This document shows positions 1-64,000 of a stretch of 64,000 nt of DNA, piece by piece. The translations under genes and the position numbers were made by a program. The notes beneath the pieces are model-generated. The model saw nothing but the letters and a program-made list of their open reading frames with translations. It was not told the DNA's origin and made no database searches. This stretch comes from Arthrobacter sp. Hiyo4 (lineage in GTDB: Bacteria > Actinomycetota > Actinomycetes > Actinomycetales > Micrococcaceae): contig AP014718.1 of NCBI GenBank assembly GCA_002370555.1, positions 930,001 to 994,000 on the forward strand, written 5' to 3'. Within the stretch, counting starts at the first letter, position 1; the number at the start of each line of letters is the position of its first letter.

Positions 1-1325
1 CGCGGTCGTTGGTGGCCGAGTACCAGGCCAGTCCCGTCACGGTGCAGAAGGCGCTGCAGACGCTCACGGCACAGGGACTGATCGAGAGCCGGCCTGGCGT
101 CGGGACCTTTGTGCGCGCCGTCCGGAGCGCCCGTCCCTCCGACTACGGCTGGCAGACGGCGGCACTCCGTTCCCCGCTGGCGCCCCCGCCCCGGCGTCCA
201 GCACCATGCGCAACGTGGCCAACGATGCCATCTCCTTCCACTCCGGCTACCCTGACCGCGAACTCCTGCCCGAGCGGCTGGTGCGGGCCGCCCTTGCCCG
301 GGCAGCCCGCGGCGGCGCCGCCTTGTCCCGTCCGCCCGCAGCCGGTCTGCCGGAACTGCAGTCGTGGTTCGCGCACGAACTCGGTGCCTCGACACCGGCC
401 GGGACCACCCCGCCGAACCCGAGCGACGTCGTCGTACTCCCCGGCAGCCAGAGCGGGCTGAGCTCCATCTTCAGCGCGCTCGCGGGCCGCGGACAGCCGC
501 TGCTGATGGAATCGCCGTCCTACTGGGGTGCCATTCTGGCAGCGGGGCAGGGTGGCGTGCGCATTGTCCCGGTGCCCAGCGGACCGGTGGGACCGGACCC
601 GGCGGAACTTGCCCGCGCCTTTGACGAGTCCGGCGCCCGGTTGTTCTACGCGCAGCCCAACTACGCCAACCCCACGGGCGCGCAGTGGTCTGCCGAACGG
701 CGTGAACAGGTCCTGGACGTGGTGCGGGCGAAGGGGGCGTTCCTTGTGGAGGACGACTGGGCGCACGACTTTGGCATCACCTCCGACCCCGTGCCCGTCG
801 CCTCCCGCGACGACTCCGGCCACGTGGTCTACCTGCGCTCGCTGACCAAGAGCGTGTCACCCTCGATCCGCGTCGCCGCGGTCATAGCCCGCGGCCGGCG
901 CGGGAGCGCATCCTGGCGGACCGGGCCGCCGAATCGATGTACGTGAGCGGGCTGCTCCAGGCGGCAGCGCTCGACGTCGTCACGCAGCCCGGGTGGCAGA
1001 CGCACCTTCGCAGCCTCCGCCACCAGCTCGAGTCCCGCCGCGACCTGCTGGTCACCAGCCTGCGCCAGCACGCCCGCAGGCGCACATCGAGCAGGTTCCC
1101 AAGGGCGGCCTGAACCTGTGGGCGCGGCTGCCCGACGGGACCGACCTCGAACGGCTGACCCACGACTGCGAAAGCGCCGGGGTGATCATCGCCGCCGGCA
1201 ACGAGTGGTTCCCGGCCGAGCCGGCAGGTCCGTTCATCCGGCTCAATTATTCGGGGGCAAATCCGGGCGCCTTCCCGGAAGGCGCCCGGATTATAGGCCA
1301 GGCACTGGAACGGACCAGGGGCTAG
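1..1325 (+). CDS. MocR-type GntR/aminotransferase regulator, 5' partial, frameshifted
   Basis: The N-terminus is cut by the window edge. The visible start carries the end of a GntR winged helix (SPVTVQKALQTLTAQGLIES, then RPGVGTFV). A fold-type I aminotransferase domain follows, with LPGSQSGLSSIF, the YAQPNYANPTG segment, VEDDWAHDF and the likely PLP-binding lysine in SLTKSVSPSIR. It ends with FIRLNYSG. MocR regulators use the PLP domain to sense an amino compound or a vitamin B6 form; the ligand cannot be told here. The reading moves through three frames, with breaks near 190, 893 and 1077. All three parts are conserved, so sequence error is more likely than decay. The stop at 1323-1325 lies beside a convergent secreted-protein gene. 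Confidence 0.8.
1260..1292. repeat. 33-bp perfect palindrome inside the 3' end of the MocR gene
   Basis: Two 14-base arms (AATCCGGGCGCCTT and AAGGCGCCCGGATT) flank a 5-base centre. The palindrome lies within the last codons of the regulator (region ANPGAFPEGARII), about 30 bases before its stop and the convergent gene end at 1329. It would form a very stable RNA hairpin on both strands and could act as a bidirectional terminator, although no T-run follows. Confidence 0.5.
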
Positions 1326-1328
1326 GAG

Positions 1329-1856
1329 TCAGCTGGCCAGTTCAGCGCAGACGTCGCGCTCCTGGCCCGAGGTGCTCACGAGGGTGAAAACACCTGTGGC
1401 CGGGTCGATGTTGTAGACGATCATCCCGATGTAGTGGGTGGTGGTCGGTCCGGCTGGCACGTCGCTTGGGAACATGATGAGGCCATTGTGGCCCGTTGCG
1501 GTCACTGTCAGCGTTCCGTCGGGGTTGACCACGGTTTCCGCCACAGATCCGTCCGTGCGGATGGTGACTGACTCGCCTTCCACCGGCTTCTTGGGCTTCA
1601 TTCCGTAGTTTGTGTACGTCAGGAGCACACCTTTCCCTGCCGTGAGCACGCGAACCGTATTGCCATTCTCGTCGACGAATTCAATAGTGTGCAGGTTTCC
1701 TCCAGTCCACGACACCCCGAGGTTGAACGCACATCCGGTTCCCGCGGGGAGGATGAAGGAGACGTCGTCGGCCAAGGCCGGCTGCACGGGTGCCACGAGG
1801 GCGGCTGCTGCAAGGGCAGACAAGGCCAGTCCGCGGGTGATGGTGGTGGATTTCAT
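1329..1856 (-). CDS. Secreted protein of unknown function
   Basis: The gene encodes 175 residues. The start at MKSTTITRG is chosen because a GAAAGGA ribosome binding site sits six bases upstream; an upstream in-frame start would add 13 residues without one. A signal peptide is clear: basic start, hydrophobic stretch LALSALAAAALVAPV and an ALA-D cleavage site near residue 30. The mature part (about 145 residues) looks beta-rich, with two cysteines, one in GTGCAFN and one near the end in ERDVCAEL, that could form a disulfide. I do not recognise a named domain. Its 3' end faces the MocR regulator. The 240 bases upstream, towards the AfsR-like gene, hold the promoters of these two divergent genes, but no motif stands out. 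Confidence 0.7.
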   Translation of the reverse strand: MKSTTITRGLALSALAAAALVAPVQPALADDVSFILPAGTGCAFNLGVSWTGGNLHTIEFVDENGNTVRVLTAGKGVLLTYTNYGMKPKKPVEGESVTIRTDGSVAETVVNPDGTLTVTATGHNGLIMFPSDVPAGPTTTHYIGMIVYNIDPATGVFTLVSTSGQERDVCAELAS

Positions 1857-2099
1857 GGGATTTCCTTTCGAACGTATATCGGATGGGTGACTCAAGCGTG
1901 GCTCGCAGGGCTTAACCGGACCTTAATCGTGGCCGGGGCTCTGGACCGTCCGCCCGCCGCAGGAGCATGATGGGGTTGATGCGGCCCCTTGGGCCCATCG
2001 CGTGTCAGGGCGGGCGTATGGGGTCGCTGGTCGATGAGCTCCGCGGGACCGGGCCGGTCAGGTCCGGACCAGCGGCCGGTCGGTGAGGGGTGCTTGGCG

Positions 2100-5067
2100 A
2101 TGGGCGCACTGTGGATCAGGACCCTGGGCCCGCTGGAAGTCGTCGCCGGCGGGACGCCGGTTGCCGTTCGTGCAGGCCAGCAGCGAATTGTACTGGCCTG
2201 CCTGGCCCTACGGCCAACTCGATGGTGACCTCTGACTTCCTCATCGAGGCACTCTGGGCCGGGAACCCGCCCGCCAAGCCCGGACCACAGCTGCAGGTGT
2301 ATGTCGCGAACCTGAGACGAGCCCTGGACCCAGATCGATCAAAAGATGTGACATCCCATTGGCTATCCAGCCGGCCGGGCGGCTACATGCTGACTGTTGC
2401 ACAGGACGAGCTCGATCTTCTGCGGTTCCGTGAGCAGGTTGCAGTTGGCGAACTGGCTGTCCAGGCCGGGGATTTGGCGGGAGGCGCGGAGTCTCTTCGC
2501 CTGGCCGTGGAGCTCTTCAGTGGGCCGGCGTTTCCCGACCTGGCGGACATGGAGCTGTTCCAGCCGGAGCTGGACGAACTCCGGGAGAGCCGCCTTGACG
2601 CCAACCAAGATCTCATCGACGTCGAGCTCGCCTTGGGCCGGCACGGCATTTTGGTGGGGGAGCTGCAGCAGCTGGTGTCCCGGCATCCATACCGGGAACG
2701 GCTGTGGGCTTCGCTGGTGCTCGCCTTGTACCGCTCTGACCGGCAGGCCGATGCTTTGGCGGCATGCCGTAAAGCGCGGAGCATCTTCGTCGAGGAACTG
2801 GGTATTGATCCCGGTGCACGCCTGCAGGAACTGGAAGGCCAGGTCCTGCGGCAGGATGCCTCTCTCGCTGCACCTGCTGCTGACGGGCACCGCCGCATCA
2901 GGCAACGGCTGAACAACCTTCCGGCCGAACTTACCCCACTGGTCGGGCGCGATGCAGAACTGGCCGAGTTGTGTTCCCTCTATCGCTCGGAGCGCTGCAG
3001 ACTGGTCACCATAACGGGCGCCGGCGGGACCGGCAAGACCCGATTGGCCTTGGCGGCAGCGGCGCAACTCGGTGAGCAAATGGCCGACGGCGTGGGTTGG
3101 GTCAATCTCGCCCGCTCACCCAGACTCAACAAGTGCCGGCCGCAGTAGCTGCTGCGCTCGGCTTGCAGGACCGGGCAGGAGAGGACCCCCTGAAGGTCGC
3201 GGCTCGCTTCTTACGCTCGCGCCGGCTGTTGTTGGTCCTGGACAATTTCGAGCACCTGGAAGAGGCCTGGCCGGTTGTGCTGGATATGCTGACCGCGGCC
3301 CCTGGCCTGCGGATCATGGCCACTAGCCGACGAAGACTTGGACTTCGCGCCGAGTACGAATACGAGCTCGCGCCGTTGGCCCTGCCTGCGTTCGATCCGC
3401 CGCTGCAACCGCGCGTGTTACGGGAAGTGCCGGCCGTGAAACTTCTCCTGGCCCGTGGACGGGCAGTTCGTCCGCATTTCGAACTCGACAACGCCAACGC
3501 AGCAGTGCTGACCCGTCTGTGCCACCGCCTGGACGGCCTTCCGCTGGCAATCGAACTGGCAGCCGCCCAGTTGCGGGATCACAGCGAGACCGAGCTCCTG
3601 GACGACCTGGAGGTCAGCCTTGCCGCGCTGCCGGCAGCCTTCCGCGACCTTCCGGACCGCCAGCGAACCGTCACGGCCACGATCGAGTGGAGTTACCAGC
3701 TGCTGGATGAAACCGAGCGGCAGCTTTTCGATCAGCTTGGCGTGTTCGCTGCTGATCCAACCGTGGCGGCAGTTAGCCGCATCTGCGGATCGACTCCCGC
3801 CACAGAGGCTGAGGCGGAAGACTTGCTGACGGGACTCGCACACCATAGCCTGCTGCGTCGCTACGCCGACGCGGCGGGAGCAAAACGCGTGTCGATGTTG
3901 CAGGCGATCCGGGAGTACGCCCGGGACCGGCTGGCGTCCCGTGGCGAGGCGGCAACGGTGCGCCGCCGGCATACCGAGTTCTACCTCGGCCTCGCCGAGA
4001 CTGTCGGCCCTCGGCTCTGGGGGCACGATCAAGTGGACGCCTTCCGGCTGCTGAATGCTGATGCACCGGATCTGCGCGCTGCCCTGCTCTGGGCCATCGG
4101 ACCGGACGGCTCTACTGACCTTGCGCTGCGGCTGGTAGGCCATCTTTGGCATTACTGGGAGCTCACAGGGGACGCGGCCGAACAGTGCGAAATCGCCCTC
4201 AAACTGGTCGCCGTCACGCCGAACGCTCCACCGGCTCTGAAAGCTCCCGCCCTCAGTGGAACAGCCACACTGTGCTGGATTCTCGGCCGCAACGACGAGG
4301 CGTCCGACTTTCATCACCGGGCGCTTGAGGCGTTCCAGGCAGCAGGCAACGATCAGGGCGTTGCCTGGACCACCATGTGCCTGGCGACGCAGGCGGCCGA
4401 GCGAGACGACGCGGTCAGCGCTCAGCGACTGGCTGCAGAAGCATTATCGCTGCCGCAATCCAGCCCCCGCACGCGCGTCGCCGCTCTGATTGTTCTTGGC
4501 CTTTCAGCCTTCTACGCCGGCGACCAAGCCCGAGCTCTTAAACTGTGCCGCGAATGCGTCGAACGTGCACGACCGCTCGGTGACCGCTGGCTTCTCGGCA
4601 TCGCGTTGGTCAACTTGGCCGAATGCACAGAGCTGGCCGGCGACCACGACACGGCAGAACAGCTGCTGTACGAGGCACTCGGCGCGGCGCTGAAGCTCGG
4701 CGCACAGGGCCACGTGGTGGCTTTCCTTGAGTCACTCGCCGGAGTCTACGCAGCGGAGCACCGGGCCGAGCTTGCCATTCGCGTGCTTTCGGCCGCCGAC
4801 GCCTACCGCACCGACCGGGGCATTCCGCTCTACCCGGCAGAACAACACCGCGTCGAATCGGTCATTACCAAGGCGCGCACCGAAGCCGGCCCGATCCGCT
4901 TCGGCCTGGCATGGGCCGGTGGACAGGCGCTGACACTCACCCAGATGCTCCTCGAGGTGCTTCAGGCTAAAAAGGAGAGTAGCCAGCAGCAACCCGCCGC
5001 CGACTTGCACTTTCATGTACCGGCTGAGCAATCTACAAAAAGTGCCCTGAATGCGGCGCCGTGGTGA
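2100..5067 (+). CDS. AfsR/SARP-like regulator with BTAD and STAND ATPase domains, frameshifted
   Basis: About 989 residues after repair. The N-terminal OmpR-like DNA-binding domain starts MGALWIRTLGPLEVVAGG and continues into QVYVANLRRAL. A BTAD domain follows (ELDLLRFREQ to VEELGIDPGARLQELEGQVL), then an NB-ARC/STAND module with Walker A GAGGTGKTR, Walker B LLLVLDNFEHL and the MATSRR motif, then a TPR-like C-terminus. Such proteins usually activate nearby operons in response to a ligand bound by the repeats. No biosynthetic cluster adjoins it, so its target is unknown. Frame breaks lie near 2213 (CGGCCAAC, one C short) and 3112 (GCCCGCTC, one C short), and adding both bases gives a complete protein. 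The start follows a GAGGGG site. Its 3' end abuts the truncated DHFR-family gene. Confidence 0.85.
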
Positions 5068-5082
5068 CCGCCGCTTTGCCCG

Positions 5083-5490
5083 CTATTCGCCCAGCAGCCC
5101 GGCGGACAGCAATTGGCGCACCACCGAGATGCTGCCGGTCACGGCGATCTCGCCGCCGTCGCGCTCTTTCAGGCCCGCCACGAATTCCTCCAGCGGGCCC
5201 TCGACCAGGTGGGAGTTCTGCCACTCGAGCGGCTGCGTCAGCGTCCTGGAGGCCACAAACTTTTCCACCGGGTTGATGAAGCCGGCGAAGTCCTCGTCCA
5301 CCGATGCTGTGGGCCAGTACCCGGCCCACTCCTGGTAGCTCACCCGGCCCAGCACCAGGGTGTCCACGCGTTCCATCATGCGGGTCAGAGCCCTGCCAAG
5401 GTCGTCGTCGAAGCTGTCGAATTGCCAGAGATACGGGTCTGAGACCACGCCGTCAACGGAGTGGAACAGGCCGGACGTAACTATGTGCAT
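5083..5490 (-). pseudogene. DHFR-family (RibD C-terminal-like) reductase, 3' truncated
   Basis: 135 residues, starting MHIVTSGLFHSVDGVVSDP behind a GGAGG site five bases upstream. The typical family motifs are present: LVLGRVSYQEWAGYWP, FINPVEKFVASRTL, EIAVTGSISVVRQLL. Members normally run about 180-200 residues and continue after the SAGLLDE segment into a strand such as L-x-L-x-V-H-P. Here the reading stops right after SAGLLGE, 16 bases from the convergent AfsR stop. No frame downstream on this strand restores the missing third. This is therefore a real truncation or an assembly junction, not a one-base frameshift. Family members bind NADPH and reduce pteridine- or flavin-like substrates; this copy is probably inactive. 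Confidence 0.65.
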
Positions 5491-5556
5491 GAGGTCCTCC
5501 AAGGGCAGGGCAGTTGGCTTCCACGGCATTGGCTGTGCCCGCAGCAGGGAAGCCCT

Positions 5557-5610
5557 GACCGGTGGTTGAGCCCGTCGAAACCTGGATCTCGACGAGCTCA
5601 ACCACCGGTC
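5557..5610. repeat. Intergenic palindrome of the GGTTGAGCC type
   Basis: Fourteen-base perfect arms (GACCGGTGGTTGAG at 5557-5570 and CTCAACCACCGGTC at 5597-5610) flank an imperfectly paired centre containing CCGTCGAAACC and CTCGACGAG. I know this kind of REP-like element as frequent between Arthrobacter genes. It sits between the divergent DHFR remnant and the membrane-protein gene. Part of a related unit recurs near 21395-21415 (ATGAGCCTGTCGAAGCCCGG). A half unit also seems to encode the tail of the glycosyltransferase at 15.9 kb. Confidence 0.7.
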
Positions 5611-5734
5611 TCAGCCGGACCGCCGTTAGGTTCGTCACCACCACCTGCGTGTTGCGCAAATCCGTGAGCCTGCAGCCGCATACTGGTGTTCATGCGGCCT
5701 CTCGCCGCACCCCGGCCAGGCAGGAGGAAAATGC

Positions 5735-6261
5735 ATGGAAACCCTGAAGAAGATCGTACGCAACCAGTACTTCCCCGCGGCCGCGGTGTTGACGGCAGTA
5801 TTGCTTTTCTGGATCATCGCCATGTTCGGCGGGCTCTCCCTGTTGAACAACAACCAGCCGCCCATGGCTACCTTGACATGGATGCTGTTCGTGTACGCTG
5901 CGGCTGTCCTGACGCCGCTGGCAGGCATTCTGGCCGGTGTGGACGTGGTCCGCCGCTGGCGCCGCAACCGCATGTACGCGTTGGGTGAGATGGCGCAGTA
6001 CGGGACCACCGAGTACGAGACGGTGCAGGACGAAGCGGTGCAGGACGCGGAACCAGCGGACGGTCAGGTGCAGGAGCCCGCAACACAGCCTGAGGCCCCG
6101 GTGCAGCCCGCCGAGCACGAAGCCCCAAGACAGTCCGCCCCAAACAGCCCGCACAACACCGCCCGGTAACCCAGCAGCAGCCCGTGAAGCGCCATCCGGT
6201 GCAGCAGCAGACCGCCAATAAGCAGCAGGCCCAGATGAAGCAGCGCAAAAAAGCCGCGTAG
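5735..6261 (+). CDS. Small membrane protein with charged C-terminal tail, frameshifted
   Basis: The start METLKKIVRNQYFPAAAVL lies seven bases after a strong AGGAGG site. Two transmembrane helices follow (about residues 13-36 and 47-67), then a basic RRWRRNR stop-transfer segment and a long Glu/Gln/Pro-rich cytoplasmic tail. The first frame ends at 6169. From about 6118, however, another frame reads through KTVRPKQPAQHRP and ends QMKQRKKAA at 6261, a basic tail of the kind expected here. The switch falls in GAAGCCCCAAG, where one extra C joins the frames. I cannot assign a function. The stop is three bases from the convergent end of the response-regulator gene. Confidence 0.65.
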
Positions 6262-6264
6262 CCG

Positions 6265-7175
6265 CTACTGCAGCGCCAGCTGCACCCGGTTCCGGCCGGC
6301 CGCCTTGGCCGCATAAAGCGCGGCGTCGGCTTCACCCAGGAGGGTGTCGGCGTTGGCCCGGTGCTCGGCCGTGAACGCGGAAATCCCGGCGCTCAGCGTC
6401 AGCTGCCCCAGCGGATCCCCGGAGTGGACAATCTGCAGCCCGCGCACGGTATTCAGCGCCCGCTCCATAAACGCCTTGGCGCTCAGCTGCGACTGGTTCG
6501 GCAGGACCAGCAGGAATTCCTCGCCGCCGTACCGGTAAACGCCGTCGCTCTTGCGCGCCGCACTCACCAGCGCCCCGCCACGGCACGCAGTGCGAGATCG
6601 CCCGCCTGGTGCCCGTAGATGTCGTTGTAACTCTTGAAGTGGTCCACATCGCACATGGCCAGGCAGTACCCCTCCGTGTACCGCTGGCTGCGCGCATGCA
6701 GCTGCTCAAGGTCCTCGGATAGCTTGAGCCGGTTGTGCAGGCCGGTGAGCGGATCGGTCCGTGCCTGCTGCGAGAGGACCTTCCGGTAATGCGCCAGGTC
6801 CGCGTGCAGGGTAGTTACCCGCAGCGCCACCAGCAGGCGTGCATGCAGGACAAACGGGTCCAGCGGCTTGGTGACGTAGTCGTCCGCCCCGGCCGCGAGC
6901 CCGGCGAGCACATCGTCCCGCGAGCCCTGCGACGTCAGCAGCACAATGTACGTGTACAAGTCCGCCTCGCGCGCCCGGATGGCCCGGCACAGCGCCAGCC
7001 CATCCATCCCCGGCATCATCCAGTCCGTGACCACCACGTCGGGTTGGTGCTCCAGGTACAGTGCCCACGCCTCGTCACCATCCGCCGCTGTCAGGCAGTC
7101 ATGCCCGTAGCGTTCGACGGCGGCGCGGGCCACCAGGAGCGAGCCCGGATCGTCATCTGCCACCAGGACTTTCAC
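6265..7175 (-). CDS. PleD-like response regulator: REC plus GGDEF diguanylate cyclase, frameshifted
   Basis: About 303 residues. The receiver domain ([12 protein letters not shown], phosphoacceptor Asp in [13 protein letters not shown], Lys in VTKPLDP) leads into a GGDEF domain beginning [14 protein letters not shown]. The active-site motif is intact as [13 protein letters not shown], and SAGIS and [11 protein letters not shown] close the domain. It should make cyclic di-GMP when phosphorylated. The GTG start overlaps the stop of the hybrid kinase gene by four bases (GTGA), so the two are translationally coupled and the kinase is the likely partner. One frame break near 6575 (after ALRAVAG, before [11 protein letters not shown]) is best explained by a missing base. 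Confidence 0.88.
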
Positions 7176-10100
7176 CGTGCCACCTCCAGCGCCAGATCAA
7201 GTTCAAAGTCCACACGCACAAGCGCAGCTTCCAGCCGGCTGACCAGCTGCGGGCCGCCGTCGAGTTTTCCGCTGCGTCCCAGGACTTCCAGTTCGCCGCA
7301 CAAGCTTGCGACGGCGGTGGCCCGATGTTGGCCGCCGCACCCTTCAGGGCATGCGCCGCCTGCGCCAAAGCGGGCCGCCGCCGTCGTCCACCGCTTCGCG
7401 CAGCGCAGCGAGCCGCGCGGGAACGTCCTTCCGGAACGCCTCTGTCGTGGCGGGCAGCAGGCCCAGGCCGTCCTCGGGCCGAGGCCGCGCAGCATGGCGA
7501 GCCGGTCCGCATCCAGCGCCGGCGGACGTCCACCGGTGACGGCCAGCAGCTGTGGAGCCTGCTGCCGGGGTGCCTCCCACTGGGGCGCCGCCGGTTCCGG
7601 TGGCGCAGGAACCTCCGTGGCCTGCTCGGGGACCCAGCGGGCCAGGGCCGCTTCAAGCTCGGCGGCGTCCACCGGTTTGGAGAGGTAATCGTCCATGCCG
7701 GCGGCGAGGCAGCGCTCCTGGTCCCCGTCCAGGGCGCCGGCGGTCATGGCGATGATGGGGAGGTGGCTGGCCCCGCCGTCGCGCCGACGGATGACGCGGG
7801 TGGCCTCGAACCCGTCCATCACCGGCATGTGGCAGTCCATCAGGACGGCGGCGTACCGCGTGCTGGCGGTGGCGGCTACGGCTTCGGCGCCGTTGGCAAC
7901 CACGTCCACCGCGTAGCCGAACTTGATCACCGTGGCGCGGGCCACCAACTGGTTCACCTCGTTGTCCTCCACTACCAGGATGCGGCCCCGTGATGCGCCC
8001 CGGAGGGACGACGCATCGGACGAATCAGCCGACGGCTCCGGGGAGGACTCGGGGACGAACCGGACGACTCAGACGACGGCTCAGCGTCGGAAGGCTGGCC
8101 GGCCCAGAAGCCGCCAGGGCATGGTGTTCACTCGTGGACATCAGCCGGATCAGGCGGTTGTAGAACTCGGAGCTGCGGACCGGTTTCATGAGCCATTCGC
8201 GGACTCCGGCGTTGGCGATCTCGGCGGCGTTGACCTGCATGGTGGACGTGAGCATGATCAGCTCGATGTCCGCCAGCGCGGTGTCGGCCTTGAGTTCGCG
8301 GGCCAGCTCCAGGCCATCGGTATCAGGCATGCAGAGGTCCAGAACGGCCAGGTGGAAGGGTACTCCGGCTGCTGCGGCTTCGTGGGCGCGGGCCAGCGCG
8401 GTGCGGGCGTCCGGCACGGCCTCCGGCTGTAGCTTCCAGCCGCGCAGCTGGGATTCCAGCACTAGGCGGTTGGTGGCGTTGTCGTCCACCACCAGGACGC
8501 GCAGCCCGGTCAGGAAACCAGCGACCGGCACAGGATCCGTGGATGGCGGTGCCACAGGCGCGGGGATGCGGAACCAGAACGTGCTGCCCTCTCCCAGAGC
8601 GCTGTTCAGCCCGATCTGGCCGTCCATGGCTTCAGTGAGCCGGCTGCAAATGGCCAGGCCCAGCCCGGTACCGCCGTAGCGCCGGGTGGTGGAAGCGTCC
8701 GCCTGCGAGAAGGATTCGAACAGGCGCGCGTGGTCGGCCGGATCGATGCCGATGCCGGTGTCACGGACTTCGAAGTAGACCATGGCAGTAGCACCGGGCT
8801 GGGCATCGGGGGTCTCCACTTTCACCTGGATGGACACCTCGCCGGCGGCCGTGAACTTCACGGCGTTGGAGGCGAGGTTCAGCAGGATCTGGCGGATCCG
8901 GCCGGAATCGCCGTGGAGCCTGGCCGGGACGCCGGGCTCGCAGTAGGCGATCAGCTCAAGGTTCTTGGCCTGCGCGGGTTCGGTCAGCAGGCCGGCCACT
9001 TCCTCCACGAGGGCGCGGGGGTCGAAGGGGCGGACATCTAGGTCCACCTTGCCGGCCTCCAGCTTGGAGAAGTCCAGGATGTCGTTGATGAGGGCCAGCA
9101 ACGCCTCGCCAGCTCCCTTGACGCCCTGCGCATACTGCTGCTGTGTCTCGTCCAGGGGCGTCTCGAGCAGCAGGGCGGTCAGTCCCACCACGCCGTTCAT
9201 GGGGGTGCGGATCTCGTGGCTCATGGTGGCCAGGAACTCGGACTTGAGGCGGCTGGATTCCAGCGCAGCCTGCCGGGCCGCTTCCAGTTCCTGATCCGCT
9301 GCCCTGCGTTCGGTCATGTCTTGGGCGATGCTCGCGACGCCGCGGATGCGTTGGCCCTCGCGGATAGGGGAAGCTGTTACGGATACCGGGACTGTGGAGC
9401 CGTCCTTGCGGACGTGTTCGCTTTCGAAGCTCTGGGCTTCCCCTCCGGCCGCGATGGACGCAAGGACTTCCGCTACCCTTCCGCGTCGTCCCGGGGCAGC
9501 AGAAAACCAGCATGCCGCCCGATTACCTCGGCGGATGTGTATCCGTAGAGCTTTTCAGCACCCGGGTTCCAACTGGAAATCAAACCTTCGGGGGTAGTGC
9601 CCATAATGGCGTTGACTGATGAGTTCACGATCGCCCCCAGGCCTTCCAGCTCAGCCGTCCTGGCCGCCACTTCCTGCTCCAGCCCGGTGGTCAGGGTGAG
9701 GTTCTCGATGATGATCAGAACCTGGCGGACCAGGATGAGGGCCCCTGTCATTCTGGCCACCACCAGCAGGAAAGGGCTGATTTCGCTGACGTGCGGAGCA
9801 GCAATCATGACCACGGCCACCAGGATCGGCGCGTAGGGCAGCAGCTCAAGGGCCAGCGCATACGTCCGGCGGTCCGGCCGCGGTTTCTCTGCATAGGGGA
9901 GCAGCGGTGCCAGCGCAATCAGGAGGAAGGCGCCGATCCAGCCCAGGGCGAGGGGGACCCGGTGACGCCCGTGACGCCGTCGAACGTCAGCCTCACGTAG
10001 GTGCTGTCCGTGACGGTGAGGACCAGAAGGCCGCCGCCGAAACACAGCCACGGCAGCCGCTCGCCGGGCTGCCGCCGCATCCCCAGGACCAGCACCAGGG

Positions 10101-10679
10101 ACGTGATGACCACGTCCACCACGGGGTAGCCTATGGTGGCGAGCCGAGTCAGGAGGTCGCCTTCGGCGCTGAGGGCCGGGCCCAGCGCGGTGTACCAGCT
10201 GACCACCAGCACGGCACCGGAAATCACCGCCGCGTCCAGGACCGTCCTGGCCAGCCCCACGCGGGTGGTGCCGCCGGGCCGCCTGAAACTGAAGAGTGCG
10301 ACGGCGGCCGGCATCGGATACGCCAGGAACAGGGCGTCCGCCAAGGAAGGGAACGGGTAGACGTGGTTGTTGGCGAGGCCGTAGTACGTCCAGACGAGCT
10401 GCCCGGCCGCCCAGACATAGGCGGCCACGGACATCAGCGTCCAGGCCCGGGCGTTAGCCCCGCCTTGGCGGCAACCCGGGCACAACTGCGGCCCGCCAGT
10501 ATGGCCGCCAGCAGGATGGAGAAATCACCCGCGACGACGGCAGCGGGAGTGCCGTTGTTGGCAGCAAAAAACACCCCAAGAATGGCCAGCACCACAGCAC
10601 CAAGCGCGATCAGCCACACCAGCGTGGCCGTGCGCGTGCCTGCGGCGGGACGTTGCTCCAGGAGACCTGTCTGAGACAC
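7172..10679 (-). CDS. Large hybrid sensor histidine kinase (TM-PAS-HisKA-HATPase-REC-REC-HPt), frameshifted
   Basis: About 1170 residues. The GTG start at 10679 follows a GGGGAGGGA site. A multi-helix membrane sensor (roughly residues 20-330) is followed by a short coiled segment [14 protein letters not shown] and a PAS domain ([20 protein letters not shown]). The kinase core has the H-box [19 protein letters not shown]-box [10 protein letters not shown] and G-boxes DTGIGI and GGTGLGLAI. Two receiver domains follow ([13 protein letters not shown] with [22 protein letters not shown] with [14 protein letters not shown]), then an HPt domain ([15 protein letters not shown]). This is a complete phosphorelay chain. 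The reading needs at least five frame corrections (near 10460, 9955, 9480, 8050 and several between 7370 and 7490). Its stop overlaps the GGDEF response regulator, its probable output. Confidence 0.88.
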
Positions 10680-10780
10680 GCGGATCCCTCCCCATCAGTG
10701 CGCCCGTCACCCGTAAAAGCTGAGACCCGGGCCCGCCCGAGACCAGGGCGGAGACGCATCCTGATGATATCCCCCACAGC

Positions 10781-12106
10781 TCAAGAAGGGCCGTACCTCG
10801 CGTCCACGTGGACCACGTCCCGGCCGGCGCGCTGCAGCAGGCTGGCCGCCACGCCGGAACGGTAACCGGAGGCGCAGTGCACCCACACGGTGCCAGCCGG
10901 AATATCGGCCATCCGCCCCAGCAGCTCATGCAGCGGGATGTTCACCGCCCCTGCGAGGTGTCCGGCGTCGTACTCATCCGTCCGGCGGACATCGAGCACC
11001 ACGTCCCCGGCGCTCCGCCCATGCAGCATTTCGGCCCAGTCCGCACGCGGATAATGCACGACGGCGGTGCCCGGCGCGAGTGCCGAGGGGTCCGTTCCGA
11101 GGGCGGCATCGGGGGAGTCGATGCCGATGCGAGACAGGTCCCGGATGGCCTTTTCGATGTCCTCTTCCGATCCCACCAGCGTCATTTTTTGGTTCCACGG
11201 CAGGACCCAGCCCAGGTAGGCGGTGAAGCTGGAGCCGCGGCCATACTCAAAACTCACCGAGCCCTGCAGGTGACTGCTGGCGAAGGCCACCCGGTGGCGC
11301 AAGTCCACCACCCATTCGCCGTCCGCGAGCCGGCGACTGAGCTCCTCCGGATCCACGGATTCGGGCACGGTGAGGTCCGCCGGCCCCGGACCCTGCCGGT
11401 TCGCCGGCGCCATGTGCGCGTAATAGGACGGGTAGGCCGTCAGGTTGTTGATGAGATCCCGCACAAAGTGGTCCTCATCGGCGTCCGTGAACGCGTGGTT
11501 GGTTTCCTGCTCCTGGGCGACGGTGGACGATCGGGCGCTCGACGGCGGCCCGGACGAACAGAACGAGCCGAACCCGTGCGTGGGGTACAGGGCTGCGTCC
11601 GGCTTGGCCTCGGCGGCCAGGCGGCGGACCGAGGAGTACTGGGCGCGGGTGAGGTCTTCGGTGTCCTCGTCACTGACCAGATCAGTGCGGCCCACCGACC
11701 CGTAGAGCAGGCTGCCGCCCGAGAACACGGCCTGCTGCTCGCCGTCGCTGACCACGTAGCTGAGATGGTGGTGGGTGTGACCGGGCGTGGCCACGGCCTT
11801 CACGGTGAGCCGGCCCACCTGGACCGTGCCGCCGTCGGCTATTGGCTGGTGTTCAAACGCGACGTCGTCGTTTGCGCTGACGAGGTACTCGGCACCGTGC
11901 ATGTGGGCCAGGATTAGCCCGCCGGTGAGGTAGTCGTTGTGCAGGTGGGTTTCGGCAACGTGGGTGATCCGGACGTCGGCTGCCGCGGCCGCGGCTTCCA
12001 CCCGGTCCGTGTCCCGCTGCGGATCGATGACCAGGGCCACCTCGCCGTCGTGGACCAGGTAGCTCCGGTCCCCGAGCGGCCGCGTTTCGATGACAACGAC
12101 ATCCAT
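10781..12106 (-). CDS. MBL-fold persulfide dioxygenase-like protein with two rhodanese domains
   Basis: 442 residues, intact. The start MDVVVIETRPLGDRSYLV is eight bases after a GAGGAGA site. The metallo-beta-lactamase fold carries the metal site as THLHNDYLTGG (HxHxxD), the GHTHHHL histidine, and a distal histidine in YPTHGFGSFCS, all typical of ETHE1-like sulfur dioxygenases. Two rhodanese domains follow. The first (residues about 260-340) has no active cysteine at the expected place and looks structural. The second ends in the active loop VHCASGYRSGVA. Such proteins oxidise glutathione- or CoA-type persulfides and handle sulfane sulfur. The gene is 59 bases downstream of the GGDEF-EAL gene on the same strand. 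Confidence 0.85.
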   Translation of the reverse strand: MDVVVIETRPLGDRSYLVHDGEVALVIDPQRDTDRVEAAAAAADVRITHVAETHLHNDYLTGGLILAHMHGAEYLVSANDDVAFEHQPIADGGTVQVGRLTVKAVATPGHTHHHLSYVVSDGEQQAVFSGGSLLYGSVGRTDLVSDEDTEDLTRAQYSSVRRLAAEAKPDAALYPTHGFGSFCSSGPPSSARSSTVAQEQETNHAFTDADEDHFVRDLINNLTAYPSYYAHMAPANRQGPGPADLTVPESVDPEELSRRLADGEWVVDLRHRVAFASSHLQGSVSFEYGRGSSFTAYLGWVLPWNQKMTLVGSEEDIEKAIRDLSRIGIDSPDAALGTDPSALAPGTAVVHYPRADWAEMLHGRSAGDVVLDVRRTDEYDAGHLAGAVNIPLHELLGRMADIPAGTVWVHCASGYRSGVAASLLQRAGRDVVHVDARYGPS

Positions 12107-12164
12107 ATGTTCATTCTCCTCGCGTTGCCGGAAGCGTGCCCGGATTCCCAATTGGCAAAGGTGT

Positions 12165-14302
12165 TTAGCCTGCGGCGGAGCGGCTCGCCAACGCATAGAG
12201 CGAATGTCCGGCGTTCTTCAGCGCGTGCTCGAAGCGGTCGGCCGGTTCCGGGTGCGAGAACAGGTAGCCCTGCAGCGAATCGCATTCGAGTGCGATGAGG
12301 TAATTCGCCTGCTCATCGGTTTCGATGCCTTCGGCGGTGACGGTCAGTCCCAGGCTGTGCGCCATATTGATCATGGAGCTCAGGATGGGCAGGCGTTCCG
12401 TGCCGGTGCGAACCATGGAGACAAACGTCTTGTCGATTTTGACGATGTCCACTGGCAGGTCCTGCAGCCGTCCCAGCGAGGAGTAGCCCGTACCGAAATC
12501 GTCCAGCGCCACCCGGGCACCCGCCTCCCGCAACCGGCTGAGCTGTTCGATCACGTTGCAGTCGGCGTCGAAGAACACGCTCTCGGTTACCTCGAAAACC
12601 AGCTGGTAAACGCCCACGCCGCACGATTCCGAAAGGTCCAGGACTTTCTCGGCAAAGTCGAGTTCCTGCAACTGGACCCCGAGACGTTCATGGACAGCGA
12701 CCGCGACGGATCCTCGCGCAACCATGGCGCCAGCTGCTTCAGGCTTTGCGCCATCACCTCGTTGCCGAGTTCGTTGATGAGGCCGCTGCGTTCGGCCAAG
12801 GGAATGAACACCGCGGGAGGGACACGCTGGTCCTCGCGGTCCCAACGTGCCAGAGCTTCAAACTTGACCACCCTGCCCATGCGCGGCGACACGATCGGCT
12901 GGAACTCCACAGAAATCTCACCCCGGGCAATGGCCAGCTGGAGGCCTGCTTCCAGATCGGTCCGCTGGACCAGGGCCGTCATCATATCCTCGTGGAAGCG
13001 CTGGAAGCGGTTCTTGCCGGCAGCTTTGGCCGCGTACATGGCGATATCCGCCTCACGGAGCAACTCGGAAGCGACCATTGTTTCCTTGCCGATGGAGGCG
13101 AGCCCCAGGCTGAGGCTCGGCCGCAGCGCCCTGCCGTTGATGGTCACGGGCACGTGCAGGCACGTGACAATGCTGGCTGCAATGGCATCGGCATCGGGGC
13201 AGGCCGTCAGCAGCACCACAAATTCGTCGCCGCCGAGCCGGGCCACCACATCCGCTGTGGGGACACAGTCACGGAGCCGCCGCGCCACTTCCAGCAGCAT
13301 GTCATCGCCGGCCTGGTGGCCAAGGATGTCGTTGACTTCCTTGAAATTGTCCAGGTCAATGAGCAGGACGTCCACTGTCTTCAGGCGTGGTTTCTTGAGC
13401 GCCGCAGCAAGGGACTGGTTGAACACCGCCCGGTTGGCCAGTCCGGTGAGCGGATCCTGGAAAGCCAAGGCACTCAGCTGCTCCGCCTGGGCCGCCAGGA
13501 CAGCCAGGGCCTGCTCGGCCTGCTCCTGCGCCTGTCTGCGCGGAGTGACATCCCGGAAGCTCCACACCCGGCCCGCGATCCTCTCGCCAACCCGTTGGGG
13601 CCGCGAGTATCTTTCAAAGGTCCGGCCATCCTTGAAGTCCAGCACGTCGTGGCTTTCTGCTGCCGGGTTCTCCACAACCTCGGCGATCCTTGCCATGAAG
13701 GCCTCCGGGTTGGCAACCTGGGAGACGATCAGCCGCATGATGGGCACTTCGGTGTCACCGTCCAGGAGTTCCGGCGGGATGCCCCACATTTTCAGGAACT
13801 GGTCATTGAACCCGGCAACACTGCCGTCGGAGCTGATCACCAGGATGCCGTCCGCGGTGGATTCGAGGGTGGCCGTCAGCAGTGACATGGCCTTGAGGAG
13901 GTCAGCGTCAGCGCCCTTGCGGTGTTCCGTGCTCCGGACCGAAACCAGCAAAACCTGCGTGCCGCCGTCGTCCAGCAGTGAGCCTGCCACCTCGGCGGAG
14001 AACTCTGTGCCGTCCCGGTGCAGTCCGTGCACTTCACGCGGCGGCAGCGGTATATCGGGCTGCGCTTGCAGGTGCTCCTGAAGCAACCGCGTTTCGCTCC
14101 GGAACGCCTCCGACAGGAGCAGCCAGTGGTCGCTGCCGATCAGCTCAGCGCGTGTGTAGCCGAACAGCTTGCTGGCTGCCGCGTTGGCCATTTTGATGGT
14201 GCGGTCCGCGTTGACAGCGAGCAGCGCATCCGGGCTGGCATCAAGAAACACATCGAAACCCGACGCGCCCAAATCCTTGTCCTGCCGCTTGGAACGACCC
14301 AT
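12165..14302 (-). CDS. PAS-PAS-GGDEF-EAL cyclic di-GMP signalling protein, frameshifted
   Basis: About 712 residues. Two PAS domains (FLDASPDALLAVNADRTIKM and LESTADGILVISSDGSVAGF) precede a GGDEF domain (DPLTGLANRAVFNQ, active site RLGGDEFVVLL) and an EAL domain (FEALARW, VFEVTES, ALDDFGTGYSS, IVKIDKTF, AEGIET). Both catalytic signatures are intact, so it may be bifunctional. The output is set by the PAS input or by domain dominance. There is no membrane segment, so it is cytosolic. The start follows GGGGGTGG. One frame break near 12690 (NVSG then VQLQELDF) is explained by a missing base. It forms a c-di-GMP block with the two upstream-numbered signalling genes. Confidence 0.87.
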
Positions 14303-14454
14303 GCGCTACCACCCCCACGCACATCATAAAGTGCATGTTGTGATCGCGGTACGACAATGCGTGACTTTTGAGAGGCCCTTGGACATGCAGGCCCCGGAAT
14401 CCGCGTTTCGCTTGGTCCGGGGGGTGAAAACTGGCTAAGAGTTGCGCATTCCCG

Positions 14455-15856
14455 TCAGGCCGGCGCTGGCACCGGCCCGGAAACTTGGCCGGCCCGGGAA
14501 GCGGTGCTGGCAGCGGCACGGGCATTGGTGCCCAACCCTCGCACCACCCAGCCCTCCGCCTGCCAGGCAGGAGCATCAAGGACGTTCCTGGCGTCCAGGA
14601 TCACCCGCCGCCGCACCAAAGCGCCCGCACCGGCAGGGCTCAGGCGCCGGTATTCGTCCCACTCAGTGAGGAGGAGCACCAGCTCGGCATCCTCCAAGGC
14701 CCGCGTCGCGGAGGCTTCGAACCGCAGCTGCGGATACCGCAGCCACGCGTGGTTGACGGCTTTCGGATCCGTCACCGTCACGTGCGCGCCGGACGCTGCC
14801 AGCCGGGCCGCCACGTCCAGGGCGGGGGAGTCGCGGATGTCATCGGTCTCCGGTTTGAAGGAAGCTCCGAGGATGGTGATCGCGCGTCCGGAGAGCGCGC
14901 CGCCGCACAGTTCCCCGGCCAGGGACACCGTCCGGGTCCGCTGGCGGACGTTGATGGCATCCACCACACCCATCCACTCGTTCACCGGGTCCACGCCCAG
15001 AGCCGCGGCCTGGCTGCGGAGGCTGCGGATGTCCTTGGGCAGGCACCCGCCGCCGAAGCCCAGCCCGGCATGCATGTAGCGGTTCCCGATCCTCGGGTCC
15101 ATGCCCATGGCCTCGCTGAGTTCGGCCACGTCCGCGCCGGACGCGTCGCACAGTTCGGAGATGGCGTTGATGAAGCTGACCTTGGTGGCCAGGAACGCGT
15201 TGGCGGCCGACTTGATCAGCTCCGCCGTGGCGAAGTTGCACACCAGGCGCGGAATGCCGGCGTTCAGCAGCGGCTCATAGACGGCATCCAGTGCGGCCGT
15301 CACCGCACGCGGCGCCCGGTTTTGGGGTTGAAGGCCGCGGCGCGTCCGCCCGCCACACCGTAGACGAGCCGGTCCGGCACCAGCGAGTCCTTCACCGCTG
15401 TGCCCTGCCGCAGGAACTCGGGGTTCCAGCCCAGCTGCACGTCCGGCCGCCCCGCGAGGACGCCCTGGAGCATGTCCACCGTGCCCACGGGCACCGTTGA
15501 TTTACCGACGACGACGGCGCCCCTCGCCAGGTGCGGGAGCAGCGCCTCGGTGGCGGAAACGAGGAAGGTGAGGTCGGCGCCGTCGGACGTCTTGGACTGC
15601 GGCGTCCCGACGCACAGGAAATGAACCTGGGCGCCGGCGGCAGCGGCGACGTCGGGGAGAACGTCAGGCGGCCGGTGCTGCGTCCATCGCGGAGCAGTTC
15701 GTCCAGGCCGGGTTCGAAGAAAGGGGCCTGGCCGCGGCCCAGCTGGTCCACTTTGGTGGCGTCCACGTCGATGCCCACCACGGTGTGGCCCATGGACGCG
15801 AGCGTGGCGGCGTGCACGGCGCCGAGGTAGCCGCAGCCGATCACCGATATTTTCAC
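14455..15856 (-). CDS. ugd: UDP-glucose 6-dehydrogenase, frameshifted
   Basis: About 467 residues. The NAD-binding start KISVIGCGYLGAVHAATL, VGIDVDATKVDQL, PVGTVDML, the NPEFLRQGTAVKD segment and the catalytic cysteine in GLGFGGGCLPKDIRSL identify UDP-glucose/UDP-ManNAc dehydrogenase. The substrate UDP-glucose is the family default; it gives UDP-glucuronate for surface glycans. The GTG start at 15856 overlaps the glycosyltransferase stop (GTGA), so the two are coupled. Frame breaks lie near 15650 (SPTSPLPPAP becomes AAAAGAQVHFLCVG) and 15310. The C-terminus ends in an Ala/Pro-rich tail. Confidence 0.87.
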
Positions 15857-17058
15857 AGGGACGCTCCACTTTTGGTTTGGGCAGGCTCAACCACCGGGCG
15901 GCGGCTCTTGGTGTCCACGGTTTCAGTCAACGGTTCGCCGGCGATTACTGATTGGTACTGGCGCACCAGCTCGGCGCTGAGCACCGGCCACGTCCGCGCC
16001 TGGACCGAGGCGTGCGCTGTCGTGGCGAACGCGCGGCGCTTGGCGTCGTCGCCCATGAGATCCATCACCCGGGCCCGGAAGCCGGCCAGGTCGCCGGGCT
16101 GGTACAGCCAGCCTGTACGGGAGTTTTCCACCAGGTCCAGAGGCCCGCCGCGGCCCGTGGCCACCACCGGCACCCCCGATGCCATGGCCTCCTGGATGGT
16201 CTGGCAGAACGTCTCGAACTCGCCGGGATGGACAAAAAGGTCGAAGGACGCCACCGCCTTCGCCAGCTCCTCACCGCCGAGGAACCCGGTGAACACGGCG
16301 TCCGGCAGGGCTTCCTGCAGGGCGGACTTTTGGGGTCCGTCGCCCACAATCACCAGCCTGGTGTTCGGGACGTTGGCGAGCGCGGCGAGGTCCTCCACCT
16401 GCTTTTCGATGGCCAGCCGGCCGACGTAGCCGATGATCCGCTCACCGCCGGGGGCAACCGTTGCCCGCCACCCGGCGTCGCGCTTCTCCGGCGAAAACCG
16501 CGCGGTATCCACACCGCGCCGCCACATGCCCACGCGCGGAATCCCGCGGCCGCGCAACTGGTTCAGCGCGAAGGTGGACGGCACCAGAGTCCGGGTGGCC
16601 AGCAGGTGGATGTTCTCCACCCGGTTCCACGCCCAGTTCTCCAGGAACGGCACACCATAGCGTGCGGCGTAGCTGGGAACCTCGGTCTGGTAGATGGCTA
16701 TGGTGGGGATCCCCAACTGATGCGCGGCCTGCACTGCCCGCCACCCGAGGATAAACGGCGATGCGAGGTGGACAACGTCGGGTGCGTAGTCGGCAAGGAT
16801 TCGCTTGACCCGGTACACACCGCCCATCGCCACTCGCACGTTGGTGTAGCCAGCCAGCGGAACCGCGGGAACCCGGTGCACCGTCGCGCCGTGAACCACC
16901 TCGGCCGGTCCCACGAACTCGGCGACAGCATAGGTGGAAGGGGCGATGACCAGGACGTCGTAGCCCTGGTCCTCCAGGTGTTCAAGCACCCTCAGGATGG
17001 AGTGGGTCACTCCGTTCATCAGCGGCAGGAATGACTCGGCAACAATTGCGATCCTCAC
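15853..17058 (-). CDS. GT4-family glycosyltransferase (MgtA/PimB-like mannosyltransferase type)
   Basis: About 401 residues, intact. I place the start at the GTG of VRIAIVAESFLPLMNGVTHS, where family members begin. A GTG 39 bases upstream (17097) also fits the frame but has no ribosome site. GT-B fold motifs include the MNGVTHSI donor loop, VHLASPFILG, GYVGRLAIEKQVEDL, VIVGDGPQKSAL and the EFETFCQTIQEAMASGVPVV motif with two glutamates. Similar actinobacterial enzymes move mannose or glucuronate onto glycolipids. Coupling to UDP-glucose dehydrogenase suggests a glucuronic acid-containing lipid, which is inference. The last residues RRPVVEPAQTKSGASL appear to be encoded by half of an intergenic palindrome. 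Confidence 0.85.
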   Translation of the reverse strand: MRIAIVAESFLPLMNGVTHSILRVLEHLEDQGYDVLVIAPSTYAVAEFVGPAEVVHGATVHRVPAVPLAGYTNVRVAMGGVYRVKRILADYAPDVVHLASPFILGWRAVQAAHQLGIPTIAIYQTEVPSYAARYGVPFLENWAWNRVENIHLLATRTLVPSTFALNQLRGRGIPRVGMWRRGVDTARFSPEKRDAGWRATVAPGGERIIGYVGRLAIEKQVEDLAALANVPNTRLVIVGDGPQKSALQEALPDAVFTGFLGGEELAKAVASFDLFVHPGEFETFCQTIQEAMASGVPVVATGRGGPLDLVENSRTGWLYQPGDLAGFRARVMDLMGDDAKRRAFATTAHASVQARTWPVLSAELVRQYQSVIAGEPLTETVDTKSRRPVVEPAQTKSGASL

Positions 17059-17145
17059 CCCTCCACGGTGGGCGCGGCGCCTGTCGGGGCGGGTCACCTG
17101 GGTTGAGTCGAGGGAAAGGTTGGGTTAACAGATCAGCGCATGGGG

Positions 17146-17775
17146 TCAGCCGCCTTCGCCGTGCCGCAGCACGTCCGGCAGTTCATCCACATAGACCGTT
17201 TGCGGCGGCTCGAAATAGATAACCAGCACTTCGTCGCCGACCGCGAAGACGCTTGTCTTGTCGAACGGGTGGGCGTGGAACGCGTTGGTACCGCCCAGGT
17301 AGGGCAGCATGACCTCGCCGAGGGTTCCGGGGCCAATGCGCCTGGTCACGCGGCCGATCTTGCCGGTCAGGCTCCGGTCAACGTTCTTATGCATCGGGGC
17401 CTTTCGCGGGCGTTTGCCTTTCCGGCTGTTCTTCAGTGCCGAGGACAAGGCAGGAAGGTAGTCGCTCACCTGGGCCAGGATGCCGCCCAGCATCTTATTG
17501 ACGCCCTCGCCGCCGTTCAGCACGGTCATCTGGCCCACGTGGGAGAAAGGCTCGGCCGCTGCGGCGATGATGGCCAGCATGTTTTCGGCCAGCTGCTGCG
17601 AAATGACGGCGTCCTGGTTGGTCCCGAGTGCTTCGGCCCGCGCCTTGATGCCGCCTGCCTCGGCCAGCGCCTTGGCCTTGATGGCGGAGGCCGCGGCGTC
17701 ACCGCGGGCTGTGGTGGCAGCGGCTTCGGCCTCGCCCGTGAGTCCAGAGCGCGGTTTGTTGCGTGGTGGTTTCAA
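17146..17775 (-). pseudogene. Flotillin-like C-terminal remnant joined to an NfeD-like domain
   Basis: 209 residues in one frame. The first 120 match the C-terminal part of flotillin/SPFH proteins: an Ala/Lys/Glu-rich coiled segment (AAASAIKAKALAEAGGIKAR), then EPFSHVGQMTVLNGGEGVNK. The last 80 (TGKIGRVTRRIGPGTLGEVM to VFAVGDEVLVIYFE) resemble the OB-fold domain of NfeD-like partners. The SPFH domain and the membrane anchor that should come first (about 300 residues) are absent in every frame upstream, where an HNH gene ends 35 bases away. The only start is a TTG without a ribosome site. Loss of the 5' end, by deletion or misassembly, is the simplest reading. Confidence 0.6.
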
Positions 17776-17809
17776 CAGGCTGGATCTCCATCGGCCCGAT
17801 CACCGGTTC

Positions 17810-18662
17810 CTATTTGCCGAGGATCTCGCGGGCAACGCGCTGGGCCTCAATCTCCTCAGGGGCAACGGTGGTTCCGCGGAGGTATCCGGCGGTGGCCATG
17901 ATTTGCCGCAGCTCGGCTTGCGTGCGCGGCGTGTTCACCCCGTGGTGGGCCATGGCATGGCAATTGACGCAGAGCGGAACCAGATCCGTGAGCGGATCCA
18001 GCTGGTAGCCGCCGCCGAGTTGGGCCGCCGGCACCACATGGTGGACGTCGATGAAGTCCTTGCCGAGCTCGCCGTACGCCAGTTCGAAGGAGAACCCGCA
18101 AGCCGCGCAGCTGCTGCCGCGGTGCGCGATGCACGCCCGCCGGGCCTCGGGGTCACGCTCGTAGCGGTTGGCGGTGACACGGACGACGGCGGTCTCGGGG
18201 TACGTGCCGGGCACAGGTTGGGTTGGGTCAGGTCCTTGTACCGGTCCGTGAGTGGCCCAGAGCGCCCGGACCGCGGCTTCGTCGCCGGACTCCAGCGCCA
18301 TGCCCCCGGTTTCGGCGCTGTCCCACACGACGCCGGGCACCGCTGCGTCGAGGACCGCGGCAGGCACGTGGTCGCCCAGCGGCAGGAGCGCATCGAACGC
18401 CACCTGCACGGTGAACTCAGGCTGGCCCGACGAGGCCGCTTGATCCGGGTGCCCGGGCTGCCCCGACAGGACGACGCCATGGCCGATCAGGCCGGTTCCG
18501 TGCGTTCCCAGCAGGAGCAGCCATACGCCGGTGCCGGGGCAACGCCCGGCCCACGCTCCAGGGCTCCAGGTGCAGCCCTGTCGCGGCGACCTGTTCAGTA
18601 ACAGCCGCGTAGTTCCAGCGGTTCCAGCCGGCCGGGTCCCAGCCCAGGATGATGTCGCTCAT
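17810..18662 (-). CDS. HNH endonuclease-domain protein, frameshifted
   Basis: About 284 residues. The start MSDIILGWDPAGWNRWNYAA is well defined. A hydrophobic segment (WLLLLGTHGTGLIGHGV) appears after a frame change near 18540, and the rest reads in one frame. The C-terminus has a zinc-containing HNH motif: CAACGFSFELAYGELG, then FIDVHHVVPAAQL, then LVPLCVNCHAMAHHG. This is the McrA-type architecture used by restriction-like nucleases and many uncharacterised proteins. It lies between two gene remnants and may be part of an eroded accessory patch. No methylase or other restriction gene accompanies it, so a defence role is only a possibility. Confidence 0.72.
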
Positions 18663-18749
18663 GGGGCCATTGTTGCAGGCTCACCCACCGACCGGCTGGG
18701 CCGCGACCACCGGGTGGTCGCGGCCCAGGTTCCCGAGGCCGGAGGCGCC

Positions 18750-19111
18750 TTACGGCGACCCCAGCTCCTCGAAGAACTCCACGTTGGCCCGGATGTGGTC
18801 GGCCCATTCATCCGGGATGTCGTCCGAATAGTAGATGGCCGCCACCGGGCACACCGGATCGCATGCCACGCAACGGCAGGTCGGTGAGAACGGCGGCCGG
18901 GAAGAAAAGCGACCCGGCGGGGTCGCCGTCGTACGCTCCGTGCAGGAGATGCCCTGCAGGATGCGGCAGGCCAGGAGGATGATGCCGGCCCGGCCCCGAT
19001 CTGCTGGTAGCTCGGGCAGACGGCAATGACCAGGGTGGTGCCGGCCATCAGCATGATCAACATCAGCATCACCACCCGGCGTCGTCCGATCCGGTCCGCG
19101 AGCATGAGGCG
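18750..19111 (-). pseudogene. Chimeric remnant: MFS transporter fragment fused to ferredoxin C-terminus
   Basis: Reading from high to low coordinates, the first part is a piece of an MFS transporter around helices 2-4 (LADRIGRRRVVMLMLIMLMA, CPSYQQIG, then after one frame change IILLACRILQGIS). About 25 residues of no recognisable type follow. The last part is the end of a bacterial ferredoxin: CVACDPVCPVAAIYYSDDIP, then DEWADHIRANVEFFEELGSP and a stop. The ferredoxin N-terminus and most of the MFS protein are missing. No start with a ribosome site is seen. The fragment marks a junction between unrelated genes. Confidence 0.6.
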
Positions 19112-19344
19112 CGAACGGACACTTGCGGCCCTGATTTCACAACGCGAACTGGCACGAGGTGACCTCAAATCCGAGTTTTGAGGGTATTGCCTGCCGGTTC
19201 GCGCCGGAAGGCGGGCCTCACCTGTCTGTCCACGCTTGGTCAGCGGGATGCGGTTCAGGTGAAGAAGTCCAGCACGGACCTGCCCTGCTCGCGGTCAACG
19301 ATTCATGTTCAATAAAGTGAAAGTTTTACAGGAGTGCGGTCTGG

Positions 19345-19377
19345 GCGGGTGGGCGGCCGTCTCAGCCGCCCACCCGC
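19345..19377 (-). terminator. Hairpin downstream of the 28-residue peptide gene
   Basis: A perfect 13-bp stem (GCGGGTGGGCGGC with GCCGCCCACCCGC) and a 7-base loop lie 9 bases after the stop codon of the small gene. The stem is very stable, but no clear T-run follows, as is common in high-GC actinobacteria. The roughly 230 bases between this hairpin and the chimeric remnant hold nothing I can name. Confidence 0.6.
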
Positions 19378-19385
19378 ACCTGGTG

Positions 19386-19472
19386 CTAGCCGAGCTCGCG
19401 CATCGGGTCGGGCCAGTTGCCCACTGTCGAGATGACGTGGGCGCGGTTGATCACAGCACTGTAGATGGACAT
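19386..19472 (-). CDS. 28-residue peptide gene with strong ribosome site
   Basis: ATG at 19470-19472 follows an AGGAGA ribosome site by eight bases. The peptide begins MSIYSAVINRAHVIST and ends VGNWPDPMRELG before a TAG stop. A strong hairpin follows at once. Upstream on the same strand is the secreted FDPGSSPD protein, with a hairpin between the two. The peptide has no signal sequence, no cysteine and no transmembrane helix. I do not recognise it. It is too short for most gene finders, but its ribosome site, stop and terminator-like hairpin make translation plausible. It could be a leader, a signal peptide precursor or a small regulator. Confidence 0.45.
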   Translation of the reverse strand: MSIYSAVINRAHVISTVGNWPDPMRELG

Positions 19473-19530
19473 AACGGTTTCTCCTGACTGAACGTGGTGT
19501 CCGCGCGCCGGTGGTGCGCGGTGGTCATGG

Positions 19531-19550
19531 TCTGCCGCGAAAAGGGCAGA
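19531..19550 (-). other. Post-stop hairpin after the FDPGSSPD protein
   Basis: The RNA reads TCTGCC, a U-rich loop CTTTTCGC, then GGCAGA, and begins about 10 bases after the stop of the secreted protein. A near copy (CTGCCC, GTTTTAT, GGGCAG) follows the stop of the paralogous gene at 37015-37033. The shared position and loop suggest a conserved processing or attenuation element between each gene and its downstream partner. Confidence 0.45.
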
Positions 19551-19560
19551 GGTGACCTGT

Positions 19561-20496
19561 TCAGTCGGGTGAGGATCCTGGATCGAAGGAAGGACCGGCC
19601 GGCAGCGTCACGGCGCCGAACAGATGTGGTCCACTGGTGGCTTTGGGGAGGAATGGCCAGGACCCGCCAAGGTCAGCCGCCCCCTCGGACCCTCCGGCCG
19701 ACCCGGAATTGGCCGTCCCGGCGCCATTGGCCAGGGCCGGGGGAATTTCCAGCACAGGGTTTTGCGGCCCGTTTTTGGGACCGGAAGCGCTTGCCGTTGC
19801 CTCCGGGATGGAGGCCAAGCCTGAGCGGTCCTGGGCCGGGCCGAAGCCGAACCTCGGGGCGTTGGTCGCCGCCAGGCCCACCGGCCCGGCCGGTGCCCGG
19901 CTAACGCTTGCATTGCTGCCCTCCGCAACCGCGCTCGACGCCGGGAGGCTGGGAGCCGCCGTTGGCACCGGGCCGGGTGCCGGCGTCGTACGCGGTGGCC
20001 CGCCAGGCAGCGGCGGCATGCCGGGAACGGGCAGCAGTTCGGGAACGGACAGGGCTCCAGGCAGGAGCGGCGGCAACTGCTCAGGCAGTGGCAGGACATC
20101 GGGGAGGGGAAGCGGGAGGGGCTCCTGTACCAGCGGCAGATCGGGAAGCTCGGGGACCAGGGCAGTTGCAGTATCAACAGTGCCGGTGACCGCCGGCACC
20201 GCGGGGGCAGCCAACGCGTTTGCGGCGGCTGCGGCCGTATCCGCCAAGGACGTTGCGGTTGCGAATGCAGTTCCGCCTGAGCTCACAAGGACGGGAGGCG
20301 CCGGAACAGGACGGGGTTCCGCAAGAACGGACGAAACGGGCTTCAGAAGGCCTCCGGCATCCGGGACGGGGCTTGATGCGGTGGCTGTTCCCGCTCCCCA
20401 CACGAGCCACGCCAAGGCGGTCAGGATGGCCAACAGGACGGGCCGCGACGCCGAGCGGCATAGCGCCCCAGTATCGCCCCCATCCGATCCCCCCAT
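19561..20496 (-). CDS. Secreted proline-rich protein with C-terminal SFDPGSSPD
   Basis: About 311 residues. A hydrophobic signal segment (VLLAILTALAWLVWGAGTAT, then ASS) is followed by low-complexity Pro/Leu/Ala sequence, including LVQEPLPLPLPDVLPLPEQL. It ends with SFDPGSSPD and a stop. The exact start is unsure: the frame opens with ATG at 20496, while an ATG near 20484 behind GGGGGA gives a better basic n-region but needs one extra base before VLLAIL. A second gene at 37.0-37.9 kb has the same build and the same C-terminal motif. I do not know the family. A cell-wall or matrix-associated role is a guess from composition only. Confidence 0.6.
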   Translation of the reverse strand: MGGSDGGDTGALCRSASRPVLLAILTALAWLVWGAGTATASSPVPDAGGLLKPVSSVLAEPRPVPAPPVLVSSGGTAFATATSLADTAAAAANALAAPAVPAVTGTVDTATALVPELPDLPLVQEPLPLPLPDVLPLPEQLPPLLPGALSVPELLPVPGMPPLPGGPPRTTPAPGPVPTAAPSLPASSAVAEGSNASVSRAPAGPVGLAATNAPRFGFGPAQDRSGLASIPEATASASGPKNGPQNPVLEIPPALANGAGTANSGSAGGSEGAADLGGSWPFLPKATSGPHLFGAVTLPAGPSFDPGSSPD

Positions 20497-20575
20497 CGCC
20501 GATTGGCATCAGCGTACGCCTGGCCCGGCCACCGTCCAGCACTAATTTGCGCGGGTTGATCTTACCCGAGAAGAA

Positions 20576-20615
20576 GCCGGTGCAGCCGTTCGCGGAACGC
20601 GGCAACTGCACCGGC
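20576..20615 (-). terminator. Inverted repeat downstream of the DUF4383-like gene
   Basis: Ten-base perfect arms GCCGGTGCAG and CTGCACCGGC are separated by 20 bases that contain a further short palindrome (GTTCGCGGAAC). It lies about 75 bases beyond the stop of the membrane-protein gene on the minus strand, and is followed there by CTTCTTCTC. Confidence 0.4.
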
Positions 20616-20690
20616 GAGTAGGACGAAAATTCAGAACTTATTGATCATTTCTCATTCGCGGCTCCTGTATCCCGGCTTGTCATTTCCGGG

Positions 20691-21149
20691 CTATTTCCTC
20701 TCGCCGGACATGCTCCTGGAGAACAGCCAGCCAGCAGCTATCATCGCTACGCCCAGCACCAGGTGGGTCCAGTTGTCAGCCATGTTGAACGACAGGAAGT
20801 TGGCCGCCGAATCAACGCCGACACTGAGCCCGAAAATGCTGAGGATGATGTACAGCGCGCCTGCTCCGATGAGGAAGTTCCGTGCGCCATGTTCGGTCCG
20901 GGACATCGCCCAGCCCGTTGCGCCGATGGCCAGCTGCACAATATTGAGCAGCATGGACACCTGGAACAGCCCAAGGAACATGGCATGGGAATCAGGTCCC
21001 AGGAACATCAATTCGCTGTACTGGGTGGTGACGCCGGGGATAAAGCCCAGGGCACCCACCACCAACAACACGATACCTACTCCCATGCCGGCATTCTGGA
21101 CGTCTGCGCGCCCAAAATGAACGTGTGCATGTGGGGATGCGGTAGTCAT
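20691..21149 (-). CDS. DUF4383-like four-helix membrane protein
   Basis: 152 residues. The start MTTASPHAHVHFG is eight bases after GGAGG; a start five codons earlier is less likely. Four hydrophobic helices are visible: VGIVLLVVGALGFIPGV, AMFLGLFQVSMLLNIVQLAI, FLIGAGALYIILSIFGLSVG and HLVLGVAMIAAGWLF. The loops TTQYSELMFLGPDSHAMFLG and FNMADNWTHL resemble the DUF4383 family of actinobacterial membrane proteins, whose function is unknown. The gene stands alone, with its promoter in the region shared with the divergent perM-like gene. Confidence 0.7.
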   Translation of the reverse strand: MTTASPHAHVHFGRADVQNAGMGVGIVLLVVGALGFIPGVTTQYSELMFLGPDSHAMFLGLFQVSMLLNIVQLAIGATGWAMSRTEHGARNFLIGAGALYIILSIFGLSVGVDSAANFLSFNMADNWTHLVLGVAMIAAGWLFSRSMSGERK

Positions 21150-21451
21150 TTTTTCTGCCTCCAACCACTGATTGCGGACATTCCAATTTTACGGCGGACG
21201 CGTGGAAAAGCGCCGAATCAGGCCCGGATGGGGATTTCTGCCCCGGTGGTGGTCGGCCGGTGAACAGGGACAGGCAGCGCAAACATGGTGTGTCCGCGGG
21301 AGCCGGGCCGGATGGCCTGCCCCCACCTCCGGACCGGTCGCGGGTTCGCGATCAGCGCGGCGGACTACGAACTCTGGTGAGGCGCGTCTCGCAGGGGAAT
21401 GAGCCTGTCGAAGCCCGGTCCGGAGCCCCGGCCGTGACACGATGGGACACG

Positions 21452-22766
21452 ATGAAACTGCGCGCTGATCAGACCGGAGACCGAGGCCTTCCCATGCCCT
21501 TGTGGTTGCAGGGAGGACTCGAAACAGCTCAGGCTGCCATCATCTCCGCGCTCCTGGTGGTGGTTCCCATCGTGGCCGTGTGGGCCACCGCGGGCTTCCG
21601 GAACACCGCCTTTGATGCCCTGGCCCGCCTCGCCGGCCAGGCCTGGCTTCTGATTCACGGGGTGCCGCTGCAGCTCGCCGTGGTGTCCGGCGAGGCTGGT
21701 GCCGCCGGCAGCCCAGGCTCCGGCCTGCTGACCCTGGTGCCCCTCGGCCTGACCCTGATCCCGTTTTTGCTCGCCTGGCGTGCGGGGCGGCGCCTGGCCC
21801 GGCCTCCTATACGGACCAGCTGTGGCAGGCGCTGCTCGGGTCCTGGGTGGTCTACTCGGCGTTCGGCGCTGCCACCGGCTTTGTGTGCCGCACGGCCGAC
21901 GTCGTCATTAACATCTGGTGGGCAATGCTCATCCCGCTCATGCCGTTCGCCCTCGGCATGGTGATCGGCGCCCGCCGCGAGGCAGGCTCCTGGAGCCGGC
22001 TGATCGGCGTCGACGCCGTTGACTGGATCTCGCGCACCAGCCAGCATTCCCGCTGGGCCGGCTCCTATTTGGGCTCCGCGGCTAGGGCAGGATTTGTGGC
22101 GCTGTCTGCTTCATTGGCGCTCGCCGGTGTGCTCCTGGCCGTGGATCTCTTTATCCACTGGAACCTGGTGATTGCTGTCTATGAGGCGCTCGACGCCGGC
22201 GCGGTAGGGGTGCCGCCCTCACCATCGCGCAGCTTGGGTATCTGCCCAACCTTGTGGTTTTTGCGCTGGCCTGGGTCTCGGGCTCGGGCTTCGCCCTGGG
22301 CGTGGGCTCGCAGGTGGGGCCGCTGGGCACCGCCACCGGGCCGCTGCCGTCCATCCCGGTCTTCGCCGCTATCCCGTCGGGCCCGTTGGACTACGGGTTC
22401 GTGGCGCTGGTGCTGCCCGTTCTGGCGGGTATCCTGGCCGGCTGGTGGTTCCTGCGCGAAGGCGAAAACCACTTCGACGAGTGGCTCTCCATCAAGATTG
22501 ACGCGCGCTGGTTCACGGCCACGGTGTCCACCCTTGCCCTCGGCGCGCTGGTCGGGGTTGTGTCCGGGCTGCTGGCCGCGGGCCTGGCCTGGCTGGCCCG
22601 CGGCTCCGCCGGGCTGGGCCGCCTCACGGACATCGGACCCGACCCCTTGTGGATGGGACTCTGGATTGCCGCGGAGGTGGGCATCGGCGTCGTGATCGGT
22701 TACGCAGCCGGACCGTGGCTGGAACGCCAGCAGCACGTGTATGAGGAAGTGGAACTGGCCCGCTGA
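21452..22766 (+). CDS. perM: PerM-like (DUF6350) cell-division membrane protein, frameshifted
   Basis: About 438 residues, mostly hydrophobic, with about nine membrane helices. Segments such as AQAAIISALLVVVPIVAVWA, GLLTLVPLGLTLIPFLLAWR, LVVFALAWVSGSGFALGVGS and DYGFVALVLPVLAGILAG fit the DUF6350/PerM family. Location supports this: in mycobacteria and relatives perM lies directly before purN and purH, as here. PerM helps stabilise the divisome in mycobacteria. Frame breaks near 21793 (GGCCCGGCC, one G short) and 22206 (GTAGGGGTG, one G short) are both fixed by adding one base. The start is the ATG of MKLRADQTGDRG. No clear ribosome site is seen. Confidence 0.75.
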
Positions 22767-22807
22767 CTTCCGCGGCTGCTGCCAGCGTCCTGCTATGGGT
22801 GTGACTG

Positions 22808-23236
22808 CTACCGGAGACCCGGCAGCGAGCTTTCCAGCTGGACCTGGCAATTGGAGAGCGCCCGGTCGGTAAGGGCCTCGCGTGAGCAAGTCTGGAAGTC
22901 CTGGACCTGGCGGAAAAACAGCGCCGTGGCGAGGATGACCAGCAGCATGATCAGCGATACCACCAGCCCCGAGATGGTGCCGAACAGGACCAGCTTGGAC
23001 TCCTTGAGCCTGGCCGTCCTGACCAGCAGAAGGATACCCAGCACAAAGCTCGCCGCGGTCAGGATGCCGGTGAGCCAGAGGTAGCTGACGTCGAGCTGGT
23101 AGACGAAGAAGGCGCCCAGCACGGTGACAATGAAGATCCGGAACAGGTTGCGGGTTTTGGTGAGCGAGTCCTTGGCGGCGTCGCTGAGCGGCTGTTTGGT
23201 CCGTTGCTGGCCAGCCGGTTCCGGGGTGTTGTTCAT
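22808..23236 (-). CDS. Small membrane protein of unknown function
   Basis: 142 residues. A polar N-terminus (MNNTPEPAGQQRTKQPLSDA) is followed by three hydrophobic segments (IFIVTVLGAFFVYQL, LWLTGILTAASFVLGILLLV, LVLFGTISGLVVSLIMLLVI) and a C-terminal outside segment with two cysteines (FQTCSREALTDRALSNCQVQ) that could form a disulfide. It is convergent with the perM-like gene and divergent from purN, from which 39 bases separate it. I know similar proteins as conserved actinobacterial genes beside purN but not their role. Confidence 0.65.
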   Translation of the reverse strand: MNNTPEPAGQQRTKQPLSDAAKDSLTKTRNLFRIFIVTVLGAFFVYQLDVSYLWLTGILTAASFVLGILLLVRTARLKESKLVLFGTISGLVVSLIMLLVILATALFFRQVQDFQTCSREALTDRALSNCQVQLESSLPGLR

Positions 23237-23275
23237 GTTTTCCAGCCTACGCGAGCGTGCCCATAAGCTAGACCC

Positions 23276-23857
23276 ATGCGCATCGTAGTCCTCGTTTCCG
23301 GTACCGGGTCCAATCTCCAGTCAGTCATCGACGCCGTCAAGGCTGGGGAGCTGGACGTGGCAATCGCCGCGGTGGGTGCCGACCGGGAGGGGACCTACGG
23401 CGTCGAACGTTCCTCGGAAGCCGGACTGGAGACCTTTGTGGTCAACTTCAACTCGTTCCCCACCCGCGACGAATGGGATGCCGCACTGACCGCCCGCGTG
23501 GCGTCCTATGCCCCGGACGTGGTGGTCTCCTCCGGCTTTATGCGTATCGTCAGCGCCGACTTCATCGCAGCCTTCCACGGCAAGTACCTCAACACCCACC
23601 CGGCCCTGCTGCCTGCTTTCCCAGGCGCCCACGGCGTGCGCGATGCGATGGCCTACGGCGTGAAAGTCACCGGCTGCACGGTGCACTGGGCTGACGCCGG
23701 GGTGGACACCGGGCCCATCATCGCCCAGGAAGCCGTCACGGTTGAACCGGGCGACACCGAGGAATCCCTGCACGAACGCATCAAGGTGGTGGAGCGCCGC
23801 CTCCTGGTCAACACCCTGGCAGCCCTCGCCGCCGCCCCTAACCCCTACCCCAACTAA
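23276..23857 (+). CDS. purN: Phosphoribosylglycinamide formyltransferase (GART)
   Basis: 193 residues, intact and of normal length. It uses 10-formyl-tetrahydrofolate to formylate GAR, the third step of purine synthesis. Motifs include MRIVVLVSGTGSNLQSVIDA for phosphate binding, SGFMRIVSADFI, NTHPALLPAFPGAHGVRDAM with the catalytic Asn and His, and GVDTGPIIAQEAV with the catalytic Asp. Its usual partner purH lies 4.2 kb further on, separated by an IS element, a DUF559-like gene and a transporter. Its substrate donor pathway (purU, glyA, folD) is also in the window. Confidence 0.93.
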   Translation: MRIVVLVSGTGSNLQSVIDAVKAGELDVAIAAVGADREGTYGVERSSEAGLETFVVNFNSFPTRDEWDAALTARVASYAPDVVVSSGFMRIVSADFIAAFHGKYLNTHPALLPAFPGAHGVRDAMAYGVKVTGCTVHWADAGVDTGPIIAQEAVTVEPGDTEESLHERIKVVERRLLVNTLAALAAAPNPYPN

Positions 23858-23874
23858 CACGAAAGTATGGCGGG

Positions 23875-25113
23875 TCAGGCTGCGGTGGCGGGCGTGATGG
23901 TGACGTCGTAGCCGAGGCTGATGAGTTTGTTGATGGCGTTGTTTTTGGCCTTGATCGGGTTGATCCGCGTGTAGTGGTCCGCGCCGGGGTCTGTATAGCA
24001 CTCGCCGTTGGCGAGCATGTGCCAGACGGCGTTCAGGATGTTGTGTTCGAGGGCGACGAGCGCCTTCGGTCGGCCGCGTCTGGCCGCGGTGCGCTGGTAT
24101 TTGGCGGCCAGGTAGGTGTCGTTGGTCCGTGCGGCGGACATGGCCGCTATGCCGAGGGCTGCTTTGAGGTATTTGTTGCCGGGCAGGATGTGGGCGGATT
24201 TGATCCGTCCGGCTGATTCGTTGGCGCCGGGACAGACGCCGGCCCAGGACGCGAGCCGGCCGGGTGTTTCGAAGACGCTCATGTCCGCGCCGGTTTCGGC
24301 GATGATGACGTCGGCGACGTTGAGAGAGACTCCGGGGATGGTGGCCAGGGCTTCCCTGGCGTCACGAAAGGGTTCCATCGCCTCCTCGATCCGTGCGGTG
24401 AGTGAGTCGATGATGCGGGTCTGGGCATCGATCTGGTCCAGATGCAGCCGGGTCATGAAGGCATGGTGGGGTTTGAACCTGCCGGTGAGTGCGTCGACGA
24501 GGGCGGGGATTTTGGAGCGCAGCCTTCCCTTGGCCAGCGCGGCGAGGACTTCCGGGTCGCGTTCACCCTGGATGAGGGCGTCGAGCATCGCCCGGGACGA
24601 GACCCCGGTCAGGTCTGAGACCACCGAGGAGAGTTTGATCCCGGATCCTTCCAGGAACTTCTCCAGGCGTTGGATTTCACGGACCCGGTCACGGGTGGCG
24701 GTTGCCCGCGCCCGGGTGAGGTCCCGCAGGTCGCGGATCGGTTCGGGCGGGACGAACGAGGCCCGCAGCAGTCCGTGCGCACCGAGTTGGGCGAGCCAGG
24801 CAGCGTCGGAAACGTCTGTTTTGCGTCCCGGGATGTTCCTGGCCGACTTGGCGTTGACCAGCATCACCGGCAGCGTCTCTTCGAACACGTAGAAGAACGG
24901 CTTCCAGTAATCGCTGGTCGCTTCCATCACCACGGTGGTCACATGCTCGCGTTCCAGGAACTCCCGCAGCTCAAGAATCTGCGCCGTGGTCGCACCCCAG
25001 GTGGTCACCGTCGAGGTGTACGTCCCGGCGCGTGGACCCGGGACCCGCAGACAGAGCTTCGCGTCGCGTTTGGAAATATCCAAACCGGCGGCCCGCTCGT
25101 GAACAATATCCAT
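23875..25113 (-). CDS. IS110-family transposase (DEDD recombinase)
   Basis: 412 residues, starting MDIVHERAAGLDISKRDAKL seven bases after AGGAGG. The RuvC-like DEDD domain shows the first Asp in AAGLDISKRD, Glu in VVMEATSDYWKPFF and the Asp pair in GRKTDVSDAAWLAQLG. A coiled segment (RATATRDRVREIQRLEKFLE) follows. The C-terminal Transposase_20 domain includes ALATIPGVSLNVADVIIAET and the catalytic-serine region LASWAGVCPGANESAGRIKS. Members of this family cut and join DNA guided by a bridge RNA from the element's own non-coding end. All motifs are intact, so it may be active. Confidence 0.93.
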   Translation of the reverse strand: MDIVHERAAGLDISKRDAKLCLRVPGPRAGTYTSTVTTWGATTAQILELREFLEREHVTTVVMEATSDYWKPFFYVFEETLPVMLVNAKSARNIPGRKTDVSDAAWLAQLGAHGLLRASFVPPEPIRDLRDLTRARATATRDRVREIQRLEKFLEGSGIKLSSVVSDLTGVSSRAMLDALIQGERDPEVLAALAKGRLRSKIPALVDALTGRFKPHHAFMTRLHLDQIDAQTRIIDSLTARIEEAMEPFRDAREALATIPGVSLNVADVIIAETGADMSVFETPGRLASWAGVCPGANESAGRIKSAHILPGNKYLKAALGIAAMSAARTNDTYLAAKYQRTAARRGRPKALVALEHNILNAVWHMLANGECYTDPGADHYTRINPIKAKNNAINKLISLGYDVTITPATAA

Positions 25114-25398
25114 GACATATCCTCCTGACACCTTGAATCTTCAAAATGGTGGCGTCTGCTACGGGGAGGACAGGGAAAATATTCAGGAATCTAACACTCG
25201 TGCTCAACGGCAACAATCCACGGTTCCCGTGGAAGTCCTCCGCGCCACGCTAACTAACGGACTCAAGGCACCAAGTTGGGTCGGCGTCGACCGTGGCAGA
25301 CACCTCCATGATCCGCCAGCCACGACCGGCCCGCCAGAGACCGAACGTGGACGAGAACAACTTTCCCCGCCCACGGAGCGCCGGCGGCGCTGAACCGC
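25114..25398 (-). ncRNA. Candidate bridge-RNA region of the IS110 element
   Basis: This non-coding leader lies directly upstream of the transposase, where IS110-group elements encode their bridge RNA. On the minus strand it contains a clear hairpin (CCACGG, GAA, CCGTGG) and several shorter inverted repeats. I cannot define the target and donor loops by eye, so this is inference from position and family. Confidence 0.35.
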
Positions 25399-25457
25399 TA
25401 ACTGGCATTTAACGTCGTCATTCGCAGTTTTCACGACGTTATCTGTCAGTCAGTTGG
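25399..25457 (+). repeat. Palindromic repeat, copy 1 (TAACGTCGTCATTCGC type)
   Basis: The copy begins AACTGGCATTTAACGTCGTC, holds ATTCGC and TTTTCACGACGTTAT, and ends CAGTTGG. Its two halves are partly complementary. Copy 2 at 26456-26512 is the same element in reverse orientation and copy 3 at 54544-54611 is in this orientation. Copies 1 and 2 bracket the DUF559-like gene as inverted repeats. Confidence 0.75.
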
Positions 25458-25520
25458 ATGCGGAGGATCCGTCCTGTGGATAACTTCTGAGCAGACGAGA
25501 AGAATTTGCAACCATGAGGA

Positions 25521-26456
25521 ATGAGAAATCCTCGCCCCCTACCCGTTGAGCTAAGCGCGGTTCCCTTCACAGTCTACGAAGCGGCCGACGCCGGGGTCAG
25601 CGCAGGGCGGCTGAGGCATCGCGGGCTGAGCATCCCCAGCCGTGGCGTGCGTATCCCGGCACAGCTGGCAGCTCTGGACCCCCTTGCCAGGGTCCGTCCC
25701 TATACGATCGTGACTCCGTTTTCGGCAGCCTCCCACGCGACAGCTTTCACGTTGTGGAACTTGCCGGAATTTCTCCCCGGCAGCGACGACGGAAGGATCC
25801 ACATCTCGCGTCCGGATACGATGGCGATCGTACGTCGCACCGGAGTGGTCGGGCATGTTGGCCAATTCTTTGCCGACGAAATTGTCACCCTCAACGGCCT
25901 GTTGATTACCTCCCGGACCCGGACGTGGCTGGATTGCGCCCGGAAGATGAGCGTCGCCGAACTGACGGTGGTTGCCGACCACTTACTGAGGATTCCCAGG
26001 CCTGATTTCGAGTGCAGATCCGGGCCGTATGCCAGGCCGGCGGACCTTGCTGAAATGCTCGACCGGCACAAAGGAACGCCCGGCATTCAGAAGGCGCGCC
26101 GTGCCCTTGAGCAGGCCCGGATCGGGTCCGACTCCGCCCCGGAAACAAAACTGAGGCTGGCACTCGAGTACCGCGGACTGCCGGAACCGCAACTGAACAT
26201 TCCCGTGGAACTGGGTACCGGCGTCGTGCGTCAATCGGATCTCGCCTATCCGGAACAACGCGTGGCGGTGGAATACGAAGGAGAGGGCCATTCCGAGACG
26301 GCGCAGATCGTCCGCGACATTGCCCGCGAAGAGGACTTTGCCAGGGCGGGGTGGATGCTGGTCCGGATCTCGAGACGGCACATGGAGGACGAAGCCCGGG
26401 CCGCCATCGCCAAGGTCCGTTCAGCCCTGATGAACCGCGGCTGGTCGCCGAAGTGA
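25521..26456 (+). CDS. DUF559-like endonuclease-fold protein of unknown role
   Basis: 311 residues. The N-terminal half looks like a small winged helix followed by a beta-rich domain (TIVTPFSAASHATAFTLWNL). The C-terminal half matches the Vsr/DUF559-type nuclease fold common in actinobacteria: SAPETKLRLALEYRGLPEPQ, QSDLAYPEQRVAVEYEGEGH, and ARAGWMLVRIS. Asp in SDLAYP and Glu in VAVEYEGEGH would be the metal ligands. Some related proteins sit in type IV toxin-antitoxin or restriction settings, but no partner is beside it. The stop codon is the first part of repeat copy 2, and copy 1 lies 63 bases upstream, so the gene is framed by inverted repeats. Confidence 0.6.
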   Translation: MRNPRPLPVELSAVPFTVYEAADAGVSAGRLRHRGLSIPSRGVRIPAQLAALDPLARVRPYTIVTPFSAASHATAFTLWNLPEFLPGSDDGRIHISRPDTMAIVRRTGVVGHVGQFFADEIVTLNGLLITSRTRTWLDCARKMSVAELTVVADHLLRIPRPDFECRSGPYARPADLAEMLDRHKGTPGIQKARRALEQARIGSDSAPETKLRLALEYRGLPEPQLNIPVELGTGVVRQSDLAYPEQRVAVEYEGEGHSETAQIVRDIAREEDFARAGWMLVRISRRHMEDEARAAIAKVRSALMNRGWSPK

Positions 26457-26512
26457 CTGGCACATAACGTCGTGAAAATCGCGAATGACGACGTTTAATG
26501 CGAGCCAGTTGG
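26456..26512 (-). repeat. Palindromic repeat, copy 2 (inverted relative to copy 1)
   Basis: On the minus strand it reads CCAACTGGCTCGCATTAAAC then GTCGTCATTCGCGATTTTCACGACGTTATGTGCCAGT, matching copy 1 closely. It starts at the last base of the DUF559-like stop codon. The MFS transporter gene ends 36 bases further on. Confidence 0.75.
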
Positions 26513-26547
26513 GAGGGTGGCGGGGAGAGTAAAAGGCGACGCCGGGG

Positions 26548-27900
26548 CTACTCGAGGCGGCGCTGCTTGGTTTCGGGGGAGAAGAACGCCATCCACAGGA
26601 CGGCCACCAGCACCAGCCCGCCGGCCAGGGCGAAGGACGTGGCCAGGCCCAGCTCGGGCCAGAAGTAGTTCGCAAATATCAGGGGCCCAAAACCAGCCCC
26701 CAGCCGCGAAAATGTTGATGCCCAGCCGAAACCCGTGCCGCGGAGCTCGGTGGGGTACAGCTCAGACACGTACGCGTAGAGCACCGGAATCGCTATCTGC
26801 ACCACAAAGCCGAATACCAGCAGCCAGAAAACGGCTGCCGTGGGGATGTCCACCACAATCGCCACGATCACCAGGGTCAGCGCGGACAGCGGCCCGGTGA
26901 TGGCCAGGATCCATTTGCGGCCCACACGCTCCACAAGCAGTGCGGCAACAACCACACCCAAGAGCCCAACAGCCGCCATGGAAGCCGTGGTCACAAACGC
27001 CTTGTATTCGGCGAAGCCAGCGCCGATCAGGATCCGCGGCATCCACGTCAGGGACAGGTAGTAGACCAGCAGGATGCTGAAGAACAGGGCCCATGCCGCG
27101 GTGGTGATCTTCCAGTTGAACGCCCACACCAGCCGCAGCTGGTGCCACGCGCTGCCGGCGGAGAGCCGCGGCACTTCCTGCGCGTCAGGCAGGCTGTAGG
27201 CGCGGGGTTCGGCGCCGGTGGCTGCCACCAGGCCGTCGATGACCTTGGCGGCCTCCTCGCGGCGGCCCTTGCGGATGAGGAACAGCGGAGACTCAGGAAC
27301 GCTGCGCCGGACCCAGAACACCAGGAGCGCGGGCAGCACCATCACCAGCATGGTCAGCCGCCAGTCGCCGAATACGGCCACTAGGCCGGCTGACACGAAG
27401 CCGGCGAGGGCCGCGCCTACCGGCCACCAGCCGTCCATTGCGGTGAGGACTTTCCCGCGCTGCTTGCGTGGCGTGAACTCACCCACCAGCGCGTAGTCCA
27501 CGGGAATGCAGCCGCCCAGACCGAACCCGGCCATAAACCGGAACACGCAGAACCAGATGAAGTCGGGGGAGAAGGCGCCCAGGACAGTGAAGAGCGAGAA
27601 GATCAACAGTGTGGCCGTAAACGCCTTCTTCCGCCCGATCGTATCCGCGATGGTTCCCCACACAAACGCGCCCAGGGCCATGCCGATCAGGTTGGACGTA
27701 CCCACCCAGGCCACCTCGCCGGGAGCCAGGGCCCAGTGCGTCGAGAGCAGCGGGATAAGGATGCCGTTGAGCGTCACGTCCCAGGCATCGAACATAAAGC
27801 CGAGGCCGCCGATCACGAAGATCCTGCCCTGGACTTTCCAACGCCAGGGCAGTTCCTGGACCACCTGTTCGCCGCTGGGCACAGTGGTGTAAGTATTCAT
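26548..27900 (-). CDS. MFS transporter of the sugar-porter type
   Basis: 450 residues, intact. The start MNTYTTVPSGEQVVQEL is five bases after AGGAGG. Twelve membrane helices are predicted, with the family signatures GTIADTIGRKKAF (loop 2-3), RFMAGFGLGGCIPVDYALVG (helix 4), RRSVPESPLFLIRKGR (after helix 6), ERVGRKWIL (loop 8-9) and YVSELYPTELRGTGFGW. The pattern fits sugar or aromatic-acid porters of the SP/AAHS group; the substrate cannot be read from sequence. It is placed between purN and purH, divergent from purH. Confidence 0.85.
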   Translation of the reverse strand: MNTYTTVPSGEQVVQELPWRWKVQGRIFVIGGLGFMFDAWDVTLNGILIPLLSTHWALAPGEVAWVGTSNLIGMALGAFVWGTIADTIGRKKAFTATLLIFSLFTVLGAFSPDFIWFCVFRFMAGFGLGGCIPVDYALVGEFTPRKQRGKVLTAMDGWWPVGAALAGFVSAGLVAVFGDWRLTMLVMVLPALLVFWVRRSVPESPLFLIRKGRREEAAKVIDGLVAATGAEPRAYSLPDAQEVPRLSAGSAWHQLRLVWAFNWKITTAAWALFFSILLVYYLSLTWMPRILIGAGFAEYKAFVTTASMAAVGLLGVVVAALLVERVGRKWILAITGPLSALTLVIVAIVVDIPTAAVFWLLVFGFVVQIAIPVLYAYVSELYPTELRGTGFGWASTFSRLGAGFGPLIFANYFWPELGLATSFALAGGLVLVAVLWMAFFSPETKQRRLE

Positions 27901-28042
27901 CGCAGCCTCCTGTGAAAACTCTAACCGTGCCCACTGACGTTCACGCTGCCGCCGGCAAGCGGGGCAAACCGCACAACACGATAAACTGGGCCCATCCCCA
28001 CCAACCGCGGCACTGTTCCGCGAGATCAGACGGAGACTTTTT

Positions 28043-29735
28043 GTGAGCGTTACGCAGCCTGACCGTGTATCCATCGACCGTGTTCCCATCCGCCGGGCGC
28101 TGATCTCGGTCTACGACAAGACCGGTCTGGAGGATCTCGCCAAGGGCCTGCACGCAGCCGGCGTGAAGATCGTCTCCACCGGTTCCACTGCCAAGAAGAT
28201 CGCCGCGGCCGGTATCCCGGTCCAGGAAGTCGAAGAAGTCACCGGGTCTCCGGAAATGCTGGACGGCCGCGTCAAGACGCTGCACCCGCGCGTCCATGGC
28301 GGCATCCTGGCGGACCGCCGCGTCCCCGCGCACATGGAAACCCTCGCCGGCATGGAAATTGAAACTTTCGACCTGGTGGTGGTGAACCTCTACCCGTTCG
28401 TTGAGACCGTGAAGTCCGGCGCCGCGCAGGACGATGTCGTTGAACAGATCGACATCGGCGGCCCCGCCATGGTCCGTTCGGCAGCGAAGAACCACGCCGC
28501 CGTCGCCATTGTTGTTGACCCCGCGTTCTACGGCTCCGTGGTCACCGCCGCCGCTGAGGGCGGCTTTGACCTGAAGACCCGACGGCGGCTGGCCGCTAAG
28601 GCGTTCGCCCACACCGCGTCCTACGACAACGCCGTGGCCACCTGGACTGCCAGCCAGTTCCTGGATGAAGACGGCGACGGCGTCATCGACTGGCCTGCCT
28701 ACGCCGGCCTGTCGCTGGAGCGCTCCGAGGTTCTCCGCTACGGCGAAAACCCGCACCAGCAGGCTGCGCTCTACGTAGACAAGGCAGCCCGGCCGGCATC
28801 GCGCAGGCCGACCAGCTGCACGGCAAGGCCATGAGCTACAACAACTTCGTCGACGCCGACGCCGCCCTCCGCGCCGCGTTCGACTTCGCCGAGCCCGCCG
28901 TCGCCATCATCAAGCACGCCAACCCGTGTGGCGTCGCCGTTGGTTCCGCTGATGCTGCTGACCCGATCGCCGACGCCCACGCCAAGGCCCACGCCTGCGA
29001 CCCCGTTTCGGCCTTCGGCGGCGTCATCGCTGCCAACCGGACGGTCACCGCTGCCATGGCGCAGACCGTTGCCGGCATTTTCACCGAGGTTGTCATCGCC
29101 CCGGATTTCGAGCCGGCAGCCGTGGAGATCCTCGCCAAGAAGAAGAACATCCGCCTGCTGGCCCTGCCCGAAGGCTATGATCGCTACCCGGCAGAAATGC
29201 GCCAGGTTTCAGGTGGTGTGCTGGTCCAGATGAGCGACAAGGTGGACGCCGACGGGGATAACCCGCCAACTGGACCCTCGCCGCCGGCGAAGCCGCTGAC
29301 GAAAAGACCCTCGCGGACCTCGCCTTCGCCTGGACCGCCTGCCGCGCCGCCAAGTCCAACGCCATCCTGCTCGCCGATCACGGCGCAGCCGTGGGCATCG
29401 GCATGGGCCAGGTCAACCGGCTGGACTCCTGCCGCCTGGCCGTCGAGCGTGCCAACACGCTGGGCGTTTCGGTGGAGTCCGACGTCGACGGTGCGGGCGG
29501 TGCGGCTGGTCCGTCGACAGCAGAGGCGAGCGTTGCACCCGAGCGTGCCCGCGGCGCCGTCGCAGCCTCCGATGCGTTCTTCCCGTTCGCTGACGGCCTG
29601 CAGATCCTGATCGACGCCGGAGTCCGCGCCGTGGTCCAGCCGGGCGGTTCCGTCCGGGATGAGGAAGTCGTAGCCGCGGCCAACGCGGCCGGCATCACCA
29701 TGTACTTCACGGGTGCCCGCCACTTCTTCCACTAG
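28043..29735 (+). CDS. purH: Bifunctional AICAR transformylase/IMP cyclohydrolase, frameshifted
   Basis: About 564 residues after repair; GTG start. It performs the last two steps of IMP synthesis. The N-terminal IMP cyclohydrolase (MGS-like) domain has [30 protein letters not shown]-like [14 protein letters not shown] and [14 protein letters not shown]. The AICAR transformylase domain has [42 protein letters not shown] and, at the end, [20 protein letters not shown]. Breaks near 28790 (GCAGCCCGG, one C short) and 29265 (AACCCGCC, one C short) are fixed by one base each. A strong hairpin follows the stop. Confidence 0.93.
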
Positions 29736-29747
29736 GCGGTTAAACGT

Positions 29748-29786
29748 CGACGGCGCCTGTCCCCGCTGAGGGGACAGGCGCCGTCG
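29748..29786 (+). terminator. Hairpin after purH
   Basis: A 17-bp GC-rich perfect stem (CGACGGCGCCTGTCCCC paired with GGGGACAGGCGCCGTCG) and a five-base loop lie 12 bases after the purH stop. There is no long T-run, but its size and place between convergent genes suggest a two-way terminator. Confidence 0.7.
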
Positions 29787-29790
29787 GGCC

Positions 29791-30009
29791 TTAACGGGCA
29801 GCTGAAGGACGTGGTGCCGGGTCCGCGCCCCGCTGCATGAGGCGCGGACCCCCTTCCGGAAGCCGAAGCTCCCGGGGCTTGGCATCGGCCATTCGCTGTT
29901 TGGTCCAGTACTCGAGAATCTCCTCGTGGGTCTGGTCCGATTCGCTGTGGCTGACGGATCCGGACCCGGACTCCGCGTCAGGTGAGGATTTCCTAAGCTC
30001 GCGCGGCAC
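29791..30009 (-). CDS. 72-residue ORF with a YWTxxRMxxAxP motif, possible protease propeptide copy
   Basis: The frame opens at a GTG inside the last codons of the serine-protease gene, overlapping it by 17 bases. The product is hydrophilic, Ser/Glu-rich at first, then EEILEYWTKQRMADAKPREL and a basic tail. The motif YWTKQRMADAKP mirrors YWTSDRMRAAIP in the propeptide of the adjacent protease. I know that motif from N-terminal regions of secreted trypsin-like proteases. The ORF may be the start of a second, deleted protease or a short companion protein. No ribosome site is visible. Confidence 0.4.
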   Translation of the reverse strand: MPRELRKSSPDAESGSGSVSHSESDQTHEEILEYWTKQRMADAKPRELRLPEGGPRLMQRGADPAPRPSAAR

Positions 30010-30958
30010 GGATATAGGTCTTCTGGATGGCCTCGCCCCAGTACGGGCCGTACATCACCGGCGACCTGTTATAGCCGTAGCTGTTGATCGAGTTCTGGAA
30101 GCCGTCGGGGCCGGTGCCTATGAACCACGGGCCGCCGGAAGAGCCGCCGGTCATGTCGCAGGGGATTCCCTGCGTGCCGAACTGCGGGTTGTTAGTGTCT
30201 TCTGTGGCCGTGCCGGTGCAGCTCCAGAGCCGCTCGCCGTTGAAGGGCTGGGCGGCGGGGTAGCCGTAGGCGGTGTACTTCAGGCCGCGGGCTTCATTGA
30301 ACGCCACGCCTGAGCCGCCGACGACGTCGGTCAGGAACTCGCCGCCAAGCCGATTCATGACCGCAAAGCCGGTGTCGTAGCTGATATCCGCGGAGGCCTC
30401 CCACTGGGCCGTGGTGTAAAGCGCCTTGGCTGTCCAGGTACCGTAAGGCCTGGCGCCATTCTCGTATGCCGGTACAAAGACAAAGTTGGTGGCGAACGCG
30501 CCGGGACCTTCATTGAGGCAGTGCCCGGCGGTGGCCACCGTGCTCTTGTTCGGCGCCGATACGGCATTTCCGGAACAGACGTAGTTCGTCCCGCCGAGGG
30601 TGAAGAATACCTTACCGATGTGGGCTACCGGGTTCGCAGGCTGAGCGAGTGAGGGCTTTCCCGTGGTGCCCGCCACCTTGCTTTTGGGTCCCTTCAGCAC
30701 ACTGGCCGCACTGGATGATTTACCGCGCTCGAGCGCCCTTCCGGCCAGGACATCACCGGGAATCGCGGCGCGCATGCGGTCTGATGTCCAGTAGTCCGCC
30801 GCCCCGGTGCTGTCTACGATTGCGCTGGCCACCGAAGGAGCTGCTTTATCGCTCGACGACGATGGGGCAGCATGGGCACTTCCGGCGCCAACCAGCGCCA
30901 GGACGGCGGCCGCCGAAAGGCTCAGGAAGGTGGCAGCCAAGGACCTGGTACGCGTCAT
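29993..30958 (-). CDS. Secreted trypsin-like serine protease
   Basis: 321 residues, intact. The signal peptide (LAATFLSLSAAAVLALVGAG, cleavage after AHA) is followed by a propeptide with YWTSDRMRAAIP. The peptidase S1 domain has its catalytic His in VATAGHCLNEGP, a likely Asp in DISYDTGFAVMNRLGG and Ser in DMTGGSSGGPWFIG. It resembles glutamyl endopeptidase/V8-type enzymes of actinobacteria. Cysteines in YVCSGNA and TAGHC, and in LWSCTGT and GIPCDMTG, could form two disulfides. The start follows ACAGGACAATA. The upstream region is AT-rich and contains the palindrome ACAAATTTGT (31027-31036), a possible regulatory site. Confidence 0.88.
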   Translation of the reverse strand: MTRTRSLAATFLSLSAAAVLALVGAGSAHAAPSSSSDKAAPSVASAIVDSTGAADYWTSDRMRAAIPGDVLAGRALERGKSSSAASVLKGPKSKVAGTTGKPSLAQPANPVAHIGKVFFTLGGTNYVCSGNAVSAPNKSTVATAGHCLNEGPGAFATNFVFVPAYENGARPYGTWTAKALYTTAQWEASADISYDTGFAVMNRLGGEFLTDVVGGSGVAFNEARGLKYTAYGYPAAQPFNGERLWSCTGTATEDTNNPQFGTQGIPCDMTGGSSGGPWFIGTGPDGFQNSINSYGYNRSPVMYGPYWGEAIQKTYIRAARA

Positions 30959-31202
30959 TATTGTCCTGTCTAAAATGTGTGAAGGCGTGCCCGGGAGAGC
31001 CAGCCGCGTGACCCATGTAACCTATCGAGACATGACAAATTTGTAAATAGTAGTGACCTCAAAGGTATGGTCCGCAAACACGGCCCGGATCTGGTGGAGC
31101 CGGAGCGCCGCTCTGGTCAAAACGCTTTTCGAAGGGTACTTTTTCTATACAGTGATAACGTCCGATCTGGGCTCCGGACTCTCAGCGAATTGGGGTCCCA
31201 TC

Positions 31203-31430
31203 GTGATTGCTTTCTGGAAAACCGCCAAGAAGTCCGCCGTGCATGGCCGGCATTTTGCAGGCGAAGGGAGCGCCCCGGGCGCTTCGCCGGACGTTGAGGC
31301 CCACGCCGCAGCCCTGCAGTTGCGCGACGTCGACCCTATCCATTCGTTTACGGCGACGGAGGAGCTGCGCTGGCAGGACCCCAGGTACGTGCAGCTCTGG
31401 CCCAGTGACATACCCCACAAGAGGCGCTGA
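31203..31430 (+). CDS. Small hypothetical protein
   Basis: 75 residues if started at the GTG of VIAFWKTAKKSAVHGRHFAG, after a GGGGTCCC stretch. The frame is open 150 bases further upstream to a GTG at 31053, but that part looks non-coding. The C-terminus (LQLRDVDPIHSFTATEELRW, then QDPRYVQLWPSDIPHKRR) has a reasonable composition for a real protein. I do not recognise it. The following 229 bases before icd hold only its promoter region, where I see no strong motif. Confidence 0.35.
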   Translation: MIAFWKTAKKSAVHGRHFAGEGSAPGASPDVEAHAAALQLRDVDPIHSFTATEELRWQDPRYVQLWPSDIPHKRR

Positions 31431-31659
31431 CCGGATCCTCACCTGCGCCCGTGGCTCCCGGCGGTAAAGCGCGACGGCGGCTGGCCGCCCCGGGCGTGCA
31501 CCGCCCGTCGGGCGTTATTTGCATGCCCTAATCCGCTGTAATGCAGGACCGTCCGGCCGCCCCGGTACGGTTCAAAGCCGTGTCCTCAGGTAAGTTAGGG
31601 GTGGTGAAATAGAACAAAATTTCCAAAAAATCAGCCGACCTCCAGGGAGACGCCCGCGC

Positions 31660-33877
<2,218 letters not shown>

Positions 33878-33896
33878 GCGGCACCGAACCTTGTAA

Positions 33897-33932
33897 GGCG
33901 GCGCGCCCGGGAAACCGGGGCGCCGCCTTTTT
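33897..33932 (+). terminator. Rho-independent terminator after icd
   Basis: GGCGGCGCGCCCGG and CCGGGGCGCCGCC form the stem around GAAA, followed by TTTTT. It begins 19 bases after the icd stop and is the clearest intrinsic terminator in the window. Confidence 0.85.
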
Positions 33933-34016
33933 CGTCCAGTCGACATCGCTGAGGCGACGGGAACCGATGAAGCACAGATGGGTTAATAACCTCATGTGCC
34001 GTCAGTCCGCCCGCAC

Positions 34017-34493
34017 TCAGTCGCCGTTCTTGCCTTTGCCTCTATTTCCCTTGCTGTCATCGTGTGTGGGAGCTACGGGCGCGGTGATGGCTTTCTGGGC
34101 CGCATCGGCGTCTGCCTGCTTTTGCGCAGCGGCGGCGTCCTCTGCGGCTGCGGCGTCGGCTACGGCCTTGGCCGCTGTCAGGTCTGACCTGACGGCAGTG
34201 GCGGCTGTCATGATGCTGCGCCAGCGTTCCTCGGAAACCTGCCCGGTCCCCGCAACGGACGCCAGATCTGCCTCGAGAGTATCCAATGCCGCCAGTCCGC
34301 CGGCGGGGTCGTTATTGGCTGCGGCCTGGCTGACGCCCAGGACTCGTTCCTGGAGTTGGCGCGCGGCATCACGTTGGAGGCCGGTCTCAGCCGGACCGCA
34401 CGCTGCCAGTGAACCGGCGAGCAGAAATGCTGTTGCAGCTTTCAGGTATATGGCACCGGCCGAACGCCGGCGGTGCTTGGGTGTAGGGCTCAT
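34017..34493 (-). CDS. Alanine-rich lipoprotein encoded with a Ser/Thr kinase
   Basis: 158 residues. A basic start and hydrophobic stretch (YLKAATAFLLAGSLAACGPA) end in a lipobox LAAC, so the mature protein should be lipid-anchored outside. The rest is helical and Ala-rich (AAAEDAAAAQKQADADAAQK), ending in a charged Lys/Gly tail. The ATG overlaps the stop of the kinase gene (ATGA), so the two are coupled. The mature part is likely a coiled coil. A partner or reporter for the kinase is plausible but not shown. Confidence 0.72.
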   Translation of the reverse strand: MSPTPKHRRRSAGAIYLKAATAFLLAGSLAACGPAETGLQRDAARQLQERVLGVSQAAANNDPAGGLAALDTLEADLASVAGTGQVSEERWRSIMTAATAVRSDLTAAKAVADAAAAEDAAAAQKQADADAAQKAITAPVAPTHDDSKGNRGKGKNGD

Positions 34494-35702
34494 GGTTCCA
34501 CGCTCTCCTGAAGTTCCTTGAGGTGGTCGCCCAAGGTGCCGGTGACGGTGGGGTAGGGAACGACGTCGGGCGTTGGCTCAGGTGCCAGGCTGAAGGTCAG
34601 CGCCGCTGCTGCCGCTCCAGCGGCGAGCACGCCCAGTGCGATGACCGTCCAGAACCGCCTTCCGGTGTGCCGGAGACGAGACAAGTCCGGGACCCAGCCC
34701 GCGCGTCAGGACCGCGGGTGATGTCCAGTTGGCCCTTGCCGGACCGGATTACAGGCAGATCTGATTCAGCGGTGATTGCGATGGATGGCGGCCTGAACGG
34801 CATGGCCGGGAGCACGCGGGTTGTCTCCGGCGCGAGCTCGCCCGGTGCGGACACCGGTGATACCAGGGCCTGACGCAGAACGGCTTCAACGTCGGCCGCG
34901 GCAGGGCGTTCCAGCGGTTCGATGGCAGTCATGGAACGGATCAGATCAGCCCACTCCACCGGAAGGTCAGCTGGGACATCTGGCGCCCGGTGCAGCCGGG
35001 CCACAGCGGATTCGACCGCGCTGCCCGGGAACTCAACGGTCTGCTTGACGCATTCCAGCAGTACCAGACCCAGCGAGTAGATATCAGTGGCGGGCGACAG
35101 GGGAGAACCCATGGCCTGCTCGGGACTGAGATACGCGGCCGTCCCCACCATGGTTCCCGTGGCGGTCAGCCGGGCTGAATCCGCCATCCTGGCGATGCCA
35201 AAATCCGTGAGTTTGGGTCGCAAAGGTTCACCCGGACGGATCGGCACGAGCAGGATGTTCCCGGGCTTGATGTCGCGGTGGATGATACCCAGGTTGTGCA
35301 CGTAGGCCAGCGCGTCAGCTACGCCCGCCCCGATGACTGCAAGCTCGTCCAAGGGAACTGCACTGTGCCTGATCCGGCTGCGGAGGTCCTGGCCCTCCAC
35401 GAGCTCCATTGTCAGGAACGGCCGGGTTCGTTCAGGACGCGGGTATCGATGCCTGCATCGAACAGCGTGACCAGGCTGGGATGGTTGAGCGTTGCCAGCA
35501 GTTGGATTTCGGCTTCCTGGCGCCTGAGCTCATTGGCATCCGGTGCCTGTGGGGCAAAGAGCTTCAGGGCGACATCCCTGCCCAGGTTTTCGTCCCGGGC
35601 GCGGTAGACGGAGGACATGCCGCCGCGGCCGATTATGTCCGCCAGCCGATAGCGTCCGCCGAGCATTTCATTCCTAATTGAGCTAGGCGAATCCGCCACC
35701 AT
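34490..35702 (-). CDS. Membrane Ser/Thr protein kinase (PknB-like), frameshifted
   Basis: About 404 residues. The start MVADSPSSIRNEMLGGRYRL is eight bases after GGAGG. Kinase motifs run in order: IIGRGGMSSVYRARDENLGR (P-loop), Lys in DVALKLFAP, IIHRDIKPGNILL (catalytic loop), LTDFGIARMADSARLTATGT (Mg loop and activation loop), GTAAYLSPEQAMG and DIYSLGLVLLEC. A linker, one transmembrane helix (FWTVIALGVLAAGAAAAALT) and only about 35 outside residues follow, so it has no PASTA sensor. Breaks near 35430 (GAACCCGG, one C short) and 34690 are fixed by one base each. Confidence 0.87.
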
Positions 35703-35957
35703 GACCAGTTCCTCCCGGTGCGCTGCGGCACTATTCCTGCTCAATAATACCGGCCGGTAGGGCATCCTTTAAGCCGTTTGCCGGCACGCCGGGGGCGGCT
35801 GAGAAGTGAATGGGACTTTTCTCAGCCGGACCTCCGGTCAAAAGGACAAGTGCTGTTAGTTGAGCTCTCCGGTTGCCACCTCCTATCTGAAAGTTGGCTA
35901 GGCCGCGAACGGTGGAGCCGGTGCGTTGACGGCCTAGCTGTCGCAGTCCGCTGAGTG

Positions 35958-36958
35958 CTAGGCCTTCCGGCCCCGCTTGAGCTTCAGCAGCAGCCCGGCA
36001 AGCAGCAGGATGGCGGCCAGAGGGATCAGTGAAGCATCCATGCCCGTCTTGGCCAGGGCGGCAGTGCCGCCCTGGCCTGAGGTGTTGCCCACGGTGTTCG
36101 CTGCGGAAGATACCGAACCGGTGGTGGTGCCGGCGGGAACAACGGTGATACCGGTCGTGCCACCTCCCGTGGTGCCGCTCGTTCCGGTTCCCGGGTCCGT
36201 GGTGCCGCTCGTTCGGGTTCCCGGTCCGTGGTGCCGCTCGTTCGGGTTTCCGGGTCCGTGGTGCCGCTCGTTCGGGTTCCCGGGTCCGTGGCTTCCGTAC
36301 CGGGCATTTCCGTACCGGGGGTTTCAGTACCTGGGGTTCCACAGCCATCGGTGCCGCCGCCAAGGATGACGCATGCATCAATAGCAACATTCGCGCCGTC
36401 AAGAACGCCGGACGTGCCCAGACCGAGGTTGATGTCGGCCGCTGCACCGACGACGGTGGTGCTGTCGGTGCCGTTGGTGTTGCCGACCTCTACCGCTGCG
36501 GCGACGGCGGTGGTGCTGTCGGTGCCGTTGGTGTTGCCGACCTCTACCGCTGCGGCGGCGACGGCGGTGGTGCTGTCGGTACTGGTGCCGTTGGTGTTGC
36601 CGACCTCTACCGCTGCGGCGACGGCGGTGGTGCTGTCGGTACTGGTGCCGTTGGTGTTGCCGACCTCTACCGCTGCGGCGACGGCGGTGGTGCTGTCGGT
36701 GCCGTTGGTGTTGCCGAGGAGGTTGTCTCCGAGGTTGACGTCCAATGCGGCAGCGACATCCGCAGTATCCGACTGCGTTGAGCCACCCAGCAGGCCCAAC
36801 GACGTCGTGTCTGCGGACGTCGCCGCTGAGACCAGTGCGGAGGCCGTGAGGTCCGGTCCGCTGGTTGTGTCCGCGGCGCTGGCCGCGGTGGCGCCGAAGG
36901 CCAGTAGCCCGCCGGCAAAGAGGGTGCTAAGCAGCCCCCTACGAAGGTTGCAATTCAT
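35958..36958 (-). CDS. Cell-wall-anchored repeat protein with LAKTG sorting signal, frameshifted
   Basis: About 333 residues. The signal peptide (LLSTLFAGGLLAFGATAASA) starts behind AGGAGACATCACC. Five repeats of the form EVGNTNGT-DSTTAVAAAV fill residues about 80-165. A Thr/Pro/Glu-rich stalk follows with GTETPGTEMPGTEATDPGTR and four copies of DPGTRTSGTT. In the repaired frame the C-terminus is AALAKTGMDASLIPLAAILL with a hydrophobic helix and a KLKRGRKA tail, a class E (LAxTG) sortase signal. One missing C in the stalk (ACCGGGAA near 36228) causes the break. It lies just downstream of the FDPGSSPE secreted protein, with two hairpins between them. Confidence 0.78.
36169..36287. repeat. Four 30-bp tandem repeats in the surface-protein stalk
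   Basis: Units start at 36169, 36199, 36228 and 36258 and begin GTGGTGCCGCTCGTTC. They encode (T/D)PGTRTSGTTD on the minus strand. The second unit is 29 bases long and causes the frame break. Confidence 0.85.
36449..36716. repeat. Five 51-60-bp tandem repeats in the surface-protein gene
   Basis: Each unit contains GGTGGTGCTGTCGGT, GCCGTTGGTGTTGCCGA and, in four of them, CCTCTACCGCTGCGGC. Units differ by 6-bp (ACTGGT) and 3-bp insertions, all in frame, as expected for slippage in a functional coding repeat. Confidence 0.88.
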
Positions 36959-37014
36959 GGTGATGTCTCCTGAAGAGTTGATTTGGGGCGCTGTTCAGCG
37001 CCTGGGGCCGTGTT

Positions 37015-37033
37015 CTGCCCATAAAACGGGCAG
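37015..37033 (-). other. Post-stop hairpin after the FDPGSSPE protein
   Basis: On the minus strand CTGCCC pairs with GGGCAG around GTTTTAT, starting 11 bases after the TAG stop. A second hairpin (GGCGCTG, TTCAGCGCC) follows at 36987-37002. The first is a near copy of the hairpin at 19531-19550, after the paralogous gene. Confidence 0.5.
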
Positions 37034-37043
37034 GAGGGCTCAA

Positions 37044-37945
37044 CTATTCAGGTGAGGAACCGGGGTCGAATGACACCGGTGAAGGGGCATGCTCAGGTGA
37101 TCCGCTGATGGGGAAGGCCCCGAAAGCGGCTGGTCGAAACCAAACTCGTCCAGCCAGGCAGCAGAGCCTGAGGCGCCGGAGGGCGGAGCGCCACTGCCAG
37201 CGCCCGAAGCAGGTCCTGCCGGAGCCGGTGGCGTGGAAGGGCCGCTGGTCCAGGGGCTTTCTGCCGGGACTGCGTGCATTTCTGTGCCGGCCGGAACCGG
37301 CAGCGACGACATTCCCCTGACGGCAAGCAAGTTGTCGGAAGCGCCGGGGGAGTTTGTGGTGGCATCATCCGCGACGTGCCCTGAAGCGCGGGCGTCCGTG
37401 ACGGTCGAGATCCCGCCGGCAACGGCAGTCTCTTCAAGCGGCAGCAGTCCGGGCAGCGGGACCGGTGAGCACGGAACGCTCGCATCTACCAGATCCACTA
37501 CGGGCTTCAGAACGGGCTCAAGAACCGGTGCGGCATCGGTCAGCGGAGGGGCGACTGTCTCAATCAGGTCATCTGCAACGGTATCCACCACTGCAGCAAT
37601 CGGGACAGCCTCGGCCGTGACGGTCCCCGCCGGACCCGCGCTCTTCACCACAGGGACGGCGGCAATCAGTTGATCAGCCGTGCCTGCCACCCTGCCTATT
37701 ACGGGCTGCAGGAGTCCGGTGGGTGAAGGAGCCGGCGACGCGGCCTCAAGAATGGGGGAGACGGCGCCGGTCAACGGCGCAGTCAGGGACGAAGCCGATG
37801 AAGGGAGGCCACCCGGAAGGGATCCTGGATCTCTCGAGGAGTCTGCTGTTGCGGCCGAAGCGGAAAGTGTCAGCCAAGTAGCGGTCACGGCTCCTGCGAG
37901 GAGAAGCGGCCGGAGTGCACGCCAAGGCGAACGAACTTTAGCCAT
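37044..37945 (-). CDS. Secreted protein with C-terminal SFDPGSSPE, frameshifted near its end
   Basis: About 300 residues. The start MAKVRSPWRALRPLLLAGAV follows GGGGGTGG, and the signal peptide ends near SAATADSS. The mature part is a low-complexity Val/Ala/Pro/Ser sequence with short repeats (PLTDAAPVLEPVLKPVVDLV) and one cysteine (SVPCSPVPLPG). As written the frame ends PHLNS at 37040, but one more C in ATGCCCCTTC (near 37086) gives PSPVSFDPGSSPE and a stop at 37044. That C-terminus is shared with the gene at 19.6-20.5 kb, which confirms the repair. The identical ending suggests a functional tag. The family is unknown to me. Confidence 0.65.
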
Positions 37946-38029
37946 GCGTACCACCCCCAGTACCGTTGAGACCTAACGATTTCAAGATCGTAAGGCTCTC
38001 GCGTGCAGGAAGTCTAGGGAAACGGAAAA

Positions 38030-38058
38030 TAAATACAGCAAACTTACTAATTTGTCAC
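38030..38058 (-). promoter_or_regulatory. Putative promoter of the FDPGSSPE gene
   Basis: On the minus strand GTGACA and TATTTA are 17 bases apart in an AT-rich stretch about 85-115 bases before the start codon. A second -35-like TTGACA lies about 32 bases further upstream. The AT-richness of 38020-38115 is unusual for this window. Confidence 0.45.
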
Positions 38059-38138
38059 TCAGCCATCGATAACCAAGCGAGGACTGTCAAGCCAATTTAC
38101 AAAAAAGTCATAGGCCTGAAGGCAGAGGCCATTCCCCT

Positions 38139-39209
38139 TCAGTGGGCATCGTTCGGGTAGCTAACGCCCAGTTGCCCGCGCACTCCGTCAAAGAGCCGCA
38201 TGGTTTTGATGGAATCCTCCAGCGGCATGACCGGGCTCTCGGTCAGACCCTGTTGGATGCAGCGCGTCACCTCTCGCAGTTCGTAGGTGTAGCCGATGCC
38301 GACGACGTCGAACGCCTCCGTACGCAGGCCCTCCCGTCCGACGCCGATCACCAACTCCCGCGGATTGTTGATGGAACCGACACTCTGGAGGTAGCCCAGG
38401 CTGCCGGCCACGGTGGCAGTCCGCGGACCGTACGCCAAGAGCGAGGACGTCAGCTGGGCCTGGGCACCATGGTTGTAGCCGAGCGTCAACGCATTCTGGG
38501 CGTCCACGCCGTCGTCATTAATGAAGCCGGTGGCACTGACGGTCTGCGGGAACCCCAGTGTTCCCAGTGCCCACAGCAGGGGGTAGACCGAGATGTCCAG
38601 GAGGGCGCCGCCACCGTCCCGCCTGGCCCACAACCTGGACGTCGGGGAATAGGGTGCGGGAAAACCAAGGTCAGCGGTCACCCAGTGCACGTCCCCGAGC
38701 TCCCCGGACGCGGCAATCTCGAACGCCCGCTGCATGCCCGGGAGGAAGCGGGACCACACTGCCTCCATGAGGAAGAGCTTCCGTTCCCGGGCAAGTGCAG
38801 CGAGCTCGCTGGCTTCCCTGCCGTTGATGGTGAACGCCTTTTCGCACAGGACGTGCTTGCCCGCATTGAGCGCAGCGAGCACAATCTTGTGGTGCTGGGC
38901 GTGCGGCGTGGCGACGTAGACAACGTCCACCGAGCCATCGGCGAGCAGCCGCTGGTAGCCGGGCACGCCGTCGTCGTCCCCGTAGGCCTTGGCGAAACCG
39001 TAGTCCGCCGCGAAACTCTCCGCAGTGCCCTGTGAACGGGAACTGACGGCATAAAGCTCGGCGTCGGGAAGCAATGCCAGGTCCTGAGACACTGAGCGCG
39101 CGATCCCGCCGGTGGCTATGACACCCCACCGCAGGCGTTTTCCGGTGGCAGACCGGGGATCCGGATCGGACTGGGTGGACAGCCAGGGTGTGGCGATGGG
39201 CGCGCTCAT
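38139..39209 (-). CDS. Gfo/Idh/MocA-family NAD(P)-dependent oxidoreductase
   Basis: 356 residues, intact. The start MSAPIATPWLSTQ is chosen because GAGAGGAT lies eight bases upstream; an ATG three codons earlier abuts that site. The Rossmann fold starts LRWGVIATGGIARSVSQDLA (GxGxxA variant), then VYVATPHAQHHKIVLAALNA, and the EKAFTINGREA motif with the catalytic-type Lys. The C-terminal alpha/beta domain has WSRFLPGMQRAFEIAASGEL and GGALLDISVYPLLWALG. The family oxidises sugars, inositols or dihydrodiols; the substrate is unknown. It stands alone between unrelated genes. Confidence 0.87.
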   Translation of the reverse strand: MSAPIATPWLSTQSDPDPRSATGKRLRWGVIATGGIARSVSQDLALLPDAELYAVSSRSQGTAESFAADYGFAKAYGDDDGVPGYQRLLADGSVDVVYVATPHAQHHKIVLAALNAGKHVLCEKAFTINGREASELAALARERKLFLMEAVWSRFLPGMQRAFEIAASGELGDVHWVTADLGFPAPYSPTSRLWARRDGGGALLDISVYPLLWALGTLGFPQTVSATGFINDDGVDAQNALTLGYNHGAQAQLTSSLLAYGPRTATVAGSLGYLQSVGSINNPRELVIGVGREGLRTEAFDVVGIGYTYELREVTRCIQQGLTESPVMPLEDSIKTMRLFDGVRGQLGVSYPNDAH

Positions 39210-39243
39210 GGTGCCCATCCTCTCATCCAGACCAGCCCGGGTG

Positions 39244-39934
39244 TCAGACCAGGGCGCGCGGCGGTTCTTCCGTCAGCCTGCCCTGCTGGAGCCTGAAGCG
39301 GCGGTCAGTCTTGTTGGCCAACGCATTGTCGTGGGTGACCACGAGGATGGTGGTGGTGTGATCACGGCTGAGCGAGCTGAGCAGTTCGATGATGTGATCG
39401 CCGGTCTGCTCGTCCAGGTTGCCCGTGGGCTCGTCCGCGAGGATCAGCTTTGGTTCGTTGGCCAGGGCCCTGGCAATCGCCACCCGCTGCTGCTCGCCGC
39501 CGGACAGCCGGTTGATGCGCCGCACCTGTTTCTCCGGGTCCAGCTGCACCTGCTCCAGTAGTTCCGTTGCGCGCTGCCGACGCTCTGCCCTGCGCATCCC
39601 CGCGAACTCCATGGGCAGCATGACGTTGTCCATCGCCGAAAGATTCGGGATCAGGTTGAACTGCTGGAAAACGAACCCGATGTCCCGGCGCCGGTACTCG
39701 GTCAGCTTGCCGTCCGGCATCCCGGCCAGGCTCACGCCGTTGACGACGACGTCTCCGCTGGTCGGTTTGTCCAGCGCACCCAGGAGGGACAACAGGGTGC
39801 TCCTTGCCGCTGCCGCTTTTGCCGACGATGGACGCCATCGTGCCCTGCTCGAGAACAAAACTGACGTCGTTGACCGGCTTGATGGTGCGGTCACCGGAGT
39901 TGAAAGTGCGGACCAGGTTCTTGACGTCAATCAT
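39244..39934 (-). CDS. MacB/LolD-type ABC transporter ATP-binding protein, frameshifted
   Basis: About 230 residues. The start [20 protein letters not shown] lies behind GAGGAGAATAGCC, three bases after the permease stop. Walker A is KSGSGK(S)T, signature [16 protein letters not shown], Walker [18 protein letters not shown] and H-loop VVTHD. The break near 39803 falls in the Walker A region (GGCAAGGAGCACC); unlike most others it is explained by one extra G. With the FtsX-like permease it should form a MacB-type mechanotransmission system for exporting or extracting a peptide, lipid or drug. Confidence 0.88.
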
Positions 39935-39936
39935 GG

Positions 39937-41230
39937 CTATTCTCCTCGCAGGACTTCGATGGGACGGATATGTGCCGTGAGCAGCGCCGGGACCAGCGCG
40001 CCGATAATGGCCACGCCGAACACCGCTGCGATGCCGGCGGCGATGACCCCGGGGGAGGCGCTGGCGGTGACTGAGGTCAGCAGCTGGGAGGCCCGCCCAG
40101 GGTCCTCCCTGGCCGCCGGGGAAGCCAGCGCCACCGCCCGGTATTCCGGCGCCGCCTGCAGCGCCGGCCATGGCGGCTCCGCGGCCGGTGGCCGCCGTCG
40201 TGGTGGTGTTGGTGCTGATCAGCGCGGAAGCGATGCCGCCGCTGACAAAGGAGGCGACGGCGGTGCCCAAGGCTGCTACGAAGGCGATGAACGAGATGTC
40301 CTTGACGCTACCGAGCGAGCTGACGGCGGACTCCAGGTTCTGGCCCTGGGTGACGTCGGCCTTGTCGGTGCCGAGGGCGGACTCAAGCGCGGCTTTGGCG
40401 GTCTTAAGGTTTTCCATGCTGTCCACCGTGACAATCATCGATGACAGCTCACCCGGCAGTTCCGCGACGGTCTGCGCCGTGGGCAGGGTCAGGTACAGGG
40501 CGTTGTTGCCGAACGTGGTGCCTGAATCGAAGAGGCCGGCCACAGTGAACGTCTGGTCGTTGATGGTGAACGTGGAACCGATGGCCAGGTTGATTTTCTC
40601 GGCCAGAGTGGTTCCCAGGAGGGCGTTGGCGGATTCAGCCGTGTAGTCGCCGAGCCCGGTGCCTTCGGTGATGGTCAGGGCCTTGCCTGTGGTGTCCACT
40701 TCGCCGCCGATTCCGGTTGCGGTGATGGGGAGCGAGCGTACCGGCTGCGCGGTGGTGGTTCCGGTGGTGCCGTTTGCGGCCTGGTTCCGTCCACCGAGGG
40801 TGCCAGCGTCGACGGCAGCGGTAAGGCTGGTGGTCAACGTGGTGGCGTTCTGTCCGGCGGGACCGCCCTGGCCGCCGCCGGGGCCAGCTTGGGTGCCGGC
40901 CGCCGTCCGCACTGCAGCTTCGGTGGCGTTCCGCAGCCGGAGTGAGCTGGTGCCGACGACGGAGCTGACGTTGGGGACGGCCGCTGCGGTGACGGCCTGC
41001 TCGGCGGTCAGTGGTTCGCCGCCGCCTTCGAAGCCCTGGCCGCCAGCCGGGTTGACGGTCAGGACGGTCCCGACGGACGCGTTCAGCTCCTGGACTTTGG
41101 CTCCGACGGCCTGGTTGGCCACCAGCATGGACAGTGCAAGTCCGATCGCGACGGCCAGGACTGCCACCACTGCAGCTGTTCGTACCTTGTTTCTGAAGGC
41201 ATTGCCAACACTCCGGGAAAGGACGCTCAC
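39937..41230 (-). CDS. FtsX/MacB-like ABC transporter permease, frameshifted
   Basis: About 431 residues. The GTG start follows AGGAG by five bases. The N-terminal helix [20 protein letters not shown] is followed by a large outside domain containing a Gly/Gln-rich linker ([13 protein letters not shown]). C-terminal helices [19 protein letters not shown] and, after the frame break, [20 protein letters not shown] end in [17 protein letters not shown], the normal FtsX-family ending. The breaks lie near 40110-40165 in Gly/Pro-rich sequence. It is cotranscribed with the ATPase. Confidence 0.82.
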
Positions 41231-41343
41231 TGTACTCCTGGGATCTGGGGCCCGAGGAAGGCCGGCATCTGCTCCTACCCTCGCGGCCGGGCCTGTGCAG
41301 GAAGACGTCCGAAGCTGTGTTTGGGCTGTGAAAGGCGGCGGGC

Positions 41344-41392
41344 AGTGAGAGAGTGTTGGGGAAAAGCGTGCACTAAGTGAGAGAGCGTTGGG
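41344..41392. repeat. Direct repeat pair AGTGAGAGAG(T/C)GTTGGG
   Basis: Two 17-base copies with one mismatch (41344-41360 and 41376-41392) are separated by 15 bases. They lie between the ABC exporter start and the terminator of the sugar operon. I know this sequence type as recurrent in Arthrobacter intergenic DNA. Its role is not known to me. Confidence 0.6.
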
Positions 41393-41398
41393 ACGCGG

Positions 41399-41432
41399 AA
41401 TGCCCCGGCTCCCTGTGGGGAGCCGGGGCATT
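41399..41432 (-). terminator. Hairpin terminator of the sugar ABC operon
   Basis: AATGCCCCGGCTCC pairs with GGAGCCGGGGCATT around a short loop. It lies 46 bases after the stop of the binding-protein gene on the minus strand. Confidence 0.75.
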
Positions 41433-41478
41433 CGATGTAAACCGGAGGTGACCGGCGGACCGCGTTACTTAGACCGCG

Positions 41479-42580
41479 TTACTTGGTCAGCGGGCCCAGT
41501 ACCGGATCGTCCAGGTAGGCCGTCTTCACGTTGGCGGCGGTCACGATGACCGGCGGCAGCAGGAAGGCGGGTACGGTCTTCACCGTGTTGTTGTAGGACT
41601 TGTCGTCGTTGATCTCAGGCGTCTTGCCTGCCTGGAGATCCTTGACCATCACGATCGCGTGCTCAACGAGCTTGCGGGTGTCCTTGTTGATGGTGGAGTA
41701 CTGCTCGCCGGCAAGGATGGACTTGACGGATTCAACTTCCGAGTCCTGGCCGGTGATGATGGGCAGCGGCTTACCGGCGGCCTTGACCGAAGTCAGGACA
41801 GCGCGGGCCAAGGTGTCGTTCGGTGAAAGGACGCCGTCCAGGGCAGCTGTTCCGTAGGAACCGGTCAGCAGGGTGTCGGCGCGGCGCTGGGCGTTCTCTG
41901 CCTTCCAGCCTTGGGTGACTGCCTGTTCGAAAGTGGTCTGGCCGGAGACAACTTTAAGCGTTCCGTCGTCGATCTTGGGCTTCAGGATGCTCATGGCGCC
42001 GTCGAAGAAGACCTTCGCGTTGGCATCATCCGGCGACCCGGCAAAGAGCTCGACGTTGTAGGGCCGGTCGGCTTCTTGGCCTTCATGCCGTCCAGCAGTG
42101 CCTGGCCCTGCAGCACGCCCACCTTGAAGTTGTCGTAGGCCACGTAGTAGTCCACGTTCTCCGTGTTGAGCAGGAGTCGGTCATAAGCAATGATCGTCGC
42201 GCCGGAGTCCTTCGCCTGCTTCAGCTGTGTACCCAGCTGAGCACCGTCGATGGCACCGACAATGATGACCTTGGCGCCCTTGGTAATCATGGCGCTGATC
42301 TGGTTCTGCTGCTCGGAGACGCCGCCGTTGGCGAACTGCACGTCCGGCTTGAAGCCGGCCCGGAGAGCCCGTCGTTGAAGAGCTTCTCCGCCAGCACCCA
42401 GTTTTCGCTGGTTTTCTGGGGAAGCGCGACGCCGATGGAGGATTTTTGCTCGAAGCCGGCGGCTCCGGTGGTGCTGGTGGTGCCGGGTTCGGCCCGTCCG
42501 CAGGCCGTCAGCGCAAGTGCTGCGATTGCAACTATCGCTGCTGCCTTTCCTGCTTTTCCTGCTTTACCAATCATTCGCAT
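41479..42580 (-). CDS. chvE: Sugar ABC transporter substrate-binding lipoprotein (ChvE-like), frameshifted
   Basis: About 367 residues. The start MRMIGKAGKAGKAAAIVAIA leads into a lipobox LTAC. The periplasmic-binding fold shows IGVALPQKTSENWVLAEKLF, ISAMITKGAKVIIVGAIDG, IIAYDRLLLNTENVDYYVAY, DGVLSPNDTLARAV and PIITGQDSEVESVKSI. Breaks near 42360 and 42063 are fixed by single added bases (42063 lies in GGCCGG). The order ATPase-permease-binding protein and the sequences match the ChvE-GguAB multiple-monosaccharide type (xylose, arabinose, galactose, glucose). The real ligand is not known. It is the last gene of the operon. Confidence 0.87.
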
Positions 42581-42629
42581 TTCTTGGTCCACTTTCTTTT
42601 TGGGGTATGGGTTCCGGAACCGGTATCGC

Positions 42630-43913
42630 TCAGGCTTCCCTGGCAATCGTTTCCTTGGTGGAGGTGGTTTCATCGGGCTGCAGGGGTGTACCGGGCCCGC
42701 CGGTTGGCCGGTTGAAGTTGCTCATCATCAGTCCGATGATGGACCGCTTGCCCTGAGACTTGTTGTAGACGTCGAACGCTACTGCGATCAGCAGGACCAG
42801 GCCCTTAATGATCTGGGTGAGGTCGGCGCCGACGCCGAGGAGTTGCAGGCCGTTGTTCAGGACTGCCATGACCAGGCCACCGATGATGGAACCGATCACG
42901 GTGCCCACGCCGCCCGTCACGGCCGCTCCGCCGATGAAGACTGCGGCGATGGCATCCAGTTCCCAGCCGACGCCGTCGAACGGGCCCGAAGCGGTGGAGC
43001 GCCCCACGAAGATCATGCCCGCGAGGCCAGCCAGGATGGACATGTTCATCATGACCAGGAAGTTGACCTTCTTGGACTGGACGCCGGAGAGTTCGGCTGC
43101 ATGCCGGTTGCCGCCCACAGCGTAAATGTGGCGACCCACCACGGTCTTGGAAGAGACGAAGCCGTAGATCAGGACCAGAACGGCGAGGATCAGGCCGGGG
43201 ATGGGGAAGGACGTGCCGGGACGGCCGGTGGCAAAAAGGTATGTGGCGTACAGGATGGCCGCGCAGACCAGGACAAGCTTCAGGACGACCACCCAGGTCT
43301 CTGCCACTTCGGCGCCCAGCACCTTCGCGGTCCGGCGGCGGCGGATCTCGCTGAAAATCACAAAGGCGACTGCAGCGAGGCCGATCAGCAGGGTGAGGTT
43401 GTTGTATCCGGTGCTGGGCCCAACCTCAGGAAGGTACCCGGAACCCAGGTACTGGAAGTCATTGGGTACCGGAATAGTGTTGGACTTGCCCACGAACTGG
43501 TTGAAGCCCCGGAACAGGAGCATGCCGGCCAGGGTGACGATGAAGGCGGGGATCCCTACGTACGCCGTCCAAAGTCCTTGCCACGCACCTATCAGGGCAC
43601 CCAAGAGCAGTCCCAGCAGCACGCCGGCGTACCAGGGGATACCCCAGTCGCGGATGGCCAGGGCCACTGTCACGCCCACAAACGCGGCTACGGATCCTAC
43701 GGACAGGTCGATGTGGCCGGCGATAATGACCAGCACCATGCCGATGGCGAGGATGAGGATGTACGAGTTGCCATTGAAGAGGTTGATGACATTGCCCGGG
43801 GTGAGAGTGCGGCCCTCTGTGGTGATCTGGAAAAAGACGATCAGTGCGACCAGGGCGAAGATCATCCCGAATTGGCGGGTATTGCCGCCAAACAGCTTCT
43901 TGAGCGCGTTCAT
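42630..43913 (-). CDS. gguB: Multiple-sugar ABC transporter permease (GguB-like)
   Basis: 427 residues, intact. About ten membrane helices are visible. The family signature regions are ILAIGMVLVIIAGHIDLSVG, GIPAFIVTLAGMLLFRGFNQ, VVGRHIYAVGGNRHAAELSG (EAA-like coupling loop) and DAIAAVFIGGAAVTGGVGTV. It belongs to the ribose/xylose-type CUT2 group, where a single permease gene supplies the membrane channel. It starts 46 bases after the ATPase stop. Confidence 0.92.
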   Translation of the reverse strand: MNALKKLFGGNTRQFGMIFALVALIVFFQITTEGRTLTPGNVINLFNGNSYILILAIGMVLVIIAGHIDLSVGSVAAFVGVTVALAIRDWGIPWYAGVLLGLLLGALIGAWQGLWTAYVGIPAFIVTLAGMLLFRGFNQFVGKSNTIPVPNDFQYLGSGYLPEVGPSTGYNNLTLLIGLAAVAFVIFSEIRRRRTAKVLGAEVAETWVVVLKLVLVCAAILYATYLFATGRPGTSFPIPGLILAVLVLIYGFVSSKTVVGRHIYAVGGNRHAAELSGVQSKKVNFLVMMNMSILAGLAGMIFVGRSTASGPFDGVGWELDAIAAVFIGGAAVTGGVGTVIGSIIGGLVMAVLNNGLQLLGVGADLTQIIKGLVLLIAVAFDVYNKSQGKRSIIGLMMSNFNRPTGGPGTPLQPDETTSTKETIAREA

Positions 43914-43958
43914 TGTTTCAGTCCTTGTATCTGGAAGAATCTGGAGGATCCCAGAGGG

Positions 43959-45513
43959 TCAGGCGGTCTTGCGGGCGGAGGTCATGAGCTTCATCAGGCT
44001 TTCCTGGCTCGCTTCCTCCTTATTCAGGACCCGGTGATGGCGCCCTCGAAGATGGTGTAGATGCGGTCGGAAAGACCCAGCAGCTCGGGCAGCTCGGATG
44101 AGATGACCACCACGCCTTTGCCCTGGTTGGCCAGTTGCTGGATGATGCCGTAGATCTCGTATTTGGCGCCCACATCGATGCCACGCGTCGGTTCATCCAG
44201 GATGAGGAGGTCCGGGTCCGTGAACATCCACTTCGCCAGAACCACTTTCTGCTGGTTACCGCCCGACAGCTTGGCGACGCCTTCCTCAACAGAGGGCGTC
44301 TTGGTCCGGAGGGCCTTGCGGTACTGCTCGGCAACTTCGAATTCCTTGGCAGAGTCCACGACGCTGTTGCGGCTGATCTTCTTGAGGTTCGCTGAAACGG
44401 TGGTGGCCTTGATGTCATCGAGCAGGTTCAGGCCCAGGGACTTTCGGTCCTCGGTCACATAACCCAGTCCGGCGTCAATCGCCTGCCGGACATTTTTGAG
44501 GACAACTTCCTTGCCGTCCTTATATACATGGCCATTGATGAACCGGCCATAGGAGCGGCCGAAGACGGAGCGGGCCAGTTCGGTCCGGCCGGCACCCATC
44601 AGCCCGGCGAATCCCACAATCTCCCCGCGCCGCACAAAGAAGTTTGAGTTCTTACAGACCAGCCTGTCCTGGATGGCGGGGTGGCCAACGGACCAGTCCT
44701 TCACTTCGAAGAACACTTCGCCGATCTTGGGGTGTGCTCGGGGAAGCGGGACTCCAAGGCCCGGCCCACCATGCCCTTGATGATGCGGTCCTCATCGACG
44801 CCGTCGGCCTTGACATCGAGCGTTTCGATCGACTTGCCGTCCCGGATGATGGTGATGGAATCGGCGATCTGCTCGATCTCGTTGAGCTTGTGGGAAATGA
44901 TGATCGAGGTGATGCCTTTGGCCTTGAGGCCCAGCATCAGGTCCAGGAGGTGCTGGGAATCGGATTCGTTCAGCGCAGCGGTCGGCTCGTCCAGAATGAG
45001 GATCTTGACTGACTTGTTCAGGGCCTTGGCGATCTCCACGAGCTGCTGCTTGCCGACGCCGATCTCCTTGATGGGGGTGTCCGGGTCTTCCCTGAGTCCC
45101 ACCCGGGCCAGCAGCTCCGCGGACCTCTGCCGGGCCTCCGCCCAGTTGATGACGCCGCGTTTGGTCGGTTCGTTGCCCAGGAAGATGTTCTCCATGATGG
45201 ACAGTTCCGGGATCAGGGCCAGCTCCTGGTGGATGATCACAATGCCTGCGTGCTCGCTGGCGCGGATGTCCTTGAACTGCTGGACCTCGGTCTGGTAGAC
45301 GATGTCGCCGTCGTAGCTGCCGTAGGGGTAGACGCCCGAAAGCACCTTCATCAGCGTGGACTTGCCAGCGCCGTTTTCACCGCAGATTGCGTGGATCTCG
45401 CCGGCCTTGACCCGGAGGCTTACTTCCGCCAAAGCCTTGACGCCAGGAAATTCCTTGGTAATTGAGCGCATCTCCAGGATGACCGGGTCAGTGTGCGTGG
45501 TGTGGGACGTCAT
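43959..45513 (-). CDS. gguA: Multiple-sugar ABC transporter ATP-binding protein (GguA-like), frameshifted
   Basis: About 518 residues, a CUT2 double ATPase. The first half has Walker [30 protein letters not shown], Walker [11 protein letters not shown] and H-loop IISHK. The second half has [33 protein letters not shown] and [15 protein letters not shown], with the usual degenerate Walker A. Breaks near 44731 (ACACCCCAAG, one C short) and 44030 (ACCGGGTCC, one G short). The repaired C-terminus is [12 protein letters not shown]. It is the first gene of the transport operon. Confidence 0.9.
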
Positions 45514-45606
45514 TTGTCCTTACGCCTCCAATGCATGACTTCTTTGTCCGCCCAGCAAAGCGCAGGGACGTCTGATGAAAAAGTAAACTGGATCACAAGG
45601 GTTGTC

Positions 45607-45624
45607 GTCAAGTCTTTAACGCAA
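45607..45624 (-). promoter_or_regulatory. Operator-like site upstream of gguA
   Basis: The 18-base sequence GTCAAGnnnTTAACGCAA (nnn = TCT) overlaps a -35-like TTGACG with a TTTACT 18 bases downstream on the minus strand. The same motif lies before the ROK gene at 46866-46883. Its position before both the operon and its regulator suggests a ROK binding site. Confidence 0.55.
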
Positions 45625-45644
45625 TTACCGGGATAACGAAACGG

Positions 45645-46833
45645 CTACGCACGCCGGATCCCGGCATGCTGGAACACCAGTGCGGCCGCTCCCAAAGCCT
45701 CTGCACGGTCCCCAAGTGAGGACATAGTCAGTGTGGTGGTCTCGCCGATCACCGGCACAGCATGCCGGATAAGCCCCGCCGAATGGGTCGAGCAGCAGGT
45801 CGCCCAGGCCCGCAAGGGGACCGCCCACCACGATGACTTCAGGGTTGATCAGGTTCGCTACGTTGCCCAGGGCGCGTCCAACTGCCAGGCCTGCATCGTC
45901 CACCACCCTGAGCGTGGCGGAGTCGCGCGCCAGGGCTTTGCGCACGATGTCCGCAGGTGTGAGGGGTGGGTCTTCCCCGCGGCCGAGCAGCTCCATCATC
46001 GTAGTGGTGGAGGCGATGGTTTCCAGGCAGCCACGGTTGCCGCAGCGGCACACGAGTCCGTGCTCGTGGATAGTTGCATGGCCGATTTCGCCGGTAATGC
46101 CAACGTTGCCGTAGTAGGGCGCGCCGTTGAGGATAAGGCCGGCGCCGATGCCCGATCCGATCTTGAGGAACATCAGGTTGCTCACGCCTGAATGCGGCCC
46201 CCATGTGACCTCGGACCAAGCGCCAAGATTGGCGTCGTTGTCAACGAATACGGGTATTTTGAGGGTTTCTTCAAGGTAGTGGAGGATGTTGATGCCCACC
46301 CATTCCGGGAGGATGGCGCCCTGCGCCACGGTGCCGGTCCGGCGGTCGATGGGGCCGGGAATTCCGGCGCCGGCGCCCACCACCAAGGTCCGGTCCACGC
46401 CGCTTTGCTGCAGCAGTTTGTCCAACAGCCCGACGGCTGCCCGGATGCCCTCCTCGGCCTGGTGGCCCAGTGGCAGCAGGACGGATTCCTCGGCGATCAC
46501 GTGGTAGCTCAAGGAGGCCAGGACCACGCGGAGATGCCGCCGCCCGAAGTCGATTCCCACGGCCACCGCGCCGTTGCTGTTGAGTCGCACGTTGAGTGCC
46601 CGGCGGCCGGAACTGGTGATCGGTTCGGTCGATGCAAGGCCCGCATCTTGCATGATTTTGACGATATTGGAGACTGTAGCGGTGGAGAGGCCAGTCTGGC
46701 GCGCAAGCTCGGCCTGGGTGGACGGACCGCTCATGAGGGCCTCGATGATCCGTTGCTGGTTCAGTTGCCGGAGTGCTGACTGGGATCCCGGATTTTTTGG
46801 CTTGCTCCTCGTCGAGCGCGGTGTGGCGGACAT
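45645..46833 (-). CDS. ROK-family transcriptional regulator of the sugar operon, frameshifted at the end
   Basis: About 396 residues. An N-terminal winged helix (LNQQRIIEALMSGPSTQAEL, then TGLSTATVSNIVKIMQDAGL) is followed by a ROK sugar-kinase-like domain: VAVGIDFGRRHLRVVLASLS, GAGIPGPIDRRTG, VFVDNDANLGAWSE, and the zinc-binding CRCGNRGCLE. It is most likely a repressor released by the transported sugar. The last 50 residues change frame twice near 45780; adding one C and one G restores DPIRRGLIRHAVPVIGETTT and a stop at 45645. It lies directly upstream of gguA on the same strand. Confidence 0.87.
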
Positions 46834-46865
46834 GAAAAGAAGATTGCCCTACTTTGACCATTGCA

Positions 46866-46883
46866 GTCAAGAAGTTAACGCAA
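46866..46883 (-). promoter_or_regulatory. Operator-like site upstream of the ROK gene
   Basis: GTCAAGnnnTTAACGCAA (nnn = AAG) lies 33 bases before the ROK start codon. The overlapping TTGACT could be its -35 box, and TTGAC and GTCAA also form a short palindrome around TGCAATG. It matches the site before gguA outside the three central bases. Confidence 0.55.
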
Positions 46884-47039
46884 GGAGTTTGCCGGTTGAG
46901 ACAAAATGATGGGACGATCCGTCCGTCCTGTGGCTTTGGCAGGTGCAATTGGCCCGGATGCCGTTCAGGGCCGGTGGCTAGGCTGGAAAAAGCGGACGCA
47001 TACTTCCTGTGCCCGTCCCGATCATGTGAGGTGGAAACG

Positions 47040-47834
47040 GTGCTGCTGGCCCTGATGCAGGCAAACGCCCGCGTACTCGACGGCGACGCAAACTTCGCCG
47101 CCCTGGATGCGGCTGCCAAGACGGCCGCCGCGAAAGGCGCAGCCGTCCTGGTGACCCCAGAACTCTTCCCCGTTGGATACGCACCGCTGCGGCTCCGCTC
47201 GGAGCTCGACCCCGCCGGGCTTCCCGCCATGAGGGAGACGCTGGCAAGCATCGCGCGCCACTACGGAATCGGACTGGTCTACAGCCTGCCGTCAGTCACG
47301 GACGGGGGCAGCTGGCACATCACCTCCACGCTCGTGGACAGCGCGGGGGTTGAGCTTCTGACCTACGCAAAAGTGCACCTCTTTGGCGACGATGAACGCG
47401 CGGCGTTCAGCCCCGTTGAAGCGGCTCCGGCCGTCGTCGATTTCAACGGCTTCCGGACGTCAATGGTGATCTGCTACGACGTGGAATTTCCGGAAACGGT
47501 CAGGGCCGCCGCGCTGGGCGGAGCCGAGTTGCTGCTGGTGCCCACCGCACTGGCACACGGTTTCGAAACGGTTCCCCAGGTCCTGCTCCGGGCCCGCGCG
47601 TTGGAAAGCCAGCTGACCATCGCCTATGCCAACCACTCGGGAACCGAGGACGGCTGCGATTTCCTCGGCGGCAGTGTCATTGCCGGACCGGATGGTTCGC
47701 TGCTGGCCGCGGCGGGACCGGGAGCCGAACTCCTGTACGCCGAGGTGGAACCGGACGCCGCCCGGAAAGCCCGTGACGTGGTGCCCTACTTGCGGGAACG
47801 CCGCCCGGAGATCTACCGGTCCTGGGGCATCTGA
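47040..47834 (+). CDS. davA: Nitrilase-superfamily amidohydrolase, DavA-like (5-aminovaleramidase type)
   Basis: 264 residues, intact. The GTG start follows GAGGTGG. The catalytic triad is visible: Glu in VLVTPELFPVGYAPL, Lys in LLTYAKVHLFGDDERAAFSP and Cys in TSMVICYDVEFPETVRAAAL. Length and layout, including GAELLLVPTALAHGFETVPQ and YANHSGTEDGCDFLGGSVIA, resemble pseudomonad DavA, which hydrolyses 5-aminovaleramide. The DavB-like monooxygenase that would make this amide lies 4.5 kb away, with a permease and a PucR regulator between. The substrate is inferred, not shown. The 3' end overlaps the convergent PucR gene by 22 bases. Confidence 0.78.
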   Translation: MLLALMQANARVLDGDANFAALDAAAKTAAAKGAAVLVTPELFPVGYAPLRLRSELDPAGLPAMRETLASIARHYGIGLVYSLPSVTDGGSWHITSTLVDSAGVELLTYAKVHLFGDDERAAFSPVEAAPAVVDFNGFRTSMVICYDVEFPETVRAAALGGAELLLVPTALAHGFETVPQVLLRARALESQLTIAYANHSGTEDGCDFLGGSVIAGPDGSLLAAAGPGAELLYAEVEPDAARKARDVVPYLRERRPEIYRSWGI

Positions 47835-49460
47835 ACGATCCCGTCCTCCAGGCCGTCCACGTACTGCAGGGCAATCCACAGCTCTGCCCGCACTTGGGCG
47901 GAACCAAGGTCCATGGCCAGCAGCTCGCCCAATGCATTGATCTGGCGCCGCACGCTGTTCCTGTGCAGCCCCAGGACTTTGGCAGTGGCATCCCAGTTGC
48001 CGTTTTCGCCCAGCCACGACTTCAGGAGACCGAGTTGGGAACTGATTCGGTCAGGCTCCTGCGCCAGGACCGGTTCCAGCAGCCGGGTGGCAAGCATGGT
48101 GCCGGCGCTGCGGCCCAACAGCCCAGCGACTGACCACGTGACGTCATCCACGCGCACACTTTGTCCGCTTCCCTGGACGCGGGAACGCAGCGACGCCGCG
48201 CGCTGGTACGCTCCCGCCAGTCCTGCCAGTTCGGTGGCATCCCCGATGACCAGGCGCCAGCCGAGCCTCTCGACTTCGCTTACCAGGGCATCATCAACCT
48301 TCAGCCGGGTGACGGCAGCGAACCCGTAATCCGTGATCTCCACGAGTTTGGTGTCGAACAGCCGCCGCCACTGCAGCAGCTCCCGGACGGGACTTTCGCC
48401 CGCCGGCCACGTGCCCTGCTCCGCCTTGATGCCTTGCACCACGCGAAGCGGGGCCGAACGGGTGGAGGAGGTGCTTTGGGCCAGCAGGTCCCTGAGACCG
48501 TTGATGTGCCGCGTTCCGCCGCTGGCCAGGCTGTCCGGATGCAGCAGCAGCGCTGTGGCCAGCTGGCTCGGCGCGAGGGATCCGCTGGTCCGCTGCCGGA
48601 CCAGCAGTTCCAGCAGCCCGACGGCGGATGAGACCACACTGTTCTGCGAGGGCGTCAGCGGCTGGTCCGTCCCGAGAATCAAAGCGCCGAGGTTGGCGTC
48701 CCGTGTGCTGCGCAGTGGATGCCCGAACACCAGGACAGATCCGGGAATGTCGAATGAATCCATTTCCACCCGGGGCCGCTGCCGCCGAGCAGCCGGCCGA
48801 GAATCGGCTGCAGCGCGGGAAATTCGACGCCGATGCCCGCCCGGGCGCGGACCCTTCCGTCCGCGCCGACCAGCACTGCCCACACGGGAACCCGCTGGGC
48901 CAGGGCGGCCAGGAGTTCATGCTCTGGACGGGCGGAGAGGACTGCGCGCATCAGCTGCCGGTTGATGTCCGCCAGCTGCCTGAAGACTTTGGCGTTATCC
49001 GATTCGAGCAGTTGCGAAAATTCCAGCCCGATGGCAGCGAACGGCACAGTGCCTGGCACCTCAACCAGCGTCAGGTTATGCCGGATGCAGGCCTTCACCA
49101 GTGCCTCCGGCACTGCGTCGAAGTAGGGTTCCAGCCCGAAGCCCAGGGCCCCACCCCGGCTCCCACCAGGCGCCGCACGTACGCGTCAACCCAGGCTGGG
49201 TTGCTCGCCTCGCCCACAAACGGCAGCCCCGCCGTGAGGAGGAACTCGCCGTCGAGCAGGTACGGCGTGGGGTCCTCCAGCTCGCTGGGCTCTACCCAGC
49301 GCAGCACGCCGGAACCGTTGCCGCCGTCGTGCAGGATCGTCAACTCCGGCGGCAACTTTTCCAGGAACTGCTCCAACGTGACAGCGCTGATCGGCTCGGC
49401 GCCGGTCCCTCTTCCCGTTGCGGCTCTGGTGCCCGCTCCCGCGGCAGCTTCAGGCGACAT
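47813..49460 (-). CDS. PucR-family transcriptional regulator, frameshifted
   Basis: About 549 residues after repair. The N-terminal PucR domain (TLEQFLEKLPPELTILHDGG, then LLDGEFLLTAGLPFVGEA) is followed by a GGDEF-like spacer domain. The C-terminal HTH_30 helix-turn-helix is LLKSWLGENGNWDATAKVLG, then LHRNSVRRQINALGELL. Such proteins usually activate uptake and breakdown of purines, GABA, amines or amino acids. Breaks lie near 49142 and 48780. The start overlaps the alr stop by 11 bases, so the two are cotranscribed. It is a good candidate to control the neighbouring permease-monooxygenase operon and the amidase. Confidence 0.85.
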
Positions 49461-50663
49461 GCGGCACGCTGACTTCGGGATCCTGGTAGTCGGGGCACTC
49501 GTAGGCCCTGGGCAGCCGCGGCGCTATCCGGTTGATGATTTCGTCGCCGTGGCTGCCGATGGCCGAGCCCCATTCGTCCGCGCTCGCCGCACCGGTGTCC
49601 GGATCGCCGAACAGCACGGCCGTGTCGCCGACGGAAACTCCGCAGGCTTCCGGACCGAGGTCCACCATGAACTGGTCCATGCACACCTTGCCGATCACGG
49701 GCACCCGCCTGCCGCCCAGTTGGACAATGCTGCGCCCCGAGATGCCTTTCGGGATGCCGTCCGCATAGCCAAGGGGGATCAGCCCCAGATACCTTGTCTC
49801 GTGGGTGATGGCCTGGTGTTCGTAGCTCACGCCGGTGCCGGCCGGAACCTTCTTCACGAGCACAACGGGAGCCGTGACAGTCAGGGCCGGGCGCAGCCCG
49901 AAATCCGCGGGTCAAGATGGTCGGCGGGCGCCAGGCCATAAATGGCCAGCCCGGCCCGCACCATGTCGAAGGCAAACTCAGGGCGGTCCAGGATGTTGGC
50001 AGAGCTGGACACATGCCTCAGCTCCGGTTCCAGGCCGCCTTCCCTGGCCTGGCGTACGGCTTCCCCGAAGGCGTCCACCGCTGCGGCGTTCCCGGGGTGG
50101 GCCGGTACGTCGGCCCAGGCCAGATGGGTCCAGATACCCCGGACAGTGAGGGTCCCCTCGAGCTCGGCGTTGCGTGCAGCGGCCACAAGGTCAGGCCAGT
50201 CTTCCGTGCGTGCGCCGCCGCGGCTCAACCCGCTGTCCAGCTCAAGATGGACCGCGGCCGGCCTTCCGAGCGTGCGGGCGATGCCGGCCACTACGTCGAG
50301 CTGGGCGGGGCTGCCCAAGGACATGTCGACGTCGTTTTCCACAGCCTCGCGAATGATCTCGCTGGACGCTGTGGCGAGGTACAGCCAGGACAGCACTGGC
50401 GCCGCGATGCCTGCGCGGCGTAGCGCAAGAGCCTCGGTCAGCTGTGCCGTTCCGAGCCAGTCGGCGCCGGCAGCGAGGGCAGCCTCCGCCACCTCGACAA
50501 GCCCGTGGCCATAGGCATTGCCTTTCACCACCGCCATGAAATGCGGCGCGGGAGTGAGTGCCCGGAGGGCGCGGACATTATCGGAAATCGCGGCCAGATC
50601 AACGCTGACCCGGCCGGAAAGCGCTACCGCAGGCGTGTTGTTCGGTTGTGCATTACGTCTCAT
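49450..50663 (-). CDS. alr: Alanine racemase, frameshifted
   Basis: About 404 residues. The PLP lysine is in FMAVVKGNAYGHGLVEVAEA and the second catalytic base Tyr in GTGVSYEHQAITHETRYLGL. Other motifs include HLELDSGLSRGGAR, MVRAGLAIYGLAPADHLDP, IPLGYADGIPKG and GKVCMDQFMVDLGP. It normally supplies D-alanine for peptidoglycan. Here it heads an operon with a PucR regulator and is divergent from an amino-acid permease, so a catabolic or broader-specificity role is possible. The break near 49886 (GAAATCCGCGGGTC region) is fixed by one base. No ribosome site is seen before the ATG. Confidence 0.9.
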
Positions 50664-50671
50664 GCCAGAAC

Positions 50672-50677
50672 ACTATA
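50672..50677 (-). promoter_or_regulatory. Putative -10 box of alr, leaderless transcript
   Basis: TATAGT lies eight bases before the alr ATG on the minus strand, with no Shine-Dalgarno sequence between. This spacing would place the transcript start at or next to the start codon, as is common in actinobacteria. The -35 region is weak. Confidence 0.4.
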
Positions 50678-50733
50678 GGTCATTTTGCACAATCGTGAGA
50701 GGTGGCTCACACGCTTAAGCTGGGCGAGGGGAA

Positions 50734-52302
50734 ATGACAACTACTCACGAATGGACGTCAACGATGACTGTGCCCACCTACACAGAACGCCGGCCGGCAC
50801 CTCCTGCCGGCCGGCCCGGCCTGGCCGCGCAGCTGCTGCGCCGCAAGCCGATCGGACAGATGGTCAATGAAGCCGAAACAGGCCACGGCGGAACCCGGCT
50901 GATCCGCAGCTTCGGCGTTTTCCAGCTGACAATGATCAGCGTCGGCGCCACCCTGGGAACCGGCATCCTGGTCATCCTCGGCGAATCCGTTCCCTTGGCC
51001 GGGCCGGCGATCTGGATCTCCTTCGCCATCGCTGGACTCGCCGCCTTGCTGTCGGCAGTGTCCTACGCCGAAATGGCCGGTCTCGTTCCGGTGGCAGGCT
51101 CCAGCTATTCCTACAGCTACGCCACTTTGGGCGAGGGCATGGCCTGGATCTGTGGCTGGTGCCTCGTGCTCGAATACGCAGTCTCGGTCGCGGCAGTGGC
51201 AGTTGGGGCCGGCCAGTACGTGAACGAGTCCCTGGCGGTCTTCGGCCAGTTCCTGCCCGACGCAATCTCCCAGCCCCCAGGAGGCGGCGGGGTCGTGAAT
51301 ATCCCGGCAATGGTCATCGTCCTGCTCGCCATGATCTTGCTGGTTCGCGGCGCCAAGGAAAGCGCCTGGATTAACACCGTCATCGTGGTGGTCAAGGTGG
51401 GAATCCTGATCTTCTTCTGCGCAGTGGCTTTCACCGCCTTCAGCGCCGGCAACTTCGAGCCTCTCCTGCCTATGGGCGCAGCCGGTGTCTCAGCCGCCGC
51501 TTCCAGCGTCTTCTTCTCGTACATCGGCTTCGACGCGGCATCCACGGCCGGTGAGGAAGCCCGCAATCCCAAGCGCGACCTGCCGCGGGCCATCATGCTC
51601 TCCATGCTGATCGTCACCACCATCTATGTTCTGGTTGCCGTGGCCGCCGTCGGCGCCCGTCCCTGGGGCTGGTTCGATGGTAACGAAGCAGCACTCGTGA
51701 AGATCCTCGAGGAAACCACCGGGCAGCCGTGGATCGCCCTGGTCTTCGCCGTCGGCGCAGTCCTGGCCATCGCCAGCATCGTGCTGACTGTCCTTTACGG
51801 ACAGACCCGCATTCTTCTCTCCATGGCGCGCGACGGGCTCATTCCAAAAATCTTCGGCCGGGTCTCCGCGAGGACCGGCACTCCGGTTGCCGGCACCCTG
51901 ATCGTGGGCATCCTCGTGGCAGTCACGGCCGGCCTGGTCCCGCTGGGTGCCCTCGCCGACGCCACCAGCATCGGCACCCTGTTCGCCTTCGCCCTGGTCA
52001 ACGTGGCCGTGATCTACCTGCGCCGCACCAGGCCCGAGCTGAAGCGCACGTTCCGTGTACCGCTCTTCCCCCTGACCCCGGTCCTCGGCGCCCTGATGTG
52101 CGCCTACCTTATGGCCAACCTCGGTACCGACACCTGGGTCACCTTCGGAATCTGGATGCTGGTGGGCATGGCGGCCTACTTCGGCTACGGGCGCCGGAAC
52201 TCCAGGGTGGCGGCGCTGAGCCACGAGGAATACCGTGAGCTGAGCAGGCAGGAATCTTCAACGCTGTCCACCCCTGAACAAACGAAGGCAGAGCTTTCAT
52301 GA
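50734..52302 (+). CDS. APC-family amino-acid permease
   Basis: 522 residues, intact, with 12 predicted helices. Characteristic segments are MISVGATLGTGILVILGESV (helix 1 with the unwound GTG), VSYAEMAGLVPVAGSSYSYS, FFSYIGFDAASTAGEEARNP and LYGQTRILLSMARDGLIPKI. The pattern is that of the cationic amino-acid/polyamine branch. A GAGGGGAA site abuts the first ATG; an internal ATG ten codons later is possible. The stop overlaps the monooxygenase start (ATGA), so the two are coupled. This suggests the permease brings in the monooxygenase substrate, perhaps lysine. Confidence 0.88.
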   Translation: MTTTHEWTSTMTVPTYTERRPAPPAGRPGLAAQLLRRKPIGQMVNEAETGHGGTRLIRSFGVFQLTMISVGATLGTGILVILGESVPLAGPAIWISFAIAGLAALLSAVSYAEMAGLVPVAGSSYSYSYATLGEGMAWICGWCLVLEYAVSVAAVAVGAGQYVNESLAVFGQFLPDAISQPPGGGGVVNIPAMVIVLLAMILLVRGAKESAWINTVIVVVKVGILIFFCAVAFTAFSAGNFEPLLPMGAAGVSAAASSVFFSYIGFDAASTAGEEARNPKRDLPRAIMLSMLIVTTIYVLVAVAAVGARPWGWFDGNEAALVKILEETTGQPWIALVFAVGAVLAIASIVLTVLYGQTRILLSMARDGLIPKIFGRVSARTGTPVAGTLIVGILVAVTAGLVPLGALADATSIGTLFAFALVNVAVIYLRRTRPELKRTFRVPLFPLTPVLGALMCAYLMANLGTDTWVTFGIWMLVGMAAYFGYGRRNSRVAALSHEEYRELSRQESSTLSTPEQTKAELS

Positions 52303-53990
52303 CCGTCGCCACAGAACTCCCGGCCTCAGACCCGTCCAGCACCCAAGCTGGCCCTATCACCATGCTGAACCCCGATTTTCCGTTCAGCTACGACCACTAC
52401 CTCGCCCACCCGGCAGGGCTCGGTGCGGTTCCGCCGGAACTCTACGGCACTGAGGTGGCCGTTGTAGGGGCGGGCCTTTCGGGCCTCGTCACAGCGTACG
52501 AACTGATGAAGCTGGCCTGCGTCCTGTGGTCTACGAGGCCGCCCAGATCGGCGGCCGCCTGCGCACCGCCAGCTTCCCGTCCGCTCCCGGCGTTGTGGCC
52601 GACCTGGGCGGCATGCGGTTCCCTGTGTCCGGCCGGGCTTTCTACCACTACGTGGACCTGCTGGGGCTGGACACACAGGACTTCCCCAACCCGCTGGCGC
52701 CCGTCACCTCCAGCACCGTGATCGAACTGGCCGGCCAGAAGCACTACGCCGAGTCCGCCGAGGACCTGCCGTCGTTCTTCCGCGAGGTGGCCGATGCCTG
52801 GAAGGCCGCTGTGAACGACGGTGCGAAGTTTGCCGAAATGCAGGAGGCCATCCGGATCCGGGACACGGGCCGGATCAAGGAGCTCTGGAACGAGCTGCTG
52901 CCGCTCATGGACGAGCAGACCTTCTATGGGTTCATCGCCGGGAGCGAGTCATTCAAGGAAGCCGGCTTTGCGCACCGGGAGGCCTTTGGCCAGGTGGGTT
53001 TCGGCACCGGTGGCTGGGACACTGACTTCCCCAACTCCATCCTGGAAATCCTCCGCGTGGTCTACACCGACGCCGATGACCAGCACCGGCTCATCAGCGG
53101 GGAGCGCAACGGCTGCCCGAGGCACTATGGCAGCACGCGCCGTCGGGCATGGCCCACTGGCCGGAGGGAACGTCCCTGGCGTCGCTCCACTCCGGCACGC
53201 CCCGCGGGGCTGTGGGCAGGATCAGCCGCGATGCCGATGGCGACCTCCGGATCAGGGAGCGCTGGGGCCGCGAAGCCAGCTACCCTGCGGTGGTGACCAC
53301 GTGCCAGTCCTGGCTGCTGTCCACGCGCATCCACACCGAGGAGGCGCTGTTCCCGGCCGAACTGTGGACCGCGATCGAGCGTTCGCACTACATGCAGTCT
53401 TCCAAGACGTTTGTGATGGTGGACCGGCCGTTCTGGAAGGACGTTGATCCGGACACCGGCCGTGAAGTCCTGTCCATGACCCTCACGGACCGGCTGAACA
53501 GGGCCACCTACCTCCTGGACGACGGCCCGGACAAGCCCGCCGTGATCCTGCTGTCCTACACGTGGAACGATGACGCGCTCAAATGGCTGGCGCTGGACGC
53601 TGACGAACGAGTTGAGCTGATGCTGCACTCGCTCGAACAGATTTACCCGGGCGTGGACATTGCCAGCCACATCGTGGGCCAGCCCATCACCGTTTCCTGG
53701 GAAGCGGACCCCAACTTCATGGGTGCCTTCAAAGCGAACCTGCCGGGGCATTACCGCTACCAGCAGCGACTCTTCACGCACTTCAAGCAGGACAAACTGC
53801 CCGAATCCCAGCGCGGGATCTTCCTTGCCGGTGACGATGTGTCCTTCACCGCGGGCTGGGCCGAAGGCGCCGTAACCACCGGCCTAAACGCGGTTTGGGG
53901 TGTGGTGAACCACCTGGGCGGTTCATCTGCGCCTGGCAACCCGGGCCGGGTGAGCTCCTGGACTCGATCGGCCCGATCAGCCTGGACTGA
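52299..53990 (+). CDS. davB: DavB-like L-amino-acid (lysine) 2-monooxygenase, frameshifted
   Basis: About 564 residues after repair. It is a flavin monoamine oxidase-family enzyme. The dinucleotide motif is VAVVGAGLSGLVTAYELMK, then VVYEAAQIGGRLRTASF and VADLGGMRFPVSGRAFYHYV. Downstream segments FGQVGFGTGGWDTDFPNSIL, YMQSSKTFVMVDRPFWKD, SMTLTDRLNRATYL, ITVSWEADPNFMGAFKANLP and GIFLAGDDVSFTAGWAEGAV agree closely with what I know of pseudomonad lysine 2-monooxygenase. That enzyme turns L-lysine into 5-aminovaleramide, CO2 and water. Tryptophan or phenylalanine 2-monooxygenases are related alternatives. Breaks near 52520, 53115 and 53955; three added bases restore the frame and the ending SIGPISLD. 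Confidence 0.82.
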
Positions 53991-54000
53991 GCGGGTGGGA

Positions 54001-54519
54001 CTAGCCGTGCAGCTCCCGGTGCGCGCGGGCAAGTTCCACGTAGCGGGCGGCATTGGCCTTCACGCCGTCGAACTCCTCGTCGCTGAGTTCCCGCCGCACT
54101 TTGGCGGGGACGCCGGCCACGAGTGACCGGCGAGGCACCACCGTGCCTTCCAGGACGACGGCGCCGGCCGCCACGAGCGAGCCGGTGCCGATCACCGCCC
54201 CGTTCAGGACGGTGGCGCCCATGCCGATCAGGCAGTCGTCTTCCACGGTGCAGCCATGGACGACGGCGGCGTGCCCCACGCTGACTCCCGCCCCGACGCT
54301 GCAGGGGAAGCCCGGGTCGGCGTGCAGCACCACGTTGTCCTGCAGGTTGCTGCCGGCGCCCACGCTGATGGCTGCAGTGTCAGCCCGGACCGAGACACCG
54401 TAGAACGCGCTGGAGTCTTCGGCGAGGGTTGCGTTGCCGATGATCGATGCGGTGGGGGCGACGAAGGCGGAGCCATGGACAGCCGGGGATGAGCCGGCGA
54501 AATCGTAAAGAGGAGCCAT
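54001..54519 (-). CDS. Gamma-carbonic anhydrase-like hexapeptide protein
   Basis: 172 residues, intact. Left-handed beta-helix hexapeptide repeats run from VAPTASIIGNATLAEDSSAF to GAVIGTGSLVAAGAVVLEG. The three zinc-binding histidines of the gamma-class occur in NLQDNVVLHADPGFPC and GVSVGHAAVVHGC, followed by VEDDCLIGMGATVLNG. A C-terminal helix (DEEFDGVKANAARYVELARA) packs the trimer. Members include YrdA and PaaY; not all are active carbonic anhydrases. It faces the end of the monooxygenase gene, with 10 bases between the stops. Confidence 0.88.
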   Translation of the reverse strand: MAPLYDFAGSSPAVHGSAFVAPTASIIGNATLAEDSSAFYGVSVRADTAAISVGAGSNLQDNVVLHADPGFPCSVGAGVSVGHAAVVHGCTVEDDCLIGMGATVLNGAVIGTGSLVAAGAVVLEGTVVPRRSLVAGVPAKVRRELSDEEFDGVKANAARYVELARAHRELHG

Positions 54520-54543
54520 GGGCCAAGCCTAGGACATGCCCCA

Positions 54544-54611
54544 CCCCAACTGGCTCGCAGTTAACGTCGCCATATCCGCGTTTGACGACGTTAACTGCCA
54601 TCTACTTGGGG
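54544..54611 (+). repeat. Palindromic repeat, copy 3
   Basis: It reads CCCCAACTGGCTCGCAGTTA, then ACGTCGCC and GCGTTTGACGACGTTAACTG, ending CTTGGGG. It belongs to the same family as the copies at 25.4 and 26.5 kb. It overlaps the last codons of the methyltransferase gene, whose PIPK ending and stop lie inside the 3' part. Confidence 0.7.
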
Positions 54612-55291
54612 ATAGGGGAGGCGGGGGTGCGGAGGATGAGGAACTGGTAATGCTGCGTCCAGTGCCCGGCGCCCGGGCCGGATTCCTCGCCGGTGCCTTC
54701 AGGCCAGGTGACAAAATCCTCGATCGCTCCGTGCCGTCCGAAAACCCGCCGCACTGTTTCGTCGCTGCGCCGGCTGAAGAACCGCCGCGGTTCAAGGTCG
54801 TCCTCCGGGTTCAGCACCTCCTCATCGTCGCCGGACCAGAGGCCGACGGCGATGGGCGCGTTGGGTGCCGCGACGCGCACCAGTTCGCGCACGACACCGT
54901 CGATATCAGTAGCGGGGATGTGCAGCAGCGTGCTCATCGACCACACCGCGGGAAACGCGCCATCGGCGAAAGGCAGCCTCCGGGCGCTCGCGACCGAGAC
55001 AGCCAGGCCCATGGACCGGGCCTGCCGGACGTGCCCCTCGGAGAGGTCAACACCCGTGTAGCGGATGCCGGCCTGGACAAACTTCAGGCCGTCCAGGCCT
55101 GTGCCGGAACCGATCTCCAGAATGTCATGGCGGCCTTCGGACTTCAGGAGGCTGATGAACCGTTCGCGCTGTTCCACCCGCCGCATAGACAGGGGATGAT
55201 CCCAGCCGGAGGCGGCACGGCGGTTGTAGAACTCTGCGAGGCGCTGCTCGCTGCCGGGTTCCTCGATCCCAACCCCGGATGCTGCGTCCAT
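54602..55291 (-). CDS. Class I SAM-dependent methyltransferase
   Basis: 229 residues, intact. The SAM-binding motif I is DILEIGSGTGLDGLKFVQAG, followed by YTGVDLSEGHVRQARSMGL (acidic ribose ligand) and AVWSMSTLLHIP. The N-terminus MDAASGVGIEEPGSEQRLAE and the WDHPLSMRRVEQRERF segment suit small-molecule methyltransferases, but the target is unknown. A start with no strong ribosome site lies 43 bases after the end of purU on the same strand, so the two may be cotranscribed. The stop codon lies within palindromic repeat copy 3. Confidence 0.8.
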   Translation of the reverse strand: MDAASGVGIEEPGSEQRLAEFYNRRAASGWDHPLSMRRVEQRERFISLLKSEGRHDILEIGSGTGLDGLKFVQAGIRYTGVDLSEGHVRQARSMGLAVSVASARRLPFADGAFPAVWSMSTLLHIPATDIDGVVRELVRVAAPNAPIAVGLWSGDDEEVLNPEDDLEPRRFFSRRSDETVRRVFGRHGAIEDFVTWPEGTGEESGPGAGHWTQHYQFLILRTPASPIPK

Positions 55292-55334
55292 GCTGGTCCC
55301 CGTCCGTCAGTTGAAGCCCGTCAGTTAATACCTG

Positions 55335-56192
55335 TCAGTTGAAGACGACGGTCCGGTTGCCGTCCAGCAGCACCCGGTGCTCGGCATGCCACTGGACCGC
55401 CTGCGCCAACGTGCGGCCCTCCACGTCCCGGCCCATCTGCACAAACTGCTCCGGTGTGCGCGCGTGGTCCACGCGGATTACTTCCTGCTCGATGATCGGG
55501 CCCTCGTCCAGGGCAGCCGTGACGTAGTGGGCGGTGGCGCCGATCAGCTTCACGCCGCGGGCGTGGCCTGGTGGTATGGCCGGCGCCTTGAAGGACGGCA
55601 GGAAGGAGTGGTGGATGTTGATGGCTTTGCCGGTCAGCTCAGCGCAGAGGTCATCCGAAATGATCTGCATGTAGCGGGCCAGGACCGTCAGTTCGATGTC
55701 GTGCTCGGCCATGATGGCGCGCAGCTTGTCCTCGGCCTGCGCCTTGGTGTCCGGGGTGACCGGAATGTAGTGGAACGGGATTCCGTAGAACTCGGCGAGT
55801 CCGGCGAGGTCCCGGTGGTTGGAAACGATGGCGGGGATCTCGATGGGCAGGGTGCCGGAGCGCTGCTGGAACAGGATGTCGTTCAGGCAGTGCGCCGATG
55901 TGCTGGCCATCAGCAGGGTGCGCACCTTCTGGCCTACGGCGTTGAGGCTCCACTGCATTCCGAAGGCCTCGGCCACCGGCTCCAGTGCCGCCTTGAGTTC
56001 GGCTTTGGCGGCTGCTGTCGTAACCTCAACGCGCATAAAGAAGTTCCCGGTGGCGGGGCTGCCGTACTGCTGAGAGTCCGTAATATTGCATCCCGCCACC
56101 AGCAGGGCACCCGCCACGGCGTGCACGATTCCGGGGCGGTCCGGGCAGGACAGGGTTACTACATACGCTTGGTTCAGCTGTTCATCACTCAC
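55335..56192 (-). CDS. purU: Formyltetrahydrofolate deformylase
   Basis: 285 residues; the GTG start follows GGAAGGC. An N-terminal ACT domain (YVVTLSCPDRPGIVHAVAGA) precedes a formyltransferase-fold domain with GIPFHYIPVTPDTKAQAEDK, INIHHSFLPSFK, LIGATAHYVTAALDEGPIIE and GRDVEGRTLAQAV. It releases formate from 10-formyl-THF and so balances one-carbon units with GlyA and FolD encoded next door. The segment after SFLPSFK reads APAIPPGHARG, whereas the family has a form of GA-x-PYHQA. Adding three bases (one G, two C) within 30 bases would restore it, so the intact frame hides an error-rich patch. Confidence 0.9.
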   Translation of the reverse strand: MSDEQLNQAYVVTLSCPDRPGIVHAVAGALLVAGCNITDSQQYGSPATGNFFMRVEVTTAAAKAELKAALEPVAEAFGMQWSLNAVGQKVRTLLMASTSAHCLNDILFQQRSGTLPIEIPAIVSNHRDLAGLAEFYGIPFHYIPVTPDTKAQAEDKLRAIMAEHDIELTVLARYMQIISDDLCAELTGKAINIHHSFLPSFKAPAIPPGHARGVKLIGATAHYVTAALDEGPIIEQEVIRVDHARTPEQFVQMGRDVEGRTLAQAVQWHAEHRVLLDGNRTVVFN

Positions 56193-56236
56193 GCCTTCCA
56201 GCCTACCCGCGCTGCCCGCCCGCGTTTGGTAGTCTG

Positions 56237-56320
56237 GTGGGGTCGCAACTGGCGTTGGGTGGCTAACCACCAGGGAGTGGCAATCACGAAGACCACGGAT
56301 CGTACGCCTGGCCGAGGGTC
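56237..56320 (+). promoter_or_regulatory. ZTP (pfl) riboswitch upstream of glyA-folD
   Basis: The leader contains the conserved blocks of the ZTP riboswitch in order: GGTCGCAACTGGCG, the pairing GGGTGG...CCACC, CCACCAGGGAGTGG, a linker, and CGCCTGG. ZTP/ZMP accumulates when 10-formyl-THF is short and binding turns on one-carbon genes. That fits glyA and folD downstream. An apparent terminator hairpin (GCACCC, TTTGA, GGGTGC then GGTTCGCTTT at 56337-56363) forms the likely expression platform. Confidence 0.8.
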
Positions 56321-56336
56321 ATGTCTTACCGGAGCT

Positions 56337-56363
56337 GCACCCTTTGAGGGTGCGGTTCGCTTT
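56337..56363 (+). terminator. Candidate expression-platform terminator of the ZTP riboswitch
   Basis: GCACCC and GGGTGC pair around TTTGA, with a short T-rich stretch (GGTTCGCTTT) after it, 17 bases beyond the aptamer and 86 bases before glyA. Confidence 0.5.
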
Positions 56364-56448
56364 CACGCCCTGTCATCAAGGGGCAGTGATGTGCGCCAGC
56401 CGGTAGCCTGACCTTAGCAGTGCCCGCATCCCTAGCCAGGAGTTTTTC

Positions 56449-57746
56449 GTGACTACTACCGCCACCACAACAGCCGCAGTCAGCAACCAGTCGCTGGCCG
56501 AGCTTGACCCCGAAATCGCAGCAGTCCTCAGCCAGGAACTTGGCCGCCAGCGCGGCACCCTGGAAATGATCGCCTCCGAAAACTTTGCCCCGCGCGCTGT
56601 GATGGAAGCCCAGGGCTCGGTCCTGACTAACAAGTACGCCGAGGGTTACCCGGGCCGCCGCTACTACGGCGGCTGCGAATACGTCGACATCGCCGAGCAG
56701 CTGGCCATCGACCGCGTCAAGGCACTTTTCGGTGCCGAGTACGCCAACGTCCAGCCGCACTCCGGTGCCCAGGCCAACGCGGCAGCACTGTCCGCCATGA
56801 TCACCCCCGGTGACAAGATCCTGGGCCTGTCCCTGGCCCACGGCGGCCACCTGACCCACGGCATGAAGCTCAACTTCTCTGGCAAGCTCTACAACGTGGC
56901 TGCGTACCAGGTGGAGCCGGACAACTTCCGCGTTGACATGGACAAGCTGCGCGAACAGGCCATCGCCGAGAAGCCCCAGGTCATCATCGCCGGCTGGTCC
57001 GCCTACCCGCGCCACCTGGACTTCGCGGCCTTCCGCTCCATCGCCGATGAAGTGGGCGCGCTGCTCTGGACCGACATGGCACACTTCGCCGGACTGGTGG
57101 CTGCGGGGCTGCACCCGAGCCCGGTGCCGTACTCCGACGTCGTCACCTCCACCGTGCACAAGACCCTCGCCGGCCCGCGCTCCGGTGTGATCCTGGCCAA
57201 GCAGGAGTGGGCCAAGAAGATCAACTCCAACGTCTTCCCGGGCCAGCAGGGCGGCCCGCTCATGCACGTCATTGCAGCCAAGGCCGTGGCCTTCAAGATC
57301 GCCGGCACCGAGGAATTCAAGGAGCGCCAGGAGCGCGTCCTGGAAGGCGCCAAGATCATCGCTGACCGCCTCAACCAGTCCGACGTCGCCGACGCCGGCG
57401 TTTCGGTCCTCACCGGCGGCACCGACGTGCACCTGGTCCTGGTGGACCTGCGCAACTCCCAGCTCGACGGCCAGCAGGCCGAGGACCTCCTGCACTCCGT
57501 GGGCATCACCGTGAACCGCAATGCGGTTCCGTTCGACCCCGCCCGCCGATGGTCACCTCCGGCCTGCGCATTGGCACCCCGGCCCTCGCCACCCGCGGCT
57601 TCGGTGCTGCCGAGTTCACCGAGGTGGCGGAGATCATCGCAACTGCACTGAAGGCCGGCACCGCCACGGACGTCGAGGCGCTGCAGTCCCGCGTGGACAA
57701 GCTCGCCGCCGATTTCCCGCTGTACCCGCAGCACGAGCAGTGGTAA
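56449..57746 (+). CDS. glyA: Serine hydroxymethyltransferase, frameshifted near its end
   Basis: About 432 residues; GTG start after AGGAG. It moves the serine hydroxymethyl carbon to THF, giving glycine and methylene-THF. Motifs include [80 protein letters not shown] and the PLP lysine in [15 protein letters not shown]. The break near 57540 is a C-run one base short (GACCCCGCCCG); repair gives [20 protein letters not shown]. It heads the riboswitch-controlled operon with folD. Confidence 0.95.
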
Positions 57747-57749
57747 TCC

Positions 57750-58648
57750 ATGACCACTGAAACTGGAACTGCACAGATTCTTGACGGCAAGGCCACCGCC
57801 GCTGCCATCAAGGCCGAGCTGACCGAACGCGTGGCCGCACTCAAAGCCAAGGGCGTCACCCCCGGACTGGGCACCGTTTTGGTGGCTCGGACCCCGGGAG
57901 CACCTGGTACGTGGGCGGCAAGCACAAGGACTGCGCCGAGGTGGGCATCACGTCCATCCGCCGCGACCTGCCCGAGGACACAAGCCAGGACGAACTCCTC
58001 GCCGTGATTCGTGAGCTGAACGGCAACCCGGAATGCACGGGCTACATCGTGCAGCTTCCCTTGCCCAAGCACATCAACCAGGACATCATCCTGGAGGCCA
58101 TGGATCCGGACAAGGACGCCGACGGACTGCACCCGATGAACCTGGGCCGCTTGGTGGCCAACGTCAGCGGACCCATGACCTCGCCGCTGCCGTGCACGCC
58201 CAAGGGCTGCGTGGAGCTTCTCACCCGGCACGGCATCAGCCTCAAGGGCAAGCGCGTCCTCGTGGTGGGCCGCGGCGTGACCATCGGCCGTCCCGTCGGG
58301 CTGCTGCTGACCCGCAAGGACGTCAACGCCACGGTCATCCTGGCGCACACCGGGACCGTGGACCTGGCCGCCGAACTCCGCCAGGCCGACGTCGTGATCG
58401 CCGCCGCGGGAGTCCCGCACATGATCAAGGCGGCGGACCTCAAGCCGGGCGCAATAGTGCTCGACGTCGGCGTGAGCCGTGTTGACGACGGAAACGGTAA
58501 GGCAGTGGTCACCGGAGACGTGGACCCCGCCGCTGCCGACGTCGCCTCGTGGATCTCTCCGAACCCGGGCGGCGTGGGGCCGATGACCCGCGCCATGCTG
58601 CTCGCCAATGTGGTGGAGACCGCGGAGCGCCAGGCGGGAATCGCCTAG
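57750..58648 (+). CDS. folD: Methylene-THF dehydrogenase/cyclohydrolase, frameshifted
   Basis: About 299 residues, three bases after glyA. It converts methylene-THF to 10-formyl-THF with NADP. The active-site Tyr and Lys are in [16 protein letters not shown]; other motifs are [43 protein letters not shown] and [20 protein letters not shown]. The break near 57884 (GTGGCTCGG for GTGGGCTCGG) is one missing G; repair gives [14 protein letters not shown]. It shares the ZTP riboswitch with glyA and is followed by a terminator. Confidence 0.95.
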
Positions 58649-58671
58649 TTTCGTTTCTCAATAGCAACGCC

Positions 58672-58715
58672 CGACGGCGGTCCGCACCTTTCAGTTGAGG
58701 TGCGGGCCGCCGTCG
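58672..58715 (+). terminator. Terminator after folD
   Basis: An 18-bp stem with one mismatch (CGACGGCGGTCCGCACCT and AGGTGCGGGCCGCCGTCG) and an eight-base loop lie 24 bases after the stop, followed by GCCTTTG. It also lies 24 bases past the end of the convergent CHRD-like gene and could serve both. Confidence 0.75.
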
Positions 58716-58739
58716 GCCTTTGTCGTCTGAAACCAGAAC

Positions 58740-59036
58740 CTACTTCAGCTGGCCGCGGACTTCCCCGCCGGGGAAGTCGGCGTTATGAACGTTGACGTAG
58801 TAGTCGCCTGGGCTGGCTCCGATGGCTGCCAGGATGGCCGGGTCTTCGGTAGAGCAGGTTTCAACCGTCCAGTCCGTGCCGCTGCCCACATTGAGCGGAA
58901 TAACAACCGGGCCGGCCGCGTTGCGTGCCGCGACGTGGATGTGGGCCGCCGAGGCAGGAGCGGCGCCCGGTTTCGCCTCCGCAGGGGCGGTGATCTCCAA
59001 AAGGGAGATGGCTGTCCTGAACGCGTGACTTTTCAT
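58740..59036 (-). CDS. CHRD-domain protein, shortened
   Basis: 98 residues; the start follows TGAGGACACATC. The C-terminal 65 residues match the second half of a CHRD domain: AHIHVAARNAAGPVVIPLNV, GSGTDWTVETC and SPGDYYVNVHNADFPGGEVR. A normal secreted CHRD protein has a signal peptide and another 60-70 domain residues before this. Here a short MKSHAFRTAISLLEIT start runs directly into the second half, so an internal deletion is likely. CHRD domains are extracellular beta-sandwich units of uncertain role. Confidence 0.6.
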   Translation of the reverse strand: MKSHAFRTAISLLEITAPAEAKPGAAPASAAHIHVAARNAAGPVVIPLNVGSGTDWTVETCSTEDPAILAAIGASPGDYYVNVHNADFPGGEVRGQLK

Positions 59037-59184
59037 GATGTGTCCTCAGACAGACGAATGAACTTCCACCCCTAGCCAAATTCACGCTACGCCGCGCCCT
59101 GATTAGCCACAGTAGCGTCCCGGGCCGGTGTTCGCCGGGGTGGAAGGTGCGTTGGGGCTCTGCTTCGTTTGAGACAATAGACGC

Positions 59185-59748
59185 ATGCGATCTCTGGGTA
59201 ACACTCAATCTCCGTCCGGCCGGTCCAAGGGCGGCTTCTCCATGCTGCGGATCAGCGGTCCGGGAATGATGGTCTTTGTCATCGCGTTCATCGTTGCCGT
59301 GATCTTTGCCGCGAACCAGAACGACGTCGTGGGCTGGGTTGTCGCCATCATCGCCGCTTTCTGGCTGGCCCTCGCAGCCTTTGTGGTGTTCAGCATCCAG
59401 ACGGCCGCCAAAAAAGCCGGCGCGAAGCTGACGGAAGCCCAGAACGCCTTCAACAGCGCAGCCGGCCGTGCGCCGTCGTCGTCCTCGGCCGACCACGGCG
59501 GCACCCGGGTGGTGTACGAGCGGAACGAAGCGGACGACGTCCGCGACCTCAAGCTCGACCACTCCTTCAAGATCGTCCAGGTCCAGATCCAGGTGGTGGA
59601 GAAGGAACGCGCCAAGGGTGAGGCAGCGGACCAGGATACGATCCGCCGCGCGCTGGAGACCATCGAGATCACCGCCACCAACGCCCGCGACATGATCCGC
59701 GCCGCCGGCGGCACCGGCGACCCGGTCAGCGGAATCATCATCGACTAG
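59185..59748 (+). CDS. Membrane protein with coiled C-terminal domain, unknown function
   Basis: 187 residues, intact. Two membrane helices (MMVFVIAFIVAVIFAANQ and VGWVVAIIAAFWLALAAFVV) are followed by a cytosolic part with a Ser/Gly linker and a helical end (FKIVQVQIQVVEKERAKGEA, then TIRRALETIEITATNARDMI). I know it as a common type of conserved hypothetical in Micrococcaceae next to xthA. The function is unknown. xthA starts five bases after its stop, so the two are cotranscribed. Confidence 0.7.
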   Translation: MRSLGNTQSPSGRSKGGFSMLRISGPGMMVFVIAFIVAVIFAANQNDVVGWVVAIIAAFWLALAAFVVFSIQTAAKKAGAKLTEAQNAFNSAAGRAPSSSSADHGGTRVVYERNEADDVRDLKLDHSFKIVQVQIQVVEKERAKGEAADQDTIRRALETIEITATNARDMIRAAGGTGDPVSGIIID

Positions 59749-59752
59749 AGTA

Positions 59753-61653
<1,901 letters not shown>

Positions 61654-61687
61654 CTCGATGTCGGCCGCCAGCAATGTCAGTGAAGGA

Positions 61688-62271
61688 ATGAGCGTAGGCG
61701 TCATTCTGGGGTTCCCCCCTGCCATCGCCGAGGAACTTCAACGATGGCGCGCCTCCTTCGGTGACCCGATGGCGGGGTGGTGCCCGCACACATCACGCTG
61801 GTGACCACCACGCCCACCCAGGACTGGGAGGCCACCCAGGCGCACGTCCGCGACGTGGCGCGGCGGCAGGTCCCGTTCATGGTCACCATTGCCGGGACCG
61901 GAACGTTCCGGCCGGTTTCCCCGGTGGTTTACATCAATGTAGAGGACGGGTTCGAGTCCTGCGTGGAGCTCCACGAAAAACTCCAGACCGGCCCGCTGCA
62001 ACGCGAGTTGCCGTTCTCGTACCACCCGCATGTCACGATCGCCCACGATGTTGCGCCCGAAAGCCTGGACGAAGCCGAAACGGTGCTTGAAAGTTACCGG
62101 GCAACGTTCCCTGTGGTTAGCATGGGACTCTACGAGCACGATGCCGACGGCATTTGGCAGCTACGGGAAGAGTTGGACTTTGGGACCGAAACTGACGACG
62201 GCGGGTCCTTCGCCGCGGACGCCGACACAGCCGCGGATGCCGACGCAAACGGAGCCACCGCTCCCCACTGA
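61688..62271 (+). CDS. 2H phosphoesterase (2'-5' RNA ligase-like), frameshifted
   Basis: About 194 residues. The two HxT motifs that define the family are [11 protein letters not shown] and [11 protein letters not shown]. The start is the ATG of [20 protein letters not shown], after GAAGGA. The break near 61779 (GGCGGGGTGG region) is fixed by one base, joining GDPMAG to VVPAHITLV. Such proteins cleave cyclic phosphates or 2'-5' bonds in RNA; the natural substrate here is unknown. The C-terminal tail is an acidic Ala/Asp run ([12 protein letters not shown]). It lies just after trpS and overlaps the next gene by 35 bases. Confidence 0.82.
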
Positions 62272-63450
62272 GCAGGCCCGCCTCAAGCTCGCTGTCATCC
62301 AGAAGCGGATGGAGTGGGGCAAGGCCAGAAGGTCCGACGGCGGCCCGGTGGCCAGCTCGCTGGCGATGCTCCAGTGGCTGCTGGCCAGGCTCAATGCCTT
62401 CCGCCCGATGCGGGCGTGGCAGCATTACAACCTCCAGCATGGCCCGTTGATGAGCGCCGGCATCGGCTTCAACATGTTCTTTTCCATCACCGGCCTGTTG
62501 GCCACGGGTTTCTCCGTTGCCGGCCTGGTGCTGCGGGCCAGCCTGCCTTGCTGGACACCATCATCGGCAGCGTGGCCCGGAGTGCGCCCGGACTGCTGAA
62601 GTTGGGTGGGGGAGAAGGACTGGTTGATCCGAGCGACCTCCTGAACCCGGACGGTCTCGGCTGGACCGCCGTGATTGCTGCCGTGGTAACGGTCATCACG
62701 TCCCTGGGCTGGATCGCAGGACTTCGTGACGGCCTGCGCGGTGTGGTGCAGTTGCCGCCCGTGAAAATCAACCCGATTGTCCTCAAGCTGCGTGACACCG
62801 GCACCCTGCTGCTCCTGGGAGTGGCCCTGGTGATCAGCGCCGGAGCGTCCCTGGTGTTCGGCACAGCGGCCGGCTGGGTCACGGACTTCCTGCAGCTGGA
62901 TCCGACGGTGGCAGGTCCGCTGACCACCGTGATCAAGATCGGTGTGCCGCTGACGCTCAACTGGGTTACGGCCGTCATCATGTTCCGGCTGGCCGGTGGG
63001 CTCAAGCTCTCCCGGCGGGCACTCCTGGAGGGGACCATCCTTGCCGCGGTGGGCACCACCGTCCTGCAGGTCTTCAGCACTGAACTGCTGGCCGGTGCGG
63101 GACGGAACCCCATCCTGGCGCCGTTTGCCATCATCATCGGCCTGCTGATCTGGTTCAACCTGGTCAGCCAGGTCTACCTCGTGTCCGCCGGCTGGTCCGC
63201 CATCCGTGAAGAGGACCTCAGGAGCGAACCTGCAGGCCAGGACAAAGCCCTGTGGGCTCCCGGCAGGTCCAGCCCGGCAAAGTACCCGTGGAGGGACACA
63301 GCGACGGAAAGCGCCCGAGCGCCGGGCACCAGGCCAGCCCGGCGGTTACTTCCCGGCGTCGAGGTACTGGTCGGCCCAGGCAGAAATAATCCTGGCGGCC
63401 CGGGCTGCCTGGCCCTTGCCGGTCAGCAGGTGGTCGCTGCTTTCGAGTGA
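62237..63450 (+). CDS. YihY/BrkB-family membrane protein, frameshifted
   Basis: About 400 residues. Several helices are clear (GFNMFFSITGLLATGFSVAG, WTAVIAAVVTVITSLGWIAG, TLLLLGVALVISAGASLVFG, LAPFAIIIGLLIWFNLVSQV). The YihY family runs through WQHYNLQHGPLMSAGIGFNM, MFRLAGGLKLSRRALLEGTI and VYLVSAGWSAIREED. The function is uncertain; the old ribonuclease BN name is not supported. The ATG at 62237 overlaps the phosphoesterase gene. A break near 62547 joins VLRASLP to the frame reading ALLDTIIGSVARSAP. The tail is unclear: another frame would end near 63390 with a more hydrophilic tail. Confidence 0.75.
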
Positions 63451-63983
63451 GACGAAGTTCGGCGGATGGCGCGCCGTCTGGAAGATGGTGCTGGCGTTCT
63501 CGATGCCCACAGTGTTGTCCGTGGGGGAGTGGAGGACCATCAGCGGCTTGTGCAGCTGCCGGATGCAGTCCGTGAGGTCCGCGTTCTCGAGGTCCTCCAC
63601 AAAGTGTTTCCGGATCTCCACGCGTTTCCCGCCGAAAGCACCGCCGCGCCGCCGAAGGAGTGGCCCACCAGCAGCGAGATGGCCTTCCCCTGGCTGCGCA
63701 TGAACTCGGCGGCCACCACGGTGTCCGCCACTTTATGGCTGAAGGAGCCCTCCGACCGATCGCCGGCTGACTCGCCCAGCCCCAGGTTGTCGAAGCGGAG
63801 CATCCCGATGCCGGTGTCAGCCAGGGCCTTGCACATGCGGGACGCCGCCGGGCTGTCCTTGCCCAGGGTGAAGCCGTGCGAGAAGACGCCCCAGCCACGT
63901 ACCGGCCCCTCAGGGACGTCGATGATGCCGGACAGGAGCTCGCCGGTGGAACCTTCGAAGCTGACTTTTTCGGAGCGGGACAT
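63346..63983 (-). CDS. Alpha/beta-hydrolase with internal deletion, frameshifted
   Basis: About 212 residues, against about 255-260 for relatives. The start MSRSEKVSFEGSTGELLSGI leads to an oxyanion segment FSHGFTLGKDSPAASRMCKA, LRFDNLGLGESAGD, the nucleophile elbow LLVGHSFGGAAVL, the Asp in VLHSPTDNTVGIENASTIF and the His in SLESSDHLLTGKG. All three catalytic residues are there. About 45 residues that should separate GGAAVL from the segment GGKRVEIRKHFVEDLENADL are missing, with a frame change at the same point (near 63630). The cap region is thus lost by deletion or misassembly. Relatives are often fused to OsmC in other bacteria. Confidence 0.7.
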
Positions 63984-64000
63984 CGCGTGTTGCTTTCGTT

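Follow-up and report, generated by a model that had tools for sequence, protein, structure and literature searches.

We found that a five-gene block at positions 47040-53990 of the window, a 64,000-nucleotide stretch of the Arthrobacter sp. Hiyo4 genome, is confirmed as a real locus and is probably an arginine catabolic module with a PucR-type regulator, leading via 4-guanidinobutyramide to 4-guanidinobutyrate. In the scheme that we infer for its substrates, direction of racemisation and regulation, the permease would bring in a basic amino acid and the FAD enzyme would oxidatively decarboxylate L-arginine to 4-guanidinobutyramide (arginine 2-monooxygenase, EC 1.13.12.1), which the CN-hydrolase would convert to 4-guanidinobutyrate. 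From this, 4-aminobutyrate and urea would be released by a guanidinobutyrase-like ureohydrolase, whose gene lies at another locus of the genome. Amino-acid monooxygenases of this type also form the keto acid, and a 5-guanidino-2-oxopentanoate decarboxylase-like enzyme encoded beside the ureohydrolase may use the keto acid coming from the monooxygenase. The racemase, where present, would derive from an alanine racemase whose specificity has shifted to a basic amino acid, and would feed in D-arginine (or D-lysine).

All five genes named in the first-pass annotation (amidase, pucR, alr, permease and monooxygenase) were recovered by domain profiles and reading frames, and the coordinates reproduce both overlaps that it had described, 4 bases between permease and monooxygenase (52299-52302) and 11 bases between alr and pucR (49450-49460). 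The features are as follows.

47040..47834, plus strand: CN-hydrolase (nitrilase-superfamily) amidase, one open frame (PF00795, 133.5 bits)
47813..48883, minus strand: pucR, C-terminal piece with PucR-type helix-turn-helix (PF13556, HTH_30, 53.5 bits, cut-off 27)
48679..49113, minus strand: pucR, middle piece in another frame (reading frames, genus loci)
49095..49460, minus strand: pucR, N-terminal piece in another frame, overlapping alr by 11 bases (PF07905, 25.2 bits, cut-off 33.5)
49450..49863, minus strand: racemase, C-terminal piece (PF00842, Ala_racemase_C, 115.7 bits)
49881..50663, minus strand: racemase, N-terminal piece (PF01168, Ala_racemase_N, 212.3 bits)
50672..50690, no strand: conserved non-coding block ACTATAGGTCATTTTGCAC, putative promoter/operator (window aligned with 32 relatives)
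50696..50711, no strand: another conserved non-coding stretch, TGAGAGGTGGCTCACA, putative operator (same alignment)
50734..52302, plus strand: APC-superfamily amino-acid permease, one open frame (PF13520, 206 bits)
52299..52511, plus strand: FAD-dependent amino-acid 2-monooxygenase, N-terminal piece (99% identity to relative L026, whose gene is intact)
52526..53140, plus strand: monooxygenase, middle piece in another frame (94% identity to L026; PF01593, 35 bits for the enclosing frame)
53149..53990, plus strand: monooxygenase, C-terminal piece with a further frame break near its end (98% identity to L026; PF01593, 102 bits)

Amidase, pucR, permease and monooxygenase are clustered in 32 of 36 same-genus genomes and keep their order in every one of the 32 same-genus loci fetched, a co-occurrence which argues that the block is not a product of chance. 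This bears out the proposed module, in which an amino-acid 2-monooxygenase and a CN-hydrolase amidase are joined by a dedicated permease and a regulator of the PucR type. The racemase is present in 12 of those 32 blocks and missing from 20, so that the expected conservation of five genes holds for four of them and the racemase is an accessory member.

Of 36 same-genus genomes, 32 have a close orthologue of the amidase, with 62-88% identity across the loci fetched, and the nearest solved structures to the amidase are 5JQN and 3HKX, themselves amidases, at about 216 bits. Motifs that we take to be the Glu, Lys and Cys motifs of CN-hydrolases are visible in its translation and, with the CN_hydrolase domain, place it in the nitrilase superfamily (DavA-like); we predict that it is a 4-guanidinobutyramide hydrolase. 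The pucR gene, found in 32/32 genus loci, is split in the window into three overlapping frame pieces from 47813 to 49460, its N-terminal PucR domain scoring below the cut-off. Assignment of the permease to the cationic branch could not be established, as BcaP (492 bits) and TIGR00909 (486 bits) score above the cationic model TIGR00906 (320 bits), all three below the models' cut-offs. Permease homologues also share the stretch with the monooxygenase in 5 of the 11 Streptomyces loci sampled first, as well as in L211, L214 and L227, three loci linked to a ureohydrolase. The two conserved non-coding blocks lie between the divergent genes, and their operator or promoter function is putative; no exact gapped palindrome in the region upstream of the permease was shared by more than 7 of 33 sequences.

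Next we examined the racemase. The C-terminal piece in the window carries Asp at the position of Tyr354 and Glu following the catalytic Tyr, and the N-terminal piece retains the PLP lysine and has Glu replacing Lys129. These three acidic residues recur in the block copies of 24/24 relatives (25/25 with the window), and the same 24/24 copies, like the window pieces, retain the PLP lysine and the catalytic tyrosine. By sequence, the block enzyme is paralogous to alanine racemase, sharing with Alr the fold family and both catalytic residues, and it departs from Alr by the changes of Tyr354 to Asp, of the Gly after the catalytic Tyr to Glu, and of Lys129 to Glu; the inner-gate tyrosine that marks alanine racemases is absent. 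Its best structure match is the alanine racemase 1VFH (329 bits), with the gate Asp aligned to Tyr361 of 1VFH. Against entries named as, or akin to, lysine or broad-specificity racemases it scores 86-112 bits and by this measure does not belong to that sequence group. According to one study, the Lyr and Bar/Bsr racemases are without the Tyr354 gate (Thr391, Ala393) and without Lys129 (PMC3485190). These absences are common to the block racemase, which differs from Lyr and Bar/Bsr in having Asp rather than Thr or Ala at the gate and in standing far closer to the best Alr match than to them.

One alternative is that the block alr is an ordinary second alanine racemase hitch-hiking in the operon, and the intact PLP lysine and catalytic tyrosine, the 1VFH match and the many blocks that do without the gene all fit this. 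We regard it as rather unlikely, however, as an Asp at the tyrosine of alanine specificity, accompanied by two Glu, is found in all relatives' copies and in the window, and as 12 of these genomes also carry a second alr that looks ordinary at these positions (Tyr, Gly and Lys in 12/12). An earlier control of 17 ordinary alr copies, from genomes lacking the block racemase (9 of the same genus, 8 of the same order), likewise gave Tyr in 14/14, Gly in 16/16 and Lys in 15/16 readable residues. Furthermore, all 25 genomes in which the racemase subfamily was found, including that of the window, carry it inside the block. The idea that this alr is the genome's sole racemase was rejected, as another alr exists in the window's genome; the suggestion that an alr belongs to the module stands for a non-housekeeping, accessory racemase. 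The altered gate residues suggest a basic-amino-acid racemase. We tentatively propose, at a little short of an even chance, that it is a basic-amino-acid racemase of new and independent origin, which together with the monooxygenase makes up a dedicated D/L-arginine degradation operon; acidic residues placed in and around the alanine gate of an actinobacterial alanine racemase may have brought about the change.

For the monooxygenase, the nearest solved structure to the C-terminal piece in the window is the L-amino acid oxidase/monooxygenase 3WE0 (396 bits), and the intact L026 gene matches this L-AAO/MOG of Pseudomonas sp. AIU 813 with 817 bits over 546 ungapped positions. Arg102, Trp235, Asp238, Tyr416, Trp418, Phe473 and Trp516 are all kept (for the roles of these active-site residues, see PMC5832979), so that a basic side chain is expected in the substrate. 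The enzyme thus shares family, reaction type and the acidic residue 238 with L-AAO/MOG (3WE0, 5YB6-8) and DavB, and differs from them as a set at positions 254, 258, 417 and 515. These positions read A/H/T/G in 32/32 genus loci, as they do in another 29 actinobacterial loci, and C/Q/[A,S]/A in 71 DavB-like loci, mostly of Pseudomonas (of 558 related loci, our scan of genome contigs retained the best 80). The block enzyme therefore lacks the set C254, Q258, A/S417 and A515, the use of which to define the DavB family is our own proposal; the fingerprint, as a marker of substrate, is a correlation. Loci L219 and L226 of the order have other pocket residues, and L134 and L184, whose pockets could not be aligned, stand outside the fingerprint groups. 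A branch with support of 100 separates the DavB-like and acidimicrobial sequences from the block monooxygenase in two quick trees with SH-aLRT support only, the second of which dropped 18 rows of the first for space, the misfits L219 and L226 among them.

The gene neighbourhoods differ accordingly between the block enzyme and the DavB-like group. Outside the genus, 29 loci share the pocket, and in 12 of them, spread over three other families of the order, a guanidinobutyrase-like ureohydrolase lies in the fetched stretch; the remaining 17 have none there. The closest solved structure to this ureohydrolase is guanidinobutyrase 3NIO (282 bits), ahead of guanidinopropionase (271 bits) and agmatinase 4DZ4 (212 bits). 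The genes of L211 run amidase, permease, monooxygenase, HTH-cupin regulator, sodium:solute symporter, ureohydrolase and decarboxylase. Near DavB-like loci a ureohydrolase occurs in 2 of 75 cases, both in Tepidimonas. None of the 32 genus loci has the guanidinobutyrase-like gene within the block; it is present elsewhere in 35 of 36 same-genus genomes, including the four that have no block. In the window's genome its frames are broken, and it belongs to a symporter, regulator, ureohydrolase and decarboxylase cluster with partly broken frames (G000:C1, about 738-744 kb) homologous to the L211-type genes. Collectively, a CN-hydrolase partner, a guanidinobutyrase-like gene in the genome and its linkage in relatives, the features expected of an arginine 2-monooxygenase pathway, are all present.

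The first-pass annotation had read the block as a DavB/DavA-like route from L-lysine to 5-aminovaleramide and 5-aminovalerate. Its amide chemistry is supported, and lysine as the substrate is not favoured. Several observations do speak for lysine: the nearest solved relative is active on L-lysine with the same Asp238, taking lysine, ornithine and arginine, with arginine the poorest of the three (PMC5832979); an adjoining CN-hydrolase has been used to tell lysine from tryptophan monooxygenase genes (PMC12462448); and glutaryl-CoA dehydrogenase-like genes lie near two relatives, on the other strand at about 5.6 kb (L211) and about 3.1 kb (L088) from the monooxygenase, with homologues in 24/24 same-genus relatives searched and a 64% fragment in the window's genome. 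We nevertheless hold this route to be improbable, given the four pocket differences, the fully supported branch that parts the block enzyme from DavB-like enzymes, and the linkage of close relatives to a guanidinobutyrase-like gene. Moreover, a same-family locus with the DavB pocket, L225, sits in a different, lysine-type cluster, with a GABA-type transaminase (TIGR00700, 591 against a cut-off of 507), a gene resembling glutaryl-CoA dehydrogenase, whose closest solved structure is 3SF6 (508 bits), and one resembling succinate-glutarate CoA-transferase, which at 355 bits stays below the cut-off of 750. No match to CsiD was found in the window's genome. Lysine downstream genes (transaminase, glutarate genes) were not seen within the block, an absence that we dropped as an argument against lysine because glutaryl-CoA dehydrogenase-like genes are widespread in the genus.

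A broader reading, in which a general basic-amino-acid module makes no difference between arginine, lysine and ornithine, whose products part ways only later, at guanidinobutyrase and GABA transaminase, would fit the occurrence of both guanidinobutyrase-like and glutaryl-CoA dehydrogenase-like genes in the genus; we think it about as improbable, as the two main pocket types track two neighbourhoods, which suggests specialisation.

The pocket of the presumed arginine enzyme has a further parallel in Streptomyces. A monooxygenase homologue is present in 381 of 392 Streptomyces genomes, and the 11 first copies read are A/H/T/G; being that common, these first copies were rejected as an anchor for arginine. 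One paper holds the S. lividans genome to be without arginine monooxygenase, so that, if S. lividans has the common copy, this is either a non-arginine enzyme or was overlooked or silent. Among 26 second copies, 24 have A254, T417 and G515 with H or Q at 258 (H258 in 9/26), and F replaces W516; L294 has Asn238, and L287, which could not be aligned at the pocket, stands outside the fingerprint groups. Polyketide synthase motifs occur in 7 of the 26 surrounding stretches and a ureohydrolase match in 5, as expected for arginine-derived polyketide clusters, whose pathways use an arginine monooxygenase and then a 4-guanidinobutyramide hydrolase (PMC5082578, PMC10322714). We infer that the second copies are the enzymes of these papers. 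They share A254/T417/G515 and the two-step chemistry with the block, and differ from it in F at 516, in a biosynthetic rather than catabolic setting and in forming a separate clade.

Finally, that the monooxygenase (at least three pieces in different frames from 52299 to about 53990) and the racemase are decaying pseudogenes in strain Hiyo4 would fit the frame breaks in monooxygenase, alr and pucR, but is very improbable: these frames are intact in relatives (the monooxygenase is a single open frame in 32/32 genus loci, with the fetched stretch ending inside the gene at one of them), and assembly error is the likelier cause, as the same kind of break affects unrelated genes (an ABC ATPase and glyA in the window, and the other alr and the ureohydrolase in the genome), the monooxygenase pieces are 94-99% identical to intact L026, and the quality figures of the assembly are 92% completeness and 5% contamination.

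The classical arginine oxygenase pathway has long been known in soil actinobacteria, namely Arthrobacter, Brevibacterium helvolum and Streptomyces griseus, and both its route and the kind of organism resemble those of the block. In the parts of the literature available to our search, we found no gene assignment for this route in Arthrobacter, and the block offers candidate genes for the arginine route of soil actinobacteria. The residue fingerprint together with gene context may separate arginine-type from lysine-type monooxygenases, both of which would be labelled as lysine by the rule of an adjacent CN-hydrolase alone (PMC12462448). The racemase offers a sharp test case for turning an alanine racemase to charged substrates, and would tie the use of D-amino acids in soil to a defined operon.

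Gene calls and domain matches in the window reproduced the five genes, the gene order and the two overlaps of the first-pass annotation. The amidase and the permease are each one open frame, while the other three genes are split between frames: pucR into three pieces, alr into two and the monooxygenase into at least three. Similar breaks seem to be present in unrelated genes (the adjacent ABC ATPase, glyA, the other alr and a ureohydrolase elsewhere in the genome), which points to a noisy assembly. In the window, apparent breaks of this kind lie at 44024-45513 and 56449-57651. Because unrelated genes are broken alike and the monooxygenase pieces are 94-99% identical to the single intact gene of L026, a locus from a same-genus relative, we regard the breaks in pucR, alr and the monooxygenase as probable errors of assembly.

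A close orthologue of the amidase was found in 32 of 36 same-genus genomes, and amidase, pucR, permease and monooxygenase occur together in all 32 fetched loci of the genus, with generally shared flanks (a ROK regulator at one end and carbonic anhydrase, purU and glyA at the opposite end) and with the monooxygenase as one open frame throughout (one copy is truncated where the fetched stretch stops). Of these 32 loci, 12 carry the racemase. On the block-protein tree, its presence and absence require 5 changes compared with a shuffled mean of about 10. Two other genera of the family also carry the complete five-gene block (L210; L308-L311, 4/4). A plasmid sequence from Arthrobacter sp. StoSoilB13 encodes a monooxygenase with 87% identity to the L026 copy, in support of the genus named in the first-pass annotation. 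About 3.5-4.8 kb of other genes separate amidase from pucR in three relatives (L034, 6136-10933; L036, 8664-12209; L041, 8486-12539), and this end of the block is therefore open to insertions. The L034 insert includes an integrase-core transposase; the other inserted genes were named solely by reading translations.

Within the 70-base gap between the divergent genes, an alignment of the window with 32 relatives shows two conserved blocks, whether alr is present or absent. Exact strings in this gap were counted in 20/33 (TATAGGTCA), 16/33 (GGTCATTTTGCAC) and 24/33 (GGCTCACA) sequences, and the conserved blocks are candidate sites for PucR and putative promoters.

The L026 monooxygenase aligns without gaps over 546 positions with L-AAO/MOG of Pseudomonas sp. 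AIU 813, the solved relative whose numbering is used here, and the alignment shows that Asp238 and the remaining main substrate contacts are retained. Four pocket positions are changed as a set, to A254, H258, T417 and G515 (A/H/T/G), throughout the 32 genus loci as well as in 29 more actinobacterial loci, 11 from the Streptomyces group and 18 from the window's order. The DavB-like set of C254, Q258, A or S417 and A515 was found in 71 loci, mostly Pseudomonas; L219 and L226, from the window's order, match neither. The wider pockets of tryptophan and phenylalanine enzymes have been attributed to two changes, Phe235 and Gly515 (PMC5832979), of which the window-type monooxygenase shares Gly515 only. 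In trees, the window's piece forms a clade with further members of its family and with two genomes from a different family (support 99-100). The DavB-like and acidimicrobial rows lie apart from this clade, grouped behind a 100-supported branch.

A second monooxygenase type (L060, 10171-11862; L061, 7662-9368; L062, 7622-9328; L294, near 9047) has its own CN-hydrolase and a different permease, and in L062 also a peptidase M20 family gene. Position 238 is Asn instead of Asp in all four copies. The substrate of this type is probably something other than a basic amino acid; for L-AAO/MOG, no activity was seen with the Asn238 variant (PMC5832979).

Homologues of the monooxygenase are very broadly distributed in the Streptomyces-like genus of G423 (381 of 392 genomes); the literature consulted names no function for this common copy. 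From 29 selected genomes with several matches each, some matches being fragments of one gene, we fetched 26 second copies: 24 combine A/[H,Q]/T/G and Phe516, one (L294) has Asn238 and one is not alignable. Polyketide synthase motifs were found in 7 of these 26 stretches and a ureohydrolase match in 5. In published work, the starter unit of such polyketides is supplied by arginine monooxygenase and 4-guanidinobutyramide hydrolase (PMC5082578, PMC10322714), and an arginine oxidase gene has served as a probe for their clusters (PMC4737276). The second-copy pocket, the polyketide context and this published route thus associate the A/T/G pocket with arginine, a link of association alone. The S. lividans genome is said to lack an arginine monooxygenase (PMC5082578), a possible conflict with the first Streptomyces copy, which is nearly universal.

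The two pocket types, A/H/T/G and DavB-like, are also set apart by gene context. Among the 29 non-genus loci with the A/H/T/G pocket, 12 from three families (f7, f14 and f17) have within the stretch a ureohydrolase whose best solved match is guanidinobutyrase, directly upstream of the monooxygenase in 10 of these; the fetched stretches of the other 17 gave none. It was found in 2 of 75 DavB-like loci (71 with the full pocket set and 4 near variants), both Tepidimonas, and in 2 of 6 acidimicrobial loci. In L211, window-type amidase, permease and monooxygenase are followed by an HTH-cupin regulator, a sodium:solute symporter, the ureohydrolase and a decarboxylase; for the decarboxylase of L088, the top family is 5-guanidino-2-oxopentanoate decarboxylase (342 bits, below the cut-off of 500). 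The window's genome holds a cluster of symporter, regulator, ureohydrolase and decarboxylase at ~738-744 kb, with frames partly broken, and 35 of 36 same-genus genomes have this ureohydrolase, including all four without the block. The acidimicrobial-type monooxygenases of L101 (6987-10965) and L133 have Phe or Tyr at 254 and a ureohydrolase nearby, L101 with an amidase-signature enzyme in place of the CN-hydrolase.

We infer that arginine is the most likely substrate of the block monooxygenase. Lysine could be used as well or instead, given that L211 and L088 each have a glutaryl-CoA dehydrogenase-like gene in the neighbourhood of the monooxygenase and that such genes are present in all 24 same-genus relatives searched. 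In contrast to the A/H/T/G loci, L225 (8114-15876), from the window's own family but with the DavB pocket, has a lysine-type gene set of transaminase, glutaryl-CoA dehydrogenase-like and glutarate CoA-transferase-like genes alongside the monooxygenase, likely a lysine-to-glutaryl-CoA cluster of DavB type. The L225 cluster also holds an Lrp/AsnC regulator.

The racemase is an accessory and unusual member of the block. Block copies are 69-95% identical to that of L028 compared with 42-49% for the additional alr that these genomes carry, and by this measure the block racemase is a paralogue of the latter. Its subfamily is located inside the block in all 25 genomes in which it was found, the window's included. 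The PLP lysine and the catalytic tyrosine are retained in 24/24 block racemases of relatives, all of which have Asp at the position of Tyr354 in the Bacillus-type enzyme, Glu after the catalytic tyrosine and Glu at Lys129, a pattern shared by the window copy. Twelve of these genomes were compared at their second alr, which reads Tyr, Gly and Lys at these positions (12/12), as do 17 ordinary alr from genomes without a block racemase, barring one Glu at Lys129 and some positions that could not be read. The assignment of the gate position is secure, since it aligns with Tyr361 of 1VFH, given in PMC3485190 as the Tyr354 equivalent. The same paper states that two inner tyrosines set alanine specificity, and that lysine-preferring racemases have Thr or Ala at this gate and are without Lys129. 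The block racemase likewise lacks both residues but differs in having Asp, and this negative charge at the gate suggests a basic substrate. A text search found no paper joining arginine or lysine racemase with Arthrobacter.

Collectively, the amide module with PucR that the first-pass annotation had proposed is supported, while pocket and context favour arginine over the lysine it had assigned: the block is most likely a conserved, PucR-associated amide pathway for arginine.
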